Made by a program: the position numbers and the translations under genes. Shown here piece after piece: positions 1-64,000 of a DNA stretch of 64,000 bases. The notes beneath the pieces are model-generated. The model saw only the letters and a list, made by a program, of their open reading frames with translations, did not search any database and was not told the DNA's origin. The stretch covers positions 1,302,001-1,366,000 of the forward strand of contig NZ_CP041235.1 in the NCBI RefSeq assembly GCF_014905115.1, read 5' to 3'. The DNA comes from Sulfurimonas sediminis (GTDB lineage: Bacteria; Campylobacterota; Campylobacteria; Campylobacterales; Sulfurimonadaceae). Position 1 is the first letter of the stretch; each line of letters begins with the position of its first letter.

Positions 1-221
1 AAAAAAGTGATGAAGAGACGCTCAAAGAGATGACACTTGAAACTGCGAATCTTATTATAGGAAGTGCCAAAGTCATTGCTGAAAAACTTGGAATTTCATA
101 TACAATGGGAACGCCTCATTTTGCAAAAGTCGGAGAATTTGACTTTAGCTTTGATGAGCGCAAAGTCGTTCATATAGACAATGCCGAACTCATTATTGCC
201 ATTAAGGAATTAGATGCCTGA
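1..221 (+). CDS. CheX-like chemotaxis protein, C-terminal part (cut by window edge)
   Basis: The frame is open from the first bases of the window, so only the last 70 or so codons are present. The visible part carries an E-x2-N-x3-G-x-A-K helix followed by a TP turn, the pattern of the CheX/CheC/FliY family of CheY-P phosphatases. A CheX-type protein would dephosphorylate CheY and so reset the flagellar motor signal. It overlaps the next gene, fliN, by 8 bases, which fits a chemotaxis/flagellar operon. The family call rests on a short fragment; a stand-alone CheC-like protein is the main alternative. Confidence 0.65.
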   Translation, partial: KSDEETLKEMTLETANLIIGSAKVIAEKLGISYTMGTPHFAKVGEFDFSFDERKVVHIDNAELIIAIKELDA

Positions 222-528
222 TACAAAAAAATTTGACCTGCAAGAAGAACTTTCATGGATGGACTACTCCGGTATACTCGATATGGAAGTTGAATTTATT
301 GCTGATTTGGGAGAAACCGAATTGAGTGTTGCAGAAGTTTTAAAGCTTGAAAAAGGATCTATTATCGATTTAAAAAAACCGGCAGGAGAGAGTGTTGAGT
401 CTTATGTCAACGGACGTATTATAGGAAAAGGAGAAGTGATGGTTTATGAAAAAAACCTTGCTATCCGTATCAATGAAGTGCTGGATTCAAGTGCTGTACT
501 TTACTACCTGTCAAAAGAGAGATTATGA
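214..528 (+). CDS. fliN: Flagellar motor switch protein FliN
   Basis: A 104-residue protein of the usual FliN size. After a short N-terminal helix it shows the SpoA/surface-presentation-of-antigens domain: a strand (MEVEFIADLGETELSVAEV), an LEKGSIIDL turn, a G-E-S-V region and an N-G-R-I-I-G-K-G-E-V segment, ending in a strand with R-I. FliN forms the base of the cytoplasmic C ring with FliM and takes part in torque generation and export. The ATG lies within the end of the upstream CheX-like gene and its stop overlaps the next ATG by 4 bases, so the three genes are probably translated from one message. Confidence 0.92.
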   Translation: MPDTKKFDLQEELSWMDYSGILDMEVEFIADLGETELSVAEVLKLEKGSIIDLKKPAGESVESYVNGRIIGKGEVMVYEKNLAIRINEVLDSSAVLYYLSKERL

Positions 529-1427
529 TTAAAATTTTATTACTTTTCGTCCTGCCCTTTTCCCTGTATGCTTCAAAAATTTTAAGCTATAATATTTATG
601 AAAGAACTGACAGAGCCGATGTCATGATTACTTTTGACACACCTTACACAGGGCAGATAAAGCAGAGTATCAGTAAATCAAAAATCATCATAAAACTTGA
701 AGATGCCACGATAGAATCACCAAAAATAAAAAAAGTTTCTTCTGAGTATTTGCACTCATTGACTATTACACCGCTTAACAATGAAACTCTGATTGTTGCT
801 TCGATCTCTCCATCAACAAAACTTATTGCCTCAAAAACATCTGACGGCTATGGATTGAGATTGCGCTTTGCAGACAAAACAGCTGTAAAATCATCAACTT
901 TAAAAAAAGCACCATCCTCTTCTGTAAATTCACTCAGTGCACTGCCGACAAAAAAAGATGATACAATGTCTTCAAGTTATTATATTGTAGTTGCTATTTT
1001 AATCCTTGGAATTCTTATACTTTTATATATCAAGAAAAAAATGAAACCTCTGCCTGCAAATACGAAAACATCAAATAACAACTGGCTCTTTAAAGACACA
1101 AAGCAATCCCCTTTACAAAATGACAACACTGATATGACAGAACAAAATGTCAGTATACGGTTTCAAAAAGCCATAGATGAGAAGAACAGTGTTGTCATGC
1201 TTGACTTTGGTAATCAAAGCTACCTGGTTCTTATGGGCAACGGCAATATACTTCTGGACAAATTTACAGATAACAAGCCGGCGTCCCAACAGGAGTTTGA
1301 CGAGATTTTACAAAGCAGGCATGAAGATTTAGAAAAATTTTTAGGTAAATCGCAAACATCACAAAAGCAGGAACCTCTTCAGGCATACAAAGAAAGAGCC
1401 GCAAACATAGCCTATGAAATGCAGTAA
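525..1427 (+). CDS. FliO-like flagellar export component with periplasmic AMIN-like domain
   Basis: A 300-residue protein with an N-terminal signal-like helix (residues 1-16), a beta-rich periplasmic stretch of about 100 residues resembling AMIN domains, a serine-rich linker, one strong transmembrane helix (about 147-165) and a cytoplasmic tail. FliO of Helicobacter is encoded beside fliN and has a large N-terminal periplasmic region before its single membrane helix, so position and topology both suggest FliO, the scaffold for assembling the FliP ring of the export gate. It overlaps fliN by ATGA. Sequence motifs for FliO itself are weak, so the name is an inference from topology and context. 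Confidence 0.6.
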   Translation: MIKILLLFVLPFSLYASKILSYNIYERTDRADVMITFDTPYTGQIKQSISKSKIIIKLEDATIESPKIKKVSSEYLHSLTITPLNNETLIVASISPSTKLIASKTSDGYGLRLRFADKTAVKSSTLKKAPSSSVNSLSALPTKKDDTMSSSYYIVVAILILGILILLYIKKKMKPLPANTKTSNNNWLFKDTKQSPLQNDNTDMTEQNVSIRFQKAIDEKNSVVMLDFGNQSYLVLMGNGNILLDKFTDNKPASQQEFDEILQSRHEDLEKFLGKSQTSQKQEPLQAYKERAANIAYEMQ

Positions 1428-1431
1428 AAAA

Positions 1432-2586
1432 CTACTTTTCGTTTGGTTTTTGACTCTCTCTTTTGAAACGTTCTTTAAGGAGTTTTTTAATTGTATTGAC
1501 CTGGGATATACTTAACAAATAGCTCTCATTCATCAATTTGTTGATATGAAATACTTCTGTTACAGTAATTCCGTAAGGATCTTTTTTCTCTTTCACAACT
1601 TTTGCGTCATTAAAACTGTACAGATAAAGGTTCTTACGGGTTGTCTGTATGTAATACGTCACTACAATCTCATCAGAATGTTTCTTTTCCAATGCAACAA
1701 CCACCCGTTGTTCCTCTGAATATTCACCCTCTTTTAAATGCAGTATGTTTTTCATCTCTTTTACAGTCAAAAAACCGACATAAAATTTATTGTATAAATC
1801 ATGATATCTTTGCACTTTTTCAGTCATCAAAAAATTCATATCTATGACATATTTTTTATTTGCCCGTATTGTTTTGGTAATCCAGCTCATGGTATTGTAA
1901 TACCTGAACGGATGAAGTTTCAGCATATGTGCTTCTATCATTTTCTTGGAATTTATTTTATCTTTTGGCAAAAGTTTTTGTTTGTCGAGTTTTGTAATAT
2001 ATTCTAAAACTTCTGCAGCCGAGAACTCTTTTGTAAACCATACCTTACAGTATGACGGGAACTGCTTGGCACCTGTGGCACCTTCATTTAAGATAATTAA
2101 TGATTTGATTGTGTAGTTCGGAAAGATAATTTCCAAAAGTGCTTTTTTCTTTCTCAGCCTGCGACGCAGTTTCAATACAGACTTTACCAGTGTCATTTCA
2201 ACAAAATAGAGTTCATTGTTTTTTGTCAAAAACATCGCATCAAATTCACTGATTTCACGGCTTTTTGTTCGGTAGACTATTTGTTCTTTCTCGCTTATGG
2301 AAAGAGTATTTGCATAGGCTTTGCATTTTCCCTGATGAAAACCCTTGAGTACAAATTTTGTTATATAGTCATTCTCTTCTGCGTAACGCAAAAGCTTCTC
2401 ATAAATAAAATTTTCATACACTTCCCCCTCAAAGGAACGGTAAGAACTCAAATAGGACGGGTCATCCAGATCAATGCCTTTTTTAATCAAAGAGAGTAAA
2501 TGTTTTGTGTTATAGACATAATGAAGCAGATTGTCTGCTATATCTTCTTTTTCTAAATTTTTAATTGCCGGAGAAATTTCTAACAT
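1432..2586 (-). CDS. Conserved hypothetical protein with possible PD-(D/E)xK-like nuclease core
   Basis: A 384-residue soluble protein that I do not recognise. Around residues 110-135 the pattern E-x2-E-F-D-A-M-F-L...L-Y-F-V-E-M-T resembles the D...E-x-K core of PD-(D/E)xK nucleases, in particular the layout seen in DUF1887/Card1-like proteins, but threonine sits where the catalytic lysine is expected. A basic segment (RRRLRKKK) follows. Its ATG overlaps the stop of the dihydrouridine synthase gene by one base, so the two are co-transcribed. The nuclease idea is an inference from one motif. Confidence 0.4.
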   Translation of the reverse strand: MLEISPAIKNLEKEDIADNLLHYVYNTKHLLSLIKKGIDLDDPSYLSSYRSFEGEVYENFIYEKLLRYAEENDYITKFVLKGFHQGKCKAYANTLSISEKEQIVYRTKSREISEFDAMFLTKNNELYFVEMTLVKSVLKLRRRLRKKKALLEIIFPNYTIKSLIILNEGATGAKQFPSYCKVWFTKEFSAAEVLEYITKLDKQKLLPKDKINSKKMIEAHMLKLHPFRYYNTMSWITKTIRANKKYVIDMNFLMTEKVQRYHDLYNKFYVGFLTVKEMKNILHLKEGEYSEEQRVVVALEKKHSDEIVVTYYIQTTRKNLYLYSFNDAKVVKEKKDPYGITVTEVFHINKLMNESYLLSISQVNTIKKLLKERFKRESQKPNEK

Positions 2587-3542
2587 CAGAGTGTCATCTC
2601 ACTGTTTTTAAAGAAATCATCTATGACTGATCGGTATGTTGCTATATCGTCAATTGAATTTACTTCATTTCTCAAAACTGATGCGCCTCGATACCCTTTA
2701 GAGTAGGTATGAGTATGCTTTCTAAACATTGCAACACCGTGCTGTCCGTAGAACTCTATCATTTTGTCAAAATGCTCCATAATAATTTCATACTTGAGAC
2801 TTTGTTCAATATGTTCGGTCCCGGTTTTAAGTTGGTGAAATATCCACGGAGCACCTACTGCACCGCGACCTATCATAACCCCGTCAGCACCGGTATGTTC
2901 AAGCACCCATTTTGCTTTTTCATAAGAATCTATATCACCGTTTGCAATCACCGGGATATCCACAGCCTCTTTAATCTCTCTTATTGCATCATAATCAACA
3001 GCTGCTTTAAATTTGCCGGTTCGTGTTCTTCCGTGCACTGCAATAAAATCTGCACCGCTGTCCTGCACAACTTTTGCAATATCCACATGGTTTTTCTTTT
3101 CAAAACCCAATCTTATTTTAACACTGGTCATATTTTTATTGGAAGTATTTTTAATAGTTTTTATAATATCTCCCATTAAAGGAAGGTCCAAAAGAAGAGA
3201 ACTGCCGCTTCCATGACCCACAACTTTTGGTACAGGACAGCCACAGTTTAGGTCAATAATGTCAATTCCGTCCTGTTCGTTTAATATTTCAACAGCACGA
3301 CGCACAATATCAACATCAGCACCCGCAATTTGTACAGAATACGGATCTTCCAAAGAAGATTTTTCCAGCATATGGAGTGTTTTTTGTGAACCGTGAGCCA
3401 GAGCATTTGAGCTCAACATTTCACTGACAGTCAAATCTGCTCCAAATTTTTTCACCACACTTCTGAAAGGAAGATCAGTAAACCCCGCCAATGGGGCTAA
3501 TACATATAATGGCTTGTCAAAGGAGAGTTTTGTTTTTTTCAT
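2586..3542 (-). CDS. dusB: tRNA-dihydrouridine synthase
   Basis: FMN enzyme that reduces uridines in the tRNA D-loop. From the chosen ATG the protein is 318 residues, normal for the family. It shows the opening LAPLAGFTDLPFR motif, the active-site loop with the catalytic cysteine (LNCGCPVPKV), the phosphate-binding V-H-G-R-T-R segment and the IANGDI and GVMIGRGA motifs of the TIM barrel. A start 13 codons further upstream is possible but would overlap the previous gene; the ATG used here sits two bases after that gene's stop and begins with the typical MKKTKLSFDKPLYVLAPLAG sequence. Subfamily (DusB against other Dus) is by overall resemblance. Confidence 0.88.
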   Translation of the reverse strand: MKKTKLSFDKPLYVLAPLAGFTDLPFRSVVKKFGADLTVSEMLSSNALAHGSQKTLHMLEKSSLEDPYSVQIAGADVDIVRRAVEILNEQDGIDIIDLNCGCPVPKVVGHGSGSSLLLDLPLMGDIIKTIKNTSNKNMTSVKIRLGFEKKNHVDIAKVVQDSGADFIAVHGRTRTGKFKAAVDYDAIREIKEAVDIPVIANGDIDSYEKAKWVLEHTGADGVMIGRGAVGAPWIFHQLKTGTEHIEQSLKYEIIMEHFDKMIEFYGQHGVAMFRKHTHTYSKGYRGASVLRNEVNSIDDIATYRSVIDDFFKNSEMTL

Positions 3543-3544
3543 TA

Positions 3545-4564
3545 TTAGAGAAACATATCTATACTGAAATTTTGTCCACACTCTTTAAGCGCACGATAGG
3601 CTTTAAAGTTCTGATACTCATCAGGCTGAGAGTTGTCAAGAATAGCATTGGCCGGTGCTATCATTTCAAGGTCATAAAGTGTATAAAGATACGCATCCAC
3701 AGCATCTTCATCTTCTTCAGACAATGTTTCAAAAAGTTTTATTCTCTGTTCAGGAATCATACCGCCTTTAGAGAGAATCGAAGAAATTTCAATATAGTCT
3801 TTCTTGCTGAGATCAAGTTTTTTAAACAAGTCTATAAGCACTTCATTGCTGATTTTCAAAATATTTTCATCAGCATTAATTCTTGAAAGGATTACATGTA
3901 AAGCCTCTTTTGTTAAAAAGGATTTATATTTTTCAATGCCGCTCAATGGTGCAGTTTTGACATAATCCACATAGACCTCTTTACATATACTGTCATCATA
4001 TTTGGTACAGTTTGCCAGAATATTTTCTGCACTTATCTGACCTTTTTTGTATCTGTTTCTTTCGTTTTGTATCACAAGTTCATTGTCAGACGGTAAATTG
4101 TACGGTTTAAGATCCACAACTTCACCGTTTTTGACATCTTGAATAATACACAGTACTTTTTCAATTTTTTCGTTATTAATTTTACCTATAATCTCTCCGA
4201 CCGGGTGCATCTCACTATTTTGCAAAAGTGTTCCCAATAGAGTATATCTGTCAGTTTTAAATGTATAATTTCTCTCTTTTTTCCCCAGGTAGGCATCAAT
4301 AACAGCATTAATAAGTTTTTCATAATCTTTTTCATATTTACGTAATCGAAAATTACCGATAATTGAATAGAATGTCATATGTGCCACGCTTGCAAGGTAG
4401 AGGATAAATATCGGTATGATTACCCATAAAGCGATAGACAGTGACGGCATAGGAATGCCAAACAGATCTATACTCATGTTTTCCTGTGTTACATATGCAT
4501 AAACATACCAACCGACAAGTCCCATCCAAACCAATGCAGCTATTGTGTACCTTTTAATATACAT
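3545..4564 (-). CDS. Conserved two-helix membrane protein of unknown function
   Basis: A 339-residue protein with two N-terminal transmembrane helices (about residues 8-26 and 42-68) and a long, helical, charged cytoplasmic domain with no motif I recognise. It sits in a run of minus-strand genes, 11 bases after dksA and 2 bases before dusB, so it is likely part of the same transcript. No signal of transfer or decay. Confidence 0.6.
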   Translation of the reverse strand: MYIKRYTIAALVWMGLVGWYVYAYVTQENMSIDLFGIPMPSLSIALWVIIPIFILYLASVAHMTFYSIIGNFRLRKYEKDYEKLINAVIDAYLGKKERNYTFKTDRYTLLGTLLQNSEMHPVGEIIGKINNEKIEKVLCIIQDVKNGEVVDLKPYNLPSDNELVIQNERNRYKKGQISAENILANCTKYDDSICKEVYVDYVKTAPLSGIEKYKSFLTKEALHVILSRINADENILKISNEVLIDLFKKLDLSKKDYIEISSILSKGGMIPEQRIKLFETLSEEDEDAVDAYLYTLYDLEMIAPANAILDNSQPDEYQNFKAYRALKECGQNFSIDMFL

Positions 4565-4575
4565 TCTTCAATCCT

Positions 4576-4926
4576 TTATTTAGATTTCTCTACTATTTCT
4601 CTACAGTCAATGCAGTATGCAGCATGTGGTTTTACTTTCAGTCTTTGAAATCCTATCTCATCTTCACACATTTCACAAATACCATAACCACCGTTTTTAA
4701 TTTTAGAGAGTATTTTTTCAATCTCATCCAATTCCTGCTTTTGCTGCTCTATTATAGCACCTTCTACCATAGAATTGTTATTTGCCGAAGCATGATCACC
4801 TTCATCATTTAAATCTAACGAGCTCAACTCACTTAGTTCTGTTCGGACATCCTGAATGTTTTTCTCTATCTGTTCTTTTCGACTCAGTAGTAATTCTTTA
4901 AAATATTTTAACTCACTTGCTTGCAC
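4576..4926 (-). CDS. dksA: DksA/TraR-family zinc-finger transcription regulator
   Basis: A 116-residue protein with a helical coiled-coil half followed by a C4 zinc finger (CEMCEDEIGFQRLKV...CIDC), the layout of DksA. The coiled-coil reaches into the RNA polymerase secondary channel and, with ppGpp, tunes stable RNA and amino-acid promoters. It is shorter than the 151 residues of E. coli DksA, as is usual in Campylobacterota. The start is GTG, with a GGGA Shine-Dalgarno about 7 bases upstream. The coiled-coil tip reads NDEGDHASANN where DxxDxA is classical, so the tip acidic pattern is shifted. Confidence 0.85.
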   Translation of the reverse strand: MQASELKYFKELLLSRKEQIEKNIQDVRTELSELSSLDLNDEGDHASANNNSMVEGAIIEQQKQELDEIEKILSKIKNGGYGICEMCEDEIGFQRLKVKPHAAYCIDCREIVEKSK

Positions 4927-4939
4927 TTATATTTCCCTT

Positions 4940-5398
4940 TTATTTATGATATGGATGATTGCTCAGTATAGCAAAACCTCTATAGATCTGTTCCAATAAA
5001 ACCACCTTGGCAATTTTATGACTCATTGTTATTTTGCCTAAACTGATAACAGCATTGCTTTGGTCTAAAAAATCTTTTTCAAAACCATATGCTCCGCCTA
5101 TAAAAAATTTTACGGACATTTTATCATTTAGTAGCTTACTAAATTCAAAACTGTCTACCATTTTTCCATCTGGATGCAAAGTTATACAGAAATCTTTCCC
5201 AATATAAGCTTCTAAAGCTTTGGTATATGCTTTTTGAGCGGCCTGTGGGGAAATTGTGTGTGCTTTTGTTACATCTTTTGAAAAAATCTCCGTATCTTTT
5301 ACAGTTGCGAACCTTGATATCATTTTTGTCAACTCTTTATACAACGGATCGTAAAGTGTTTTTTCTCTTTTTGCTATAGAGACGATTTCTATATTCAT
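4940..5398 (-). CDS. rlmH: 23S rRNA (pseudouridine-1915-N3)-methyltransferase RlmH
   Basis: A 152-residue SPOUT (trefoil-knot) methyltransferase. The knot signatures are visible: the FFIGGAYGF loop near residues 99-107, and the C-terminal [22 protein letters not shown] pattern ending in H-P-Y-H. RlmH methylates pseudouridine 1915 in helix 69 of 23S rRNA on assembled ribosomes. The ATG overlaps the stop of the upstream ThiE-like gene by one base. Confidence 0.93.
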
Positions 5399-5958
5399 TA
5401 GAGTAAACCGCTCCCGATTACATTGTATGTTACATGTTCAAATGAATCATTGAGTTTCACACCGCCTATAGCAGCTACATGGTGCCTGGATTTTGAGGCA
5501 ATGGTATCGAGGGTATCACCAAGAAGACTTGATACATCTTTTTTTGTATCAGTATTTCTGTATGCACCAAGTCCGATATAATTTAAATCCATTGCATTTG
5601 CCTGCAGAACTTCTTCTTCATTATGCGTTGAAATGCCTAAAATTTTGTCTTCATTTATAACACTTCGTAAAATTTTGACTGCCTTGAATACATCTGTATC
5701 TATAGCTTTAAGATCCTCCTGCCCTACATGCACACCATCGCAGAATTCAACAAGCTCATAGGCATCATTTACTATCAAAAAACCGTCATAAAGTTTTCTG
5801 ATTTTTATCAATTGTGCTTTAACAAAGGCGATGTCTGCATTTTTATTTCGATATTGTATAATTTCAGCATTCTTCTTTTTTGCAATACCTATAAAGGATT
5901 CCAAAGAAATTCCTTTTTTGTCAAGCATGTCCTGGTCACATAACGCATAGAGTCTCAT
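5398..5958 (-). CDS. ThiE/TenI-like thiamine phosphate synthase family protein
   Basis: A 186-residue TIM-barrel protein. The Q-Y-R-N-K strand near residue 37, the [12 protein letters not shown] segment, the [10 protein letters not shown] motif, the [10 protein letters not shown] motif and the [13 protein letters not shown] stretch all match ThiE, which joins the pyrimidine and thiazole phosphates of thiamine. It is somewhat short and could be the second, ThiE-like paralogue common in Campylobacterota. It lies one base downstream of accD. Confidence 0.72.
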
Positions 5959-5959
5959 A

Positions 5960-6805
5960 TCAGTCTTTTTTCAGTAAAGTCAGCATATCAGAGAGGGTTT
6001 TTTTCAACTTGTTTCGATTGACAATCATATCAATAGAACCGTGTTCGAGTAAAAATTCGGCTCGTTGAAATCCCTCAGGCAACTCTGAGCCAATAGTCTG
6101 TTCAATAACTCTTTGTCCTGCAAAACCGATCAACGCTCCCGGTTCAGCTATAATTATGTCACCGAGATTGGCAAAAGAGGCACTCACTCCGCCCATCGTC
6201 GGGTCCGTAAGCACAGAGATAAAAGGCAGTTTGTGATTGGAAAGTTTTGCCAGCGCTGCCGAAGTTTTACTCATTTGCAGCAATGAAAAGGTTGATTCCT
6301 GCATTCTTGCTCCACCCGAAGCGCTGAGTATAATCAAACCCTGTTTTTTTTCTATGGCTCTATGAGCTGCCCGAACAATTTTTTCACCCTCTACTGAGCC
6401 CAAAGAACCACCCATAAAAGCAAAATCAAAAATAACAAGCTGTACATCCACCCCGTTCATTTTACATTCACCACTTACAACTGATGATTTTCTTCCTGTC
6501 TTTGCATAGGCTTCTTCAAGACGTTTTTTATAAGGTTTTTTGTCAACAAACTTCAACGGATCCACAGGCTCCAACGAAGCGTCATACTCTACAAATGTTC
6601 CCTCGTCTGCAAGCATGTTGAGTCTCTCTTTTACACCTATACGGATATGATATCCGCATTTTGGACATACATAATTTTGGTTTTCAACTTCTTTGTAGTA
6701 CATCAAAGAGTGGCATGATTTGCATTTAATCCAATGCGATCCCGCTTCGGCTTTTTCCGGTTGTTTATTGTCAAATGTTTTTGTAAAAAGGTTTAGTAAA
6801 TTCAA
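5960..6805 (-). CDS. accD: Acetyl-CoA carboxylase carboxyltransferase subunit beta
   Basis: A 281-residue protein with the four-cysteine zinc ribbon near the N terminus (CKSC ... CPKC) and the crotonase-like carboxyltransferase core ([47 protein letters not shown]). With AccA it moves carboxyl from biotin to acetyl-CoA, the first step of fatty-acid synthesis. The start appears to be TTG with an AAGGA Shine-Dalgarno about 7 bases upstream. A 130-base gap with a hairpin separates it from gltD. Confidence 0.95.
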
Positions 6806-6897
6806 AAAAAATCCTTAAATTATATAAATAGACTCTATTATAGCAAATTAATGTTGATTTTAAAGAATTTTTGAAAATATTTTTTTCAGAAGAAAGG

Positions 6898-6929
6898 CAG
6901 ATTTACTCATTATAAACAAGTAAATCTGC
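6898..6929 (-). terminator. Hairpin terminator after gltD
   Basis: An 11-bp perfect inverted repeat (GCAGATTTACT / AGTAAATCTGC) with an 11-base loop lies just after the gltD stop. On the minus strand it is followed by a pyrimidine-rich run and then A/T-rich DNA, so it most likely ends the gltBD transcript before accD. Confidence 0.7.
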
Positions 6930-6935
6930 TTGAAC

Positions 6936-8321
6936 TTATTGTAATAAAGAGTCTATAATGTTTCTTGCTGCCTCACGACCGTCATATGCCGCTGTAACAA
7001 CCAGATCAGCACCACGAAAACAATCGCCTCCGGCATATATACCGGGTGTTGTTGTTTCGTATGTCTCTTCATTCACGATAATCCCACCCCATGAATTTGT
7101 CTCTATGCCGTTTTCAGCTAAGAACGACGGCACAACAGGATCAAATCCAAGTGACATTATAACCACATCTGCATTCACTCTAAAGTGTGAACCTTTTACC
7201 TCTTCCATGCGTTGGCGTCCTGATGCATCTTTGGCACCCAAAGTTGTTTTTACAACTTCGACCGCCACTGCACGTCCTGCTTCGTTTAATATAATCTCTT
7301 TGGGTGCTGCAAGAAATGTAAAATCCACACCCTCTTCCATTGCATTTTTATACTCTTTTTTACTGCCCGGCATATTTTTTTCATCTCTTCGATACAAACA
7401 TGTGACAGATTTTGCACCTTCTCGTTTTGCGGTTCTCAAACAGTCCATCGCCGTATCACCTCCACCGATGACCACAACATTTAAATCTTTAAAATCAAAT
7501 TTTTTATCATACGGCTGTTTGAAATTCTTTCTTTGTATATTTGTAAGATAATCCATTGCCTTGTAAACATTTGGTGCATTTTCACCGGCGATACCCGCAC
7601 TTTTTGCTTTTGTTGCACCAACACCTATAAACATTGCATCATGTTCATTCGCAATAGTTTCAAACTCTATATCACGTCCCACTTCACTGTTGAGTACAAG
7701 TGTCAATCCGGCCTCTTGTAAAAGTTTCACACGTCTCTCAACTACTTTTTTATCGAGTTTGAAATTTGGAATACCATATGTCAAAAGACCGCCTGCACGG
7801 TCACTTTTTTCATACATGGTTACAGCAATGCCTGAACGCAAAAGATAGGTAGCCACAGAAAGTCCTGCAGGACCACTTCCTATAACAGCAACTTTTTTAT
7901 CTGTTGTTATTCCAGGAAAATCCGGTGTATATCCTGCTTTAAATCCTGCTTCAGTGATATGCGTTTCAACAGAACCGATAGTAATCGCTCCGTGCCCGTC
8001 ATTTAAGGTACAATCTCCCTCACACAGCCTGTCATGCGGGCATACTCTTCCCATAACTTCCGGGAAAGGAGAAGGCTCATTGGAGAGTTTAAAAGCAAAT
8101 TCCAGATCTTTTTCGGCAATAGACTTGAGCCATTGAGGAATATAATTGTGCAAAGGACATTTGTTCAAACAAAACGGATCGCCGCACTGAATACATCTGT
8201 CACTCTGTGTTGCTGCCTCGTCTTTATCAAAGAGTTCATAAATTTCACCAAAATCTTTTGTTCTGTCAACAACCAGTCTTTTTGCCGGGTCAATTCTCTC
8301 AGTTTTTAGGTATTCGCGCAT
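6936..8321 (-). CDS. gltD: Glutamate synthase (NADPH) small subunit
   Basis: A 461-residue flavoprotein. Near the N terminus it has the paired cysteine motifs for low-potential iron-sulfur clusters (CIQCGDPFCLNKCP and C...C...C around residue 94-106), then a FAD Rossmann motif (VIGSGPAGLS), a second nucleotide-binding motif (VVIGGGDTAMDC) and the closing GGDCFRGADLVVTA. It oxidises NADPH and passes electrons to GltB. Start is ATG behind a GGAG Shine-Dalgarno; it begins one base after the gltB stop, so the pair forms an operon. Confidence 0.96.
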   Translation of the reverse strand: MREYLKTERIDPAKRLVVDRTKDFGEIYELFDKDEAATQSDRCIQCGDPFCLNKCPLHNYIPQWLKSIAEKDLEFAFKLSNEPSPFPEVMGRVCPHDRLCEGDCTLNDGHGAITIGSVETHITEAGFKAGYTPDFPGITTDKKVAVIGSGPAGLSVATYLLRSGIAVTMYEKSDRAGGLLTYGIPNFKLDKKVVERRVKLLQEAGLTLVLNSEVGRDIEFETIANEHDAMFIGVGATKAKSAGIAGENAPNVYKAMDYLTNIQRKNFKQPYDKKFDFKDLNVVVIGGGDTAMDCLRTAKREGAKSVTCLYRRDEKNMPGSKKEYKNAMEEGVDFTFLAAPKEIILNEAGRAVAVEVVKTTLGAKDASGRQRMEEVKGSHFRVNADVVIMSLGFDPVVPSFLAENGIETNSWGGIIVNEETYETTTPGIYAGGDCFRGADLVVTAAYDGREAARNIIDSLLQ

Positions 8322-8322
8322 T

Positions 8323-11300
8323 TTAGTCTCCGTTCTCTAGATTAAGAGGTAATTTTGTTAAATTTTTAGGTTTTACCAGCCAGAAGTTTCGTACTTCCAC
8401 TCTAAAGTTTTCCAGTAAATCTTCAGCTTTTTTGCTTTTTGTTTCTACTACATAATCTTTGAGCAGACGTTTGAGATAATGTCGTGCCTCATCTCCCTCA
8501 TCTGTGTCAATTCTGACAGCTTCTACAAGTTCACTGTTTACATTTTCAATAAAATCATGATCTTCATCATATACAAAGCTCACTCCACCTGTCATTCCTG
8601 CACCAAAGTTGATACCGGTACGTCCGAGAATCACAACCACACCGCCTGTCATATATTCACAGGCGTTGTCTCCAGTCCCTTCAACAATTGCAAAGGCTCC
8701 GGAATTACGTACTGCGAAACGCTCTCCGACACTGCCGGAAATATAAAGTTTACCGCCGGTAGCACCATAAAGGCAGGTATTACCACCTGCTGAGAACTCT
8801 TCACCCTCATTTTTGGAGGTAATGATAATTTTCCCTCCGTGCATACCTTTTCCTATATAATCATTTGCAACGCCCTCAAGATAAATTGAAACACCCGGAA
8901 TTAAAAACGCACCGAGTGCCTGTCCCGCTACACCGCTGAGATTCATTTTAATTGTATCTGGCTTCAATCCTTCATCCCCGTAGTATTTCGCAATTTCTCC
9001 GGATATCAAAGCTCCGAAACTTCTATGGATATTTTGGATTTCTCTTTTGATGCGTATCGGGTATTCAGGATGTTTAATCGCATTCATCGCCTCTTTGAGA
9101 ACATCTTTTTCAAACTTGTTGTCATCAAAAGGCGGATTAAACGGCTGCTGATGCGTATTGACACCCTCTTCCCTGTGCAGGATTGCCGAGAAATCAAATT
9201 TCTTGGCAAAGGTATCGTCTTTGACACTTAGCAAGTCCACACGGCCTATCATCTCTTCCATGGTTCTGTATCCAAGTTCTGCCATAATAGCTCTGATATC
9301 TTCGGCCAAATATGTAAAATAGTTGATTACCTGATCAACATGTCCTTTAAAGAACTCTTCACGCAGTTTTTCGTTTTGTGTTGCGATACCTACAGAACAT
9401 TTATTGACATGACAGATACGAAGCATTTTACAGCCTACGATAGTAAGAACACCTGTACCAAAGGCAAAAGACTCGGCACCCAGTAGAGCAGCTTTGACAA
9501 CATCAAGTCCTGTTTTCAATCCACCATCTGTCTGTAACTCCACAAGTCCGCGCAGATTGTTTGCCTTGAGCGCATTATGTGCTTCAGACAATCCGAGTTC
9601 CCAAGGATTACCCGCAAATTTGATAGAGGTCAGCGGAGCGGCACCGGTACCGCCGTCTCCACCTGAAATAATAATTTTATCAGCATAGGCTTTTGCTACA
9701 CCCGCAGCAATGGTGCCTACTCCGACAGTAGATACAAGCTTCACAGCAATTCTTGCCGCAGGATTGACCTGTTTTAAATCAAAAATCAACTGTGCAAGAT
9801 CTTCAATAGAATAAATATCATGGTGTGGCGGCGGTGATATAAGTGTCACGCCGGGAACAGTATGACGAAGCTTTCCGATAAGAGCAGTCACCTTATGTCC
9901 GGGGAGTTGTCCGCCTTCACCAGGTTTTGCACCCTGGGCAACTTTAATCTGAATCTCCTCTGCACTTCTCAAATATGCCGGAGTTACACCAAAGCGACCG
10001 GAAGCAACCTGTTTGATTTTGGAAACTCTTTCTGTATTGTATCTTGATTTGTCCTCTCCGCCTTCTCCGGAATTTGACTGTGCTCCGATTCTGTTCATTG
10101 CAATGGCAATTGTTTCATGCGCTTCAGGAGAAATAGAACCAAGGCTCATTGCAGCGGATGCAAAACGTTTAAATATCGCTTCTTTCGGTTCGACTTCTGA
10201 TATATCAATCGGTTTTCTGTCTGATTTCAAGTCAAAGAAATCACGAATAAATTTCAATCCGCGCTTGTTCACAAGGTTTTTCAACGTATCAAAATTTTCC
10301 TGTGTAGGATGCTTGGAAACAGCATGGATAGCATGAATGACAGCAGGACCGAAATCATGATGTTCCTGATTTGTATAAAATTTATAGTATCCACCAATAT
10401 TTAAAGGAAATATTTTGTTAAAACCGTTTGTTTTAAAAGCATCTCTATGGGCTTTTTGCAGTCTTTCGTCTATATCTTCATAAGTCAATCCACTAAGTGT
10501 GCAATGCGATGTTGCAAAACACTCTTCTACTATGGTTTTGTCCAGTCCCATTACATCAAAAAGACCGGAGTTTCTGTAAGAGGCAATTGTTGCAATTCCC
10601 ATTTTGGACATAATTTTCAAGAGCCCGCTGTTGAGTGCAGTGTGTACAGATTTGTAGGCTTCAGAAAATGTCATATTTAATGCTTTTGACTTTTCAAGCT
10701 GATTTGCCACTGTAGCAAACAATACATAAGGATGAATTGCCGAAGCGCCATATCCAAGGAGTACCGCAGCACTGTGCGAATCAATTACTTCTCCCGTTGT
10801 AGCGATAATAGAAACCAAATGACGAATTTTTTCATTCAGCAAAGCAAAATTCAAACGACCTATGGCCATTGCCATTGGAATGACTCTGTTTTGCTTATCA
10901 AATCCGCTGTCATCCAAAATGACAATGCGTGTTCCGTTATTTTTGACTGATGCTATGACTTTTTGAACCAATGCCTCAAGAGATGCTTTCAAATCTGTTG
11001 TATAGGTAGTTGAAAATGTGGCATTTTTATAAAACTCCTGATATCTTGGAGAGGAATCATCGCCAAAAGATTTGAGCACTTCTAACTTTTCAGTCGTTAT
11101 TATCGGAGAAATGGACTTCAGCCTGTGTGCATGTGACGGAATTTCATCCAGCATATTATGCACTTCACCAAAACCGGTATTTAAACTCATTACAACTTTT
11201 TCACGAATAGGATCAATTGGTGGATTTGTAACCTGTGCAAATTTTTGTTTAAAAAAATCTGTAAAGTTGCGTTGTTTATCAGAAAAAGCTGCAAGTGGTG

Positions 11301-12762
11301 TATCGTCACCCATAGAACCCACGGCTTCTTTTGCCTCTTTTACCATCGGCTCGATAACCTGCTCAATAACTTCCTGTGTTACATTAAAGTATCTTTGCTT
11401 GGCAATCAGGTCGGCTTCATCAAGTTCTCTGGAGACAACATACTGCTCTTCAACATGCTCCTGCAGGTAAATCATATGCTCATTCAGCCATTTCATATAT
11501 GGATTAGAGCCTTTGAGATAATCATCTATTTCATTGCTTTTGAGAAGTTTTCCAAATTTCAGATCAAGTCCTATCATTTCACCTGACTGCAGACGTCCAC
11601 GCTCTTTTATCTCTTCTTCCGGAATATCCACAACCCCATACTCTGAAGCTATCAGAAGGTTATCATCTTTTGTGACAATGTATTTTGATGGACGTAAACC
11701 GTTTCTGTCGAGTACACAGCCTATGTATCGTCCGTCTGTTACTGAAAATGCGGCAGGACCGTCCCATGCCTCAAATACAGTTGAGTGATACTCGTAAAAT
11801 GCACGAAGCTGAGGGTCCATATGCGGAGCATTCTGCCATGCCGGAGGAATCACTGCACGGACAGCTTTGAAAAAGTCCATACCGTTTACGATTAAAAATT
11901 CAAAAAAGTTATCGGCTGAAGCACTGTCAGAAGCACCGGGCTGCAGGATAGGAAGCAGTCTTTTAATCTCTTCGTCGCTAAATACTTCGCTTTTTATTGA
12001 TTCTGATTTTATCGCTACATTGATACGGTTGGCTTCAACAGAGTTGATTTCGCCATTGTGCGCTACAGCACGAAACGGCTGCGCTAGACGCCATTCAGGA
12101 AGTGTATTTGTTGAAAATCTTTGATGAAAAAGTGAAAAAGAGATTTTAAAATTTTCATTCTGCAGATCTTTGTAAAATTCTTTGATATGCGTAGGCATGA
12201 CCAGCCCTTTATATGAAAGAACTTTCGAACTCATAGAGGCTATGTAAAAATCTCTCTCAGAGATCATTTCATGTTCTGCTTCTTTGCGTGAAAGATACAA
12301 AAGTGCATCAAATCTATTTGTTGCCATGATTGAATTCGGAACAATGAAAAGCTGTACGATGTGCGGCAGTGAAGCCAGTGCCTGATCGCCTAGAGCATTG
12401 GTGTCAATCGGAACATCACGGTGCAAAACCACTTTTAAATCATTGTTGTTACAAATAGATTCCAGCGTTTGTAAATGCTTTTTCTCTTTGGTGAAAACTA
12501 CAGCTACTGCAAATTGACCTGGCAGTTCTATACCTTTTTCTTTTGCTTCATTTTTAAGAAAATCGGTCGGCATGGAAAGCAGTAAACCGCTTCCGTCCCC
12601 TGTTTTTCCATCTGCAGCAACAGCACCACGGTGCATCATGCGTTCAAGTGCAGTCACTGCATCATTGAGCACTTTGTGTGAAGGTTTGTTTTTGATGTTG
12701 GCGACAAGACCAAAACCACAATTATCCTTAAATGATCTTAATAAATCATGATGTTCAACCAT
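8323..12762 (-). CDS. gltB: Glutamate synthase (NADPH) large subunit
   Basis: A 1479-residue protein that makes two glutamates from glutamine and 2-oxoglutarate. Order: class-II glutamine amidotransferase whose nucleophilic cysteine follows a 14-residue leader (DNCGFG), central domain, FMN-binding synthase domain (GEGGEDKSRY, LISPPPHHDIYSIEDLAQLI, ISGGDGGTGA), cysteines for a 3Fe-4S cluster (CKMLRICHVNKC), and the C-terminal beta-helix with repeated G-x-x-G-x-x-x-G. The chosen ATG has a GGGAG Shine-Dalgarno 6 bases upstream; 29 further codons are open upstream but lack support. Confidence 0.95.
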   Translation of the reverse strand: MVEHHDLLRSFKDNCGFGLVANIKNKPSHKVLNDAVTALERMMHRGAVAADGKTGDGSGLLLSMPTDFLKNEAKEKGIELPGQFAVAVVFTKEKKHLQTLESICNNNDLKVVLHRDVPIDTNALGDQALASLPHIVQLFIVPNSIMATNRFDALLYLSRKEAEHEMISERDFYIASMSSKVLSYKGLVMPTHIKEFYKDLQNENFKISFSLFHQRFSTNTLPEWRLAQPFRAVAHNGEINSVEANRINVAIKSESIKSEVFSDEEIKRLLPILQPGASDSASADNFFEFLIVNGMDFFKAVRAVIPPAWQNAPHMDPQLRAFYEYHSTVFEAWDGPAAFSVTDGRYIGCVLDRNGLRPSKYIVTKDDNLLIASEYGVVDIPEEEIKERGRLQSGEMIGLDLKFGKLLKSNEIDDYLKGSNPYMKWLNEHMIYLQEHVEEQYVVSRELDEADLIAKQRYFNVTQEVIEQVIEPMVKEAKEAVGSMGDDTPLAAFSDKQRNFTDFFKQKFAQVTNPPIDPIREKVVMSLNTGFGEVHNMLDEIPSHAHRLKSISPIITTEKLEVLKSFGDDSSPRYQEFYKNATFSTTYTTDLKASLEALVQKVIASVKNNGTRIVILDDSGFDKQNRVIPMAMAIGRLNFALLNEKIRHLVSIIATTGEVIDSHSAAVLLGYGASAIHPYVLFATVANQLEKSKALNMTFSEAYKSVHTALNSGLLKIMSKMGIATIASYRNSGLFDVMGLDKTIVEECFATSHCTLSGLTYEDIDERLQKAHRDAFKTNGFNKIFPLNIGGYYKFYTNQEHHDFGPAVIHAIHAVSKHPTQENFDTLKNLVNKRGLKFIRDFFDLKSDRKPIDISEVEPKEAIFKRFASAAMSLGSISPEAHETIAIAMNRIGAQSNSGEGGEDKSRYNTERVSKIKQVASGRFGVTPAYLRSAEEIQIKVAQGAKPGEGGQLPGHKVTALIGKLRHTVPGVTLISPPPHHDIYSIEDLAQLIFDLKQVNPAARIAVKLVSTVGVGTIAAGVAKAYADKIIISGGDGGTGAAPLTSIKFAGNPWELGLSEAHNALKANNLRGLVELQTDGGLKTGLDVVKAALLGAESFAFGTGVLTIVGCKMLRICHVNKCSVGIATQNEKLREEFFKGHVDQVINYFTYLAEDIRAIMAELGYRTMEEMIGRVDLLSVKDDTFAKKFDFSAILHREEGVNTHQQPFNPPFDDNKFEKDVLKEAMNAIKHPEYPIRIKREIQNIHRSFGALISGEIAKYYGDEGLKPDTIKMNLSGVAGQALGAFLIPGVSIYLEGVANDYIGKGMHGGKIIITSKNEGEEFSAGGNTCLYGATGGKLYISGSVGERFAVRNSGAFAIVEGTGDNACEYMTGGVVVILGRTGINFGAGMTGGVSFVYDEDHDFIENVNSELVEAVRIDTDEGDEARHYLKRLLKDYVVETKSKKAEDLLENFRVEVRNFWLVKPKNLTKLPLNLENGD

Positions 12763-12940
12763 TTCAACTCCCAAATTTGTAAATTTTATATGCAAAACAT
12801 ATAAATTTAATCTCTTTTTAAAGAAACTTAGTCTATTTAGACAAAGCATGTAAATTATACTTTCTTTTGGTTTAAATAAGCATAATAAGTGTAAAATATT
12901 TTAACAAAAAGTAAAAAGTGTGTATATAGGAAGCAATTAG

Positions 12941-13558
12941 GTGCAAGGTTTTATCATTAATTTAAATCGCGTCAAAGATGAGGATTTAATAGTAAATATT
13001 TTATCTCAAAACAGCTTAGATACCCTTTACAGATTCTACGGCGCACGCCATGGTGTTATAAATATAGGTTTTAAAATTGATTATGAAATCGAAAACTCGG
13101 CAAAATCTACCATATCAAGACTCAAAGATGTTATTCATATCGGATACCCATGGATAAATGATTATGCTCTGCTGCGGTTATGGCAGGACTTTCTGGGACT
13201 TTTTTACAGACACCTCAAAGATTCTGAAGATATTGGCTCTTTTTATTTTGACTTGATTCATCAAGCTTCACAAAACTGGGACAGACAAAATCCTAAACGC
13301 ATAGCGGTAGAAGCCTATGTCAAACTTTTGGAACATGAGGGACGATTGCATACAGATATGCACTGTTTTTTATGTTCTAAAAAAATTGATGGGGATGTCT
13401 CGCTCTTGCGTGCATATCTTCCGACGCACGAACAGTGTTCGCATACTCTTCCCATCAACAAAAAAGGGCTAAAAGAACTCTTTGAAAACAAATCTTCTCT
13501 TTTTTTAGGCAACAAAGAAGTAGATCGTCTGTGGAATGTTTTACTTGAAGGTTTATAA
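12941..13558 (+). CDS. recO: Recombination protein RecO, short epsilon-type
   Basis: A 205-residue protein resembling the short RecO found in Campylobacterota: an N-terminal OB-like half (residues 1-75) and a helical half with a CFLCSKKI zinc-type pair of cysteines near residue 141. RecO anneals single strands and loads RecA with RecR in gap repair. The start is GTG with AGGA about 9 bases upstream. It is convergent with the glycosylase gene and their ends overlap by 6 bases. Confidence 0.75.
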   Translation: MQGFIINLNRVKDEDLIVNILSQNSLDTLYRFYGARHGVINIGFKIDYEIENSAKSTISRLKDVIHIGYPWINDYALLRLWQDFLGLFYRHLKDSEDIGSFYFDLIHQASQNWDRQNPKRIAVEAYVKLLEHEGRLHTDMHCFLCSKKIDGDVSLLRAYLPTHEQCSHTLPINKKGLKELFENKSSLFLGNKEVDRLWNVLLEGL

Positions 13559-14155
13559 TTTTGTCATCTTGTTATACTCCACAATCATTCCGTGAAATCT
13601 GGCATATATAAGGTTTAAATCATTACATGTAAAGGCCTCTTTTATGTCTGATTCCAAAAACTCTTTATACTGCATATAGTTTTTAAACTCTATGCCAAAG
13701 CTTTTTAACAGTCTTTTTGTATAGCTGTCCACGACCATTTCATCCCTGTAACAGGCATAGCAGAGAATGGCATCCGCACTCTCTTGTCCTATACCCAATT
13801 GCGACAAAAGCCACTCTCTTGTTACTTCTTTTTGAAACTGTTCAAAAGTGCCAAACTCTGCTTTGATATTATTTGCCAATGCTAAAAGTCTCGGTGCCTT
13901 TTGATTATAAAATCCACTCGGACGGATTTTTTCTTTTAATGTCTCTACATGTAAAGCGGCAAAGCTTTCCAGATCCAAAAATAATTCCAGATTTTTCAAA
14001 GACTTTTCTACATTTTTCCATGTCGTATTTTGCGTTAAAACAGCACCAATAACCACTTTAAAAGTTCCCGCATCCGGCCACCAGAGTTTCGGCGAATGCT
14101 GCAACAGATTTTTTGCTTCTAAAAATTCATATATCTGCAGAGAATTTGTATACAT
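13553..14155 (-). CDS. MagIII-type 3-methyladenine DNA glycosylase (endonuclease III superfamily)
   Basis: A 200-residue helix-hairpin-helix glycosylase. It shows the WWPDAGTFKVVIGAVLTQNTTW segment, the hairpin L-G-I-G-Q-E-S-A-D-A-I-L and the catalytic aspartate region (VVDSYTKRLL), but no C-terminal iron-sulfur cysteines, as in Helicobacter MagIII, which removes 3-methyladenine from alkylated DNA. The start codon lies inside a copy of the palindrome TACATGTA, with AAGG just upstream. The call as MagIII rather than a generic Nth-like glycosylase rests on the WWP motif and the missing cluster. Confidence 0.85.
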   Translation of the reverse strand: MYTNSLQIYEFLEAKNLLQHSPKLWWPDAGTFKVVIGAVLTQNTTWKNVEKSLKNLELFLDLESFAALHVETLKEKIRPSGFYNQKAPRLLALANNIKAEFGTFEQFQKEVTREWLLSQLGIGQESADAILCYACYRDEMVVDSYTKRLLKSFGIEFKNYMQYKEFLESDIKEAFTCNDLNLIYARFHGMIVEYNKMTKL

Positions 14156-14177
14156 GTAAACCTTTTAAACCTTTGCA

Positions 14178-14326
14178 CTAAGCTCTTTTTTTCGCTACCA
14201 AGGAAGCTGCACGAGTTTGTTCATAGTAGATAATATCAATGCACATAAAAGTTCATTCTCATACAAAAGATATTCCGGATTTTGAGGATAAAAAATTTTG
14301 TTCCATCTCTCTTTATCTTCTAACAC
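14178..14326 (-). pseudogene. Decayed relic of a TehB-like methyltransferase gene
   Basis: This 150-base stretch between MagIII and the GGDEF-EAL gene reads, on the minus strand, as the N-terminal VLEDKERWN of the methyltransferase at 16.8-17.3 kb joined directly to its C-terminal part (NPEYLLYENELL, then after a frame slip IDIIYYEQTRAASLVAKKRA and a stop). About 115 central codons are missing and the remainder carries a frameshift. It overlaps the end of the upstream gene by a few bases. Both relic and intact gene are followed by the same TACATGTAAACC sequence. It cannot make a working enzyme. Confidence 0.75.
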
Positions 14327-16590
14327 TGCAAACTTCTTATAAAAGCAATCAAATCTTCTTTTTTTAATGGTTTTGAATAATAGTACCCTTGAAATATATC
14401 ACATCCATACTCTTTAAGTTTATCAACCTGTTCTTTACTCTCTGTGCCTTCAGCCAAAATATCCATGGAAAAGTTTTTACCAATATTGATAATTGTTTTG
14501 ACAAGATTCTTATCTTTGTTTGAATACAACAGTTCATCAACAAAAGCCTTATCAATCTTGAGTTCATTGATTGGAAGCTTTGTTAGAACACTTAATGATG
14601 AATACCCTGTACCAAAGTCATCTAAAGAAAGTAACATACCTTCTGCCCGTATCGATTTAAGTATCGGCAAGACATAATCCAGGTCTTCTATAGGTAAACG
14701 TTCCGTTACTTCTAAAGTAAGCAGTGATGTGTCAAACTGCACTTTATGAATCATCTCCAGAAGATTCTTGAGAAAATGATTTTCCATAAGTTGAACAATA
14801 GAAACATTAACAGAGAGTTGGAATGTTTTCCCAACTTCTGCATATATTTTTTTTATCTCCAAAAGTAAGCGATTTGTAATATAGTTGCCAAGTTCTAAAA
14901 TCAATCCGGTTGCTTCGGCAACAGGAATAAAATCCGCAGGGGAAACAAAACCAAGTTTTTCATTTTTCCATCGCACAAGTGCTTCCACCCCATGGAGCGT
15001 TCCATCTGCATTTATTTGTGGTTGGTATACCATATAAATTTCATTTTTTTGCAAAGCACTTCTAAGTTCTTGCTCGATCGTAATATTTGCACTGTTTTTT
15101 TCTTGCATCTCTTTTGTAAAAAAAGCATAAGAATTTTTTACTTTTTTTGCCTCGTACATAGCTATATCTGCCAAAGAGAGCAAGGTATCAAAATCAGAAG
15201 CATCATCAGGGTATACAGAAACACCGACACTTGCACCCAGTCTTACTTCTATGTCTTCTATAATATAAGGCATGGTAATAACTTCTATTAACTCTTGCAG
15301 ATTTTTATTTTGAGAATTATTGATAATGATAAATTCGTCTCCTCCCTGTCGCGCTACCAAATCTTTTTCTGTAAAAAAAGCTTGCAGCCTCTTCGCAACG
15401 AGAACAAGTATTTTATCTCCAAAAATATGTCCAAAAGTATCATTAATATTTTTAAAATTATCAAGATCAATAAAAATAACCTGTGCGCCCTTTTGCATAA
15501 CAAACTTATTTGAATGATAAACATTTTCATAAATAAATGCTCTGTTTGGCAAATTAGTCAGCAAATCATGGGTCGTTTTAAAGAGTAAATCACGCTCTTT
15601 GGCGTTTTCATACTTTTCTATCGACTTAAATAAAAAATAAAACAGAAGCATCATAATTATATAAAGCATTACCAACAAAACAATGTCTTTGTATATCTCT
15701 TGTGTTATAGCACTATTGTAATGATACACACTTATCCAGACTTTGTATTTTTTATCATAATAAAGAGCTCCGTTTATAGGTCTTCCCTGCATATCTTTTG
15801 AAAAAAAAGAAAAAACTTTAGCACTGCTTTTTAATTCTTGCAGCGTTATATGATTCATTACTAATATCTGATTTATAACGGATGTACATCTATTTTTAGG
15901 GCAGGATTCTCCATAAAGTATTTGTGCATCGTGATTGTCTTTTTTATTGGAGTAAAAGAGGCGATAATAGCCCTCAGAAAATTTTTTAATTAACAAAATA
16001 TCTTCATCAGGTTCTGTTTCAAAACCGGAAAAAAGATTTTTTTTCTGTGTATTAATTATAGCAATAGCCATGACACCGACAACTTTGCCGTTTTTGTCAC
16101 GAATCGCTTTTCGCAGTGGTAAAATCCATTGTCCCAACGGTTTAAAAAAGAAACTTCTGCCAATCACTAAATGTTGACTTTTGAGTGTCTCCTGGAAAGA
16201 ACTTTTTGCTTCTTTGATTTCTAAAGCATTTATTTTCTTTCCATGAAGTTCTTTATTTGATATAAGCAGATTTCCTTGCGGATCAAGATAGCCAAAACCT
16301 ATGACCGCAGGATTCACCTCTTGCAGTGTATCAAAAATTTTTGTTTTTTCTTTAGGATCTTTTGAGATATGAGGATTAACAACCGTTGTTCCCACAACTT
16401 GCAGCATCGTCTCAGATTGTACCAAAAAATCATGAAACATTTTTGCAACATTTGCAGTGTCCTGCTCATTTTTTTTACGTACAATACTTTGTAACTCTGT
16501 ATACTTTGTATAAGTAAAAGCAGCAAATACCACTGCAGAACTTATCATAATGACATAAAAAATAGTCCATTTGTTTTTTACTATATTCAT
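14320..16590 (-). CDS. Membrane diguanylate cyclase/phosphodiesterase (GGDEF-EAL) with Cache-like sensor
   Basis: A 756-residue protein: N-terminal transmembrane helix (about 8-27), a periplasmic sensor of about 260 residues with Cache-like features (VIGFGYLDPQGNLLISN, RKAIRDKNGKVVGVMAIAI), a second helix (about 302-322), a GGDEF domain with intact RQGGDEF motif, then an EAL domain with EALVRW, DDFGTGYSS and KIDKAFVDEL. Both catalytic signatures look complete, so it could make and/or break cyclic di-GMP in response to a periplasmic small molecule. It stands alone between a glycosylase and a methyltransferase gene. Confidence 0.92.
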   Translation of the reverse strand: MNIVKNKWTIFYVIMISSAVVFAAFTYTKYTELQSIVRKKNEQDTANVAKMFHDFLVQSETMLQVVGTTVVNPHISKDPKEKTKIFDTLQEVNPAVIGFGYLDPQGNLLISNKELHGKKINALEIKEAKSSFQETLKSQHLVIGRSFFFKPLGQWILPLRKAIRDKNGKVVGVMAIAIINTQKKNLFSGFETEPDEDILLIKKFSEGYYRLFYSNKKDNHDAQILYGESCPKNRCTSVINQILVMNHITLQELKSSAKVFSFFSKDMQGRPINGALYYDKKYKVWISVYHYNSAITQEIYKDIVLLVMLYIIMMLLFYFLFKSIEKYENAKERDLLFKTTHDLLTNLPNRAFIYENVYHSNKFVMQKGAQVIFIDLDNFKNINDTFGHIFGDKILVLVAKRLQAFFTEKDLVARQGGDEFIIINNSQNKNLQELIEVITMPYIIEDIEVRLGASVGVSVYPDDASDFDTLLSLADIAMYEAKKVKNSYAFFTKEMQEKNSANITIEQELRSALQKNEIYMVYQPQINADGTLHGVEALVRWKNEKLGFVSPADFIPVAEATGLILELGNYITNRLLLEIKKIYAEVGKTFQLSVNVSIVQLMENHFLKNLLEMIHKVQFDTSLLTLEVTERLPIEDLDYVLPILKSIRAEGMLLSLDDFGTGYSSLSVLTKLPINELKIDKAFVDELLYSNKDKNLVKTIINIGKNFSMDILAEGTESKEQVDKLKEYGCDIFQGYYYSKPLKKEDLIAFIRSLQC

Positions 16591-16773
16591 AGTATTAATT
16601 GTAGCACAATTTTTTATGAAAGTCAGTTTTTATAATTTTTAACAAGCTTTTTTATAAGTTCAATTTATTGCCAAAAAAAACTTAAAAGTGGTATTTTTCA
16701 CATAAGAACGGATTGTTTCTTTTAATGTTTTTACATGTAAACCTTTATACCTTATGGGTATCTTTAAAACTTA

Positions 16774-17328
16774 CTAACATCTTTTTCTTGCCACAAGAGA
16801 AGCCACACGGGTATCTTCTCCTCGCAGATTCACTTCATCCCTTTCTTCATAGTAAATAATATCAAGCCCGATAAAGGCATGGAGCAATTCGTTTGTACGC
16901 AAAAGGTATTCAGGATTTGCCGGCTGATTAAAATCGCCGTGTGCCACAATAAACGTTTCAAAAATCAACAGGCCGTTTGGCTTGAGCGCTTCTTTTATCT
17001 GCGGCAACAACCTTCTGCTCAAATAGTTAATATTGATAATGAGATCGTACGCATTTTTCTCTAAATTATAACTGTCCAGATCAGCTTCTATTTTGTTGAT
17101 TTTTTCATCATCTTTTACCTGGGAAAGTGCATAGTCACTAAAGTCCACAGCATCAACAAAAAAGCCTTTTTCTGCCAGAAAGTGTGTATTTCTGCCAATT
17201 CCGCAGGCAATATCAAGTGCTTTGTCTCCGCTTGCCAAACCAATATATTTTTCAACGACAGGTTCTACATTTTTTCGCATCGGCTTCTCTACATGGCGAA
17301 TATTCCAGCGTTCTTTATCTTCTATCAT
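16774..17328 (-). CDS. Class I SAM-dependent methyltransferase (TehB-like)
   Basis: A 184-residue methyltransferase with the SAM-binding motif ALDIACGIGRNTHFLAEKG, an acidic strand end (VDAVDFSDYAL) and a motif-IV-like I-I-N-I-N-Y-L. It resembles the small TehB/Tam-type enzymes; the substrate cannot be told. ATG at this position has AAAGG 7 bases upstream, so I prefer it over a TTG two codons earlier. A palindromic mobile element lies immediately upstream and a decayed relative lies 2.5 kb downstream. Confidence 0.8.
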   Translation of the reverse strand: MIEDKERWNIRHVEKPMRKNVEPVVEKYIGLASGDKALDIACGIGRNTHFLAEKGFFVDAVDFSDYALSQVKDDEKINKIEADLDSYNLEKNAYDLIININYLSRRLLPQIKEALKPNGLLIFETFIVAHGDFNQPANPEYLLRTNELLHAFIGLDIIYYEERDEVNLRGEDTRVASLVARKRC

Positions 17329-17358
17329 TCTCAACCTTTCTTGTTTTAAGAGTTTTTG

Positions 17359-17513
17359 GAGGTGCCCTTCAATACCATTAAGTTTAGCATTTATTTGGAA
17401 CCGGTACTTCAGTGCCGGCTGAGAGTGGCAAGACTATTGCAACAGCCGGCACTGAAGTACCGGTTCCGAAAAAGCATTAATTTTCTTAACTTAATGGCAT
17501 TGGAGGTGCCCTT
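17359..17513. mobile_element. MITE/REPIN-like palindromic element, copy 1, with 11-bp target duplication
   Basis: Element body 17370-17502 (133 bp) with terminal inverted repeats CAATACCATTAAG / CTTAATGGCATTG, flanked on both sides by the direct repeat GAGGTGCCCTT (17359-17369 and 17503-17513). Inside, two perfect 24-bp arms (17397-17420 and 17444-17467, starting GGAACCGGTACTTCAGTGCC) face each other around a 23-base loop. Each arm contains its own small hairpin, CGGTACTTCAGTGCCG. There is no coding capacity, so it must have been moved by an enzyme encoded elsewhere. Confidence 0.8.
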
Positions 17514-17594
17514 AATATGTTATTATATTGAAATTTTTTTGTATACACCTTTAACCGGCAAAACAAACATGAATTATTTTCAGGAAGCTTTAGT

Positions 17595-18551
17595 ATGAAA
17601 TTTTTTTTATTTTTATTTGTTTTCTTGCTTTGTCTGCTCCGTGCCGAATCCATAGATACAAACGCATCGTATCTTGATACTGCGCATAAAATAATTTCTG
17701 ACAAAGTCACAGGCTATTCAGATACCCTTGATCAGACAATCAGCAAATTGTTCACAGGAAAAAAAGCACAAAATGCCTATGATGATTTTTTTAAAAATGA
17801 AAAATATTTCAATGAAACAGAAAAATCATTTGTCAGTGTAAACCTCAATACTCAATTTCAGTCAAAATACAGAGAAAAAACCACACTTAACATAAATGCC
17901 AACATTGCTTTGCAAAGAACAAACCAAAAACTTAATCTTTTTGTCTCAGGTATAAATGAAAATAAAAAAATAATAGACAAGAATGCTCCCACGGAACTTG
18001 GACTCAACTATTTCAGAGCAGACAGGTACAATATACAAAGCAGATATTCAATCGGAGTCAGGGGGTTTTATCCCTTTATCAGAGCACGCTATTATAAGAT
18101 TTTTGCTGCAAAAAGTTGGAAGATCGAACCGATGCAGCTTTTTGAGTATTCAAGCAAGGATGCTTTTAAAGAGAGTACGTTCATCTATTTTGACAAAACA
18201 CTTGCTGACAAATCACTTCTGAGGGTTACGCTGCAAAGAGAGACACAAACAAAAATCAAAGGAATGGACTATGCTGTTTCAACACAATATTACTGGAATT
18301 TTTACAAAAAAAATATTCTGAGCATCTCTGAAATATTGTCTGGAAACACAGAATATACAACAGAGACTTCTACACGAAAATACAGTGGCATCAATAACTA
18401 TGCCACAGTCTTGACTTTTAGAAAAAACATATGGAAAAAATGGTTTTTTTATCAAGTCAGCCCCTCTGTGAATTTTCACAAAGAAAATGACTACAAAGCA
18501 AATTATGCGATTGCATTTTTAGTCAATCTTTATTTTGGTGATTTTGACTGA
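17595..18551 (+). CDS. Putative outer-membrane beta-barrel protein, unknown function
   Basis: A 318-residue protein with a signal peptide (about 1-17, ending LLRAES), a short helical stretch and then about 230 residues of alternating hydrophobic/polar strands rich in tyrosine, lysine and arginine that end in an aromatic strand (AFLVNLYFGDFD), as outer-membrane barrels do. I recognise no family. It stands alone on the plus strand downstream of the palindromic element, convergent with the polyamine genes. Confidence 0.6.
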   Translation: MKFFLFLFVFLLCLLRAESIDTNASYLDTAHKIISDKVTGYSDTLDQTISKLFTGKKAQNAYDDFFKNEKYFNETEKSFVSVNLNTQFQSKYREKTTLNINANIALQRTNQKLNLFVSGINENKKIIDKNAPTELGLNYFRADRYNIQSRYSIGVRGFYPFIRARYYKIFAAKSWKIEPMQLFEYSSKDAFKESTFIYFDKTLADKSLLRVTLQRETQTKIKGMDYAVSTQYYWNFYKKNILSISEILSGNTEYTTETSTRKYSGINNYATVLTFRKNIWKKWFFYQVSPSVNFHKENDYKANYAIAFLVNLYFGDFD

Positions 18552-18554
18552 GAT

Positions 18555-19694
18555 TTACGAAAGTCTTCTTTTGTAATCTTCATAGCCAAATTCTTTGATA
18601 AGCTCCATCGTTCCATTTTTGCGTTTAATCACCAAAGAAGGCAGTTTTACTCCGTTAAATGTAGTGTTCTTTACAAAAGTATAATGAATTTGATCCTCAA
18701 ATATCACAGTATCGCCTACATGTAAAGGGGAATCAAAAGAGTAGTCACCCATAATATCACCGGCAAGACAGGTATTGCCTCCCAAACGGTAGGTATATTT
18801 TTTTTCATCTGCAAGACCTGCACCTCTTACTTCGGCACGATAGGGCATTGCCAGTGTATCAGGCATATGTGCTTCTGCTGATGTATCCAAAATGGCTATA
18901 TTCATGCCGTTTTGAAAAACGTCCAAAACAGTGGACTGCAGATAGCCTGTTTCCCAGCCAACAGCCTCCCCCGGTTCCAAATAGACATCAACATCATATT
19001 TTTTACGAAATCCTTTGATTATCCAAATAAGTTTTTCAATATCATAGCCTTTTTTTGTAATATGGTGCCCTCCGCCGAAATTAACATATTGCAAATTTTT
19101 CAGATATCTGCCGAATTTATCTTCAAAAGCCGCTAAAACCTGTTCAAGCGCATCTACATTTTGCTCACACAGTGCATGAAAATTCAGTCCGTCTATCTTT
19201 TCAAGCAGTTTTTCATCAAAATTTTGCAGAGTTGTTCCCAGTCTGCTGTACAAGCCACAGGGGTTGTATATATCGACCGGGGAAGAGGAGACTTCAGGGT
19301 TTACTCTCAGAGAAACATGAATATTTTTGTTTATTTCTTTGACTTTCCAAATATATCTTTCCAATTGCTTTGGAGAATTAAAGACTATATGATCAGATAT
19401 TTTGGCTATTTCTTCAATCTCATCATCTTTATATGCCGGAGAATATGTATGCACTTCTGCATCCGGATTGTATTTGCAAAACTCTTCACGCGCAAGTTTT
19501 GCCTCATACAGACCACTGGCTGTACAGCCTTTTAAATATTTAGCCACCAGCTCAAAAGTACTCCACATTGCAAAGCCCTTCAATGCAAGAATAATTTTGG
19601 CACCGCTTTGCTGCTGGACATATTCCAGAGTTTTTAAATTTCTTTCTAAAAGAGCTTCCTCACATACATAACACGGTGTTTTTATTGGATTCAT
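18555..19694 (-). CDS. nspC: Carboxynorspermidine decarboxylase
   Basis: A 379-residue fold-III PLP decarboxylase. The N-terminal lysine that binds PLP is in ILALKGFAMW, the glycine-rich phosphate loop is in NFGGGHH, and LEPGEAVGWETG and the NTCLAGD motif form the active site. It removes CO2 from carboxy(nor)spermidine to give spermidine or norspermidine. It lies 4 bases downstream of the carboxynorspermidine synthase gene, its pathway partner. Confidence 0.93.
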   Translation of the reverse strand: MNPIKTPCYVCEEALLERNLKTLEYVQQQSGAKIILALKGFAMWSTFELVAKYLKGCTASGLYEAKLAREEFCKYNPDAEVHTYSPAYKDDEIEEIAKISDHIVFNSPKQLERYIWKVKEINKNIHVSLRVNPEVSSSPVDIYNPCGLYSRLGTTLQNFDEKLLEKIDGLNFHALCEQNVDALEQVLAAFEDKFGRYLKNLQYVNFGGGHHITKKGYDIEKLIWIIKGFRKKYDVDVYLEPGEAVGWETGYLQSTVLDVFQNGMNIAILDTSAEAHMPDTLAMPYRAEVRGAGLADEKKYTYRLGGNTCLAGDIMGDYSFDSPLHVGDTVIFEDQIHYTFVKNTTFNGVKLPSLVIKRKNGTMELIKEFGYEDYKRRLS

Positions 19695-19698
19695 TTAC

Positions 19699-20880
19699 TT
19701 ATTCTAGTTCTTGAATTTTCCATGGAAGTCCCTGTTTATTAAGCTCCTCCATAAAAGGATCAGGATCAAACTCTTCCATATTATGCACACCTGTTTTATA
19801 CCAGACTTTTTCAAGCATCAGTTTTGCACCTATCATCGCCGGAACTCCCGTCGTATATGAAACTGCCTGAGAATTTACTTCTTTGTAACATGCCTCATGG
19901 TCACTCACCTGATAAATGTAGATTTTTTTCTTTTTGCCGTCTTTTACACCCTCTGCCACAATACCGATATTTGTTTTTCCTTTTGTACGAGGGCCAAGTG
20001 AAGCTGGATCAGGAAGCAGTGTTTTTAAAAACTCTATAGGAATGATTTTCTGCCCGTTATGCTCAACAGGTTCAATACCCAGCATACCGACATTTTGTAA
20101 ACACTGCATATGCGTAAGATAACTCTCTCCAAAGGTCATAAAAAACCGAATACGCTTGAGTCCTTTTATATGTTTTACCAGTGATTCCATCTCTTCATGA
20201 TAAAGCAGATAGGAATCTTTAGGCCCTACTTCAGGATAATCCCACACCATTTTTATCTCCATCGGCTTTGTCTCTATCCATTGCCCGTTTTCCCAGTATC
20301 GTCCGTTTGCAGAAACTTCACGGAGGTTGATTTCAGGGTTGAAATTTGTCGCAAAAGGGTAGCCGTGATCTCCTGCATTACAGTCAAGTATATCTATAGT
20401 GTGAATTTCATCAAAATAGTGTTTTTGCGCATAGGCACAAAAAACATTTGTCACGCCCGGATCAAAACCGCTTCCAAGCAGTCCCATGATACCTGCTTCA
20501 TGAAATGCTTTGTCTTTTTCCCACTGTAATTTATACTCAAACTTTGCCTCATCGGGATGTTCATAGTTTGCCGTGTCAAGGTAGTCTGTTTTTGTTGCGA
20601 TACAGGCATCCATTATGGTCAAATCCTGATACGGCAATGCCACATTGATTACAATGTCTGCCCGTACCTTGTTTATTAATTCAATTATTTCCTGGGTATT
20701 GTCGGCATCAAGAGCAAAGGTCTCTATATCTGCATCAGGCAGTTCTGCTCTGATGGCATCGCATTTTGATTTTGTTCTGCTTGCAAGTACAATTTTTCCA
20801 AAAACATTTGCATTTTGTACACATTTATGCACAACTACCCGACTTACGCCACCTGCACCTATTATTAAAGTTGTCTTCAT
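19699..20880 (-). CDS. Carboxynorspermidine synthase (saccharopine dehydrogenase family)
   Basis: A 393-residue NADPH-dependent reductive condensing enzyme with the N-terminal Rossmann motif TTLIIGAGGVSRVV, then the LASRTKSKC and the LLGSGFDPGVTNVFCAYA segments typical of the carboxyspermidine dehydrogenase branch. It joins aspartate semialdehyde to a diamine, after which NspC decarboxylates the product. The chosen ATG has a GGAG Shine-Dalgarno about 7 bases upstream; a TTG-type start 7 codons earlier is less likely. Confidence 0.9.
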   Translation of the reverse strand: MKTTLIIGAGGVSRVVVHKCVQNANVFGKIVLASRTKSKCDAIRAELPDADIETFALDADNTQEIIELINKVRADIVINVALPYQDLTIMDACIATKTDYLDTANYEHPDEAKFEYKLQWEKDKAFHEAGIMGLLGSGFDPGVTNVFCAYAQKHYFDEIHTIDILDCNAGDHGYPFATNFNPEINLREVSANGRYWENGQWIETKPMEIKMVWDYPEVGPKDSYLLYHEEMESLVKHIKGLKRIRFFMTFGESYLTHMQCLQNVGMLGIEPVEHNGQKIIPIEFLKTLLPDPASLGPRTKGKTNIGIVAEGVKDGKKKKIYIYQVSDHEACYKEVNSQAVSYTTGVPAMIGAKLMLEKVWYKTGVHNMEEFDPDPFMEELNKQGLPWKIQELE

Positions 20881-20881
20881 T

Positions 20882-21253
20882 CTAATTCTCCCTAAAAGCA
20901 TCTGCTAATGTAAAAATCCATATCATAAGTGTAACCAACAAGCTCAGTAAAACCAGAGTTGCTCCGGCATCTTTTGCCTGTTTTGCCAAAATATGGTACT
21001 CATTGGTCACCAGATCCACAACTCTTTCAACGGCACTGTTTGCAACTTCTGCCAACACAGGGATAAACAGTGAGATAAAAAGTATACTTGAGTGGACAAA
21101 GTCTACAGGTAAAACCCAGGCAACAACTCCCATCACCAAAAGCATGAAAAGCTGCCACTTAAATGATGTTTCGTTCTTTACTATATCTATAAAACCCTCT
21201 ACTGCATACATACCGTTTCTGTAAAGATTGTGTTTTGGTTTATTCAGCTTCAT
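20882..21253 (-). CDS. dgkA: Diacylglycerol kinase
   Basis: A 123-residue membrane protein with three hydrophobic helices and the DgkA signature E-V-A-N-S-A-V-E-R-V-V-D, which carries the catalytic glutamate. It phosphorylates diacylglycerol to phosphatidic acid, returning lipid released by membrane turnover. It overlaps the end of the upstream transporter-acyltransferase gene by 14 bases, suggesting a small phospholipid-salvage operon. Confidence 0.93.
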   Translation of the reverse strand: MKLNKPKHNLYRNGMYAVEGFIDIVKNETSFKWQLFMLLVMGVVAWVLPVDFVHSSILFISLFIPVLAEVANSAVERVVDLVTNEYHILAKQAKDAGATLVLLSLLVTLMIWIFTLADAFREN

Positions 21254-23069
21254 ATTTTTCTCTCATTTTTAAAATTATCTCTTGTAACTCTTTTGCTTTT
21301 GTGTTTATCGGCAGAGGATTTCCAAAACAGATTTTAACTTCTCTGCGCTTAAAAATATTCCTTTTTGCATCTTTTGGCTTGTATTTTGCAAAAGAACTGC
21401 CAAATATCCCCTTTCCTATATAAAAAGGAACGATGACACCCTCATAATCATTCGGAATTAACTCATACCCTCTTTTAAACTCATGAATGTTTCCGTCTTT
21501 TGATATTTCTCCTTCTGGAAAGAGTGCTACAACACTCCCTTTTTGTAATCTTTTATGCGCTTCTTTTATGGCATCTTTAAAGGCTCTGGGTGAGAGAGGA
21601 ATTGCTTCTCCTTTTTTAAAAATCGGATGAAAAAATTTCCAGTTATATATATCTTTGTCCATCATATAGTTTATGCGTCTTTGCAAAGGAAGCTGCAGTA
21701 AAATCCAGTCAAGCCAGCTTACATGATTGCCAAGCAGCAACACAGCTTTATCCTGCGGAATATTTTCCAGACCGATATAAATATATTTATGCCTGAGTGC
21801 TGCAAACAGACCCATGAGTGAAAAAAACATCTCGATAACATATCTTTTATAGAGCTTTCGTATCAAATAAAGGCCGACAAAACCCATAAAATAAAAAAGC
21901 AACTCCGCATTCATCCCAAAATATGCAAATATCGTTGTAAGCAGTAAAAAAGTAAACATAAAAATATTTTGTATAAAATTGTTTGCCGCTAAAATAATCC
22001 CAAGATGCACACGTGAAGCCAGGTACTGAATTCTTGCATTTAACGGCACCAGAATAAATGCCGCAAAAATACCAAAGAGTGTAAACATAACTGCAATAAG
22101 TGTCATAGAGTGCAAAAACGGCACACTAAAAACTATAAGTGTAATAAGTGTTGCCCCTATCCCCGCCAAACCGACATTGATATAAAATCTTGAAAGTTTT
22201 GCAACCATAATGGAGCCGATAACAATGCCAATACCTGCAAGCGCCATCACACCCTGAACATAGATAGTGTTGGTTACATGTAGCTCATCTTTTGCATATT
22301 CCCCAAACACAGCCAAAACAACCTGTGATATAGACCAGAAAAGACTGAGTGCGATAATCGCATCAAAAATTTCTCTGTTTCTTCTGACTGTTTTAATGTT
22401 TCTGAACAAATAGACACCGCTCACATACTTTTTTAAGCGAAAATCCCGTTTGCTCGCTTCTATCATTTTATTTGGCAGTTTGGAGGCCAAAAACCATTCG
22501 ATAATCGAACCAATCACCAAAAGCCAGCCCAAAGGAGCAACAGCCTGTAATATTTGCGATTGTGTCACTAAAGAATCATCATACATTCCCTCAAATAAAA
22601 CCGTATAAAAAATAATACCGCCGAGAATTGCAACGGTTGTGATTGCCTGAACAGCACTGTTGGCACTGCTGAGAAATTTCACACCAACTAACTCTTTTAT
22701 ATAGCCGTATTTCGCCGGGCCGTAAATTGCACTTTGCATTGCAAGCAAAAAGGTTAAGATAAATGCAAAAACAAAATACCCATGATAATAGGCATAGGTA
22801 ATACCAAGGGTAATAATAACCGCAAAAAGAGCAGCATACTCCATGATTTTGTTTTTGGCAAATCTGTCTGCCAAGAAACCCGAAGGAGAAAAAATCAAAA
22901 TAAAAGGAAGCAAAACCAGGGCATTGACGATTGCTGTCAAGACAATTTGTGTACTGCCGTCATAAACCTTGAATATCGTATTTTGTATAATGATTTTGTG
23001 CCCAAGATCGGTAAAAGCATTGAGAAAAACCACTGCAAGATAGTTGATAACACCTGCTATTTTAAACAT
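21240..23069 (-). CDS. MFS (LplT-like) transporter fused to PlsC-type acyltransferase
   Basis: A 609-residue fusion. The first 400 residues are a 12-helix major-facilitator transporter resembling the lysophospholipid flippase LplT; residues from about 420 form an acyltransferase with the HX4D box (GNHVSWLDW) and the FPEGEISKDG box. The fusion suggests import of lysophospholipid and its immediate re-acylation. E. coli does this with separate LplT and Aas proteins, and here the acyl-ACP synthetase part is absent. Overlap with dgkA downstream and 8-base overlap with the upstream gene imply one transcript. Confidence 0.88.
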   Translation of the reverse strand: MFKIAGVINYLAVVFLNAFTDLGHKIIIQNTIFKVYDGSTQIVLTAIVNALVLLPFILIFSPSGFLADRFAKNKIMEYAALFAVIITLGITYAYYHGYFVFAFILTFLLAMQSAIYGPAKYGYIKELVGVKFLSSANSAVQAITTVAILGGIIFYTVLFEGMYDDSLVTQSQILQAVAPLGWLLVIGSIIEWFLASKLPNKMIEASKRDFRLKKYVSGVYLFRNIKTVRRNREIFDAIIALSLFWSISQVVLAVFGEYAKDELHVTNTIYVQGVMALAGIGIVIGSIMVAKLSRFYINVGLAGIGATLITLIVFSVPFLHSMTLIAVMFTLFGIFAAFILVPLNARIQYLASRVHLGIILAANNFIQNIFMFTFLLLTTIFAYFGMNAELLFYFMGFVGLYLIRKLYKRYVIEMFFSLMGLFAALRHKYIYIGLENIPQDKAVLLLGNHVSWLDWILLQLPLQRRINYMMDKDIYNWKFFHPIFKKGEAIPLSPRAFKDAIKEAHKRLQKGSVVALFPEGEISKDGNIHEFKRGYELIPNDYEGVIVPFYIGKGIFGSSFAKYKPKDAKRNIFKRREVKICFGNPLPINTKAKELQEIILKMREKYEAE

Positions 23070-23784
23070 TTTCTTCTTGTGCTAAAAGCGTACTCCATCC
23101 TTCATAATAGCCCTGCTCTTTTTTTATTGCTTCAAAAAGTTCATTGACAACTTTTTTTACTTCCTCTCTTGTCACAGCATGTGTTTTAAGCAGAGCCACA
23201 CCGTTTTCAAACTCTTCACTGCTTATCTCATCTTTAAAACTAAAACCTTCAAGGGATAAAGAGTTTAAAAATTTATTCTTTTGTGTAGGTGTATCAAAAG
23301 AGACATAATGCTCTACAGCTCTTGGAATTTCCAGATCATCCCCCTCTTCTTCAAGTAAAAAAATAATTTTTTCACTCTTTATATGACACAGTTCAAGTTC
23401 ATTTGGAGCAAGATTTTTATAATGAAAGTCCCATTTTGTATCACGGACTACGCTGCTTTCATATATATAGTTTGCATCCTTGAGTAAATTTGTTACAATT
23501 GAATCCAAACCTTTGGAGTCAAGCGCATAAAAATAAAGTTCACTCCAGCCATCCACAGCCCTCGAACCCACATATTTTGCTTTGTCATCATGTTCCAATG
23601 CTATGATCAGGGACTCTTTGACATCCAGATACTCTTCAAAGCCTTCCGCACTCTCATCCAAAGCATCAAACTTTATAAACACACTGAACAGCCATCCATA
23701 CTTGTTACTGTAGCCATAGGCATGCAAATCAATTTCTATAAATACTTTTTTTCCGTCTTCGTTTCTTATAAATATTTCTCTCAT
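23062..23784 (-). CDS. DUF695 plus RraB-like domain protein
   Basis: A 240-residue protein. The first half (residues 1-135) resembles DUF695, and the second half (from about 138, ...HYVSFDTPTQKNKFLNSLSLEGF...) resembles RraB, the regulator of RNase E. The two domains are known to occur together. RNase E itself is not typical of Campylobacterota, so the RNase-regulating role may not apply here. It is the first gene of the minus-strand lipid operon. Confidence 0.6.
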   Translation of the reverse strand: MREIFIRNEDGKKVFIEIDLHAYGYSNKYGWLFSVFIKFDALDESAEGFEEYLDVKESLIIALEHDDKAKYVGSRAVDGWSELYFYALDSKGLDSIVTNLLKDANYIYESSVVRDTKWDFHYKNLAPNELELCHIKSEKIIFLLEEEGDDLEIPRAVEHYVSFDTPTQKNKFLNSLSLEGFSFKDEISSEEFENGVALLKTHAVTREEVKKVVNELFEAIKKEQGYYEGWSTLLAQEENV

Positions 23785-23836
23785 AGACTCTCAATCTCTT
23801 TTTTTCTTTATTATATCAAAGATTCTTCTTTTAAAT

Positions 23837-23851
23837 CGATAATAATTATCA
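23837..23851. promoter_or_regulatory. Fur-box-like operator upstream of porin
   Basis: CGATAATAATTATCA matches the 7-1-7 Fur consensus TGATAATNATTATCA at 14 of 15 positions and is a perfect 6-1-6 palindrome (GATAAT A ATTATC). It lies about 30 bases before a TATAAT box (23881-23886) and about 90 bases before the porin ATG, where a repressor would be expected to bind. The minus-strand gene starting at 23784 is also close enough to be affected. Confidence 0.7.
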
Positions 23852-23880
23852 CAATTAAGATTAGTTTTAAAATAAAAGTA

Positions 23881-23886
23881 TATAAT
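23881..23886 (+). promoter_or_regulatory. -10 box of porin promoter
   Basis: TATAAT, 58 bases upstream of the porin ATG. No good -35 hexamer is visible at 16-18 bases, which is usual for sigma-70 promoters in this phylum, where the -35 region is weakly conserved. Confidence 0.5.
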
Positions 23887-23943
23887 TTCTCCATTCAAAA
23901 AGGTTTTGATATTCAATATCACAATCAACAAAAAGGATTAAAA

Positions 23944-25149
23944 ATGAAAAAGTCAAAAATCTCATTCGCCTTAGCGAGTATGTTATTAGTAAGCAGTGCC
24001 TCATTCGGGGATGATAAAACAGATATTCTTAAACTTCAGCAGGAAGTAAAAGACCTCAAAGAAATGACACAGATTCTTGTTGATGAAACAAGTGATTTGA
24101 AAACCGGTTTTAATTATACCAAAGTTGATGAAAAAAAGCGATATACAGGTTTGGGTAGTGCTGCATCTAAAGTTTACTACTCAAAATCACCGTTAAGTAT
24201 CGGTGGATATGGCGAAATGTATTATTCAAGCAGCCAAAAAGGTGGTTCTGAAACACAGATAAAAAGATTCATTACATATTTTGGATATAAATTTTCTGAC
24301 AATATCATCTTAAACTCGGAAATTGAATACGAAGGTGGCGGTGTAAAAGCTACAAGTACAGGTGCTACCGGTGATACAGTGGCCGTTGAATTTATGTACC
24401 TTGACTTCATAGGAAACAAAAACTTCAATGCACGTCTTGGTAATTTTCTTGTTCCTATGGGTTTAATGAATGAGCAGCATGAACCGACACTTTTTACAAC
24501 GATCCAGCGTCCAAACACAGCGAAATATGTTATTCCGACAACATGGAACAGTTCAGGCGCAATGCTTTACGGTGAAATTGCAGAGGGTATAGAGTATAAG
24601 GCTTCCATTGTCACAGCACTGCAGATTACAGATACCGGAGACAAATGGGTAAGAAACGGCCGTGGCAGCGGGCGTTTGGTAAAAAATCCGGATGCAGCAG
24701 GACAGGTAAGAGTTGATTACACAGGAACAAGTGGTTTGCTTATCGGTGCTTCATCATATTTTTCCAAAGATCTGTTTATGTTTGATGTTCACCTTGATTA
24801 TAAAATAGGCAATGCCAGAGTTTATGGTACCTATGCACAAAATAAAAGAGTAGATACCAATGCAAGTCAACAGGTGACAGCCAACTATGGCGGTTTCTTA
24901 AATGCAAGTTACAATATTGCTTCTTTGATAGGCACTGACAAAAAAACACCTCTTTTTGTGCAGTATGAACGATACAACCCTCAGTCAGAGGTAAGTAACG
25001 GGAGTACGGCAGGTGATGCTATAACAGATGTGACGCTTGGAATCAACTTTTTTCCACATGAGCAGGTAGTCCTTAAAGCTGAGTATGTTATCTCAGATAA
25101 TGTAGCTACAGGGAACATCACCGGCATATCTTTAGGTTTTGTTTTTTAA
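23944..25149 (+). CDS. Outer-membrane porin with N-terminal coiled coil (OprO/P-like)
   Basis: A 401-residue protein with a clear signal peptide (residues 1-22, ...SSASFGDD), a short coiled coil (about 24-50), then a 16-18-strand-type barrel rich in glycine and aromatic residues, ending in the canonical aromatic terminus ...GISLGFVF. The ATG has AAGGA 6 bases upstream. A Fur-box-like operator precedes it, and it opens a run of redox genes, so it may supply metal ions or let a small electron carrier through the outer membrane; the substrate is not visible in the sequence. Confidence 0.75.
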   Translation: MKKSKISFALASMLLVSSASFGDDKTDILKLQQEVKDLKEMTQILVDETSDLKTGFNYTKVDEKKRYTGLGSAASKVYYSKSPLSIGGYGEMYYSSSQKGGSETQIKRFITYFGYKFSDNIILNSEIEYEGGGVKATSTGATGDTVAVEFMYLDFIGNKNFNARLGNFLVPMGLMNEQHEPTLFTTIQRPNTAKYVIPTTWNSSGAMLYGEIAEGIEYKASIVTALQITDTGDKWVRNGRGSGRLVKNPDAAGQVRVDYTGTSGLLIGASSYFSKDLFMFDVHLDYKIGNARVYGTYAQNKRVDTNASQQVTANYGGFLNASYNIASLIGTDKKTPLFVQYERYNPQSEVSNGSTAGDAITDVTLGINFFPHEQVVLKAEYVISDNVATGNITGISLGFVF

Positions 25150-25178
25150 AAAACATTCAGACATATTTTCTCCTTTAT

Positions 25179-25210
25179 GGGGTTTTGCGGCAATTTTACT
25201 GCAAAACCCC
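25179..25210 (+). terminator. Terminator after porin
   Basis: A 10-bp perfect stem (GGGGTTTTGC / GCAAAACCCC) with a 12-base loop, followed by an A/T-rich tract, 30 bases after the porin stop. It would separate porin from the FMN-binding gene unless read through. Confidence 0.8.
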
Positions 25211-25218
25211 AATTATTT

Positions 25219-25227
25219 TGCTAGAAT
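25219..25227 (+). promoter_or_regulatory. Extended -10 promoter of FMN-binding gene
   Basis: TGCTAGAAT, an extended -10 (TGnTANAAT) placed 31 bases before the ATG of the FMN-binding gene and just after the porin terminator. No -35 is visible because the terminator occupies that space. Confidence 0.45.
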
Positions 25228-25257
25228 TTTAAAAATAAATATTTAAAGACTTAAACT

Positions 25258-25779
25258 ATGAAATATATTTCACTATTTATACTGTTATTAACACAACAAT
25301 TATCAGCACAACTCCTTGTGTCTCCCATTGATGCAATGAAAGAGAACTTTGATCGCAACGCAACAATTACCAAAAAAAATATTCTTCTGACACATGACAA
25401 ATTTAAAACAATACAAAAAAATGCAGGCGTAAAACTTACTACAAAAATTTACAGAGTTTATATAGCCAAAAAAAATGGAAAAATACTGGGATATGGTGTA
25501 CTTGTCAACAGAAAGGTCCGTTCCAAGAATGCGGTCACACTCTATTTCTTCAAAGACTCTGTTTTACAGGGAATAGAAGTCATTGCCTTTAATGAAACGC
25601 TGGAATATCTTCCGCCAAAAAGATGGACACAGCAGTTTGAAAACAGAAAAACCGACAAGGTATTAAAACTTAATCGGGAGATAACAAATATCTCAGGGGC
25701 AACAATGAGCGCAAAAAGTCTTACAGACGGTTCGCGTATAGCATTTGCCATATACAACATGCTGTATAAGGACAAATAA
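25258..25779 (+). CDS. Secreted FMN-binding domain protein, covalent flavin carrier
   Basis: A 173-residue protein with a signal peptide (1-17, ...QQLSAQ) and an FMN-binding domain. The flavinylation motif ISGATMSA is complete; Thr149 in SGAT should be joined to FMN by ApbE, which is encoded 2 kb downstream on the other strand. Such domains (as in NqrC, RnfG, PplA) pass electrons outside the cytoplasm. It is followed, with no gap, by two membrane proteins and a multiheme cytochrome, pointing to a periplasmic electron-transfer chain. Confidence 0.85.
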   Translation: MKYISLFILLLTQQLSAQLLVSPIDAMKENFDRNATITKKNILLTHDKFKTIQKNAGVKLTTKIYRVYIAKKNGKILGYGVLVNRKVRSKNAVTLYFFKDSVLQGIEVIAFNETLEYLPPKRWTQQFENRKTDKVLKLNREITNISGATMSAKSLTDGSRIAFAIYNMLYKDK

Positions 25780-26262
25780 TTGCGTTTTACTCTTATAAAA
25801 AATCTAAAGAAAGACTCTACTATCAAGCCTATGCTCAACGGGTTGCTTATCTTCATGCTTTTCTATTTTGCTGCTGAAGTATTTGTGGATTATAGCAACT
25901 TTGGTCTTTCCTACGAACAAGTAAAATTTACACTTTTTGGAGATGAAGAAAACTTTTTAGAACCCATTTCTCAAGCTTCGTTTTTAGAATATATTCATAC
26001 TAAAATATTTTTTATGATGATGATACTCCTCACCCTCAGTGCTGTGTTTATTCGCTTGAGTTCCAGGGAGAGCTTAAAATTTTTCTGTCTGAACAGTGTT
26101 ATGATAAGTGCCCTTACTATGCTTATAACACTTCCTCTTGCATATTATACAAGTCCTTTTTTTACATATATCTATTTATTGACATATTATGTATGGCATT
26201 TGTGTGCATTTTACATGGTTTTGCATTCTTTATGGAGTCTTAATTTTGCAAAAAGCATATAA
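25780..26262 (+). CDS. Four-helix membrane protein with transmembrane histidines
   Basis: A 160-residue protein with four hydrophobic helices (about 20-36, 70-90, 102-122, 128-150). Histidines sit at helix edges (YIHTKIF; VWHLCAFYMVLH), spaced so that they could bind b-type heme. The gene begins with TTG directly at the end of the FMN-binding gene. I do not recognise the family; by context it is the likely quinol- or heme-linked membrane part that exchanges electrons with the flavoprotein. Confidence 0.55.
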   Translation: MRFTLIKNLKKDSTIKPMLNGLLIFMLFYFAAEVFVDYSNFGLSYEQVKFTLFGDEENFLEPISQASFLEYIHTKIFFMMMILLTLSAVFIRLSSRESLKFFCLNSVMISALTMLITLPLAYYTSPFFTYIYLLTYYVWHLCAFYMVLHSLWSLNFAKSI

Positions 26263-26692
26263 CTTTGCCATATTTTATTTTATTCTCTTTTCACTGCTGC
26301 TGCTTCTGAGCAGTAGTGTTCTTTTTGCATCCAAAATCGGCTTTACAACCGAAGGTGTCCTAACATACTATCTTGGAAATGAGACACTTTTCATTGCACC
26401 TAAAACACCAGGCGGTATACTTAAAATTGTTCTGCCGCATATTTTTGCTTTTGGACTTTTTGTCATGGTTACAGTACACTTTTTACTCTTTACACACAAA
26501 AAAAGAACCAAAGAACTGCAACTGCTTACATCTGCTCTGTTTATTCTCTCATTTTTGGAAATCTTCACTCCATTTGCCATTATAAACGGTTTTGAGTCGC
26601 TTGCATTCTTAAAAATATTTTCATTTTTTTTCTTTGAAGTTGTCATACTCTATACTTTGTTTATACTCTTTAAAAGTATTTTATATGATTAA
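26246..26692 (+). CDS. Second four-helix membrane protein with transmembrane histidines
   Basis: A 148-residue protein starting at a TTG that has GGAG 8 bases upstream and lies inside the end of the previous gene; an earlier start would overlap much further. It has four helices, and the pattern H-x12-H in LPHIFAFGLFVMVTVHFLLF could hold heme b. It looks like a divergent partner of the preceding gene. No named family recognised. Confidence 0.55.
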   Translation: MQKAYNFAIFYFILFSLLLLLSSSVLFASKIGFTTEGVLTYYLGNETLFIAPKTPGGILKIVLPHIFAFGLFVMVTVHFLLFTHKKRTKELQLLTSALFILSFLEIFTPFAIINGFESLAFLKIFSFFFFEVVILYTLFILFKSILYD

Positions 26693-26710
26693 TTGGCTAC
26701 AATATTTGTT

Positions 26711-27808
26711 ATGAAAAAAATTATATTAATACTTCTGGTCTTTCTCGGATACACTTCTTTGTTTTGTAATGACAATACGGTCTGTAAAAAATGCCATCCT
26801 TTGATTTATAAAGAGTATTACAACTCCATACATAGAAAATCATCCCTGGCCAATGATAAAATATATAAAGCAGTTTTTGAAAAAGAACATGCAAAAAAAC
26901 AAAAATGCAACAGCTGCCATGCCCCAAGCGCAAAAAACCCCCAAGAGGAAAAAGAAGCACCCATATCGTGTATCTACTGCCATACCATTAAAAATATCGT
27001 AAAAGATGACACAGCAAATAAAAATATTTTAACAGGAAAGAAAAAAGACTTTTTCAGCGCGCAAAAAGACAAAAAAAATGAATCTAAAGTAAAATATGAA
27101 ACAACAACTTCTTTCTTTGGTCTTATAAAACGCTCTAAAAATTCCCCTTATCATCAAATAGAGTACAACAATGAAAACTACTATAACGGCAATGTCTGCA
27201 TGGGATGCCATTCACATGTAAACAACGCCCATAATTTTGACATTATCATGCTTGATGCATATATTGACCAAAAAGACAAAAACACCTGTATATCCTGTCA
27301 TATGCCACAGGTAACAGGCAGTAAAACAACGCTGAGTGACAGTAAAACCCATGCCTATCATGGTATAGCCGGTTTGCACAGATTCACTGAAACACTTGGT
27401 AAATATATAGATTTTCAAGTACAAAAACATGAAAAAGGCTTTCAGGTCACCCTAAAAAATCTGACAAACCATGCTCTTTTCGGACAGGCATACAGAGAAG
27501 GGATTTTAAATGTTACAGTCATACGAGGCAAAGAAAAACTAGTCCAGAAACCCTATATATTTACACGTATTTTCGGTAAGGGCAATGAAGAAAGTATGCC
27601 TTTTGAAGCAACAAATATTTTAAAAGACACTCTTATTTATGCAAAAAAAAATATTCTCTATACAACAAAACTGCAAAAAGGAGATAAAGTCGTACTGACC
27701 CTCGGTTTCCGTCTCATCTCAAAAAAAGCAGCAAAAGAGTTAGATCTTCAAAATGATAAAAAACTCACAAAAATAAAGGTTTTAAAAACGGAAACATTCA
27801 GTTTTTAA
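26711..27808 (+). CDS. Periplasmic five-heme cytochrome c
   Basis: A 365-residue protein with a signal peptide and five CXXCH heme motifs (CKKCH 25-29, CNSCH 66-70, CIYCH 87-91, CMGCH 163-167, CISCH 193-197), then a C-terminal beta-rich domain of about 150 residues without hemes. Motif order resembles the cytochrome c-554/hydroxylamine-oxidoreductase-like family. It closes the plus-strand run after the FMN carrier and membrane proteins and probably takes electrons from them. The ATG is preferred over a TTG six codons upstream; neither has a strong Shine-Dalgarno. Confidence 0.85.
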   Translation: MKKIILILLVFLGYTSLFCNDNTVCKKCHPLIYKEYYNSIHRKSSLANDKIYKAVFEKEHAKKQKCNSCHAPSAKNPQEEKEAPISCIYCHTIKNIVKDDTANKNILTGKKKDFFSAQKDKKNESKVKYETTTSFFGLIKRSKNSPYHQIEYNNENYYNGNVCMGCHSHVNNAHNFDIIMLDAYIDQKDKNTCISCHMPQVTGSKTTLSDSKTHAYHGIAGLHRFTETLGKYIDFQVQKHEKGFQVTLKNLTNHALFGQAYREGILNVTVIRGKEKLVQKPYIFTRIFGKGNEESMPFEATNILKDTLIYAKKNILYTTKLQKGDKVVLTLGFRLISKKAAKELDLQNDKKLTKIKVLKTETFSF

Positions 27809-28740
27809 CCCGGATTATGCAATAGATCAACATAATCATCTATGTTTTTACTTATAATGAGCTTTTTATCTGCCTGTAAAATAATATAGGCAAGATTTTT
27901 TGCATTTAAAAACGCATATGATTTTTTTACCGGCATAACACTTGCAGCCGTTGCATATGCATCGAGTGTCGCCGAAGGAAGTTTTGAAACAAGTGTTATG
28001 GAGATGAATTTTTGCTCTGATTCTTTTGTTTTTGGATTAATGAGATGATTATACTTTTTTCTTTGTACATAACGGTTATAGTTGCCGCTTGTACTTACAC
28101 CACTGTCACGCATGATAAATGTAACCAAAGGATGTGTCACATCCAGAGGGTTGTTAACGGCAACCTTGCAGCTGCCTATACATCGTATGTCTCCGCTCAG
28201 AGCAACCACTGCCTTCTTCACCTTGTTTTGCAGTAAAAATTTACTGACTTTGTCTGTCGCAAACCCCTTTCCCATACCGCCAAGATCTATTTTGACACCA
28301 TTTTCCAAAAAAGCTTCATGCCTGTCAAATCTGAGTGCCTCAATGGAGGTAGAACTCTTTTGCAGCTCACTTTTTGCAGCAATACGTTCATTGGCACCAA
28401 ATCTGTACAAATCTTTTGTAATAGTTCCTACAGCGATATTAAAATATCCCTCTGTCTCTTTATAGTATTTTAAAGAGAGTTTCAAGGCTTCGTAGGAGTA
28501 TTGATTCAAAAATGCGTGATGGCTGTTGTTGAGTTTAAATATTGGCGTGTTCTTTTTATAGGTAGAAAGAGAATTGTCAACCCTTTTTATAATCTCAAAA
28601 GAGGGTTTGAGGAGCTTTTTGTCTTCTTTGTCAACTGATATTGATACAAAAGTGCCCATAAGTACTTTTGTACGTTGTATCATCTGTACATCGGCATTAC
28701 ATGTAATGAACAACGATGCAAAAAGAAAAAGTCTGTACAT
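27805..28740 (-). CDS. apbE: FAD:protein FMN transferase ApbE
   Basis: A 311-residue protein with a signal peptide (1-16) and ApbE motifs: TKVLMGTFVSISV near the start, D-L-G-G-M-G-K-G-F-A-T-D-K and the SGDIRCIGSC and SGNYNRYVQRKKYNHLINPKT segments that bind FAD and Mg. It transfers FMN from FAD to threonine in S/TGAT motifs; the protein at 25.3-25.8 kb has that motif. Its end overlaps the cytochrome gene tail-to-tail by 4 bases, and it follows ribBA by 3 bases, so flavin supply and flavin attachment are co-transcribed. Confidence 0.93.
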   Translation of the reverse strand: MYRLFLFASLFITCNADVQMIQRTKVLMGTFVSISVDKEDKKLLKPSFEIIKRVDNSLSTYKKNTPIFKLNNSHHAFLNQYSYEALKLSLKYYKETEGYFNIAVGTITKDLYRFGANERIAAKSELQKSSTSIEALRFDRHEAFLENGVKIDLGGMGKGFATDKVSKFLLQNKVKKAVVALSGDIRCIGSCKVAVNNPLDVTHPLVTFIMRDSGVSTSGNYNRYVQRKKYNHLINPKTKESEQKFISITLVSKLPSATLDAYATAASVMPVKKSYAFLNAKNLAYIILQADKKLIISKNIDDYVDLLHNPG

Positions 28741-28743
28741 GAA

Positions 28744-29772
28744 TTAGATGTCAATAATCTCATTGACTTCAAGTCCGAACCCGCCAAGTCCGACAAAGTC
28801 AGTCTTCTTCATAGACGTAATAAGATTCATTTTTGAAATACCAAATGATTTAATAATCTGTGCACCAATACCGAACTCTTTTATAGCTGCATTATCCTGA
28901 TGGTGTGTTTTGTTTATAAAAACCAATAAACCGCTGTTTTGTTTAAGATACTCTATGGAGCTGATAAGGTTATTGTATTTTTCTTGCTGCAAGAACAGTT
29001 CACAATCCGGAATAACATTGTGAACCCGTACATTGGCAACTTCTCCGGCATTGTAAAAAAGTATGGCAGTGTGTTGTATACCATCATGGTCTTCAAAGGT
29101 ATGTCGCTGTACTTTTACTCCGAAAAACTCTATCTCCTGAACATCTGTCTCTTTGACAAGTCTCTCGTTTGCAAGTCGGTATTCAACAATATCAGAAATA
29201 AATACCGTATGCAAATCATGCTTTTTCGCAAAAATATCTAAATCATCCCGGCGTGCCATTTCACCGTCATCTTTAATAATTTCACAAATAACACCCGCTT
29301 CGCTTAACCCTGCCAAGCGACATAAATCAACCGACCCCTCCGTATGACCTGTTCTTACAAGTGTACCGCCCTCTTTTGCAATGAGAGGAAAAATATGTCC
29401 CGGTTTTACCAACTCATCCGGTTTGGAAATAGGATTTGCCAGTATTTTTATAGTATCATCTCTCTCTTTTGCCGAAATACCTGTCAAAGCATTTTTGGCA
29501 TCAACAGAGATTGTAAAGGCAGTTTCATACGAAGAAGTATTTGAACTCACCATAGGATTCAAATCAAGCCTGTCGGCAATAGACTTGGAAAGAGCAACAC
29601 AGATAAGCCCCCGTGCGTGCATTGCCATAAAGTTTACATGTGCCGGTGTAGAAAAGGCAGCCGCATAGACCAGATCGCCCTCATTTTCTCTGTCCTCATC
29701 ATCGACCATAATAACCATCTTGCCTTTTTTGATATCTTCTATCGCCTGTAAAACTCTCTCTGTCGGTTTCAT
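28744..29772 (-). CDS. ribBA: Dihydroxybutanone-phosphate synthase with degenerate GTP cyclohydrolase II domain (RibBA-like)
   Basis: A 342-residue fusion. The N-terminal RibB half is complete (MVIMVDDEDRENEGD, the acidic active-site loop; TGHTEGSVDLCRLAGL). The C-terminal RibA-like half has lost the zinc-binding cysteines: where GTP cyclohydrolase II has E-C-L-T-G-D...R-C-D-C-G it reads VRVHNVIPDCELFLQQEKYN. So it should make dihydroxybutanone phosphate but not open GTP, as reported for related Helicobacter RibBA. It supplies riboflavin synthesis and leads the operon with apbE. Confidence 0.9.
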   Translation of the reverse strand: MKPTERVLQAIEDIKKGKMVIMVDDEDRENEGDLVYAAAFSTPAHVNFMAMHARGLICVALSKSIADRLDLNPMVSSNTSSYETAFTISVDAKNALTGISAKERDDTIKILANPISKPDELVKPGHIFPLIAKEGGTLVRTGHTEGSVDLCRLAGLSEAGVICEIIKDDGEMARRDDLDIFAKKHDLHTVFISDIVEYRLANERLVKETDVQEIEFFGVKVQRHTFEDHDGIQHTAILFYNAGEVANVRVHNVIPDCELFLQQEKYNNLISSIEYLKQNSGLLVFINKTHHQDNAAIKEFGIGAQIIKSFGISKMNLITSMKKTDFVGLGGFGLEVNEIIDI

Positions 29773-29871
29773 ATTTTCTCTTTCTATATTTGTTTTTTCT
29801 TTTCTTTATTATAGGAAAATTTGTATTAAAAAGAGTTCAAAAAAAAAATTAATATTTTTTGCAAAAAACTC

Positions 29872-29900
29872 TTGACATAAAAGAAATTTTTGTCTATAAT
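29872..29900 (+). promoter_or_regulatory. Consensus sigma-70 promoter for tRNA genes
   Basis: TTGACA (29872-29877), 17-base spacer, TATAAT (29895-29900), both hexamers perfect. It lies 38 bases before the initiator tRNA, as expected for a strong stable-RNA promoter, and probably drives both tRNAs. Confidence 0.9.
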
Positions 29901-29937
29901 TTCGCTCACAAACACAGAGTAAAAGTGTTTGAAACAC

Positions 29938-30014
<77 letters not shown>

Positions 30015-30034
30015 ATCTTTAATCTACAAAGCAT

Positions 30035-30109
30035 TGGGGTATCGCCAAGCGGTAAGGCACCAGTTTTTGGTACTGGCATTCGGGGGTTCGAATCCCTCTA
30101 CCCCATCCA
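30035..30109 (+). tRNA. tRNA-Gln (TTG)
   Basis: A 75-base cloverleaf with acceptor TGGGGTA / TACCCCA, anticodon loop TTTTGGT (anticodon TTG) and T-arm GGGGGTTCGAATCCCTC, ending in encoded CCA. Its last 20 or so bases recur at about 31.07 and 39.63 kb, showing that it served as an integration site. Confidence 0.95.
30088..30109. repeat. Attachment-like repeat, copy in tRNA-Gln
   Basis: The 3' end of tRNA-Gln (CGAATCCCTCTACCCCATCC...) is the reference copy of a repeat found again at 31064-31083 and 39630-39646. Integrases commonly recombine at the 3' end of tRNA genes and restore it. Confidence 0.7.
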
Positions 30110-30217
30110 TCTATATACTTAAACCAATCCAAAAAAGTCTAAAAACTCCCTAAAATACGAACTTTAATCTATTTTATAAATCTAATACAATATGCACAAA
30201 TATATGGAGTATATATA

Positions 30218-30370
30218 ATGAATAAAAATCCTATAAACAAAAAGATTATCTCTAAAATTGTAATAATCTCACAAGCAATTGAGGGTTATTCAACTCCAAA
30301 TGATTCAGTGATTAAAAAAGCTCAATCACTTAGAGAGAAGTATGGCATCAAAGCATCAGTTAGTAGATAG
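30218..30370 (+). CDS. Small 50-codon ORF, unknown
   Basis: Encodes a 50-residue basic helical peptide with ATG and a GGAG Shine-Dalgarno 8 bases upstream. The C-terminal half (VIKKAQSLREKYG) looks like a DNA-binding or oligomerising helix, but I recognise no family. It is the first gene after the tRNA in the accessory island, ahead of the toxin-antitoxin pair. The good ribosome-binding site is the main support. Confidence 0.45.
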   Translation: MNKNPINKKIISKIVIISQAIEGYSTPNDSVIKKAQSLREKYGIKASVSR

Positions 30371-30448
30371 TAAATTCTATTACGAGAGCCGTGATGTTTC
30401 AATCACTAAAATATGTTATACTTAGACAACTAAAGGAGGTAATTACAA

Positions 30449-30700
30449 ATGCAAATATCTTTAAATATTCAAGATGATGTTTATCAAAAGCTCAAAAATG
30501 CTGGTATAGATATGCAATCAAAGATTAATGAATACCTTCTGTATCTAGTAGATAGAAAAGATGATTATTTGAACTCTAAACAGTTTCAAGAGGACAGAGC
30601 TTATTTTCACAAAATACTAGAAGATATAGAAAGTGGAAAGACAAAACCTCTTTCACATACAGAAGTATGGAATACAATAGAACAGCATACTAGCAACTAA
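30449..30700 (+). CDS. Antitoxin of RelE/ParE-type pair
   Basis: An 83-residue protein with a strong AGGAGG Shine-Dalgarno. The N terminus (MQISLNIQDDVYQKLKNAG) has the strand-helix form of a ribbon-helix-helix DNA-binding antitoxin; the remaining acidic tail should wrap the toxin. It ends two bases before the toxin ATG, in the standard antitoxin-first order. Confidence 0.7.
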   Translation: MQISLNIQDDVYQKLKNAGIDMQSKINEYLLYLVDRKDDYLNSKQFQEDRAYFHKILEDIESGKTKPLSHTEVWNTIEQHTSN

Positions 30701-30702
30701 GC

Positions 30703-30984
30703 ATGAAAATTATCTATGAGCCAAGGTTTGTAAATTCTTTTAATAACATTTGGGACTATATCGCACAAGATAGCAAAAATAGAGCAAATAAATTTAAAAA
30801 AGAGATAAAAAAATTAATTGAAGATATACACCTTATGCCTTACAAATGTAGAAAATCAATTTACTTTGATAATGATAATATCCGAGACTCGATTTATAAA
30901 GGATATACAGTCGTATATAAAATTGATGACAAGAAATCAATCATTACAGTTTTAGGTATTAAAAAGTATAAGGCAGAATTGTAA
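30703..30984 (+). CDS. RelE/ParE-superfamily toxin
   Basis: A 93-residue protein with the ParE/RelE pattern: Y-E-P-R-F-V-N-S-F-N-N-I-W-D-Y-I-A, two helices, P-Y-K-C-R and the strand pair S-I-Y-K-G-Y-T-V-V-Y-K-I-D...I-T-V-L-G-I. It should act on mRNA at the ribosome or on gyrase; sequence alone cannot say which. Two bases after its antitoxin gene. Toxin-antitoxin pairs of this type often stabilise islands. Confidence 0.8.
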   Translation: MKIIYEPRFVNSFNNIWDYIAQDSKNRANKFKKEIKKLIEDIHLMPYKCRKSIYFDNDNIRDSIYKGYTVVYKIDDKKSIITVLGIKKYKAEL

Positions 30985-31063
30985 GTCACTTTAATTTTTG
31001 GGGTATATACAGGGGTATATTTTTATTTTGTATTCAAAAAATATAATAAAATAGGGATACAGT

Positions 31064-31083
31064 GAATCCTTCTACCCCATCCA
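31064..31083. repeat. Attachment-like repeat, second copy
   Basis: GAATCCTTCTACCCCATCCA differs from the 3' end of tRNA-Gln by one base. From here the sequence continues into DNA that also follows the third copy at 39630-39646, so this is a junction of integrated or duplicated DNA. Confidence 0.75.
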
Positions 31084-31295
31084 CAATCGCAAATTTTAAA
31101 CAAACAGACTTTATTATGAACGAAACAACTGATTTAACAACTTTAACTATAAGAATGGGTGTTTTTGTAGTTATTGCAGGAATATTCTATTTTATTTTAA
31201 AATCTAAAAAGAAATAAAATCAGTTAAAGAGAATTATAATTTCTCTTTAACCATGTTGTCCAGATAATTAAACAACTCCTGTGATGCTTTTTCTG
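31071..31295. repeat. Segmental duplication, copy A, left part
   Basis: Nearly identical to 39632-39855: it contains the 33-codon ORF (31118-31219), the convergent terminator hairpin and the last codons of the MCP gene. A handful of single-base differences separate the copies. It is interrupted at 31296 by an insertion sequence and resumes at 32560. Confidence 0.9.
31118..31219 (+). CDS. 33-codon membrane peptide, duplicated copy
   Basis: Same as the ORF at 39680-39781 except for isoleucine in place of valine at residue 12. One hydrophobic helix (about 15-28) followed by a lysine tail. It lies in duplicated DNA; whether it is expressed is unknown. Confidence 0.4.
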
Positions 31296-32550
31296 CACCC
31301 CAATCCTAAAAAAACAGGAATTTAAAAGAAGAACAATAATTGCTTAAACTCTAAAAAACTAAAGTGATTACATATGGCAACAAAAACAAGAGAAAAATTA
31401 GCGAAAAAGCGTTCTATAAGAGGGTATGCAGATCAAGCCCAATCAAATCAACTTTTAAAATTGTTTTCAGAGGTGACAGACTATCGGAAACCTCAAGGTA
31501 AAAGACACCGACTAGAACATATTTTATATCTTTCAGTATTGGCTGGATTGATGGGAGCAACTGACTATAAGCAAATATCTATTTGGATAGAGAAGCATAT
31601 TCAAAAAGAACAAGTTAAAAGATTATTAGGTGTAGAGTTTATATTAACACCAAAGAAAAGTTTGGTTTCTGATGTGTTAGCGAAAGTTGATAGCCAAGAA
31701 GTTGAAGTTGTTTTTAGGAAATGGATAAGAACCTATGTCGATACAAGAGGAAAGCACCTGAGCGTAGATGGCAAGGTTATGAATGGCAGCAAATACAAAG
31801 ATAAGAGATCAATAGAAGTAGTTGGTGCTGTTTTATCTGAGATAGGGGTAATAATTGCTCATCAACAAATAGCAGAGAAGTCGAATGAAATACCTGCCCT
31901 TCAGGCTATGATAGGGGAATTGGGAGATGAATTTATCTTTACTTTTGATGCAATGAATACCCAAAAAAACTCTTGATGCTATCGAAAATAGTGGTTCAAA
32001 ATATATTGCCAAGGTAAAAGATAATCAAAAAACCTTACTTGATAAAATAGATGAAATTTCAAGAGATATAAAACCGACAAATATTTACAAGGCTAAACCT
32101 GTCCAACAATCTAATGAATGGATTAATAGGAAGGTGTTTGTATATCAACCAACTACTTTTTATCATAATGGCATAACTCATATTCGCTCAATAATAAAAG
32201 TTATAAAAAAAGTAGAGTCAACAAATCATAAAACTGGCGAGATTACTAATAGCACTAGAATTCAATTCTGTATTGCAAATTTTCATGAAAGTGCAGAATT
32301 CTTTCACAATAAAATTTTACACCATTGGAAAGTGGAAACCATGCATCAATACAAAGATAATTCACTTTTAGAAGATGCTCATAATTGTCATTTAAATCCA
32401 TTTTTAATGACTATTCTTAGAAGTATGATTTTGAATATTTTACACCTTAATGGTGCAAAATCTATACAAGAACAACTCATCAACAATAGATGGGATTTGG
32501 ATGACTCTATCGCTCAAATATTAAAATTTAGTTTTTAGAGGATTGTGGTG
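31296..32550 (+). mobile_element. ISAs1-family insertion sequence (copy a), target duplication CTTTTTCTG
   Basis: A 1255-bp element with imperfect terminal repeats CACCCCAATCCT / AGGATTGTGGTG (CAC-x-C-CAATCC type). The 9-bp sequence CTTTTTCTG lies on both sides (31287-31295 and 32551-32559), and removing the element plus one repeat restores the duplicated MCP tail. The transposase gene inside is frameshifted. Confidence 0.85.
31374..32538 (+). pseudogene. ISAs1-family transposase, frameshifted
   Basis: The first 198 codons give the N-terminal and central part of an ISAs1/H-repeat transposase (LKLFSEVTDYRKPQGKRHRL, LSVDGKVMNGSKY, FTFDAMNTQK). At a run of seven A residues near 31965 the frame breaks and stops at TGA. 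Removing one A restores TQKTLDAIENSGSKYIAKVKDNQK and an open frame to 32538, with HHWKVETMHQYKD near the end. A one-base insertion in the A run is the simplest cause. Ribosomal slippage is possible, but it would need to be +1, which is not typical of this family. Confidence 0.85.
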
Positions 32551-32559
32551 CTTTTTCTG

Positions 32560-32638
32560 CATCTTTAAATACTTTTATGATTTCATCAACTTTATCACTG
32601 CCAAGCATGCGCATAGCTTTTGCTATATCATCATGCAC
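32560..32638. repeat. Segmental duplication, copy A, right part
   Basis: Continues the duplicated MCP tail after the insertion sequence; matches the region up to 39938 with only a few changes. Beyond 32638 the similarity ends abruptly, marking the other breakpoint of the duplication. Confidence 0.85.
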
Positions 32639-32900
32639 CTGAATTCCACGAATTCAAAAAAATCAAAAGAAGACCACCTATACATCCCTAAAACAGGGAG
32701 GCTGTGTTGCAAAAGTGGGTGGCACAAACTTTAAGAGATATTTTCTTATAATATTTTACTGGAATTTTCTACTTTTGGGAAGATTGGGTTTTTGGGAGGA
32801 TTACCCCATCAGAAGTTTAAAACATTTCCAAAATTTTATCTACTTGGCTTTTTTACTTTTAAGTTATTTCCATATAGATTATTTTATAAATATAATTCTA
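32639..32900. other. Non-coding junction with possible insertion-sequence end remnant
   Basis: No convincing gene. The first 65 bases (CCACGAATTCAAAAAAATCA..., then TCCCTAAAACAGGGAG) loosely resemble the left end of the ISAs1 copy at 38.0 kb (CCACGAAAAATAAAA, then TCCTAAAACAAGGAG), so a degenerate insertion-sequence end may be present. The remainder is A/T-rich spacer at the 3' side of the reverse transcriptase gene. Confidence 0.35.
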
Positions 32901-33830
32901 TTAAATATCTTGTTTGAGCGGCAGTAGTTTACAAATAATCTTTTCTGTATATTTTCTTTTTAAAATATCAATATATGATGGTTCAATTGAATACAAATAA
33001 GGTAAGTAGCCTTTTAAATAATTTAAATCTGCAGAGCTTATTGTTTGTTTAATATATTGGTAAATTAAACTTTTTATCTCTCTCTTTTTATTTTTTCCAA
33101 CACTAATATTTCCATCAGTTGTTAAGATTAATCCCGTTACTATCTGTCGTCTTTTTTTAGAAGTAAATATATTTTTATCTTCATTAACTACAAGTTTAAT
33201 ATAAAAAGATTTTAAATATTCTTTTAAAAGAGGTAAGATTTTTTCTAATTGATTTGTTTGATTTGTTGAAAAGTACATATCATCTGCATATCTTGTATAA
33301 ATAATATTTAAATTGGTGCATATTTCGGATAAATAGCTATCTAATTCATAAAGTAATATATTACTAATAATTGGAGAAGAAGGAGCACCAATTGATAACT
33401 GGTTACTTTTACAAACAAACATATTAATCAAAGTAATGTCGTTTTTGGAAAGAGACAGTTCATATAATTCAATGTTTTTCACTAAAAATCCTCTTATATA
33501 TTCACCTTTAATTGAAGGAAAAAAGCTTTTAAAGTCTACTCTTAGTAAAAACCTTTTATTTACATGATTAAGAGCCATACCTTTAATATTTTTACCATCT
33601 TGATATGAATATACTGATTCATGTATTGGAAATTTTGAGAATACTTTAGTAATTAAATATCGTTGATATTCTTTTAATTCTTTTGACGGTTGAGAAATAA
33701 TCCTATTTCCACCAGTTCTTTTTGGGATATTATATGTTTTATATCTTCTTGAAGCTGAATATGCAAATTGATATATTTCTAAAAAAGGTTTTTCAAACTT
33801 TTCACTAAGTTGTTTTTGAAAAGTATTCAT
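32901..33830 (-). CDS. Retron-type reverse transcriptase
   Basis: A 309-residue reverse transcriptase of retron length. Catalytic motifs are complete: first aspartate in LRVDFKSFFPSI (Asp99), SIGAPSSPIISN, and TRYADD (181-184). It also has the retron hallmark VTG (231-233) before the thumb, and at 81-90 N-I-K-G-M-A-L-N-H, which corresponds to the retron NAxxH motif with Met for Asn. It would copy part of a structured RNA into branched msDNA. Its ATG follows the effector stop immediately. The RT is intact, while the effector gene upstream is broken by an insertion. Confidence 0.9.
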   Translation of the reverse strand: MNTFQKQLSEKFEKPFLEIYQFAYSASRRYKTYNIPKRTGGNRIISQPSKELKEYQRYLITKVFSKFPIHESVYSYQDGKNIKGMALNHVNKRFLLRVDFKSFFPSIKGEYIRGFLVKNIELYELSLSKNDITLINMFVCKSNQLSIGAPSSPIISNILLYELDSYLSEICTNLNIIYTRYADDMYFSTNQTNQLEKILPLLKEYLKSFYIKLVVNEDKNIFTSKKRRQIVTGLILTTDGNISVGKNKKREIKSLIYQYIKQTISSADLNYLKGYLPYLYSIEPSYIDILKRKYTEKIICKLLPLKQDI

Positions 33831-34636
33831 TTAAATATAACTCCTTGAGTCCTCTTGTCCGTATTCCAATTGTAATTTAATTAAGGTTGCCTTTTGTCTT
33901 TCTGTTAAATTTGTGTCAACCAATGTATAGTCTGAATCAATTGGACGAAAGTAAATTTGCTCTTCTTCTTTAAATCTTTCTATAACCTTAGCCACTACTA
34001 ATAAAGAAATTAAAACAGTGAAATTTTTCTTTTCATATTTTGAATATTCTAAGTTATCTAAAAGCTCTCTAGTCATGTCTTCTATCTGTCTATATGATAG
34101 TATAGGCATTAATCGAATAATTTCATATGTAACTACTAATGGGAAAAATTCACTCTCCATAAATTTCAATGTATGTTGATGTGAAGTATAGTCTTCTTCA
34201 AGGTTATGTATTAGTTCCGCAAATTTATGATTATTATCTGTTGATTTAAAATCTATTTGAAGTGCTCTCATCTCTCTATCATTATGAATAACATCAATAA
34301 TATGATTTAAATATGATTTTGCACCAGAGTAATTATAATCATTTACAACATAAATTTTTTCTTTTGTTTCATCTATTGCTGTAAAATATCCAAGTTCTGT
34401 ATAAGAACCAACACTTTCTGGAAAAATAATTAATGAATAGGCTTGTTTAATAGCATTTAGTTCTAATTCTACTAATGCTGTTCTTTTAGCTTTCACTCCT
34501 TTTTTTAAGGCACTAAAATTCTTTAAATCATCATATATTGCTTCAATAGTTACAAATTTAAACTTACTTGATATACCACTGTCAATATATTCTATAAACT
34601 GTTCTCGGATAGTTTGGGGAAATTTGGAAATACTAG
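33831..34636 (-). pseudogene. Retron effector, nucleoside-deoxyribosyltransferase-like, 3' part (split by IS1182)
   Basis: Residues 40-306 of a reconstructed 306-residue protein. The segment SLIIFPESVGSYTELGYF has the PES-GS-x2-ELG pattern of nucleoside deoxyribosyltransferase-like enzymes, including retron-linked effectors of the St85/Ec86 kind. As it stands, an open frame runs from inside the insertion sequence (ATG at 34682, adding 16 foreign residues), so a 283-residue chimera lacking the FGGTS nucleotide-site loop could be made. The gene stops directly at the ATG of the reverse transcriptase. Effector family assignment is by motif and context. Confidence 0.75.
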
Positions 34637-36247
34637 GAGTCTGTCGGATACCCATCCAAAAATACTCCCTATAATCTCTCATATTTTTAAAAAACCATTT
34701 TTAGAGCGATAATGTAGAAAATATTCTCTAAAATCCTTCATATATTGCTCGATATATGCCATCCCTGTCTCCTGTTATCCCATTATCGTATGCAATCTCT
34801 TCAGATTGTATGCCATGCATACCAAACGCCACTCACCTTGTGCCTTTTGAAGCCCTCTGAGCATAAATTGCCTAAATCCAATTACCTGTTTGATGATACC
34901 GAAGATGGGTTCTATGACACATTTGCGTTGGGCATAAATAGCTTTACCCTCTTTGGTCTGAAGACGGTGTTTCATTTTTTCTACTTCAGTAGGATTATCA
35001 GGCAAAGGGTCTGCCTCTTTGAATCTCTCTTCAAGTGGCTGATTGTGTTGCTCTTTTCCAAATGAGATATAGGGTGTCATTTTGCTTTTTACACATAGCT
35101 TGATATTCTCTTCGCTGAAATAGCCTGCATCCGCATTGAATGCAGCGGAAGGTTTGAGTTTTGGATGTACCTCATACCATTGCAGTGTAGGCTTAACCTC
35201 CTGTTTGTCATTGGTGTTTTGTGTAACATGGGTATGGAGTATCAGACGGGAATCATGCTCTGCTGAGGCTTGGGCATTGTAGCACTGCTCAAACCCTCCG
35301 CCTGATGTTTTCATAATACGAGACTCTTCATCGGTCAGGTTGACCTGGTCTTTATCCAATACTTCTTCGACAGGCTCTTTTGGCACTTTGCCTTTTGTCT
35401 TCTTGTCTGTGAGCTTCTCTTTCTCCTTGCGTCTCTTCATCTTCTCATCATAGAGTGCTTTCTCTTTTGCATAGCGCTCTTTGGCGCGTTGCTCTATTTT
35501 TGCTTTGGCTTCCTTAATGACTTCAAGACGCTCTTCTCTTCGTTCCAGCTCCTCAGGGATATTCACTCCTTCATCGCTTTTACTGTTGTCTGCCTCTTGT
35601 GCTTTTTCAAGCAAGGCCTGCACTTCTGCTTCGAGTTGGGATTGCAGTTTTTTTATATGTCCGTAGCTCAGTGCCTTATGCTTGGAAGCGTTGGCTTTGA
35701 CTTTGGTACCGTCAAGACTTACTTTGCCTACTTTAAGTACGCCCGACTTCTGTGCTACCTCAAGTATCTGCACAAAGAGATCGGATATCTGGGAAAGAAA
35801 ACGTTTGCGGAAGTTGGCAATGGTATCGTGATCGGGATGAGTATTGACAGCAATATATCTAAATGGTACAGAATCGTAGGTAGCCTGTTCTATCTTTCTG
35901 CTTGAAAAGACTCCTGTTGCACCCCAAGAGTATTTCCTCGCTTCGCTCACCGCACATATCCGTAAAAGAGAAGCGAAAGCATTGCTTTGGGATCATAGGC
36001 ATCTTTGCCACCTTCTTTGTAGTGTTTGTAGATATCATTGAGATCGAGTGTTTCGACTATCTCTACAATGAAGCGTGCCAAATGCCTCTTTGGAAGCCAC
36101 TCTTCTATACTCGGAGGCATCAGGAATGGCTGATTTCGGTTAGCTGCTATGAAGGGTTTCATATCGTCAAAGCCTTATTAGAATATTCTCTTATTTATAT
36201 TTATTATACCTGATTATTGGTTTTGAGTGGGTTAATCCGACAGGCTC
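34637..36247 (-). mobile_element. IS1182-family insertion sequence, target duplication CTAG
   Basis: A 1611-bp element with ends GAGTCTGTCGGAT / (reverse) GAGCCTGTCGGAT and the 4-bp palindromic duplication CTAG on both sides (34633-34636, 36248-36251). It has split the retron effector gene. Its transposase gene is on the minus strand and is itself interrupted by a 35-base insertion. Confidence 0.9.
34775..36162 (-). pseudogene. IS1182-family transposase interrupted by 35-base insertion
   Basis: The N-terminal 69 codons (MKPFIAANRNQPFLMPPSIE... to LSLLFYGY) and the remainder (ATGVFSSRKIEQATYDS... to AYNLKRLHTIMG) are in different frames. Between them (35921-35955) lie 35 extra bases that carry a stop. 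Without them the reading is continuous and gives a typical IS1182 transposase with NTHPDHDTIANFR, the DGTKVKANASKH aspartate region and a C-terminal YAQRKCVIEPIFG. The insert has GCAC at both edges, but its origin is unknown. The element is probably immobile unless helped in trans. Confidence 0.85.
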
Positions 36248-36366
36248 CTAGTTCCACCAAAAACAAAAACTATTTCTAGATATTCTTGAATAGATTTAAA
36301 TGATTGAAAATAAAAATGAAATTCAGTAAGTCTTTTTCGTACAGTTTCGATAGAAAGTATAGACAT
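36248..36366 (-). pseudogene. Retron effector, 5' part
   Basis: Minus-strand reading from ATG at 36366 gives 39 codons ending in EIVFVFGGT and the first two bases of an AGT codon that is completed across the CTAG junction. Joined through one CTAG copy to 34632, the frame continues without a stop for 307 codons in total. The F-G-G-T-S loop is what is expected at the start of a nucleoside deoxyribosyltransferase-like domain. No Shine-Dalgarno is obvious. Confidence 0.75.
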
Positions 36367-36380
36367 TTTAGTTAATTTTT

Positions 36381-36403
36381 GTAATAGAATCAAATTCTAT
36401 TAC
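36381..36403 (-). promoter_or_regulatory. Perfect hairpin between candidate msd and effector
   Basis: GTAATAGAAT and its complement ATTCTATTAC flank a 3-base loop, giving a 10-bp perfect stem 15 bases before the effector ATG. It could end or process the retron RNA, or limit read-through into the effector. Confidence 0.5.
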
Positions 36404-36404
36404 T

Positions 36405-36560
36405 TCATTCCTACTTTTAAGATGTGAAGACATTCTTTTAGAGATTTGTAACGGATGTTGCAAAGCTCTAAAAGAAGGGCTGCACAAACAAACTATACAA
36501 TTTAATTCGACCAAGGCATTGCACCCGGCACAAGCTATAAAATCTACTTTGATTTAAGCC
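36405..36560 (-). ncRNA. Candidate retron msr-msd RNA
   Basis: On the minus strand, upstream of the effector gene, this non-coding stretch has an msd-like hairpin at 36433-36476: an 11-bp perfect stem (TTCTTTTAGAG / CTCTAAAAGAA), one mismatch, 4 bp, one mismatch, 3 bp, and a 4-base loop. Upstream of it, TTGTGC-CGG-GTGCAA can form a smaller hairpin that would suit msr. I could not find a convincing a1/a2 pair by eye; the 5' side may have been moved by the IS256 insertion at 36561. Position and hairpin support the call; the exact ends are not known. Confidence 0.45.
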
Positions 36561-37837
36561 GGTAGTGTCATAAATCTTCTGTAAATTCAATAATCAGCTA
36601 TTATTTTTAAAAAGGAAATGATAGATGAAAATTGATTTAAATAAGATAGAGTTCGATATGAATGAGTTTGGGGCATTATTACTTCAAGATAAGCAAGAAG
36701 GCTTCAGACGTATAGGTGAGAAGTTTCTCAATGCAGTATTGGAGATGGAGTTTGCAGAGCGTATAGGTGCTCAAAAACACGAGAGAACTGGAGAGCGAGA
36801 AGATTATCGTAATGGTCATAAAGAGAGAAGGTTAAAAACTACTCTTGGAGAGTTGAATTTATTAAGACCTTATGCTAGAGTAGGAAAATTTGATACTAAG
36901 CTTTTTGCAAATTACTCTAGAATAGATAAAGCTCTCTCCTCTATAATTGTTGAAAGCTACCTCAAAGGTGTATCAACCAGAAAAGTAGAATCTATTGTTG
37001 GAGAACTTGGAATTGAGCTGAGTCATGAAACTGTGAGCAGGCTCTCCCATGAGCTTGATGAACTCGTTACGGAATTTAAAACCTCTGACTTACAAGAACA
37101 CTATCCATATCTTTACATTGATGCAACATATCTCAAAGTATTTGATGGGGTTAGGTTTGTTTCATCAGCCGTGATGGTAGCTATTGGTGTTAATACTACT
37201 GGCACAAGGGAAATTCTTGATATAACCCCAATGGAGAGTGAGTCATTTGCAACCTATACAGAGTTCTTTGATGGACTAAAAGACAGAGGGATAAAGAAAG
37301 TAGATTTGATTATTAGTGATGGTCACAGAGGAATTAAAAAAGCTGCCAAAGAAAGTTTCGTAGGCTCATCTTGGCAGTTCTGTAGTGTACACTTGAAGCG
37401 TAACCTAATGAAAATTGTAGCTAAAAAAGATTTAGAAGAAGTTTTAGATGATTTAAAAGAGGTGCTCAAGAGTAAAAGCTTTGAAGAAGCAATATCAGCT
37501 GCTAACTCAATGATCGCTACTTATGAAGATTCTAAACCAAGACTGGCAAAGTTTCTGATGGATAATTTATATGATAGTTGTACTTATTTGACATTTCCAT
37601 CAACTCACTGGAGAAAACTACACTCTACAAATATAGTAGAAAGATTTAATAAGGAGATAAAACGCAGAACTAAAGTTATAGGTGCCTTTCCAAATGAAGG
37701 GTCAATATTGAGATTATTGGTACCACTTGCCATTGACACAAATGCTAAATGGTTGGGTAGAAATTATGTTTCGTGGGATAATTTGGTACAATTTCAAAAA
37801 GCTGAGGATGAATTTACAGAAATATTCTGACACTATC
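36561..37837 (+). mobile_element. IS256-family insertion sequence, target duplication TTTAAGCC
   Basis: A 1277-bp element with ends GGTAGTGTCATAAATCTTCT / (reverse) GATAGTGTCAGAATATTTCT and an 8-bp direct duplication TTTAAGCC (36553-36560 and 37838-37845). It lies just upstream of the candidate retron RNA, with its transposase pointing away from the retron. Confidence 0.92.
36625..37830 (+). CDS. IS256-family transposase
   Basis: A 401-residue mutator-type transposase with the DDE residues in YLYIDATYLKV, DLIISDGHRGI and TNIVERFNKEIKRRTKVIGAFPN, and the conserved FCSVHLKRN segment. Full length and uninterrupted, so this element may be active. A GGA-type Shine-Dalgarno (AAAGGAAATG) precedes the ATG. 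Confidence 0.95.
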   Translation: MKIDLNKIEFDMNEFGALLLQDKQEGFRRIGEKFLNAVLEMEFAERIGAQKHERTGEREDYRNGHKERRLKTTLGELNLLRPYARVGKFDTKLFANYSRIDKALSSIIVESYLKGVSTRKVESIVGELGIELSHETVSRLSHELDELVTEFKTSDLQEHYPYLYIDATYLKVFDGVRFVSSAVMVAIGVNTTGTREILDITPMESESFATYTEFFDGLKDRGIKKVDLIISDGHRGIKKAAKESFVGSSWQFCSVHLKRNLMKIVAKKDLEEVLDDLKEVLKSKSFEEAISAANSMIATYEDSKPRLAKFLMDNLYDSCTYLTFPSTHWRKLHSTNIVERFNKEIKRRTKVIGAFPNEGSILRLLVPLAIDTNAKWLGRNYVSWDNLVQFQKAEDEFTEIF

Positions 37838-37845
37838 TTTAAGCC

Positions 37846-38001
37846 AAACTAGGAATGTTCAGATTAGTTTAACAAGTTTATTATTTTTTACAGCTTAAAA
37901 TGTCTTTTATTGATTGAGTATTTAAATTTATTTTTTAATGAAAGTTAGAGTACAATTTCTTTTGTAGTCCCTAGGCAACTCCTCTCCTATATTTATATAG
38001 T
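37846..38001. other. Upstream DNA of retron, non-coding
   Basis: A 156-base A/T-rich stretch that originally lay directly upstream of the retron RNA, before IS256 inserted. No gene is visible. On the minus strand it may have held the retron promoter (for example TTGTTA followed by weak -10-like sequences), now 1.3 kb away from the RNA. Confidence 0.4.
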
Positions 38002-38011
38002 GAAGAACCTA

Positions 38012-39320
38012 TAGGTAAATCCCACGAAAAATAAAATAAATCTTAATCAATAGATTCAAAAGAACTGGAAGAAATATTGCTTAGACTCCTAAAACAAGGA
38101 GTTTACCATCAAATTAACACGCACAAAAGCCTTACTTGAATCGCTAAAAAGTATCCCAGACTATAGAGTAGATACAGGGAAGATAGAATATCCATTGCAC
38201 GAAGTTCTTTTCATGACACTTTTTGCACTTATCAAAGGAAATACAACTTTTAAGGATATATTTTCATGGATGATATATAACAAAGACAATGCAATACTCA
38301 AAGAGATTTTTGATAAAGAAGAGATAACGATTCCTTCCAAATCAACATATCATCGTTTATTGATAAACACAGATAATAATGCTTTGGAAAAAGTATTTAG
38401 AGAGTTCTTTTTTCCATTCATTGCACAAGAAAATATTGCTATTGACGGGAAGTGGCTGAGAGGTAGCGACGTGAATGGTCAATACACACAGGAAAGACAT
38501 AAAGCAATACTAAATATCTTGGATAAAGATATAAAAATAGTGTTTGCTCACAAGTTTTTAGATAAAAATAAGAGTAGCGAAATTACTGCACTCAAAGAGG
38601 TTTTAAACGATAATATTTTTAGCAATGAAGGACAGATATTTTCCTTTGATGCACTGCTTACTCAATCAGAGATTCTCAACACTATTGATGAGCAAGGTAA
38701 CAGATATATAGCAAAACTCAAAGATAACCAGAAACACCTCAAAGAGAAAGCTATAAAGACCATAGAAGAGTTTAATCAGCCTACAGATAGAGTTGATGAT
38801 GAAGATAGCTATTTAACTGAAAACAACAAAAGAGTCTCTCGAAAAGTAGAAGTTTTTCAAAATAAAAGTGCTGATTTAGTTATGTATCATGAGAACTTTC
38901 AAAATATTCAATCACTCATTAAAGTGACGAAAACATTAACAAATGCACAGACTGGTGAAGTTACAATTTCAACTCAATATTTAATGGCTAACTTTAAAAC
39001 AACTGCAAAAGAGTTTCTTCAAAAGATACTGCAACATTGGAGAGTGGAAACATATCACTATCACTTAGATATGCTTACTGAAGAAGATGACCATATAGCA
39101 TATAAAGAGCCTTTCTCTATAGCTATTCTTAGAAGTTTTACTGTTAATCTTTATCAGTTGTTTTTAAATGAGAACAAAGATAAAAAGGTACTCCTAACCG
39201 GTAAAACTACAATGGCAGATATTAAAAGAAATGCTCTTTATCGTGATGATTTTAGTGTTCAATTGATTGAATCAAACTATATTGATTAAGATTTGTTTTA
39301 TTTTTCGTGGGATTTACCTA
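38012..39320 (+). mobile_element. ISAs1-family insertion sequence (copy b), target duplication GAAGAACCTA
   Basis: A 1309-bp element with near-perfect terminal repeats of about 30 bp (TAGGTAAATCCCACGAAAAA and its complement) and a 10-bp direct duplication GAAGAACCTA (38002-38011 and 39321-39330). Its ends differ from those of copy a at 31.3 kb, so the two are distinct elements of the same family. Confidence 0.93.
38108..39289 (+). CDS. ISAs1-family transposase, start codon apparently ATC
   Basis: The frame encodes an ISAs1 transposase (LKSIPDYRVD, IAIDGKWLRGSD, FSFDALLTQ, LQHWRVETYHYHLDMLTEEDD). The natural N terminus, KLTRTKALLESLKSIPDYR, starts after an AAGGAG Shine-Dalgarno with a 6-base gap, but the codon there is ATC, and no ATG, GTG or TTG occurs in frame until a TTG at 38195, which would remove 29 residues. 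Either an ATG mutated to ATC, or ATC is used weakly. The rest, 393 codons in all, is uninterrupted. Confidence 0.85.
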   Translation: MKLTRTKALLESLKSIPDYRVDTGKIEYPLHEVLFMTLFALIKGNTTFKDIFSWMIYNKDNAILKEIFDKEEITIPSKSTYHRLLINTDNNALEKVFREFFFPFIAQENIAIDGKWLRGSDVNGQYTQERHKAILNILDKDIKIVFAHKFLDKNKSSEITALKEVLNDNIFSNEGQIFSFDALLTQSEILNTIDEQGNRYIAKLKDNQKHLKEKAIKTIEEFNQPTDRVDDEDSYLTENNKRVSRKVEVFQNKSADLVMYHENFQNIQSLIKVTKTLTNAQTGEVTISTQYLMANFKTTAKEFLQKILQHWRVETYHYHLDMLTEEDDHIAYKEPFSIAILRSFTVNLYQLFLNENKDKKVLLTGKTTMADIKRNALYRDDFSVQLIESNYID

Positions 39321-39330
39321 GAAGAACCTA

Positions 39331-39629
39331 GGGGAAATCATTTCTTTTATTTTACCCAAAGCATTTTATCTTCATTGTTAAATCTTTAAAACCAATCTAA
39401 TCTTTTACAATATTTGTACTTTTATTTATAATTATTTCGTTTCGAAGTTGTAGTTTAATTCTATTAGAGTTCGAATCCCTCCTTGACATCCATAAACTAA
39501 TTACATATCAATCTCGGTGCCAATTCGGTGCCATTATATACCTATTATATAGATTTTGCTATAATTCTTAAAATGTGAAAACCTCGATATATAGGGTATA
39601 TGAGGGTATTTAGTGGATTAGTCAAGAGT
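39331..39629. other. Island right end, non-coding, with tRNA 3'-end fragment
   Basis: No gene is seen in these 300 bases. At 39467-39492 the sequence GAGTTCGAATCCCTCC...ACATCCA looks like the T-arm and CCA end of a tRNA, distinct from tRNA-Gln, and may be a scar of another integration. A short direct repeat CGGTGCCA(AT) occurs at about 39513 and 39525, of the kind seen near integrase arm sites. Confidence 0.5.
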
Positions 39630-39646
39630 TTCCCTCTACCCCATCC
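39630..39646. repeat. Attachment-like repeat, third copy (island right end)
   Basis: TTCCCTCTACCCCATCC matches the 3' end of tRNA-Gln. To its right begins ordinary chromosomal DNA running into the MCP gene, so this is the likely right boundary of the island. Confidence 0.75.
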
Positions 39647-39679
39647 ACAATCGCAAATTTCAAACAAAAAGACTTTATT

Positions 39680-39781
39680 ATGAACGAAACAACTGATTTA
39701 ACAACTTTAACTGTAAGAATGGGTGTTTTTGTAGTTATTGCAGGAATATTCTATTTTATTTTAAAATCTAAAAAGAAATAA
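39680..39781 (+). CDS. 33-codon single-helix membrane peptide
   Basis: MNETTDLTTLTVRMGVFVVI... : a hydrophilic start, one transmembrane helix (about 15-28) and a lysine-rich end, the form of a small membrane protein or of CcoQ-like subunits. The Shine-Dalgarno is weak. It precedes a convergent terminator shared with the MCP gene. It is kept intact in both copies, with one conservative change, which hints that it is real. Confidence 0.45.
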   Translation: MNETTDLTTLTVRMGVFVVIAGIFYFILKSKKK

Positions 39782-39785
39782 AATC

Positions 39786-39816
39786 GGTTAAAGAGAATTA
39801 TAATTTCTCTTTAACC
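39786..39816. terminator. Convergent terminator hairpin at MCP 3' end
   Basis: GGTTAAAGAGAA and TTCTCTTTAACC form a 12-bp stem around ATTATAA. It spans the stop codon of the MCP gene and could stop transcripts from both sides. The same hairpin is present in copy A near 31224-31252. Confidence 0.6.
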
Positions 39817-41909
39817 ATGTTGTCCAGATAATTAAACAACTCCTGTGATGCTTTTTCTGCATCTTTAAATATTTTTATGATTTCATCAACTTTATCACTG
39901 CCAAGCATGCGCATAACTTTTGCTATATCATCATGCACTTTTTTATGCGGCTCTTGCAGGTTTGCATAAAAACTGCTTTTTCCAAATAGTTTTTTACCTT
40001 CATCTACATACCATTTGCCTAGCCTGCACTGAGTATGATCACTCAATTCAAATTTCAATTTCCCTTCAAGCATTGATGAATATGCGTTGTTTTTATAGAC
40101 CATATGATCAAGTTTTGCCATATTTGCAAAGAGTTCGTATCCTATAATTTCATTGTCTTTTGTGATAGCTTCACTGTTGGAAATTAACTGAGAAAGCGTG
40201 TCAACATAGACCTCGAGTGTTTGTTGTGAACTTATAGAGCGTTCTTCAATTTTTTCACTGTTTTCACTCATATTCATAGAATTCTGCTTGAGCACACTTA
40301 TATTTGCTTCTACTTCACTTGTAGCTTTTTGCGTTCGTTCTGCAAGCTTACGCACTTCATCGGCAACGACTGCAAACCCTCGTCCGTGTTCACCTGCACG
40401 TGCTGCTTCTATAGCCGCATTCAGTGCCAGCAGGTTAGTCTGGTCTGAAATATCTTTAATAAGAGAAATCACATTAAAAATCTCTTCAACATTTGCATTC
40501 AGTTCCTCTGCAGAATGCCGTGATTCCGAAACCATCTCTGTAATACTGCCAATTGCATCTTTAATATTATCCGTAGAGTGTGTCACTTCTTTAATGACTT
40601 CGGATGTTTTGGCATTGAGTATATTTACCTGATTGACACTTTCAACGCTCTGGGACATACTGTTTCTTAAATTCTCTGCATTGTCTACTGCACCGCTTAT
40701 CATCTCTCCTGACAGTGCAAGAGTAAGTTTGTTCTTCTCGCCAATTTCCGCAGCATGTTTTGCAGAATCTTCAGCTCTTAGAGCTTCTTCTTTTGCTTCA
40801 AGTGCAAGTGCTTCGACTTTATCCAAAAAGGCATTGAAATTTTTACTCGCCTGCCCTAATTCGTCTTCTGATACCACAGGAAGTCTTTTTGACAAATCAG
40901 CATCACCCTGTGCCAATTCATCAGCAACATTTGCAAGATTTACTATAGGATCAGTAATTGTTTTTTTGATAATGTACATTAAAAACAGCAAAATAAACAG
41001 ATCAACCAAAGACATAATATATACTTGTCTCAAAAGAGAATCTTTGGATTGAGAAATGACACTGTTTACTTTGTTGATATCTTCACCAATCAGTGCATAT
41101 GCAACAATATTGTCTGAAAAATCTTTTATAGGTTCTGAAACTATAAAATATTTATCAGTTATTTGTGGTGCATCTGTTTTTTCAATGGAAATATGAGCCA
41201 AATCATTAAAAAAATCTTTATTTACCACTTTTTCTTTGACTGCAAGTGTAAAATTACTGACTTTTGGAGCAGATTTTAAAGAACGGGCAGTTGAAAGGTA
41301 TTTGTTTTTCATGACAATGGCTATTTCGTATCCGTTGTTTTTTCTCGCAGATTTTACTATAGAGTTTAAACCTTGCATGAACTCAACAGAACCAAGATAT
41401 TCATGATCGACTATTACCGGAGCCAAACCACGCAGAACAAGCCCGGCCCGGCCAAGTTCTATAGCTACAATTGGTTTTTTTTCATTTTTTACCGCAACAA
41501 TAGTTTTTCTGAATGAGCTTAAATCATCTCCATACTTATTTGGTTTCCATGCCCGTAAAAAACTATGCACATTTGCATCATGTATATGTATTTTAACATT
41601 TTTATAATTTGTGTATTTTTTAAATTTTTGAGAAAGGCTTCTTAAGCCATTGATGGCAACAGTTCTGTTGTTTTCCATCAATGAGCGTATAACACTGTAA
41701 TTTTGCGATATGTTGATAGCATTGGTAAGACCGATATCTTCCTTTGCTTGCATTGCTTGCTTGTAAGTAAGATGCAGAGAAACAGATTCTGAAGCATAAA
41801 CCTCATGTTCCAAGTCTTTAATAGAATAATAGTAGTTTACTAAGATAACAACAAACCCTGCTAAAATAGAAACTACCAAGGGTATGTGTATTTTTTTACT
41901 GATTGACAT
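39798..41909 (-). CDS. Methyl-accepting chemotaxis protein with C-terminal CZB zinc-binding domain
   Basis: A 703-residue chemoreceptor: membrane helix (about 8-27), periplasmic double-Cache-like sensor (to about 285), second helix, HAMP (about 315-370), signalling domain with the conserved hairpin tip ([35 protein letters not shown]), then a CZB domain (LDHMVYKNN...CRLGKWY...EPHKKVH) whose three His and one Cys bind zinc and are linked to sensing oxidants such as hypochlorous acid. The ATG has GGAGG 8 bases upstream; an ATG five codons earlier overlaps that site. Confidence 0.92.
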
Positions 41910-41943
41910 GAAATTTACCTCCATTCCTGTAATGTTGTATTTT

Positions 41944-42255
41944 TTACTCTTTTAATTCACCGTTTCCGTAATGTTTAAAGAGATAGTCAGTCACAATTTT
42001 TTCATCTTCTTTGCTGATAGGTGCTTTAAAATGCACAATCATCTTCTCTATCTTTTTATGCCAAAACTCTCGTGACTGAGGCCCTTGATTAATAATATAA
42101 CCAAAAGAGTGACACATTAAACAGTTCGCCTGAACAGCATCAAATCCTTTACCCATTTTTATTTGATAAGATATATATGGAACTTCAATATCACCTTTTA
42201 CCTGTGCAAACAGTGAACCTGCGGACAGTATTGCTATTAATAATAATTTTTTCAT
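41944..42255 (-). CDS. sorB: Monoheme cytochrome c subunit of sulfite dehydrogenase (SorB-like)
   Basis: A 103-residue protein with a signal peptide (1-17) and one heme site (CLMCH). It follows the molybdoenzyme gene by 9 bases, the same order as the sulfite:cytochrome c oxidoreductase of Campylobacter jejuni (Cj0005c-Cj0004c). It should accept electrons from sulfite oxidation and pass them to the respiratory chain. The name follows the context; the heme motif is certain. Confidence 0.82.
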
Positions 42256-42264
42256 TTTTTCTCC

Positions 42265-43464
42265 TTAAACCACTTCTACTGTAACTTCATCAATACCGTT
42301 GTATTTGTATCCGCCATGGTTCCATCCGATATCTTTTGCAAATGGCTGTTCATCACCAAGACGATTAATTGCCTTTGCCATAAATGTTAGTTTACCGTAT
42401 TTTGCAGGTTTGTATGCATATCTAAACTCTGTATATGCATAACGACCATTTTCCTGTTTTAACAGTGCTTTCTCCCATGTTTTTCCAGCATCAACTGAAA
42501 TCAACACTTCTTTAATTCCGTGTCCATCATCAAAAGCCACTCCTCGCACCACAACATGTGAATTATGATAAAGTTTCATTCCATTTTCAGGATAGCCTAT
42601 CACTGACTTTACATTCATATTTGTAATCGGTTTTGTTGGCTTGAATTTATGTTTTGGAGTTTCACATTCACATTTATTGTCTGGAACACGGTATGCAACA
42701 TCCATAAAGAAAAGAGATTTATATTTATTTGTTACTGTAATGTTACTCAGCATTTTAACCCAACTGTCTGAGTAATATCCAGGAATAACCAAGCGAAGTG
42801 GAAAACCATTAAGATATGGTAAATCTTCTCCATTCATTTCATAAGCAATAATAACATGATCATTTAATTCTTCAATTTCTAATTCTCTTACAAAATTAGG
42901 TGTTTCATAGTATGCAGCATTGTCTTTTCCGTTAAAGCCTATCCAGTGTGCATCTTTTTTCAAGCCTGCTCGATTCAGTATATCACTTAAACGTACACCT
43001 TTCCATTTTGCACATCCCATCGCACCACTGCCCCATTGGATACCACCTGCAATTGGAGTAAATGCCGAACGAGAATTTCCACCACATTGTAAAACTGCAG
43101 TGACTTCTACCTGTTCAAAATCATTTTTTAACTCTTTAAGGGAAATTTCTAGTTTTTCTTCAACCAATCCATCTATTTTGATAGTATAAGTATCTGTATC
43201 AATATGTGTCGGAATATCCGGAAGGTGCCATCTGACAAAAAATTCATCATTTTCAGTGATGCCGCGTGCAAATGTGCTTCTTGGTGATTCCAAAAGCGGT
43301 GGTCTGTCCGAATAGGTTATCAATGGTCTTTTTTCAGGGAAAGCCATATCAGAGACTTTTCTACCATCAATTGGCTGGTGTGTTTCACCGGCTGATAAAG
43401 CAGTTGTACCTAAAATAGCAGCTGAAGCAACCATAGAAGTTTTAAGAAATTCTCTTCTTTTCAT
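42265..43464 (-). CDS. sorA: Sulfite oxidase-family molybdoenzyme (SorA-like)
   Basis: A 399-residue periplasmic molybdoenzyme with a twin-arginine signal (MKRREFLKTSMVASAAILG), a sulfite oxidase fold with the molybdenum-binding cysteine in VLQCGGNSRSAF, GAMGCAKWKGVRLSDIL, the pterin-binding LPYLNGFPLRLVIPGYYSDSWVK, and a C-terminal Mo-co dimerisation domain. It oxidises sulfite to sulfate and gives electrons to the cytochrome encoded next. Suits a sulfur-oxidising lifestyle. Confidence 0.92.
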   Translation of the reverse strand: MKRREFLKTSMVASAAILGTTALSAGETHQPIDGRKVSDMAFPEKRPLITYSDRPPLLESPRSTFARGITENDEFFVRWHLPDIPTHIDTDTYTIKIDGLVEEKLEISLKELKNDFEQVEVTAVLQCGGNSRSAFTPIAGGIQWGSGAMGCAKWKGVRLSDILNRAGLKKDAHWIGFNGKDNAAYYETPNFVRELEIEELNDHVIIAYEMNGEDLPYLNGFPLRLVIPGYYSDSWVKMLSNITVTNKYKSLFFMDVAYRVPDNKCECETPKHKFKPTKPITNMNVKSVIGYPENGMKLYHNSHVVVRGVAFDDGHGIKEVLISVDAGKTWEKALLKQENGRYAYTEFRYAYKPAKYGKLTFMAKAINRLGDEQPFAKDIGWNHGGYKYNGIDEVTVEVV

Positions 43465-43522
43465 ATTTTTCCTTATAATTGTTATTTTTGTTTGGATTAT
43501 ATCGACAAATATTTAAAATGAC

Positions 43523-44290
43523 TTAAAGAAGCTTTTTTTTCAATCTTTTTAAAAGATTTTCAAGCTCTTTGCATGATGTTATATAATCTGACTTTATCGC
43601 TTCTATTTCTTGAATCACACTGTTTAATTGAGAAAATATTTTTGGAAAATTTTCTGTTGTTTTTTCAAGTTCCTGCATATTTTTCACTGATAAAACAATC
43701 TGTTTTATGATCATTTCGCTTTGATTCTTAACATTTAACAGTTTGGCTTCACTCTCACTTAAAGTTGTATCTATACTGCCGGCATGAGACTTTAAAAGCA
43801 GTATCTCCTTTTCAAAATCTTTTATCAAAGCAGACAGTTTATTTGATGTTTCTAAAACAATATCTTGCTCTTCAATTCTCTGCATATCTCTGTCTGCATG
43901 TATAATACTTTCAATTTCCGCCAATTTCATTTCACTAAAAACAGCTTCTATACTCTCAAACTTTTTATACAGTGTTCTCATCTCTTCTTGAAATTTTCTA
44001 CGATATTCTTCTTGCATTTTCATAAACTGCGATTGTTGTGTTTGATGAAAAATGTTCATAATCACATATAAGATTAAAGCAAAGAGAAGAGGAAAAAGAG
44101 ATTCTTTGACAAGAAGTAAAATATCTGCATGCTGTGTATGCAAAATAAAATGGACAAGTGTAGCAATCACTCCGATAACAAGCACAAGAGGAGCATAGTT
44201 AATTTTGTCCGGACGTTTCAAAATTGCTATTTGTCGTAAAAATAAAATGCCCATTACAATAAAAGCTATCAGTAAATCATTATGAAACAT
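43523..44290 (-). CDS. Membrane protein with long coiled coil, unknown function
   Basis: A 255-residue protein with three N-terminal hydrophobic helices (about 5-20, 32-52, 60-80) and a long helical coiled-coil tail rich in Glu and Lys. It resembles signalling-linked coiled-coil proteins but has no methyl-accepting motif. The ATG lies behind GGAGGG with 7 bases spacing. I do not recognise the family. Confidence 0.55.
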   Translation of the reverse strand: MFHNDLLIAFIVMGILFLRQIAILKRPDKINYAPLVLVIGVIATLVHFILHTQHADILLLVKESLFPLLFALILYVIMNIFHQTQQSQFMKMQEEYRRKFQEEMRTLYKKFESIEAVFSEMKLAEIESIIHADRDMQRIEEQDIVLETSNKLSALIKDFEKEILLLKSHAGSIDTTLSESEAKLLNVKNQSEMIIKQIVLSVKNMQELEKTTENFPKIFSQLNSVIQEIEAIKSDYITSCKELENLLKRLKKKLL

Positions 44291-44335
44291 TTTGACATCC
44301 CTCCTCAATCGAGTTAGGATTTATTGTATCATAAT

Positions 44336-44971
44336 TTATTGCAAAACGATATCTACTATTTCCTTTGGATCTTTTACCACAACACTATGTGTGCCATGCG
44401 CAGAAAATCCCCATGCTGCAAAAATAGCTTCGATACCGGCATTGTGTGCACTTTTGATATCTTTTGAATTATCCCCTACCATCCATGCTTTATCTTTTTT
44501 TGCATCATAATTGTAAAAATTCAAAATCTTGTGTATCATATCGGGATGCGGCTTTGATGCCTGTACTTTATCCGCACCGACTATCATGTCAAACAGATCG
44601 GCTACATGTAAATGTTCCAGCATTGTCAGGGCAAACTGTGTCGGTGCATTTGTCGCAACTGAAAGCTTTACCCCCTTTACATGTAACCGCTCAAGCATCT
44701 CTTGTACACCCTCATAAAGATAAGGATGTTCTATACACTGCTCTTTATAATGTTTTTCAAAAAGAATTCTGTCTTTTTCTTCATAGATTTCAGTATTGTA
44801 AAAAAGTTTAGGCAGATTTCTTACCTCTTTGTTAATAGCATCCACTATAAACTCTTCGCTTAGTGGAGGCAGGTTATGATTTGTTTTTCTTACATAATTG
44901 ACTGAGATAGTAATATCTTTTTTTGAATCAATCAATGTCCCGTCCATATCAAATATAACTATTTTTTTCAT
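44336..44971 (-). CDS. HAD-family phosphatase, phosphoglycolate phosphatase-like
   Basis: A 211-residue HAD hydrolase with motif I IFDMDGTLIDSKKD, motif II SVATNAPT, the motif III lysine in KPHPDM and motif IV MVGDNSKDI. This fits Gph-type enzymes that remove phosphoglycolate, though substrate cannot be fixed from motifs. The ATG overlaps the hemH stop (ATGA). Confidence 0.8.
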   Translation of the reverse strand: MKKIVIFDMDGTLIDSKKDITISVNYVRKTNHNLPPLSEEFIVDAINKEVRNLPKLFYNTEIYEEKDRILFEKHYKEQCIEHPYLYEGVQEMLERLHVKGVKLSVATNAPTQFALTMLEHLHVADLFDMIVGADKVQASKPHPDMIHKILNFYNYDAKKDKAWMVGDNSKDIKSAHNAGIEAIFAAWGFSAHGTHSVVVKDPKEIVDIVLQ

Positions 44972-45921
44972 GACTTCATCTTTTTATAAATTTCCACAAG
45001 GGCTTCAACAAACAAATCACTGTCATTTGGACATTTACAGACTCTGTACTCTTTAAATCCCAAATCCTGTGCTATTTCTCTGTACTCCACATCCAGTTCA
45101 TAGTCTGTTTCCGAATTATCAATAGTAAAGGCGATAGGAAAAATGACAACACCCCTGTTTCTGACTGTTTTGAGTTTGTCCTCAAGTGAAGGTTTGAGCC
45201 ACTCCATACGCCCTACTTTCGACTGGTATGCCAAATGCACCTCATGGAACACCATGTTTTCTTCTTGCATCATCTCTTTTAAAATTTCGACATGACGGTT
45301 CACATGTTTTTCATACACATCTCCCGCATCTATAATTTTTTGCGGCAGTCCGTGTGCTGAAAAAATAATATCAAAATCACGATACTCACTCTCCCCTACC
45401 GTTTTTTTAATATTTTCAATGACTGCTTTATTATATGTTTTATTTTCAAAAAAATGTTTTATTTCCACCAAGAGTGCATTGCCTCTACTTTTGTGATAAC
45501 ACTCTTCAAAATCCTCAAGAGAGGACTTTGTCGTCGTTGTCGAGTATTGCGGATACAAAGGAATCAAATATATTTTGTCCACATCCTCTTTAGCCAGTTT
45601 TTCCACTACTTCACAGGCAAAAGGCGGTGTATAACGCATGGCAAAATCAACTATAAACTTTTCACCCAGTTTTTTTTGCAATTTTGCCACAAGATTTTTT
45701 GTATGCCCCACTATAGGCGATTTTCCGCCAAGTTCTCTGTATATCTCCTGAGAGGCTTCCGCACGGTTAAAGACAATCAGTCCGCCAACCATTTTTCTGA
45801 CAAGATTGCTTTTCATCGTCAGTATATTTTTGTCTGCAAACATATTCTTTAAAAACATTTCTACTTCATTCAGGTTGTTTGGACCACCCATATTCAGTAA
45901 TACTATTGCCTCTTTTTTCAA
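44968..45921 (-). CDS. hemH: Ferrochelatase
   Basis: A 317-residue enzyme with the N-terminal LLNMGGP motif, the iron-site histidine in IFSAHGLP and the glutamate in IDNSETDYELD. It inserts iron into protoporphyrin IX (or the coproporphyrin equivalent) to make heme, needed for the many cytochromes in this genome. The start is TTG, with GGATAAAG upstream. Confidence 0.93.
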   Translation of the reverse strand: MKKEAIVLLNMGGPNNLNEVEMFLKNMFADKNILTMKSNLVRKMVGGLIVFNRAEASQEIYRELGGKSPIVGHTKNLVAKLQKKLGEKFIVDFAMRYTPPFACEVVEKLAKEDVDKIYLIPLYPQYSTTTTKSSLEDFEECYHKSRGNALLVEIKHFFENKTYNKAVIENIKKTVGESEYRDFDIIFSAHGLPQKIIDAGDVYEKHVNRHVEILKEMMQEENMVFHEVHLAYQSKVGRMEWLKPSLEDKLKTVRNRGVVIFPIAFTIDNSETDYELDVEYREIAQDLGFKEYRVCKCPNDSDLFVEALVEIYKKMKS

Positions 45922-45924
45922 TCT

Positions 45925-46224
45925 TTATCCTATATATACACTCAGCCAGACAACGACTTTTTTTGTTTTGAGGAGCGTATGCTTTGTATTTGCAGCTATA
46001 AACAGAGTATCACCGCTTTTTAATTTGTGTACTATACCATTTATTTCCAATTTTGCACAACCTTTGAGAACGACAACCCATTCATCCCGCTTGTCAACAA
46101 ATATTTGCGGTGTTTTAAGTGTGTTGCTGACAACTCTTTTAATCTCTACATTTTTTTTTGCAAGAAGTGTTTCAAAAGTCTCACTGTTAGGCTGCGGCAA
46201 CGCATATTCAAAAATATTAGTCAT
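45925..46224 (-). CDS. Small cupin-domain protein
   Basis: A 99-residue single cupin. The first motif is partly kept (KLKSGDTLFIAANTKHTLL, with a metal-type histidine) and the strand KCAKLEING is typical. Ligand unknown. The gene overlaps the end of the upstream DUF2461 gene by 8 bases. Confidence 0.75.
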   Translation of the reverse strand: MTNIFEYALPQPNSETFETLLAKKNVEIKRVVSNTLKTPQIFVDKRDEWVVVLKGCAKLEINGIVHKLKSGDTLFIAANTKHTLLKTKKVVVWLSVYIG

Positions 46225-46921
46225 ATTCCACTCGCAGGCTTACTGCATACATAAACTGTTGCAAAGGCAGCATATCTTCATAGACTGTATAGAGTCGCTC
46301 TATTAATTCATCACCCTTTTCAATGAGATGCGGATCAAATTTTGTGTAGGTTGCCATGCCTTTGTACAAACTTAAATCTGCATGTTGCATATCGGCATGA
46401 AATCCTCTAGGAAAACGTTTATAACCTTTTTCAAGATGGGTGTAGTTTTTGTTTTTTGCTTTGATAACTTTAAGTATATTTGCAAGTTCGGCACGTTTGG
46501 CATCATTTTTAATGGTTGAGCGAAAAGCATCCAACATTGGTTTTTCAAACCATCGCACACCTGTTGCCACATAAAGCTCCTCTGTGGAAAAGTGCAGATA
46601 AAACGAGGAACTCTGCATGCGCTTGTGTTCTCCCTGCCAAAAGATAATGCCGATACGCTCTTTCATAGGCTGTGCTATTGCATTTGGACGTCTGGAGTCA
46701 CGGTAGATTCTATACAAGGATTGATTGATTTTCGGTATTGCTTTAATGGTAGGTTCAAGGGCCTGAAGATGTTCGCCCATCTCAGTAACAAAAGCACGAG
46801 ACGGGTTTAAAATCAGTTCTTCATACTCTTTTTTATGTGCACTAAACCACTCTTTGTTGTTGTTTTGTTTCAAATCAGCCAAAAACAGCAGTGTTTTTTT
46901 ACTAAAACCTGTAAATTCCAA
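46217..46921 (-). CDS. DUF2461 family protein
   Basis: A 234-residue protein matching the DUF2461 (TIGR02453) pattern: F-L-x2-L-K-x-N-N-x-K-E-W-F near the start, I-Y-R-D-x-R at about 70 and G-I-I-F-W-Q. Function unknown. Start is TTG with AGGA 7 bases upstream. A palindromic element lies directly upstream. Confidence 0.8.
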   Translation of the reverse strand: MEFTGFSKKTLLFLADLKQNNNKEWFSAHKKEYEELILNPSRAFVTEMGEHLQALEPTIKAIPKINQSLYRIYRDSRRPNAIAQPMKERIGIIFWQGEHKRMQSSSFYLHFSTEELYVATGVRWFEKPMLDAFRSTIKNDAKRAELANILKVIKAKNKNYTHLEKGYKRFPRGFHADMQHADLSLYKGMATYTKFDPHLIEKGDELIERLYTVYEDMLPLQQFMYAVSLRVEYD

Positions 46922-46959
46922 TACGATTCCTATTTTACGAGTTTATCAATTTTTAGCAA

Positions 46960-47159
46960 GGTTAAAACCTCACTGCCATTAAGTTAAGAAAATTAATGCT
47001 TTTTCGGAACCGGTACTTTCTATGCTAAAGCATGACTTAGAAAAAAACTAAATTTTTTTCTGCAGTGCCGGCTGTTGCAATACTCTTGCCACTCTCAGCC
47101 CGGACTGAAGTCCGCGTTCCAAAAAAATGCTTCACTTACCAGTATTGAAGTTAAAACCT
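46960..47159. mobile_element. MITE/REPIN-like palindromic element, copy 2
   Basis: Body 46971-47147, in reverse orientation to copy 1. Ends are CACTGCCATTAAG / CTTACCAGTATTG; the 10-bp GTTAAAACCT flanks it (46961-46970 and 47150-47159). The left flank and arm match copy 1 for 42 bases without a change, and the loop (GTTGCAATACTCTTGCCACT...) differs by one base. One arm has about 40 extra bases inserted in its centre, and the other has changed to the CGGACTGAAGTCCG form. Confidence 0.78.
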
Positions 47160-47183
47160 GAGTACCAACAAAGTTGCAACAGC

Positions 47184-50100
47184 TTAGGCTAATTTTCTGT
47201 TTCTAAACGCAAGAGCAATGATAACAAAGACTATTGCATAGGTTACCGGAACAAAATCAGGAATAGGTACCGGATCTCCTTTTGCATACGAGTGCATACC
47301 CGCAAGATAATAATTCACTCCGAAATACGTCATCAAAACCGATGTAAACGCCAAGAGCGATATTACACTGTAGTTAAAGTCATTGTAAATAGACTTGATA
47401 AATCTTACATGTATCACAACAGCATAAACCAAAATAGTCACCAGTGCCCATGTCTCTTTTGGATCCCATCCCCAGTATCGTCCCCAGGATTCATTAGCCC
47501 AGACACCGCCTAAAAAGTTTCCGACTGTCAACAAAACAAGTCCGATAATCAGACTCATCTCGTTGATTGCGTTCAACTCTTTAATAGAAAGCGAAATCTG
47601 TCTGTCGTTTTTTTCGTTTTTAACGATAAACAGCAACAGAGTGATAAATCCAAGCAGAGCGCCAAGCCCCAGGAACCCGTAACTTGCCGTGATCATTGAT
47701 ACATGTATGCTGAGCCAGTAAGAGTTTAGTACCGGTACAAGATTGGTAATCTGCGGGTTCATCCAACTCAAATGTGCCACAAACAAAATCAGACCTGCCA
47801 AAATTGATGTAGATGCCAAAGTAATAGGGGACTGTTTTGAAAAGACAAATCCTGCCAAAACTGTTGCCCATGCAATGTATGTCATTGATTCAAAACCGTT
47901 TGACCATGGAGCATGTCCCGATATATACCATCGCAGTGCAAGACCCAAAGTATGTGCAATAAAAAAGATACCTAAAAGTCCCAAAGAAACTTTTGTAATT
48001 TTTTGCATTTGAAATTTCGGTTTTAAAATTTTCACAAAACTTAAAATCAACAACACAAAACCCATAATGAAATACAATGGCCAGAGAATTTCAAAAACAT
48101 TTGAATGGTTGTAAAAAATCTCTGCTTTTATTTTATTTTCACTCGGATAGACAGCAGAACCGTAAAATCTCTGATATTCGTCTATCTTTTTCAACCCTGC
48201 ATCAGCGATTTTCCATTCTCCGTTTGAAAGGGCAGCATCGACAGCTGTAAAATAGGCTATCGCAATCATTCTGACTTTTTGAGCCTGCGAAGCATCAAAT
48301 GTTTTTAAAGCCTCAATTGTTGCATACCATTTGTTATTAAGATCATTTGGTTTTGGCCATATTTTTAACAGTGAACCTGTAAAAACCATATAAACAACAT
48401 TGACTTTTTCATCAATTTTCAAGGCCGCTTTGTCTAACTTGTTTCTGTCTTTTGGTGCTTTTCTTGAAGCCTGTTCAACAAGAGACAAAAGCTTGTAGCC
48501 TCGCATACCTGCAGGATCCTGAAAAAACTGTGCAAAAGAGGCATATTTTGCGTCTTTTTTTATTCCTATGGCCTCATTTATTCTTTCATCACCCGTTCGA
48601 ATAAGTTTTATGTCTTTGTAAACATCCGGTCGTATCATCATGCCCAGTATGACCTGATTTGCACTTAATTCTGTTTTTCCGACTTGCAATGTAGCACTTC
48701 TGTGTATTTTTGCCAATACTTCCAAAGCAAGTGTATCTATCGGCTTCATACGCCCTTGTGTATCTTGCACTATCAAATGTCCAAATTTTTGCGCATGCTC
48801 TTTATCAAAAGAGAGTATGGTTTTTATAGCCGGATCAAGTTCAGCGGCTTTTGCCGGTGTCACTGCAAATGCCAAACCTGCAATCAGCAGTGCCGGAACT
48901 ATTTTACACTCACTCGCTTTTTTTGCTTTTGCCGAAAGTTTGGCAAATCTGTGTTTTTTGGAAAGAAGTGCCCAAAACATTCCCAGAGCCAATAAAAAAT
49001 ACCCTATATAAGTCGGCAGTGTTCCGGGGTCATGGTTTACCGACAAAATTGTTCCTTTTTCATCCATATCATAAGAAGACTGGAAAAATCTGTAATTTCT
49101 GTGTTCCAAAATATGGTTCATATATATTCTGTATTTCATGTCAATTCCCATTTCCTTATCTATTAGTTCTACTTCACTTGCATACGATGCCGGACTCATA
49201 GATCCAGGATATCTGTCAAGCTGGAAATCCAAAAGTTTTAATGTAAAAGGAATTTTTATCTCGTTTGAACCATAGGCAACCCTTACATGTAAACCATTTA
49301 TATCCACTTCACCGGGAACACCAAGCATACCTTTTTGTGAGTATACCAGGACTTCTTTTTGTTTGTCACCACTGTGAACCAAAAATTTAAGCGCATCTAC
49401 ACCCGAAGCCCGCAGTATCGATTTTGGATTTGAAACCACTTTTTTATGTGCATGCAGCATAAAATCACGCAGAACAAAACCGCCCAAATCACTGCTGTAA
49501 AGAACTCTTGTCTGAAGTGCCTGATGATCATTTGCACCCAAACTGCCTCTGGAACGGTCAGCCATTTTCATGTATGAGAGTTTCATATCATGCTTCAGAT
49601 ACAACCTGCCGTCTTTTATATACAAAGACAAAACCGGTTTATCAAAATGTTCACCTGAATTAAAATCCAAAATAAAACTTCCCGCATTATAAAACTTGCC
49701 CTCTTCGAGTGCTACAGGTTTTCCCTGCCCACTGCCTGTAACCATAAGTTTTGCTATTGCCTTGCCGTTTTTATCTGCCACCAAAGTTTCTATGGCATTA
49801 GGAATATACTCAACAAGTTTCACAGCAACCTTTTTATTCTCAAGCTTCAAAGATGTCTCAAAATCGTTATCTCCTCTTTTTGAGAGATATAAAACTTTAG
49901 AGAACTTTTTTGTGTCACTGCCGTCACTGACTTTTATGCTTATATAGGGATCAGCACTTACAATCGAAGAGGCACTGCCTCCTTCACGAATATGCATAGT
50001 CCCCTCATAACCAAAGTACCGAGTCACTGCTGCACCGACCAATATCACCAAAAACGCAATATGAAAGATAAAAATAGGCGCTTTAGAGAGTTTGTACATC

Positions 50101-50306
50101 TTAAATCGAAAGATGTTATACAAAAGATTAAGTGCCAATAAACCCAGCAAAACCTCAAACCATCGTGCATTATAGATTTCTGCTTTTGCAGTCATCGTTC
50201 CATAGTCATTTTCAACTATAGTCGCATACCCTATTGTAAATGCAAAAATAAGCATTAAAATTGCCATCGTATGCATTGAACCAATCAAAGAGAGAATTTT
50301 TTTCAT
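47184..50306 (-). CDS. ccsBA: Cytochrome c assembly protein CcsBA (ResB-ResC fusion)
   Basis: A 1040-residue fusion that exports heme and attaches it to apocytochromes. Residues 1-480 form the ResB/CcsB part with four helices and a large periplasmic domain; the remainder is the CcsA part with the tryptophan-rich heme-binding motif WGRYWGWDPKETWAL and conserved histidines in the helices around it. The single-protein form is typical of Campylobacterota. The chosen ATG has AAAGG 6 bases upstream; a start 23 codons earlier adds an unlikely hydrophobic extension. Confidence 0.93.
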   Translation of the reverse strand: MKKILSLIGSMHTMAILMLIFAFTIGYATIVENDYGTMTAKAEIYNARWFEVLLGLLALNLLYNIFRFKMYKLSKAPIFIFHIAFLVILVGAAVTRYFGYEGTMHIREGGSASSIVSADPYISIKVSDGSDTKKFSKVLYLSKRGDNDFETSLKLENKKVAVKLVEYIPNAIETLVADKNGKAIAKLMVTGSGQGKPVALEEGKFYNAGSFILDFNSGEHFDKPVLSLYIKDGRLYLKHDMKLSYMKMADRSRGSLGANDHQALQTRVLYSSDLGGFVLRDFMLHAHKKVVSNPKSILRASGVDALKFLVHSGDKQKEVLVYSQKGMLGVPGEVDINGLHVRVAYGSNEIKIPFTLKLLDFQLDRYPGSMSPASYASEVELIDKEMGIDMKYRIYMNHILEHRNYRFFQSSYDMDEKGTILSVNHDPGTLPTYIGYFLLALGMFWALLSKKHRFAKLSAKAKKASECKIVPALLIAGLAFAVTPAKAAELDPAIKTILSFDKEHAQKFGHLIVQDTQGRMKPIDTLALEVLAKIHRSATLQVGKTELSANQVILGMMIRPDVYKDIKLIRTGDERINEAIGIKKDAKYASFAQFFQDPAGMRGYKLLSLVEQASRKAPKDRNKLDKAALKIDEKVNVVYMVFTGSLLKIWPKPNDLNNKWYATIEALKTFDASQAQKVRMIAIAYFTAVDAALSNGEWKIADAGLKKIDEYQRFYGSAVYPSENKIKAEIFYNHSNVFEILWPLYFIMGFVLLILSFVKILKPKFQMQKITKVSLGLLGIFFIAHTLGLALRWYISGHAPWSNGFESMTYIAWATVLAGFVFSKQSPITLASTSILAGLILFVAHLSWMNPQITNLVPVLNSYWLSIHVSMITASYGFLGLGALLGFITLLLFIVKNEKNDRQISLSIKELNAINEMSLIIGLVLLTVGNFLGGVWANESWGRYWGWDPKETWALVTILVYAVVIHVRFIKSIYNDFNYSVISLLAFTSVLMTYFGVNYYLAGMHSYAKGDPVPIPDFVPVTYAIVFVIIALAFRNRKLA

Positions 50307-50386
50307 GTTTAACCTTTTAAAAAAAATTATTATACTTGCAATAAGATAATAATAAATTAACCTAAAAACAATCACGCCTTTTTAAT

Positions 50387-51370
50387 TTACATTTTAATTT
50401 TTACTTCAAAACATTTTTTCTGCACAGTGCATAAATTGACACTTCCGCCGTGTGCCTCGGCAATCTGACGGGAAAGAACAAGTCCTAACCCATTCCCTTT
50501 GAGCTTTGTGCTTTTAAATGCTTCAAAAAGCTCTTTTTCATTCTCTATAGCCACACCACTGTCGCATATCTTAAAGATGTGATATATTCCATCATTTTCA
50601 TAGGTAATTTCAACCCTGCCTTCGTCGTTTTCATCCTCTTCTATCGCATCAATGGCATTGGTGATAAAATTTGCAAACAGCATTTCAAGTAAATCTTTGT
50701 CTGCATGCATAAAAAAATCATCTTTTGGAAACACAAACTCTATCTCTTTTGAATATCCGTAATAGGCTATCGCCATATCCAGGGACTCTTTTAGCTGACT
50801 CCACGATATAAGATCTTTTTGTGCCTGCACACCTTTTGAAAACATCAGTGTTGCTTTAATGATTCTCTCAATTCTATAAACTGATTTTTGTATCTCTTCG
50901 ACTATTGGAATATTTTCAGGAAGGACCCGTTTTTTGAGTGTCGAACTCATCAAAGAAATTGCACCTATCGGATTTCTGATTTCATGAGAGAGATGTGCTG
51001 CCATCTGCCCCATGGTAGCAAGGTTTTCTTTGCGTTTTTGTTCTGTTATATCTGTTGCAGAGAGCATCACTTTGTCTTTATATGAAGAGCTTTTGACAAG
51101 GTAGGAGTGTGCATTAAAAGTAATTTCATAATCTTCATCACGGTACTGTAAAAGCTTTAAAAGCTCCCATAACTCCCGTGCATGGGAATTTTGCAAAAAA
51201 ACAGTGTTATCACTGTTAAGAATCCAAATAGCATTGGGGAGAAATTCTACAACCTTTTCAACGGTATCTTGCAGGTGTGCATACGAAGCCTTCAGCTCAT
51301 TAAACTCATTCTCAACCTTATAAGTCTGCTGAATAAGAACATCAAGTTCTTCGGGAGTTATAGTTGCCAT
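50387..51370 (-). CDS. Sensor histidine kinase, FlgS-like
   Basis: A 327-residue cytoplasmic kinase: N-terminal coiled coil, PAS-like domain (VEFLPNAIWILNSDNTVFLQN), HisKA with phospho-accepting histidine in LSHEIRNPIGAISL, and an ATPase domain (NFITNAIDAIEED, GNGLGLVLSRQIAE). The lack of membrane helices and the PAS start resemble FlgS, the kinase that starts sigma-54 flagellar transcription with FlgR in Campylobacter and Helicobacter. No response regulator lies beside it here, as is usual for flgS. Confidence 0.8.
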   Translation of the reverse strand: MATITPEELDVLIQQTYKVENEFNELKASYAHLQDTVEKVVEFLPNAIWILNSDNTVFLQNSHARELWELLKLLQYRDEDYEITFNAHSYLVKSSSYKDKVMLSATDITEQKRKENLATMGQMAAHLSHEIRNPIGAISLMSSTLKKRVLPENIPIVEEIQKSVYRIERIIKATLMFSKGVQAQKDLISWSQLKESLDMAIAYYGYSKEIEFVFPKDDFFMHADKDLLEMLFANFITNAIDAIEEDENDEGRVEITYENDGIYHIFKICDSGVAIENEKELFEAFKSTKLKGNGLGLVLSRQIAEAHGGSVNLCTVQKKCFEVKIKM

Positions 51371-52632
51371 TAAGCGCTGAGTCCTGTCAAAACCTTATAC
51401 AAATCATGTGCATCATCACTGCCGGCAAGTTCGCGTATGGAGTGCATCGCCCAGGTTGGCAGTCCTACATCTATGGTGTCTATTCCTATACGTGTTGCCG
51501 TGATAGGTCCTATGGTGGAGCCACATCCCATATCGCTTCTTGTCACAAAATTTTGCAGCTTTACATGTAAAGAAGCAGCGGTATGTTTGAATTTTGCTAT
51601 TGTTTTGTCATTGGAGGCATATCGCTGATTTGCATTGACTTTTATGACAATACCTTTGTTTATATGGGGGGCATGATTAGTGTCATGTTTTGTCGGATAA
51701 TTTGGATGAATGGCATGGGCATTGTCTGCACTGATCATCAAAGAGCTTCTTGTCATCTGCATATACTCTTCATAATCATCAAACATTCTGTGCAGGGTAT
51801 TTTCTAAAAAGCTGCCCCCTGCTCCGCTCGTCGACTCACTCCCGACCTCTTCATGGTCACTTGCGATAAAAAGCACAGGCTTGTCTGCATTTACGCTGCA
51901 AATACTTACCATACCTGTATAACAACTCAGCAGATTATCAAGCCGCGCACTTGCTATAAAGTCATTTCGCAGGCCTACAAATTCTGCTTTTTGTGTATCA
52001 TAAAAGCTCAACTCACTTGCATAAACTTGCTTGACATCTTCAATACCGTTGTTTGCAAGCTGCCATTTGATAAATTCGTCAAAATCAAAATCTTCATTTG
52101 TACTCAGAACCGGACAGATATCTGTCTGTTTGTTTACCGTTCTTTCTTTGTTGGCTTTGTCATCCAAATGAATGGCAAGTGATGGAATAACTGCTATGGG
52201 CTTTTGCACATTAATCAAGGTACTTTGCAAAGTCCTGTTTGCATCAAGATAGCTCACCCTTCCGGCTATTGACAAATCTCTGTCAAACCATGGATTCAAT
52301 AACAGTCCGCCGTAAGATTCAACGCCGAATTTCACCACACCATATTCTTTTATCACAGGATTTGGCTTGAGTTTCAGGTTGGGCGAATCGGTATGTGCCC
52401 CGACCATCACATAGTTTTTCTCTGTTTTTGGATAGGTAAAGGCAATGATTGAAGAGCCATTGCGTGCGACATAATACTTTTGTCCTGCTTTGAGTTCCCA
52501 TTTATCTGCTTCATCAAGCCTGGTAAATCCCGCATTTTCAAACATCATCGCCATATTTTGCGTCGCATGAAAAGGCGTAGGCGAAGCATCCAAAAAGCCT
52601 AAAAGTCCTTCGTTAAAATCTTGTTTGTTCAT
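51370..52632 (-). CDS. M18-family aminopeptidase
   Basis: A 420-residue zinc aminopeptidase with metal-binding motifs VGAHTDSPNLKLKP, SDHEEVGSESTSGAGG and SADNAHAIHPNYPTKHD, and the closing SDMGCGSTIGPI. Family members remove N-terminal Asp/Glu or other residues from peptides in the cytoplasm. A GAGGAAA Shine-Dalgarno precedes the ATG. Its stop overlaps the kinase ATG by one base. Confidence 0.92.
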   Translation of the reverse strand: MNKQDFNEGLLGFLDASPTPFHATQNMAMMFENAGFTRLDEADKWELKAGQKYYVARNGSSIIAFTYPKTEKNYVMVGAHTDSPNLKLKPNPVIKEYGVVKFGVESYGGLLLNPWFDRDLSIAGRVSYLDANRTLQSTLINVQKPIAVIPSLAIHLDDKANKERTVNKQTDICPVLSTNEDFDFDEFIKWQLANNGIEDVKQVYASELSFYDTQKAEFVGLRNDFIASARLDNLLSCYTGMVSICSVNADKPVLFIASDHEEVGSESTSGAGGSFLENTLHRMFDDYEEYMQMTRSSLMISADNAHAIHPNYPTKHDTNHAPHINKGIVIKVNANQRYASNDKTIAKFKHTAASLHVKLQNFVTRSDMGCGSTIGPITATRIGIDTIDVGLPTWAMHSIRELAGSDDAHDLYKVLTGLSA

Positions 52633-52641
52633 ATTTTCCTC

Positions 52642-52938
52642 TTATACTCTTTGAGAAGCTTTTGCATACACTTCCATTTCACTACGATTACCGACAGCCA
52701 CAACTTCTATGATGATTCTGTCTTCTACTATCTTATAGACGATTCGGATTTTTTTCCCATCAGCATACATTTTTCTGCAACCTGAGAGGTTGTAACCGTT
52801 TTTATTTCCTAAAAAATCTCCTAATTCAGGAGAATTTTGAATTTTTCTAAACTGTTTAATAATAAGTACTTTTTGTACATGAGAAAATTCTTTCAAGTCT
52901 TCATCCACTTTTGGATGAAAAATAAGACTATAACTCAT
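52642..52938 (-). CDS. RelE-family toxin
   Basis: A 98-residue toxin of the RelE mRNA-interferase fold (SYSLIFHPKVDEDLKEF start; L-S-G-C-R-K-M-Y-A-D-G-K-K-I-R-I-V-Y-K-I central strands; VVAVGNR end). It would cut mRNA in the ribosomal A site when its antitoxin is degraded. Overlaps the antitoxin gene by 11 bases. Confidence 0.85.
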   Translation of the reverse strand: MSYSLIFHPKVDEDLKEFSHVQKVLIIKQFRKIQNSPELGDFLGNKNGYNLSGCRKMYADGKKIRIVYKIVEDRIIIEVVAVGNRSEMEVYAKASQRV

Positions 52939-53227
52939 CTAAATCAATTCCATGGCTTTTTGCCAGATCCTCTAAGCTGACATACTCAGAACGAGGTGTT
53001 TTCTCCCGCTCTTTTACAATATTATAAATCTCTATATGCTCCATAAGATCCAGTGCTTCTTGCATACGCTCATACTCTTCTATCGGTAAAACAACCGCTT
53101 CAAGTTTATTGTTTTTTGAGATGACAAAACGCTCTTTTACTTCATTTTTCAAGTCACTCAAAACTGTTGCAAAACCTCTTGCCATTTCACTGGCAGAAAT
53201 AATTTCATCTCTGGTATATGCTATCAT
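52928..53227 (-). CDS. Phd/YefM-like antitoxin
   Basis: A 99-residue antitoxin. The N-terminal half (ISASEMARGFATVLSDLKN...FVISKNNKLEAVVLPIEEYE) is a Phd/YefM DNA-binding fold, and the C-terminal helix binds the toxin. ATG at this position has AGGA 7 bases upstream; the GTG two codons before is too close to it. A palindromic operator overlaps its promoter, which indicates autoregulation. Confidence 0.82.
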   Translation of the reverse strand: MIAYTRDEIISASEMARGFATVLSDLKNEVKERFVISKNNKLEAVVLPIEEYERMQEALDLMEHIEIYNIVKEREKTPRSEYVSLEDLAKSHGIDLDEL

Positions 53228-53243
53228 TTTCACATCCTATTTT

Positions 53244-53265
53244 ATGTAATATTTTACATATTATA
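53244..53265 (-). promoter_or_regulatory. Promoter and palindromic operator of toxin-antitoxin operon
   Basis: Minus-strand TATAAT (-10) lies at 53260-53265, directly followed by the perfect palindrome ATGTAA-n4-TTACAT (53244-53259). A repressor bound there would block the polymerase, as Phd/YefM-toxin complexes do. Confidence 0.7.
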
Positions 53266-53293
53266 GCACATATTATTAAATGTAAAAACTTTT

Positions 53294-56200
53294 TTAAGCT
53301 ATAATATCCACAAATTCATTGCCCTCTAATGCCGTAATCAACTGCGAGTTTACATGTATGGCGGAATCTATGACGACATTGTGCAGTTTTGAGACTATGG
53401 TTACTTTTAATGGTCTGTTTCCCGGATTTTGTCTGATGATTGTATAAAGCTTTTCCAGCACATCAAAGTTACTGCTCAATCGCACAGCCAAATTAATTGG
53501 CTCCGGCGGGGCTTCTTGAATCTCTGTTTTTACTTTTTTTGTCTCTTTCTTTGCCTGTTTGAGTGTCATTAACTTTGTAACATTCAGGCGTGGTCCAAAA
53601 TCGGTATGGGTTACTCTTGCTTTAAAAGCAACCGGTTCTTCGAGATCCATTTCACTGAGCTGTTCGAGTTTGTCCGAAAAAAGCATAATCTCAATATTGC
53701 CGTGAAAATCCATGAGATTGACAATACCGAACTGGTTGCCTTTTTTCGAGATTTTTTTCGTTATCTCTTCAACTTTTCCGATAAATATAGCAAAAGAACC
53801 GTCTTTGATACTCTCCAATTCCGAAGAGAGCGTATAATTGAGTTCATCCAACTCTTGGCGAAAATCATCCATCGGATGCCCGGAGACATAAAAGCCCAGA
53901 GTCTCTTTTTCAAACTCTAAAATTTCTTTGAGTTCATATTCGTCTGAATTTTTCAGCTCAAGTTTTACGGTTGTAATCTCTTCATCATCTCCAAAAAGAG
54001 AACCGACTGCATTTTTCTTTGCTTCACTCGCTTTTTTTGCCGTCTCCACAATCAGTTCTATTTGATCCAAGAGTGCTTTTCTTGAGTAGCCGTATCTGTC
54101 AAACCCGCCTGATTTTATAATGGCTTCAACAACACGCTTGTTTACTTTACTTGGCTCGATTCTGTTGACAAAATCCTGCAAAGAGGTATAGTCACCGTTT
54201 TCTTCTCGCTCTTCTATCATGGCATAAATAGCGGCTTCACCAACCCCTTTTATCCCACCCAGACCAAAAAGAATAATCTCCTGCTGATTTTTTGTAATGG
54301 CAGAAAATTCCAGATAAGAATCACAGATATCAGGTGGAGAAAGTGCGATGCCCATTCGCTTGACTTCATCTATGTAGCGAACAACCTTTTCAGTATTGTC
54401 TTTGTCTGAGGTTAAGAGTGCCGCCATAAATTCATTGGGATAATAAGTTTTCAACCATGCCGTTTGAAACGTAACCATCGCATAGGCTGCAGAGTGTGAT
54501 TTGTTAAAACCGTACCCGGCAAACTTTTCAATCAAATCAAAAAGTTCTGAAGCTGTTTTATAATCAAGCCCCTGTTTGGCTGCACCTTCGGAGAACTCTT
54601 TGTTGTACTTGAGCATCTCCTCGACTTTTTTCTTCCCCATGGCACGACGCACAATATCTGCACCGCCAAGAGAAAATCCGCCGATAGTCTGCACAATCTG
54701 CATAACCTGTTCTTGATAAACTATAACTCCGTAAGTCGGCTTGAGAATCTCTTCAAGTGCAGGAAAAACATAGGTGATTTCCTGTCGTCCGTGTTTACGC
54801 TCGATGAAGTCATCAAGCATCCCTGATTCCATAGGACCCGGACGATAGAGTGCCAGGACCGCAATCAAATCCTCAAAGTTTGAAGGCTTTAAACGACGGT
54901 TCAAATCCTGCATACCGGATGATTCTATCTGAAACATTCCGACTGTTTCACCGGTTTGAATGACATCATAAACATTTTTGTCATTTTCGTCTATCTGATG
55001 CCAGTCTATCTCCTTGTTGTATCTTCTTTTAATGAGCTTGATTGCATTGTCAATAACATCGAGTGTTTTTAATCCCAAAAAGTCAAACTTGATTAAATCG
55101 ACATCTTCCATGTAGTTGAGTGAATACTGTGTAACAAAAGTATCTTCCCCGGAAGGCTTGTATATAGGTGTTTTTTTCCATAGCTCTTCATTGCTTATAA
55201 CAACACCGGCAGCGTGCATTCCTGCATTTCGCTTGAGCCCTTCAAGCTTTTTGGCAAATTCCCAGACCCGTTCAACCTGCGGATCACTCTCTATGAGTTC
55301 ACGTAACTTTGGCTCTTTTTGAAAAGCACCCTCTTTAAACTCTCCATTTTTTGTTTTTCCGTTGAGTGTAATGCCGAGTTCATCAGGGACAAGTTTTGCC
55401 ATCTGGTCGGCTTTAGAGAGTGGCATATCCAAAACACGGGCAACATCACGGATAACCCCTTTTGCAAGAAGCGAACCAAAAGTAATAATTTGGGCAACCT
55501 GGTTGCGACCATATTTTTTTGTTACATAATCAATAACTTCTCCGCGGCGCGCCTGCATAAAGTCCATATCTATATCGGGCATACTTACACGCTCAGGATT
55601 TAAAAAACGCTCAAAAAGCAGGTCGTATTTCATCGGATCAATATCGGTAATCTCCAAAGAATAGGCAACAAGACTTCCCGCAGCACTTCCCCGACCGGGA
55701 CCAACAGCAATGCCTAGACGCTTTGCCTCTTTGACAAAGTCCCAAACAATCATCATATACCCAGGAAACTTCATAGAGTTAATGATGTTCATCTCAAACT
55801 CCAGCCTGTCACGATACTCCTGGTGCTTCTCTTTTGGAACGATTTTCAAGCGTTTTTCCAAGCCTTGTCGACATTTTACTATGAAATACTCAGCATCATT
55901 CTTATCAGCCGCACTCATCCACTTTTTTTTCTCTTCTTCTGTGGCATTTTCAGGTAAAGGAGGATCATCTTCAAAGTCTATATCGAGTCCCTCCTCTTTT
56001 GCATACTCCTGCGTAAATTTAAAGTTAGGCGGTGTCGGTGATTTTACAATGGGTACAAAATCTTCTATCTTGTCTGTAATCTCCTGAGTATGTTCAAGTG
56101 CTTCAGGTATATCCGCAAAAAGCCGTGCCATTTCATCAGGAGATTTGATGTAAAACTCATGCACAGAGTGACGCATACGGTTTGGATCATCATAGAGTTT

Positions 56201-56911
56201 ATTCATGCCTATACACATAAATGCTTCATGATACTGGGCATCATCAGGATAGGTGTAGTGCGTGTCATTTGTAGCCACCACTTTGATGCCTGTCTCTTTG
56301 GAAATTTTTAAAATCTGTTCATCTATGTAGAGTTGATCTCCGATACCGTGACGCATAAGTTCAAGATAAAAATCATCTCCAAAAATATCTTGATACTCTC
56401 GGGCAACATTTAAAGCACCCTCATATCCGAGTGCTCCGTTTTTGACATTTCTTTCATTTTGCAGATTTAGGTGCCAGTTTACCTCTCCCTGCAGACATGC
56501 AGAGGTGCAGATAAGCCCCTCACTGTGTTCTCTCAACTCTTTTTTGTTAATTCGCGGAAAATAGTAAAAGCCCTCTATAAAGGCTTTTGAAGAGAGGTAC
56601 ATCAGATTTTCATATCCCTTTTTATTTTTGGCATATAAACAGATATGAAAACGCTGTTTTGTACTTTTGTCACCAAGTGTTTCACCGTTATGAATGTAAC
56701 CCTCCATGCCGATAATAGGCTTGAGTCCGGCACTTTTCATCTGCTTGTAAAAATCAATAGCTCCAAACATATTGCCATGATCTGTCATAGCAACACTGGT
56801 CATACCAAGTTCTTTGACGCGTGAAACCAGGTTTGAGAGTTTGTTGGCACCGTCTAACAGTGAATATTCTGTATGAAGATGTAAATGTGTAAAGGAAGGT
56901 TTTGCACTCAA
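53294..56911 (-). CDS. dnaE: DNA polymerase III alpha subunit
   Basis: A 1205-residue replicative polymerase. PHP domain at the start (THLHLHTEYSLLDGA, TDHGNMFG), palm with GPGRGSAAGSLVAY and the catalytic aspartates in PDIDMDF, fingers (YRPGPMESGM, GYGFNKSHSAAYA), a helix-hairpin region and an OB fold near residues 1000-1070. The start is TTG, with GGAG 8 bases upstream; no ATG fits better. A rare start codon may keep the level of this protein low. Confidence 0.96.
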   Translation of the reverse strand: MSAKPSFTHLHLHTEYSLLDGANKLSNLVSRVKELGMTSVAMTDHGNMFGAIDFYKQMKSAGLKPIIGMEGYIHNGETLGDKSTKQRFHICLYAKNKKGYENLMYLSSKAFIEGFYYFPRINKKELREHSEGLICTSACLQGEVNWHLNLQNERNVKNGALGYEGALNVAREYQDIFGDDFYLELMRHGIGDQLYIDEQILKISKETGIKVVATNDTHYTYPDDAQYHEAFMCIGMNKLYDDPNRMRHSVHEFYIKSPDEMARLFADIPEALEHTQEITDKIEDFVPIVKSPTPPNFKFTQEYAKEEGLDIDFEDDPPLPENATEEEKKKWMSAADKNDAEYFIVKCRQGLEKRLKIVPKEKHQEYRDRLEFEMNIINSMKFPGYMMIVWDFVKEAKRLGIAVGPGRGSAAGSLVAYSLEITDIDPMKYDLLFERFLNPERVSMPDIDMDFMQARRGEVIDYVTKKYGRNQVAQIITFGSLLAKGVIRDVARVLDMPLSKADQMAKLVPDELGITLNGKTKNGEFKEGAFQKEPKLRELIESDPQVERVWEFAKKLEGLKRNAGMHAAGVVISNEELWKKTPIYKPSGEDTFVTQYSLNYMEDVDLIKFDFLGLKTLDVIDNAIKLIKRRYNKEIDWHQIDENDKNVYDVIQTGETVGMFQIESSGMQDLNRRLKPSNFEDLIAVLALYRPGPMESGMLDDFIERKHGRQEITYVFPALEEILKPTYGVIVYQEQVMQIVQTIGGFSLGGADIVRRAMGKKKVEEMLKYNKEFSEGAAKQGLDYKTASELFDLIEKFAGYGFNKSHSAAYAMVTFQTAWLKTYYPNEFMAALLTSDKDNTEKVVRYIDEVKRMGIALSPPDICDSYLEFSAITKNQQEIILFGLGGIKGVGEAAIYAMIEEREENGDYTSLQDFVNRIEPSKVNKRVVEAIIKSGGFDRYGYSRKALLDQIELIVETAKKASEAKKNAVGSLFGDDEEITTVKLELKNSDEYELKEILEFEKETLGFYVSGHPMDDFRQELDELNYTLSSELESIKDGSFAIFIGKVEEITKKISKKGNQFGIVNLMDFHGNIEIMLFSDKLEQLSEMDLEEPVAFKARVTHTDFGPRLNVTKLMTLKQAKKETKKVKTEIQEAPPEPINLAVRLSSNFDVLEKLYTIIRQNPGNRPLKVTIVSKLHNVVIDSAIHVNSQLITALEGNEFVDIIA

Positions 56912-56998
56912 AAAATCACTCCATTTTTTAGTATATAAAGAATAAAGTGATTATAGTTAAAATGACTTAATTTGAGGTAAGAAGATAAAAAAAGCTCT

Positions 56999-58417
56999 TT
57001 ATTTAAGAAGCTTTTTCCATGCCTTTTTTACTTTTTTGACAAGCTTCTCGGTAATGCCTTTTATTTCTGTCAGCATGTTCGGATTTTGGTGTAATACACC
57101 AATTACCTCATCCACATCACCAAAATGTTCTACTATTTTTTTTACTTTCTTTTTTCCTATGCCTTTTACAGATGTCAAAAAATCACTCAGTTCTTCTTGT
57201 GTAATTTTCACCTCATCACGAAAAGATTCCTGAGATTCATCTTTCGTAGGTTTTGGAACTTCTACATTCGAATCTTTCTTCAAAGAACGCAATGGCTTCA
57301 GCGAGAGTTTGTCCTGATAATTCCATTTTTCACTCGGCCACTCCTCACTGTATCGCGGTTTGACGGCAGAAATTTTATATTTCTTGTCCAGTTCGTGCAG
57401 GTAGACTTCTTTTTCGCCATACATTTTTTTCTTTTTTCCAAAATAGGCGCCGTCATAACTTGCATGGAATTCACCAAAGGTAATGTGTCGCATTGTTCTG
57501 AGCAAATCAGGAGAGATCTTGCCCAACTCTTCCCAGTTAAACATTGGAATATGCGGTTTTCTAAATCTTCCCTCGCTTAACAGCCACATCAGATATTCCC
57601 CAATCCAGTCTCTTATATAAGGAAATGCGGCAAATGCAGTAGCACACTCTAAAATACGCACTTTCCCGTCTTTACCGTAGGCTACATCACAGGCCCAGTA
57701 TTCTGCTTTGGCTGCTTTAGAAACTTTTACAGCCAAATCAAGTACTGATTTTGGTACATCATTATAATCCATGCTGCCGCCTTGAGAAGTATTTGTCAGC
57801 CATTCCCCCTCAGGCGCACGACGCCAAAAGGCACATACAGGTTTATGCCCTATGAGCATAACACGGATGTCTGCTTCCATAGGAACAAAATCCTGCACAT
57901 AAACGGGATGATATCTTTTTTCTTCCAAAAGTTTTTTTGCTTCCTCATAACTGTCCACTTTATGCACAAAATAACCGCCGTAATTTGAAGGTCCGTAGGA
58001 CTTTTTGATGATTTTAGGGTATTTTGCTTTTTTCAGTGCTTCATCCGCTTTTTTATGATTGTAGTAAATGTATGTTTTTGGAATCGGCAAATCATATTTC
58101 CAGGCAAAACGTGTCACATTCTCTTTTGATTTGTTGGAAAACTGTGTATCCAAAGAAGGAATAAAGCGTACATGAGGCAAGGCTCGGGCAATTTCACGAA
58201 ATGTCTCATAAGCAGTAGCAGGAATATTGCCGATAAGCACATCAATTTTTTTGTCTTTGACCTCTTGAATAAATCTCTCTTTATCATTTTTCCAGTGATA
58301 GGTCACTGTTTCTATTTTATTCGGCCACCCTTTAAAATTAGAGTGGTCAAAAAATCTTAGGACATAGTCCATATATAAAAGGCCTAATTTCGGTAACTCT
58401 TTATTGCTTAATCCCAT
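56999..58417 (-). CDS. ATP-grasp protein fused to C-terminal helix-hairpin-helix domain
   Basis: A 472-residue protein. Residues about 60-270 look like an ATP-grasp fold: IIKKSYGPSNYGGYFVH (nucleotide-binding lysine and loop), VYVQDFVPMEADIRVMLIG, FWRRAPEGEWLTNTSQGG and the metal-binding end ACDVAYGKDGKVRILECATA. The last 65 residues form a tandem helix-hairpin-helix pair (SVKGIGKKKVKKIV, TEIKGITEKLVKKV), normally a DNA-binding module. It lies between dnaE and efp. The ligase substrate is unknown; the fusion is unusual. Confidence 0.7.
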   Translation of the reverse strand: MGLSNKELPKLGLLYMDYVLRFFDHSNFKGWPNKIETVTYHWKNDKERFIQEVKDKKIDVLIGNIPATAYETFREIARALPHVRFIPSLDTQFSNKSKENVTRFAWKYDLPIPKTYIYYNHKKADEALKKAKYPKIIKKSYGPSNYGGYFVHKVDSYEEAKKLLEEKRYHPVYVQDFVPMEADIRVMLIGHKPVCAFWRRAPEGEWLTNTSQGGSMDYNDVPKSVLDLAVKVSKAAKAEYWACDVAYGKDGKVRILECATAFAAFPYIRDWIGEYLMWLLSEGRFRKPHIPMFNWEELGKISPDLLRTMRHITFGEFHASYDGAYFGKKKKMYGEKEVYLHELDKKYKISAVKPRYSEEWPSEKWNYQDKLSLKPLRSLKKDSNVEVPKPTKDESQESFRDEVKITQEELSDFLTSVKGIGKKKVKKIVEHFGDVDEVIGVLHQNPNMLTEIKGITEKLVKKVKKAWKKLLK

Positions 58418-58447
58418 GCTGCTTATTCCTTAATCAGTGAAGTTAAA

Positions 58448-59014
58448 TTATTTAACTTTTTCTAAATACTCGCCGTCAACTGTATTGACTTTAACAGTAT
58501 CACCCTCTAGCACATGATACGGTACCTGAACAACAGCACCGCTTTCGAGTGTTGCAGGTTTTTTACTTCCGCTTGATGTATCACCTTTAAAATTCGGCGG
58601 TGTTTCTGTGATTACAAATTCCATTACTTCAGGAGCCTGCACAGAAATTGCCTTGCCTTTGTAAAACACAATATCAACATTGATACCGTCTTTAAACCAT
58701 TTCGAAGCATCATCACACTGCTCATATGTCAAGCCAAGCTGATCATATGTTTCATTATCCATAAACTGATACATCTCTCCGTCATCATACAGATACTGCA
58801 TTGTTTTGTATTCAATCACAGGCACTTCAAACTTGTCACCCGCATGCACAGTTTTTTCAACAACTTTGCCGTTTAAAAAACTTTTCATTTTCATACGGAC
58901 AAATGCCGCACCTTTTCCCGGTTTTACATGTTGAAACTCTACAACTTTATAAGGAACCTCACCTACTATTAAACGCACATTTTTTTTGATATCACTCATA
59001 CCGACTGTTGCCAT
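58448..59014 (-). CDS. efp: Elongation factor P
   Basis: A 188-residue EF-P with three beta-barrel domains. The tip loop V-K-P-G-K-G-A-A-F carries the lysine that EpmA-type enzymes modify in some bacteria; the C-terminal domain shows the AISVQAPEVMEFVITETPP and SGAVVQVPYHVLEGD motifs. It relieves ribosome stalling at polyproline. Monocistronic or the last in its own unit: the ATP-grasp gene follows 30 bases downstream. Confidence 0.96.
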   Translation of the reverse strand: MATVGMSDIKKNVRLIVGEVPYKVVEFQHVKPGKGAAFVRMKMKSFLNGKVVEKTVHAGDKFEVPVIEYKTMQYLYDDGEMYQFMDNETYDQLGLTYEQCDDASKWFKDGINVDIVFYKGKAISVQAPEVMEFVITETPPNFKGDTSSGSKKPATLESGAVVQVPYHVLEGDTVKVNTVDGEYLEKVK

Positions 59015-59191
59015 TCACTCACCTTTAAATTATTTTGGATAATTCTATAATAAAAGGGCTTAGAAGTCTCTAATATAAAATAAAAATCTTCTTTACTCCG
59101 TTTTATTCCCATTTACAATCTTTATTCACACAATTAAGCACTTCTTAATATGCAGAGGCGTACAATTGATAAAAAGCAATTGGAGCTTAAA

Positions 59192-59494
59192 ATGGAAATT
59201 TCTTCATCATTAAATACTATTACCGTCAAAGGCAATATTAAAGCACTGAGTCATTATGAAGCAATAAAAAGAGAAATTGAAAACATTGTCAACAACACAC
59301 CGGACACAGCAACTATAAAAATTCTTATTTTAGAATCCATCTCCATTACTTCTTCGATAATAGGATATTTATGCAAACTCGTTGACGAAGGCCTGCATCT
59401 TGAAATACATGTACAGAATGAGGGCTTGCATAATCTTTTGGATGACCTGAACCTTGTTCCTTTATTAAATGTAAAAAAACTCTCTATGCATTGA
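59192..59494 (+). CDS. STAS-like domain protein (possible anti-sigma-antagonist type)
   Basis: A 100-residue protein with the strand-helix layout of STAS domains: ITVKGNIKALSHYEAIKREIENI, the strand TIKILILESISITSSIIGYL, where STAS proteins carry their phosphorylatable serine (S-I-T-S-S), and LHLEIHVQNEGLHNLLDDLNL. The ATG has GGAG 6 bases upstream. Its stop overlaps the start of the SpoIIE-type phosphatase gene, a natural partner that could dephosphorylate it. Confidence 0.7.
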   Translation: MEISSSLNTITVKGNIKALSHYEAIKREIENIVNNTPDTATIKILILESISITSSIIGYLCKLVDEGLHLEIHVQNEGLHNLLDDLNLVPLLNVKKLSMH

Positions 59495-60648
59495 TGAATG
59501 ATTATATATCTGACATATATAAAACCTTAGATATTTTATGTGTTGAAAGTGATCTAAAAACAATAGAAATATACAAAAAGATTTTTCCGCGTATGTTCAA
59601 AAATCTCTATTGTGCAAAAAACGGATTAGAAGGCTTAGAGTATTTTCAAAAAAATGAAATAGACATAGTCATAACTAGGTACAATATGCCCGTATGCAAC
59701 GGATTGCAAATGAGCAGAAAAATACGTAAAATTGATGCTTCTGTTCCCATAATCATGGTCACATCACTTCAAAGTATTGACATCCTCAAAGAAGCAATTG
59801 ATCTCCATATTACAGGCTTTTTAAAAAGGCCTTTTACTACAGCCTCTTTGCTCTCCGTATTCAATCAGGCAGTCAAGTCTATAATAGTAGACAGATGTAT
59901 TATGAAAGAACAAAGTCAAAAAATTACATACAGTACTTATCAAGAAGGCGTAACTTTTGCGAAAGAAAAAATCATTACAAAAAATGATTTGCAGGAGGAA
60001 GAAAGACTTTTCAAGCTTACATGTAAGGTTATCTATAAGCCAAAAGATATTCTAAGCGGAGACAGCTATATTATACGAAAGATCAACGAAAACGAATATT
60101 TTATATTTTTGGTTGACGGCATGGGAAAAGGTATTTCTGCTTCTGTAACCGCTATGCTTTGCAGCTCTTTTGTAAATTATTCTATTGATGTGTTCAAAGA
60201 AGAGAAGAAATCATTTTCTCTTGAAAAACTACTCCGTTCCTTACTCACATTCATTCAGCCGAACTTATTAGAATATGAAGTGCTTTGTGCGCATTTTATG
60301 CATTTCAATCAAAATAAAAAAGTCCTGAATTATGCAATTTTTTCTATGCCTCCTGTACTCTATATGCTCGATACCGCTGAAGTATGCAAACTCAAATCCA
60401 ACAATACTCCCCTGGCATCCTATACAAAAAAAGTTGTTCTCAATACATTGGATTTGCAAAAACTTTCAAAAATGCTTATTTACAGTGACGGTCTCAATGA
60501 AAATATTGTACATGGTTCACAAGAAAATTATAATACCTATATTACTGAAGACTTCCAAAGAGCAGAGAGTGTCGAAGAGTTTGAATATCTGTATCAAAAA
60601 AAGATAAAAATTCAAGAAGATGACATCACCTATATTTTACTGACATAA
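59494..60648 (+). CDS. Receiver-like domain fused to SpoIIE-type PP2C phosphatase
   Basis: A 384-residue protein. Residues 10-125 have a response-regulator fold (LDILCVESD, then V-I-T-R-Y-N-M-P, MVTS, FLKRPF), but arginine (residue 62) occupies the phospho-acceptor aspartate, so it probably cannot be phosphorylated. After a linker comes a PPM/SpoIIE phosphatase (ILSGDSYI, VDGMGKGISA, IYSDGLNE) with the metal-binding aspartates present. Paired with the STAS protein it suggests a partner-switching pathway whose input is not phosphorylation. Confidence 0.85.
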   Translation: MNDYISDIYKTLDILCVESDLKTIEIYKKIFPRMFKNLYCAKNGLEGLEYFQKNEIDIVITRYNMPVCNGLQMSRKIRKIDASVPIIMVTSLQSIDILKEAIDLHITGFLKRPFTTASLLSVFNQAVKSIIVDRCIMKEQSQKITYSTYQEGVTFAKEKIITKNDLQEEERLFKLTCKVIYKPKDILSGDSYIIRKINENEYFIFLVDGMGKGISASVTAMLCSSFVNYSIDVFKEEKKSFSLEKLLRSLLTFIQPNLLEYEVLCAHFMHFNQNKKVLNYAIFSMPPVLYMLDTAEVCKLKSNNTPLASYTKKVVLNTLDLQKLSKMLIYSDGLNENIVHGSQENYNTYITEDFQRAESVEEFEYLYQKKIKIQEDDITYILLT

Positions 60649-60675
60649 ATTAGCTATAATTTCACAAAATTTTAA

Positions 60676-61809
<1,134 letters not shown>

Positions 61810-61818
61810 CATTTTCTC

Positions 61819-61971
61819 GGAATCGGTACTTTAGTGCCGACTGTTGTTGCTTCCCTGCCACTTTCAGCCCACCCTAAAGGATAGGTTCCTTAACATTCCG
61901 GAATCGGTACTTCAGTGCCGACTGAGAGTGATGAAAAGTAGCAATAGTCTCGGTACTTCAGTGCCGATTCC
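61819..61971. repeat. REPIN-like palindromic repeats, copy 3 (tandem pair)
   Basis: Two arm-loop-arm units follow each other. Unit 61819-61889 starts GGAATCGGTACTTTAGTGCC, has a loop like copy 2 (GTTGTTGCTTCCCTGCCACT) and a decayed second arm. Unit 61900-61971 has arms GGAATCGGTACTTCAGTGCC and CGGTACTTCAGTGCCGATTC. No terminal CATTAAG repeats or target duplication are visible. It fills the gap between the convergent tgt and dihydroorotase-like genes. Confidence 0.75.
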
Positions 61972-61983
61972 AGAGAACTACAA

Positions 61984-63174
61984 TTAGTATATAATTACTT
62001 TTCCAAAAAGCTCCTCACCGTTATAAAGTGACTGAGCATTCTTTATCACTTTTTTTTCTTTTGTATCAAAAAGAACAACGTTTGCCTTTTGTCCTGTTTC
62101 TATCAAACCTGCCTGCATATTGATACATTTGGCAGGATTTTGTACGCACAATCGCACCAACTCAGGCATAGAAATCATGCCCGAGTGTACCAGTTTTGTA
62201 TAGTAAAGAGGCAGTGCATCTTCTAGCGCTTCACATCCGTATGCCGCATCAAAAAATGCCACTTCTTTGTTTACAGGCGAGTTTGGCTGATGCAGGACAC
62301 TCAAGAGATCTATATCGCCATTTTTCAAAGCTTCTTGCAAAAGAAGGACATCATCTTTGCTTGCCAGAGGAGGATTGAGTTTTGCCGTTGTATTAAAACC
62401 TTCACAGGCTTCATCAGAACAAATCAAGTGATGCACGGAGACTTCACAGCTTACATGTACACCCTCTTTTTTTGCCTTGGAGATAAGCTCTATAGAACGC
62501 GGTGAAGCAATGGACTTAAAGAGTATTTTTATATCAAAATATCTTGCTATTTCTATCATTCGTGATACATGTAACACTTCACTCAGCTCAGGAATTCCCG
62601 CAAGTCCGAGTTTTGAGCTGACATCTCCTTCTAACATTACACCGGCATTAATGAGTGAGTTGTCTTCGGGCTTGCAAAAGAGTGTCACATCGTACATTTT
62701 GACATACTCTGCTATTTTTATGGCGATATTATTTTTAGCTATGGTGCTCATATAGGGAGCGACTACCCCTTTTTTGAGTAAAATTGCAATGTTTGAGAGA
62801 CTCATATCTTCTTTAAGGGCATTGAGCATAAAGTCAATTTTCACCTCACTTATATCTTTGACACCGTTTTGTGCAAACTCCAAAACGACTTCATTATCTA
62901 TAGCAGGAGTAGAATCAGCATTTAATACAATATGCCCTACCCCGCCTTTTTTAGCCTCTTTTACAAGAGATTTGATATTTTTTGCATTTAAAGAGGAATC
63001 CAGCACTCTTACATTGGTATCTATAAGACTCGGCAGCAGATAGGCACCTTTGGCATCTATAACATTTTCATCCTGCAAATTTTCACCTATGGCGACAATC
63101 ACACCGTTTTGTATCTGTACATCGACATTTCTTTCTCCATTTACGTCACACACTACGGCATTTGATATAAGCAT
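61984..63174 (-). CDS. Dihydroorotase-like protein lacking the metal-binding motif
   Basis: A 396-residue amidohydrolase-fold protein similar to type I dihydroorotases in order and length (MLISNAVVCDVNGERNVDV, GAYLLPSLIDTNVRV, CEVSVHHLICSD, KLNPPLASKDDV). The HxH that binds zinc after the D in LxDxHVH is replaced by DTNVRV (52-57), and the late aspartate motif reads LSVLHQPNSP. It is therefore likely inactive and may act as the non-catalytic partner of aspartate transcarbamoylase (PyrX-like). An active dihydroorotase should be elsewhere. Confidence 0.8.
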   Translation of the reverse strand: MLISNAVVCDVNGERNVDVQIQNGVIVAIGENLQDENVIDAKGAYLLPSLIDTNVRVLDSSLNAKNIKSLVKEAKKGGVGHIVLNADSTPAIDNEVVLEFAQNGVKDISEVKIDFMLNALKEDMSLSNIAILLKKGVVAPYMSTIAKNNIAIKIAEYVKMYDVTLFCKPEDNSLINAGVMLEGDVSSKLGLAGIPELSEVLHVSRMIEIARYFDIKILFKSIASPRSIELISKAKKEGVHVSCEVSVHHLICSDEACEGFNTTAKLNPPLASKDDVLLLQEALKNGDIDLLSVLHQPNSPVNKEVAFFDAAYGCEALEDALPLYYTKLVHSGMISMPELVRLCVQNPAKCINMQAGLIETGQKANVVLFDTKEKKVIKNAQSLYNGEELFGKVIIY

Positions 63175-63229
63175 TTCAGACCACCTTTGATATAATGACG
63201 GTATTATAAATTATTAAGGCTTAAAACTC

Positions 63230-64000
63230 ATGAAAATTCTGGTATCAGCTCTCGAACACTCTGCAAATGTGCATCTTAAATCATTAAAAAAAGAGTTGGG
63301 AGATGATGTTGAGTTTATGGGTATTTTTGACAAAACACTCGGAAACCCTGTTGTAGATTTGAGAAGCCTTGCTATTATGGGTTTTGTGGATGCTTTGAAA
63401 AAATTGAGATTTTTTTTCAAACTTGCAGACGAAATGACAGAACTTGCAAAAGAGGCGGATAAAATACTGCTTATCGACTCTTCTGGCTTTAACCTGCCTC
63501 TTGCCAAAAAAATCAAAAAAAGATACCCGCAAAAAGAGATAATCTATTATATACTGCCCCAAGCCTGGGCGTGGAAGAAAAAACGCATTCCCGTTCTTGC
63601 CAAAACCATAGACAGGTTATGCTCTATTTTACCTTTTGAGCCGAGTTACTACCCAAAAGACGCTCCTATAGAATATGTCGGACATCCCTTGCTTGACCAG
63701 ATTACGCACTTTAAAGAATCCCTCAATGATGAAGTCCAAAATATCGTGTTTATGCCAGGCAGCCGAAAAGGTGAGATTACAAAACTCATGCCTGTTTTTA
63801 GAGAACTGACACAGCACTTACATGTAAAGGCTACACTGGTTATACCTGAGCATTTTTCCCAGACAGACATCAAGGCATTATATGGAGATATAAGTGATTT
63901 TGACATCACGCATGAACCGCATGAAGCCCTTTACAATGCGGATTTTGCTTTTATCTGCAGTGGAACGGCTACGCTTGAAGCGGCACTCATAGGTGTTCCT
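63230..64000 (+). CDS. lpxB: Lipid-A-disaccharide synthase, N-terminal part (cut by window edge)
   Basis: About 257 residues are present with no stop before the window ends. The start MKILVSALEHSANVHLKSL, the MGFVDALKKL segment, DSSGFNLPLAKK, YYILPQAWAWKKKRIP, EYVGHPLLD, VFMPGSRKGEI and FICSGTATLEAAL match LpxB, the glycosyltransferase that joins two acylated glucosamines in lipid A synthesis. ATG with AAGG upstream; a TATAAT box lies at 63191-63196. Confidence 0.93.
   Translation, partial: MKILVSALEHSANVHLKSLKKELGDDVEFMGIFDKTLGNPVVDLRSLAIMGFVDALKKLRFFFKLADEMTELAKEADKILLIDSSGFNLPLAKKIKKRYPQKEIIYYILPQAWAWKKKRIPVLAKTIDRLCSILPFEPSYYPKDAPIEYVGHPLLDQITHFKESLNDEVQNIVFMPGSRKGEITKLMPVFRELTQHLHVKATLVIPEHFSQTDIKALYGDISDFDITHEPHEALYNADFAFICSGTATLEAALIGVP

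Follow-up and report, generated by a model that had tools for sequence, protein, structure and literature searches.

An unassigned pair of paralogous four-histidine membrane proteins in a flavin gene set of Campylobacterales, usually with a Fur-type operator

In characterised flavinylation systems, as described in PMC8238504, electrons from a donor reach a flavinylated acceptor by way of a relay across the membrane. The locus considered here lies in a 64,000-nucleotide stretch of DNA (the window) and encodes a putative flavinylated protein, and the only integral membrane candidates for a relay within its gene set are two small proteins, HP1 and HP2, encoded by adjoining genes. What these two proteins are, and where electrons passing through them would go, is the question that the locus raises. 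The answer developed below draws on the composition of the gene set in relatives, on the paralogy and conserved residues of the pair, and on a DNA site in front of the first gene.

Composition and distribution of the gene set

The first gene of the usual unit (positions 23944-25149 of the window, plus strand) encodes a porin-like outer-membrane protein, assigned from the character of its sequence and giving no Pfam or PDB match by sequence. The next gene on the same strand (25258-25779) encodes an FMN-binding protein whose match to PF04205 scores 23.6 bits against a cut-off of 22, which matches RnfG in the PDB (9eri_G, E 1.1e-6), and which is judged to be secreted from its signal-peptide-like N-terminus only. 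The flavinylation motif SGAT is encoded at 25693-25704, and [ST]GAT occurs in 81 of 82 distinct homologues, a count from which rows shorter than 150 aa and identical rows are left out. Between the porin and FMN-protein genes (25178-25211) there is a strong terminator-like hairpin, and perhaps more porin message than downstream message is made. HP1 (25780-26262) and HP2 (26246-26692) follow on the plus strand, and in the window they are succeeded by a gene for a pentaheme c-type cytochrome with five CXXCH motifs (26711-27808, plus strand). Convergent with this series, on the minus strand, is the gene for ApbE, an FAD:protein FMN transferase (27805-28740; PF02424, E 4.5e-55), and directly upstream of apbE on its strand is a RibBA-like riboflavin synthesis gene (28744-29772); at a related locus (L166), the gene in the RibBA position matches both PF00926 and PF00925. 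No iron-binding protein is encoded in the unit.

Comparison with relatives gives a usual order of porin, FMN protein, HP1 and HP2, with ApbE convergent and often accompanied by RibBA. HP1 is present in 105 of the 108 stretches examined, and HP2 adjoins it in 99 of these 105 loci. Among the six exceptions, L106 and L110 contain a piece of HP2 detected by tblastn, L160 has a weak HP2 match, and the stretches of L096, L115 and L164 end in or shortly after HP1. ApbE is found in 88 of the 105 HP1 loci, and 59 of 90 ApbE rows, the window's among them, have RibBA immediately upstream in the same orientation; the 105 loci and the 90 rows count some contigs twice (e.g. L052/L128 and L065/L107). The FMN protein is present in 98 of the 105 loci, which together with the near-universal [ST]GAT motif bears out the co-occurrence with SGAT flavoproteins that an earlier note on this DNA had proposed as a check. 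Among the other seven, L085 and L163 retain a piece of it where the contig breaks off, and L071 and L123 begin inside HP1; the exceptions are L065 and L107 (two records of one contig) and L096, where HP1 stands without a match to FMN protein or porin though upstream DNA is present. The first two represent what seems to be a reduced variant of the unit, made up of HP1, HP2 and ApbE, and L096 appears to be a similar case with regard to HP1.

The same note had described the pair as flanked by a flavin carrier and a multiheme cytochrome. This arrangement holds in the window, but the cytochrome is an optional insert rather than an integral partner: a pentaheme cytochrome, with five CXXCH motifs in each case, follows HP2 in 14 of the 105 loci (the window and 13 others) and went undetected in the remaining 91, a number that includes stretches stopping a short way past HP2. 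L129 has a weak partial match to the pentaheme family further off on the other strand. Two loci, L155 (6616-11120) and L156, carry further genes between or before those for the porin and the FMN protein; in L155, for which alone the families can be given, they encode an imelysin (M75), a fatty-acid-hydroxylase-like protein, a beta-barrel protein and a MauG/CCP-type diheme protein.

The host genome is a single contig of 2.32 Mb, and most of its near relatives in the named collection belong to Sulfurimonas. HP1 is patchily distributed in the order, with 32 of 298 genomes and 11 of 81 genera having it. A profile search across the phylum found it in 38 of 397 genomes, and all of the matches listed fall inside the order, the number of the 397 that lie outside the order not being stated. 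A tblastn search of HP1 against plasmids found none.

The membrane pair and its conserved histidines

Both genes have TTG start codons, that of HP1 immediately 3′ of the stop codon of the FMN-binding gene and that of HP2 within a 17-base overlap with HP1. Alignments of homologues begin in the same start region for each protein, in agreement with the earlier description of two overlapping genes for 160 and 148 residues. AF2 single-chain models (mean pLDDT 89.6 for HP1 and 88.4 for HP2) likewise agree with the prediction of four helices in each protein. By the positive-inside rule, both termini and the loop between helices 2 and 3 would be cytoplasmic, and loops 1-2 and 3-4 periplasmic, in HP1 and HP2 alike. 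Loop 1-2 is acidic in HP1 (mean D+E 4.45 and K+R 0.52 over 83 sequences) and of mixed charge in HP2 (D+E 2.83 and K+R 2.38 over 80 sequences).

A profile comparison of HP1 with HP2 gave a probability of 93 and an E-value of 3e-7, with an hhalign score of 47.8 against 17.2 for the reversed profile and at most 18.3 for 20 column-shuffled profiles; as judged by these profiles, HP1 and HP2 are paralogues. Neither has a usable match in Pfam, in NCBIfam (window proteins only) or among PDB sequences, so that the earlier failure to place them in a known family persists under profile search. When 21 HP1 and 22 HP2 members were compared with Pfam, no match to Nqr/Rnf, NapH, MsrQ, PepSY, DsbD or DUF4405 was obtained at E ≤1. 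Structural searches with Foldseek and VIA-align returned MAPEG enzymes, FAT domains, rhodopsins and the RDH-complex chain 8q4h_C (Z 6.6), and no fold is claimed for HP1 or HP2 because these matches fall in the range for unrelated helical bundles.

The earlier reading of the pair as a heme protein had been made to depend on conservation of its histidines, and four histidines, two per subunit, prove to be among the most conserved residues. In HP1, H73 of helix 2 (codon 25996-25998) is present in all 83 distinct sequences, the window's included, and H140 (26197-26199) in 80 of 83, with N in its place in L073, L119 and L162. In HP2, H65 (26438-26440) and H78 (26477-26479), both in helix 2, are each present in 80 of 80 distinct sequences, again including the window's. 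The invariant residues of HP1 are H73, G54 and F3 only, and those of HP2 are H65 and H78 only. Each distinct sequence entered these counts once, provided that it had at least 140 aa (HP1) or 95 aa (HP2); alignment A1 omits the frameshifted L051, the near copy L060 and the partial L071, and alignment A2 omits L054 and L070. Other histidines drift, HP1 H149 being found in 9 of 83 sequences and HP2 H84 in 3 of 80. Of the two motifs proposed from the window alone, H-x8-H in HP1 (H140 and H149) consequently falls away, its second histidine being rarely kept, and H-x12-H in HP2 is retained throughout.

In cytochrome b-type proteins, H-x12-H spacing on one helix is that of a helix serving two stacked hemes. 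Four conserved histidines are the right number for two bis-His hemes, which the pair may putatively hold; which histidines would share a heme is a guess, the pairing suggested being H65 with H73 and H78 with H140. That HP1 and HP2 make up a heterodimeric b-type cytochrome is a well-supported hypothesis, in which both the heme and the complex are predicted.

The closest relative (L051, 5694-6095, and L002, of genome G011), whose HP2 is 95% identical, has an HP1 gene that is frameshifted at a poly-T run before H140. The genome is nonetheless a single contig, and the frameshift is either a real mutation or a sequencing error.

Fur-type sites upstream of the porin gene

The Fur box can be written in a 7-1-7 form, which is the one applied in this analysis. 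Upstream of the porin gene in the window, a Fur-type box at 23837-23851 (CGATAATAATTATCA) agrees at 13 of 14 positions with TGATAATNATTATCA and overlaps a sigma-70-like -35 hexamer, and a second, weaker site (TGATATTCAATATCA, 12/14) lies 70 nt downstream at 23907-23921. The classical Fur box is given as GATAATGATAATCATTATC in PMC3788343. Boxes scoring at least 12/14 are present in 60 of 66 distinct porin-upstream regions, as against a mean of 1.46 and a maximum of 5 in shuffles, the 66 regions coming from related species and not being independent trials. Identical regions are left out of this count, as are porin rows in which the profile match sets in beyond position 60 and genes that begin within less than 250 nt of the end of a stretch. 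Below the threshold are L054 (11), L156 (10), L115, L118 and L155 (9 each) and L091 (8). In 51 of the 60 promoters the box is accompanied, at a distance of 45-79 nt, by a second site scoring 11/14 or more (shuffles: mean 2.54, maximum 8).

The box is kept also at loci without the pentaheme cytochrome. No Fur-type box was found in the 350 nt before HP1 in L065/L107 or L096 (best 9/14), and in L155 and L156 it is absent both before the porin and before the first gene of the longer unit. The porin-upstream sites form a conserved Fur-type operator, at which Fur would presumably bind and exert iron-dependent repression. Such an operator, which the earlier note had missed, stands in front of most of the gene sets and points to iron assimilation.

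The specificity of the pattern was gauged in whole genomes. In the host genome only three places, the window's included, have at most one mismatch to the box, and a reversed control pattern has none; of the other two, one is inside a coding frame and one is intergenic, between what we take to be bioD-like and EAL-like genes, and not tied to iron genes. Sites with two mismatches mean little by themselves, because the box pattern has 50 such places in this genome and the control 29. A scan of 60 genomes of the window's genus found the exact box 17 times, in 14 of the genomes, and the control pattern in 2 genomes. Six of the 17 precede this porin (L239, L241, L244, L246, L248 and L250, the last on a contig that ends in the porin). 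Three are inside long open frames, presumably nosZ (L256, L257 and L262), and are probably a coding coincidence. The other eight are found with an outer-membrane protein and an ABC transporter, a MauG-type peroxidase and a Fur-family gene, another Fur-family gene, and unknowns. For L258 (2-2979), the genes are those of a beta-barrel protein, a MauG-type diheme peroxidase and a short Fur-family protein, with an exact Fur-type box after them, in what is possibly a second iron-linked redox cluster.

Elsewhere in the host genome (L236, 2700-6356; host positions approximately 507700-511350), a porin-like gene precedes a feoB gene, whose product was identified by PF02421, and a feoA-like gene, which we take to be feoA from its sequence. 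As a control, this porin-like gene was followed through relatives, with 23 of 30 loci tested and a full 1,500-base flank assumed for minus-strand loci. A box of at least 12/14 was found in 12 of the 23 loci tested, which include the host's, with 0.24 expected. Both feoA and feoB are visible in 13 of the 23, and eight of these 13 have the box; the five that fall below 12/14 are L267 (the host, where the box scores 11/14 only), L277, L278, L280 and L283. The box is found also at four loci without feoAB in view (L271, L282, L285 and L286).

Known systems, a proposed role and its rivals

Several known systems invite comparison. Proteins of the DUF4405 family (PF14358) and FezC are, like the pair proposed here, membrane b-type cytochromes with conserved histidines, some of them associated with ApbE, and one DUF4405 member has been shown to bind heme b (PMC11334425). 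The histidines H54-x13-H68 are invariant in 14 DUF4405-matching proteins and resemble H65-x12-H78 of HP2, whereas HP1 has no such pair. The heme sites of FezC are modelled as built by homodimerisation (PMC11334425), and the DUF4405 protein is described as a single six-helix protein, in contrast to the two paralogous four-helix subunits of the present unit. None of 21 HP1 and 22 HP2 members matches PF14358, nor is there a match to it in the host genome. The hhalign score of HP2 with DUF4405 is weak at 19.3 (22.7 with the untrimmed alignment), exceeding the 12.0 of the reversed profile and the shuffled maximum of 16.5 but far below the HP1-HP2 score, so that common descent is no more than possible. 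Profile comparisons of HP1 with DUF4405, and of either protein with cytochrome b561, gave scores within their shuffled maxima; b561 (PF01292) gave a weak match in 2 of 22 HP2 members (best E 0.0017), and among 20 HP2 proteins scanned singly the one match, in L067, reached 18.1 bits against a cut-off of 30.1.

PepSY-like and MsrQ-like proteins offer an analogy as membrane heme relays to an extracytosolic flavinylated protein, a role that HP1 and HP2 may share, and PepSY clusters have been linked to iron reduction and Fur (PMC8238504). They differ in size and subunit make-up from HP1 and HP2, which have no Pfam match to them, and in their partners, which frequently include DUF2271 and sometimes a TonB receptor, as against a porin and an FMN_bind protein here. 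With Nqr/Rnf there is the likeness of the FMN protein to RnfG; unlike those complexes, however, none of the six unit genes scanned matches another Nqr/Rnf subunit, and the membrane part consists of HP1 and HP2. By functional analogy, HP1 and HP2 may work like the flavin-associated cytochromes of the DUF4405, FezC, PepSY and MsrQ types, of which they are not detectably members. Campylobacter and Helicobacter belong to the same phylum as the organism of the window. RibBA, flavin and low iron are tied there to extracellular ferric reduction, with riboflavin production connected to it in H. pylori and in C. jejuni, the mechanism in the latter being given as unknown (PMC6041382); free riboflavin is discussed in that source, whereas a covalent FMN protein is predicted here.

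The best explanation of the locus, to which about an even chance is assigned, is a Fur-repressed HP1-HP2 diheme cytochrome b that conveys electrons from quinol through a flavinylated periplasmic protein to ferric iron for uptake. In this view the cytoplasmic membrane would house HP1 and HP2 as a heterodimer with two b-type hemes, each bis-His ligated, the ligands being H73 and H140 from HP1 together with H65 and H78 from HP2. The complex would take electrons from the quinol pool, which is the presumed donor because the unit encodes no cytosolic reductase, and would hand them on to the periplasmic product of the gene before HP1, to which ApbE would covalently attach FMN, with flavin supplied by the neighbouring RibBA. 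That protein would reduce ferric iron, or iron complexes admitted by the co-transcribed porin, and FeoB would import the resulting Fe2+; in iron-replete cells Fur would keep the gene set repressed. Given the Fur-type operator, the porin in front and the riboflavin synthesis gene behind, the final acceptor is most likely ferric iron. Counting against this explanation are the replacement of H140 in 3 of 83 sequences, the loss of both box and flavoprotein in L065/L107 and L096, the absence of the box in L155 and L156, the scores below 12 in L054, L091, L115 and L118, its weakness at the host feoAB, the five of 13 feoAB-linked loci that score below 12, the lack of a tie to iron genes at the other two near-exact places in the host genome, the want of a fold match beyond generic helical bundles, and the absence of an iron-binding protein from the unit. 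Somewhat short of an even chance is the broader reading, in which HP1 and HP2, built from two diverged copies of one four-helix protein, would found a new family of heterodimeric diheme membrane cytochromes, set in a self-contained, Fur-controlled, flavin-based ferric reductase together with the porin, FMN protein, ApbE and RibBA.

The same components could instead spare iron in respiration: under low iron, the cytochrome b and flavoprotein would stand in for iron-rich carriers and deliver electrons to a periplasmic acceptor, for instance the pentaheme cytochrome or a MauG-type peroxidase, and not to ferric iron. Exchange of flavins and cytochromes is documented in respiratory systems (PMC8238504), and the pentaheme gene after HP2 in 14 of 105 loci and the MauG/CCP-type diheme protein in the L155 unit would suit such a shunt. 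It is nevertheless unlikely, since no pentaheme partner was seen in 91 of 105 loci (some of which break off shortly after HP2), HP1 and HP2 would themselves cost heme, and the unit is led by a porin under an operator type that it has in common with porin-feoAB. If HP1 and HP2 were a permease for iron or another metal, with the four histidines lining a path for Fe2+ rather than binding heme, the Fur-type operator and the conserved histidines in predicted membrane helices would fit equally well. This is distinctly improbable: the flavoprotein would then have no membrane electron donor in the unit, FeoB is already encoded in the genome, and H-x12-H on one HP2 helix matches the spacing of diheme proteins (compare H-x13-H in DUF4405).

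The host genome has two Fur-family genes, and the boxes of related regulators differ by few bases, so that the operator might belong to PerR or another Fur-family protein and the unit answer to peroxide or some other signal. The letters that distinguish Fur-type boxes, G at position 2 (50 of 60) and C at position 14 (52 of 60), and the presence of the box before porin-feoAB in 8 of 13 loci make this very unlikely. Least probable of all is the reading closest to that of the earlier note, a cytochrome b that would act as quinol dehydrogenase solely for the multiheme cytochrome next to it and have no bearing on iron supply. The pentaheme gene of the window and 13 other loci speaks for it; against it stand the 91 loci where that gene was not found (some ending soon after HP2) and the operator that is kept where the cytochrome is absent.

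HP1 and HP2 are paralogous membrane proteins of no assigned family, with four conserved histidines between them, and their flavin gene set usually has a Fur-type operator. Most likely they make up a flavin-associated cytochrome of a new, heterodimeric kind that works in iron assimilation. In the literature on flavinylation in Campylobacterota, on Sulfurimonas FMN-binding proteins and Fur, and on flavinylated ferric reductases, the module is not described in titles or abstracts, a search whose scope left bioRxiv and most subscription journals outside. Some genomes and apbE clusters have no membrane electron module that could be recognised, and new modules have come to light through a search of just such cases (PMC8238504, PMC11334425). 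If the proposal is true, HP1 and HP2 would add one more membrane module to flavinylation, of unusual heterodimeric build, and would be a piece of machinery so far missing from the picture of flavin-linked iron reduction in some of the Campylobacterales. The loose notion of a "heme b module" has in this way become a testable claim, namely that the pair is iron-repressed, contains heme, reduces flavin and is needed for iron-limited growth.

Beyond the RibBA-like gene, the window contains two elements of other kinds. A two-gene pair that we take to resemble a toxin-antitoxin module is followed by pieces of a presumably transposase-like gene (30449-32538). Further on (32901-34682), a small reverse transcriptase of 309 aa is encoded beside a 283-aa protein, a pair that, by the sequence features of the reverse transcriptase, we assume to resemble a retron-type defence unit.
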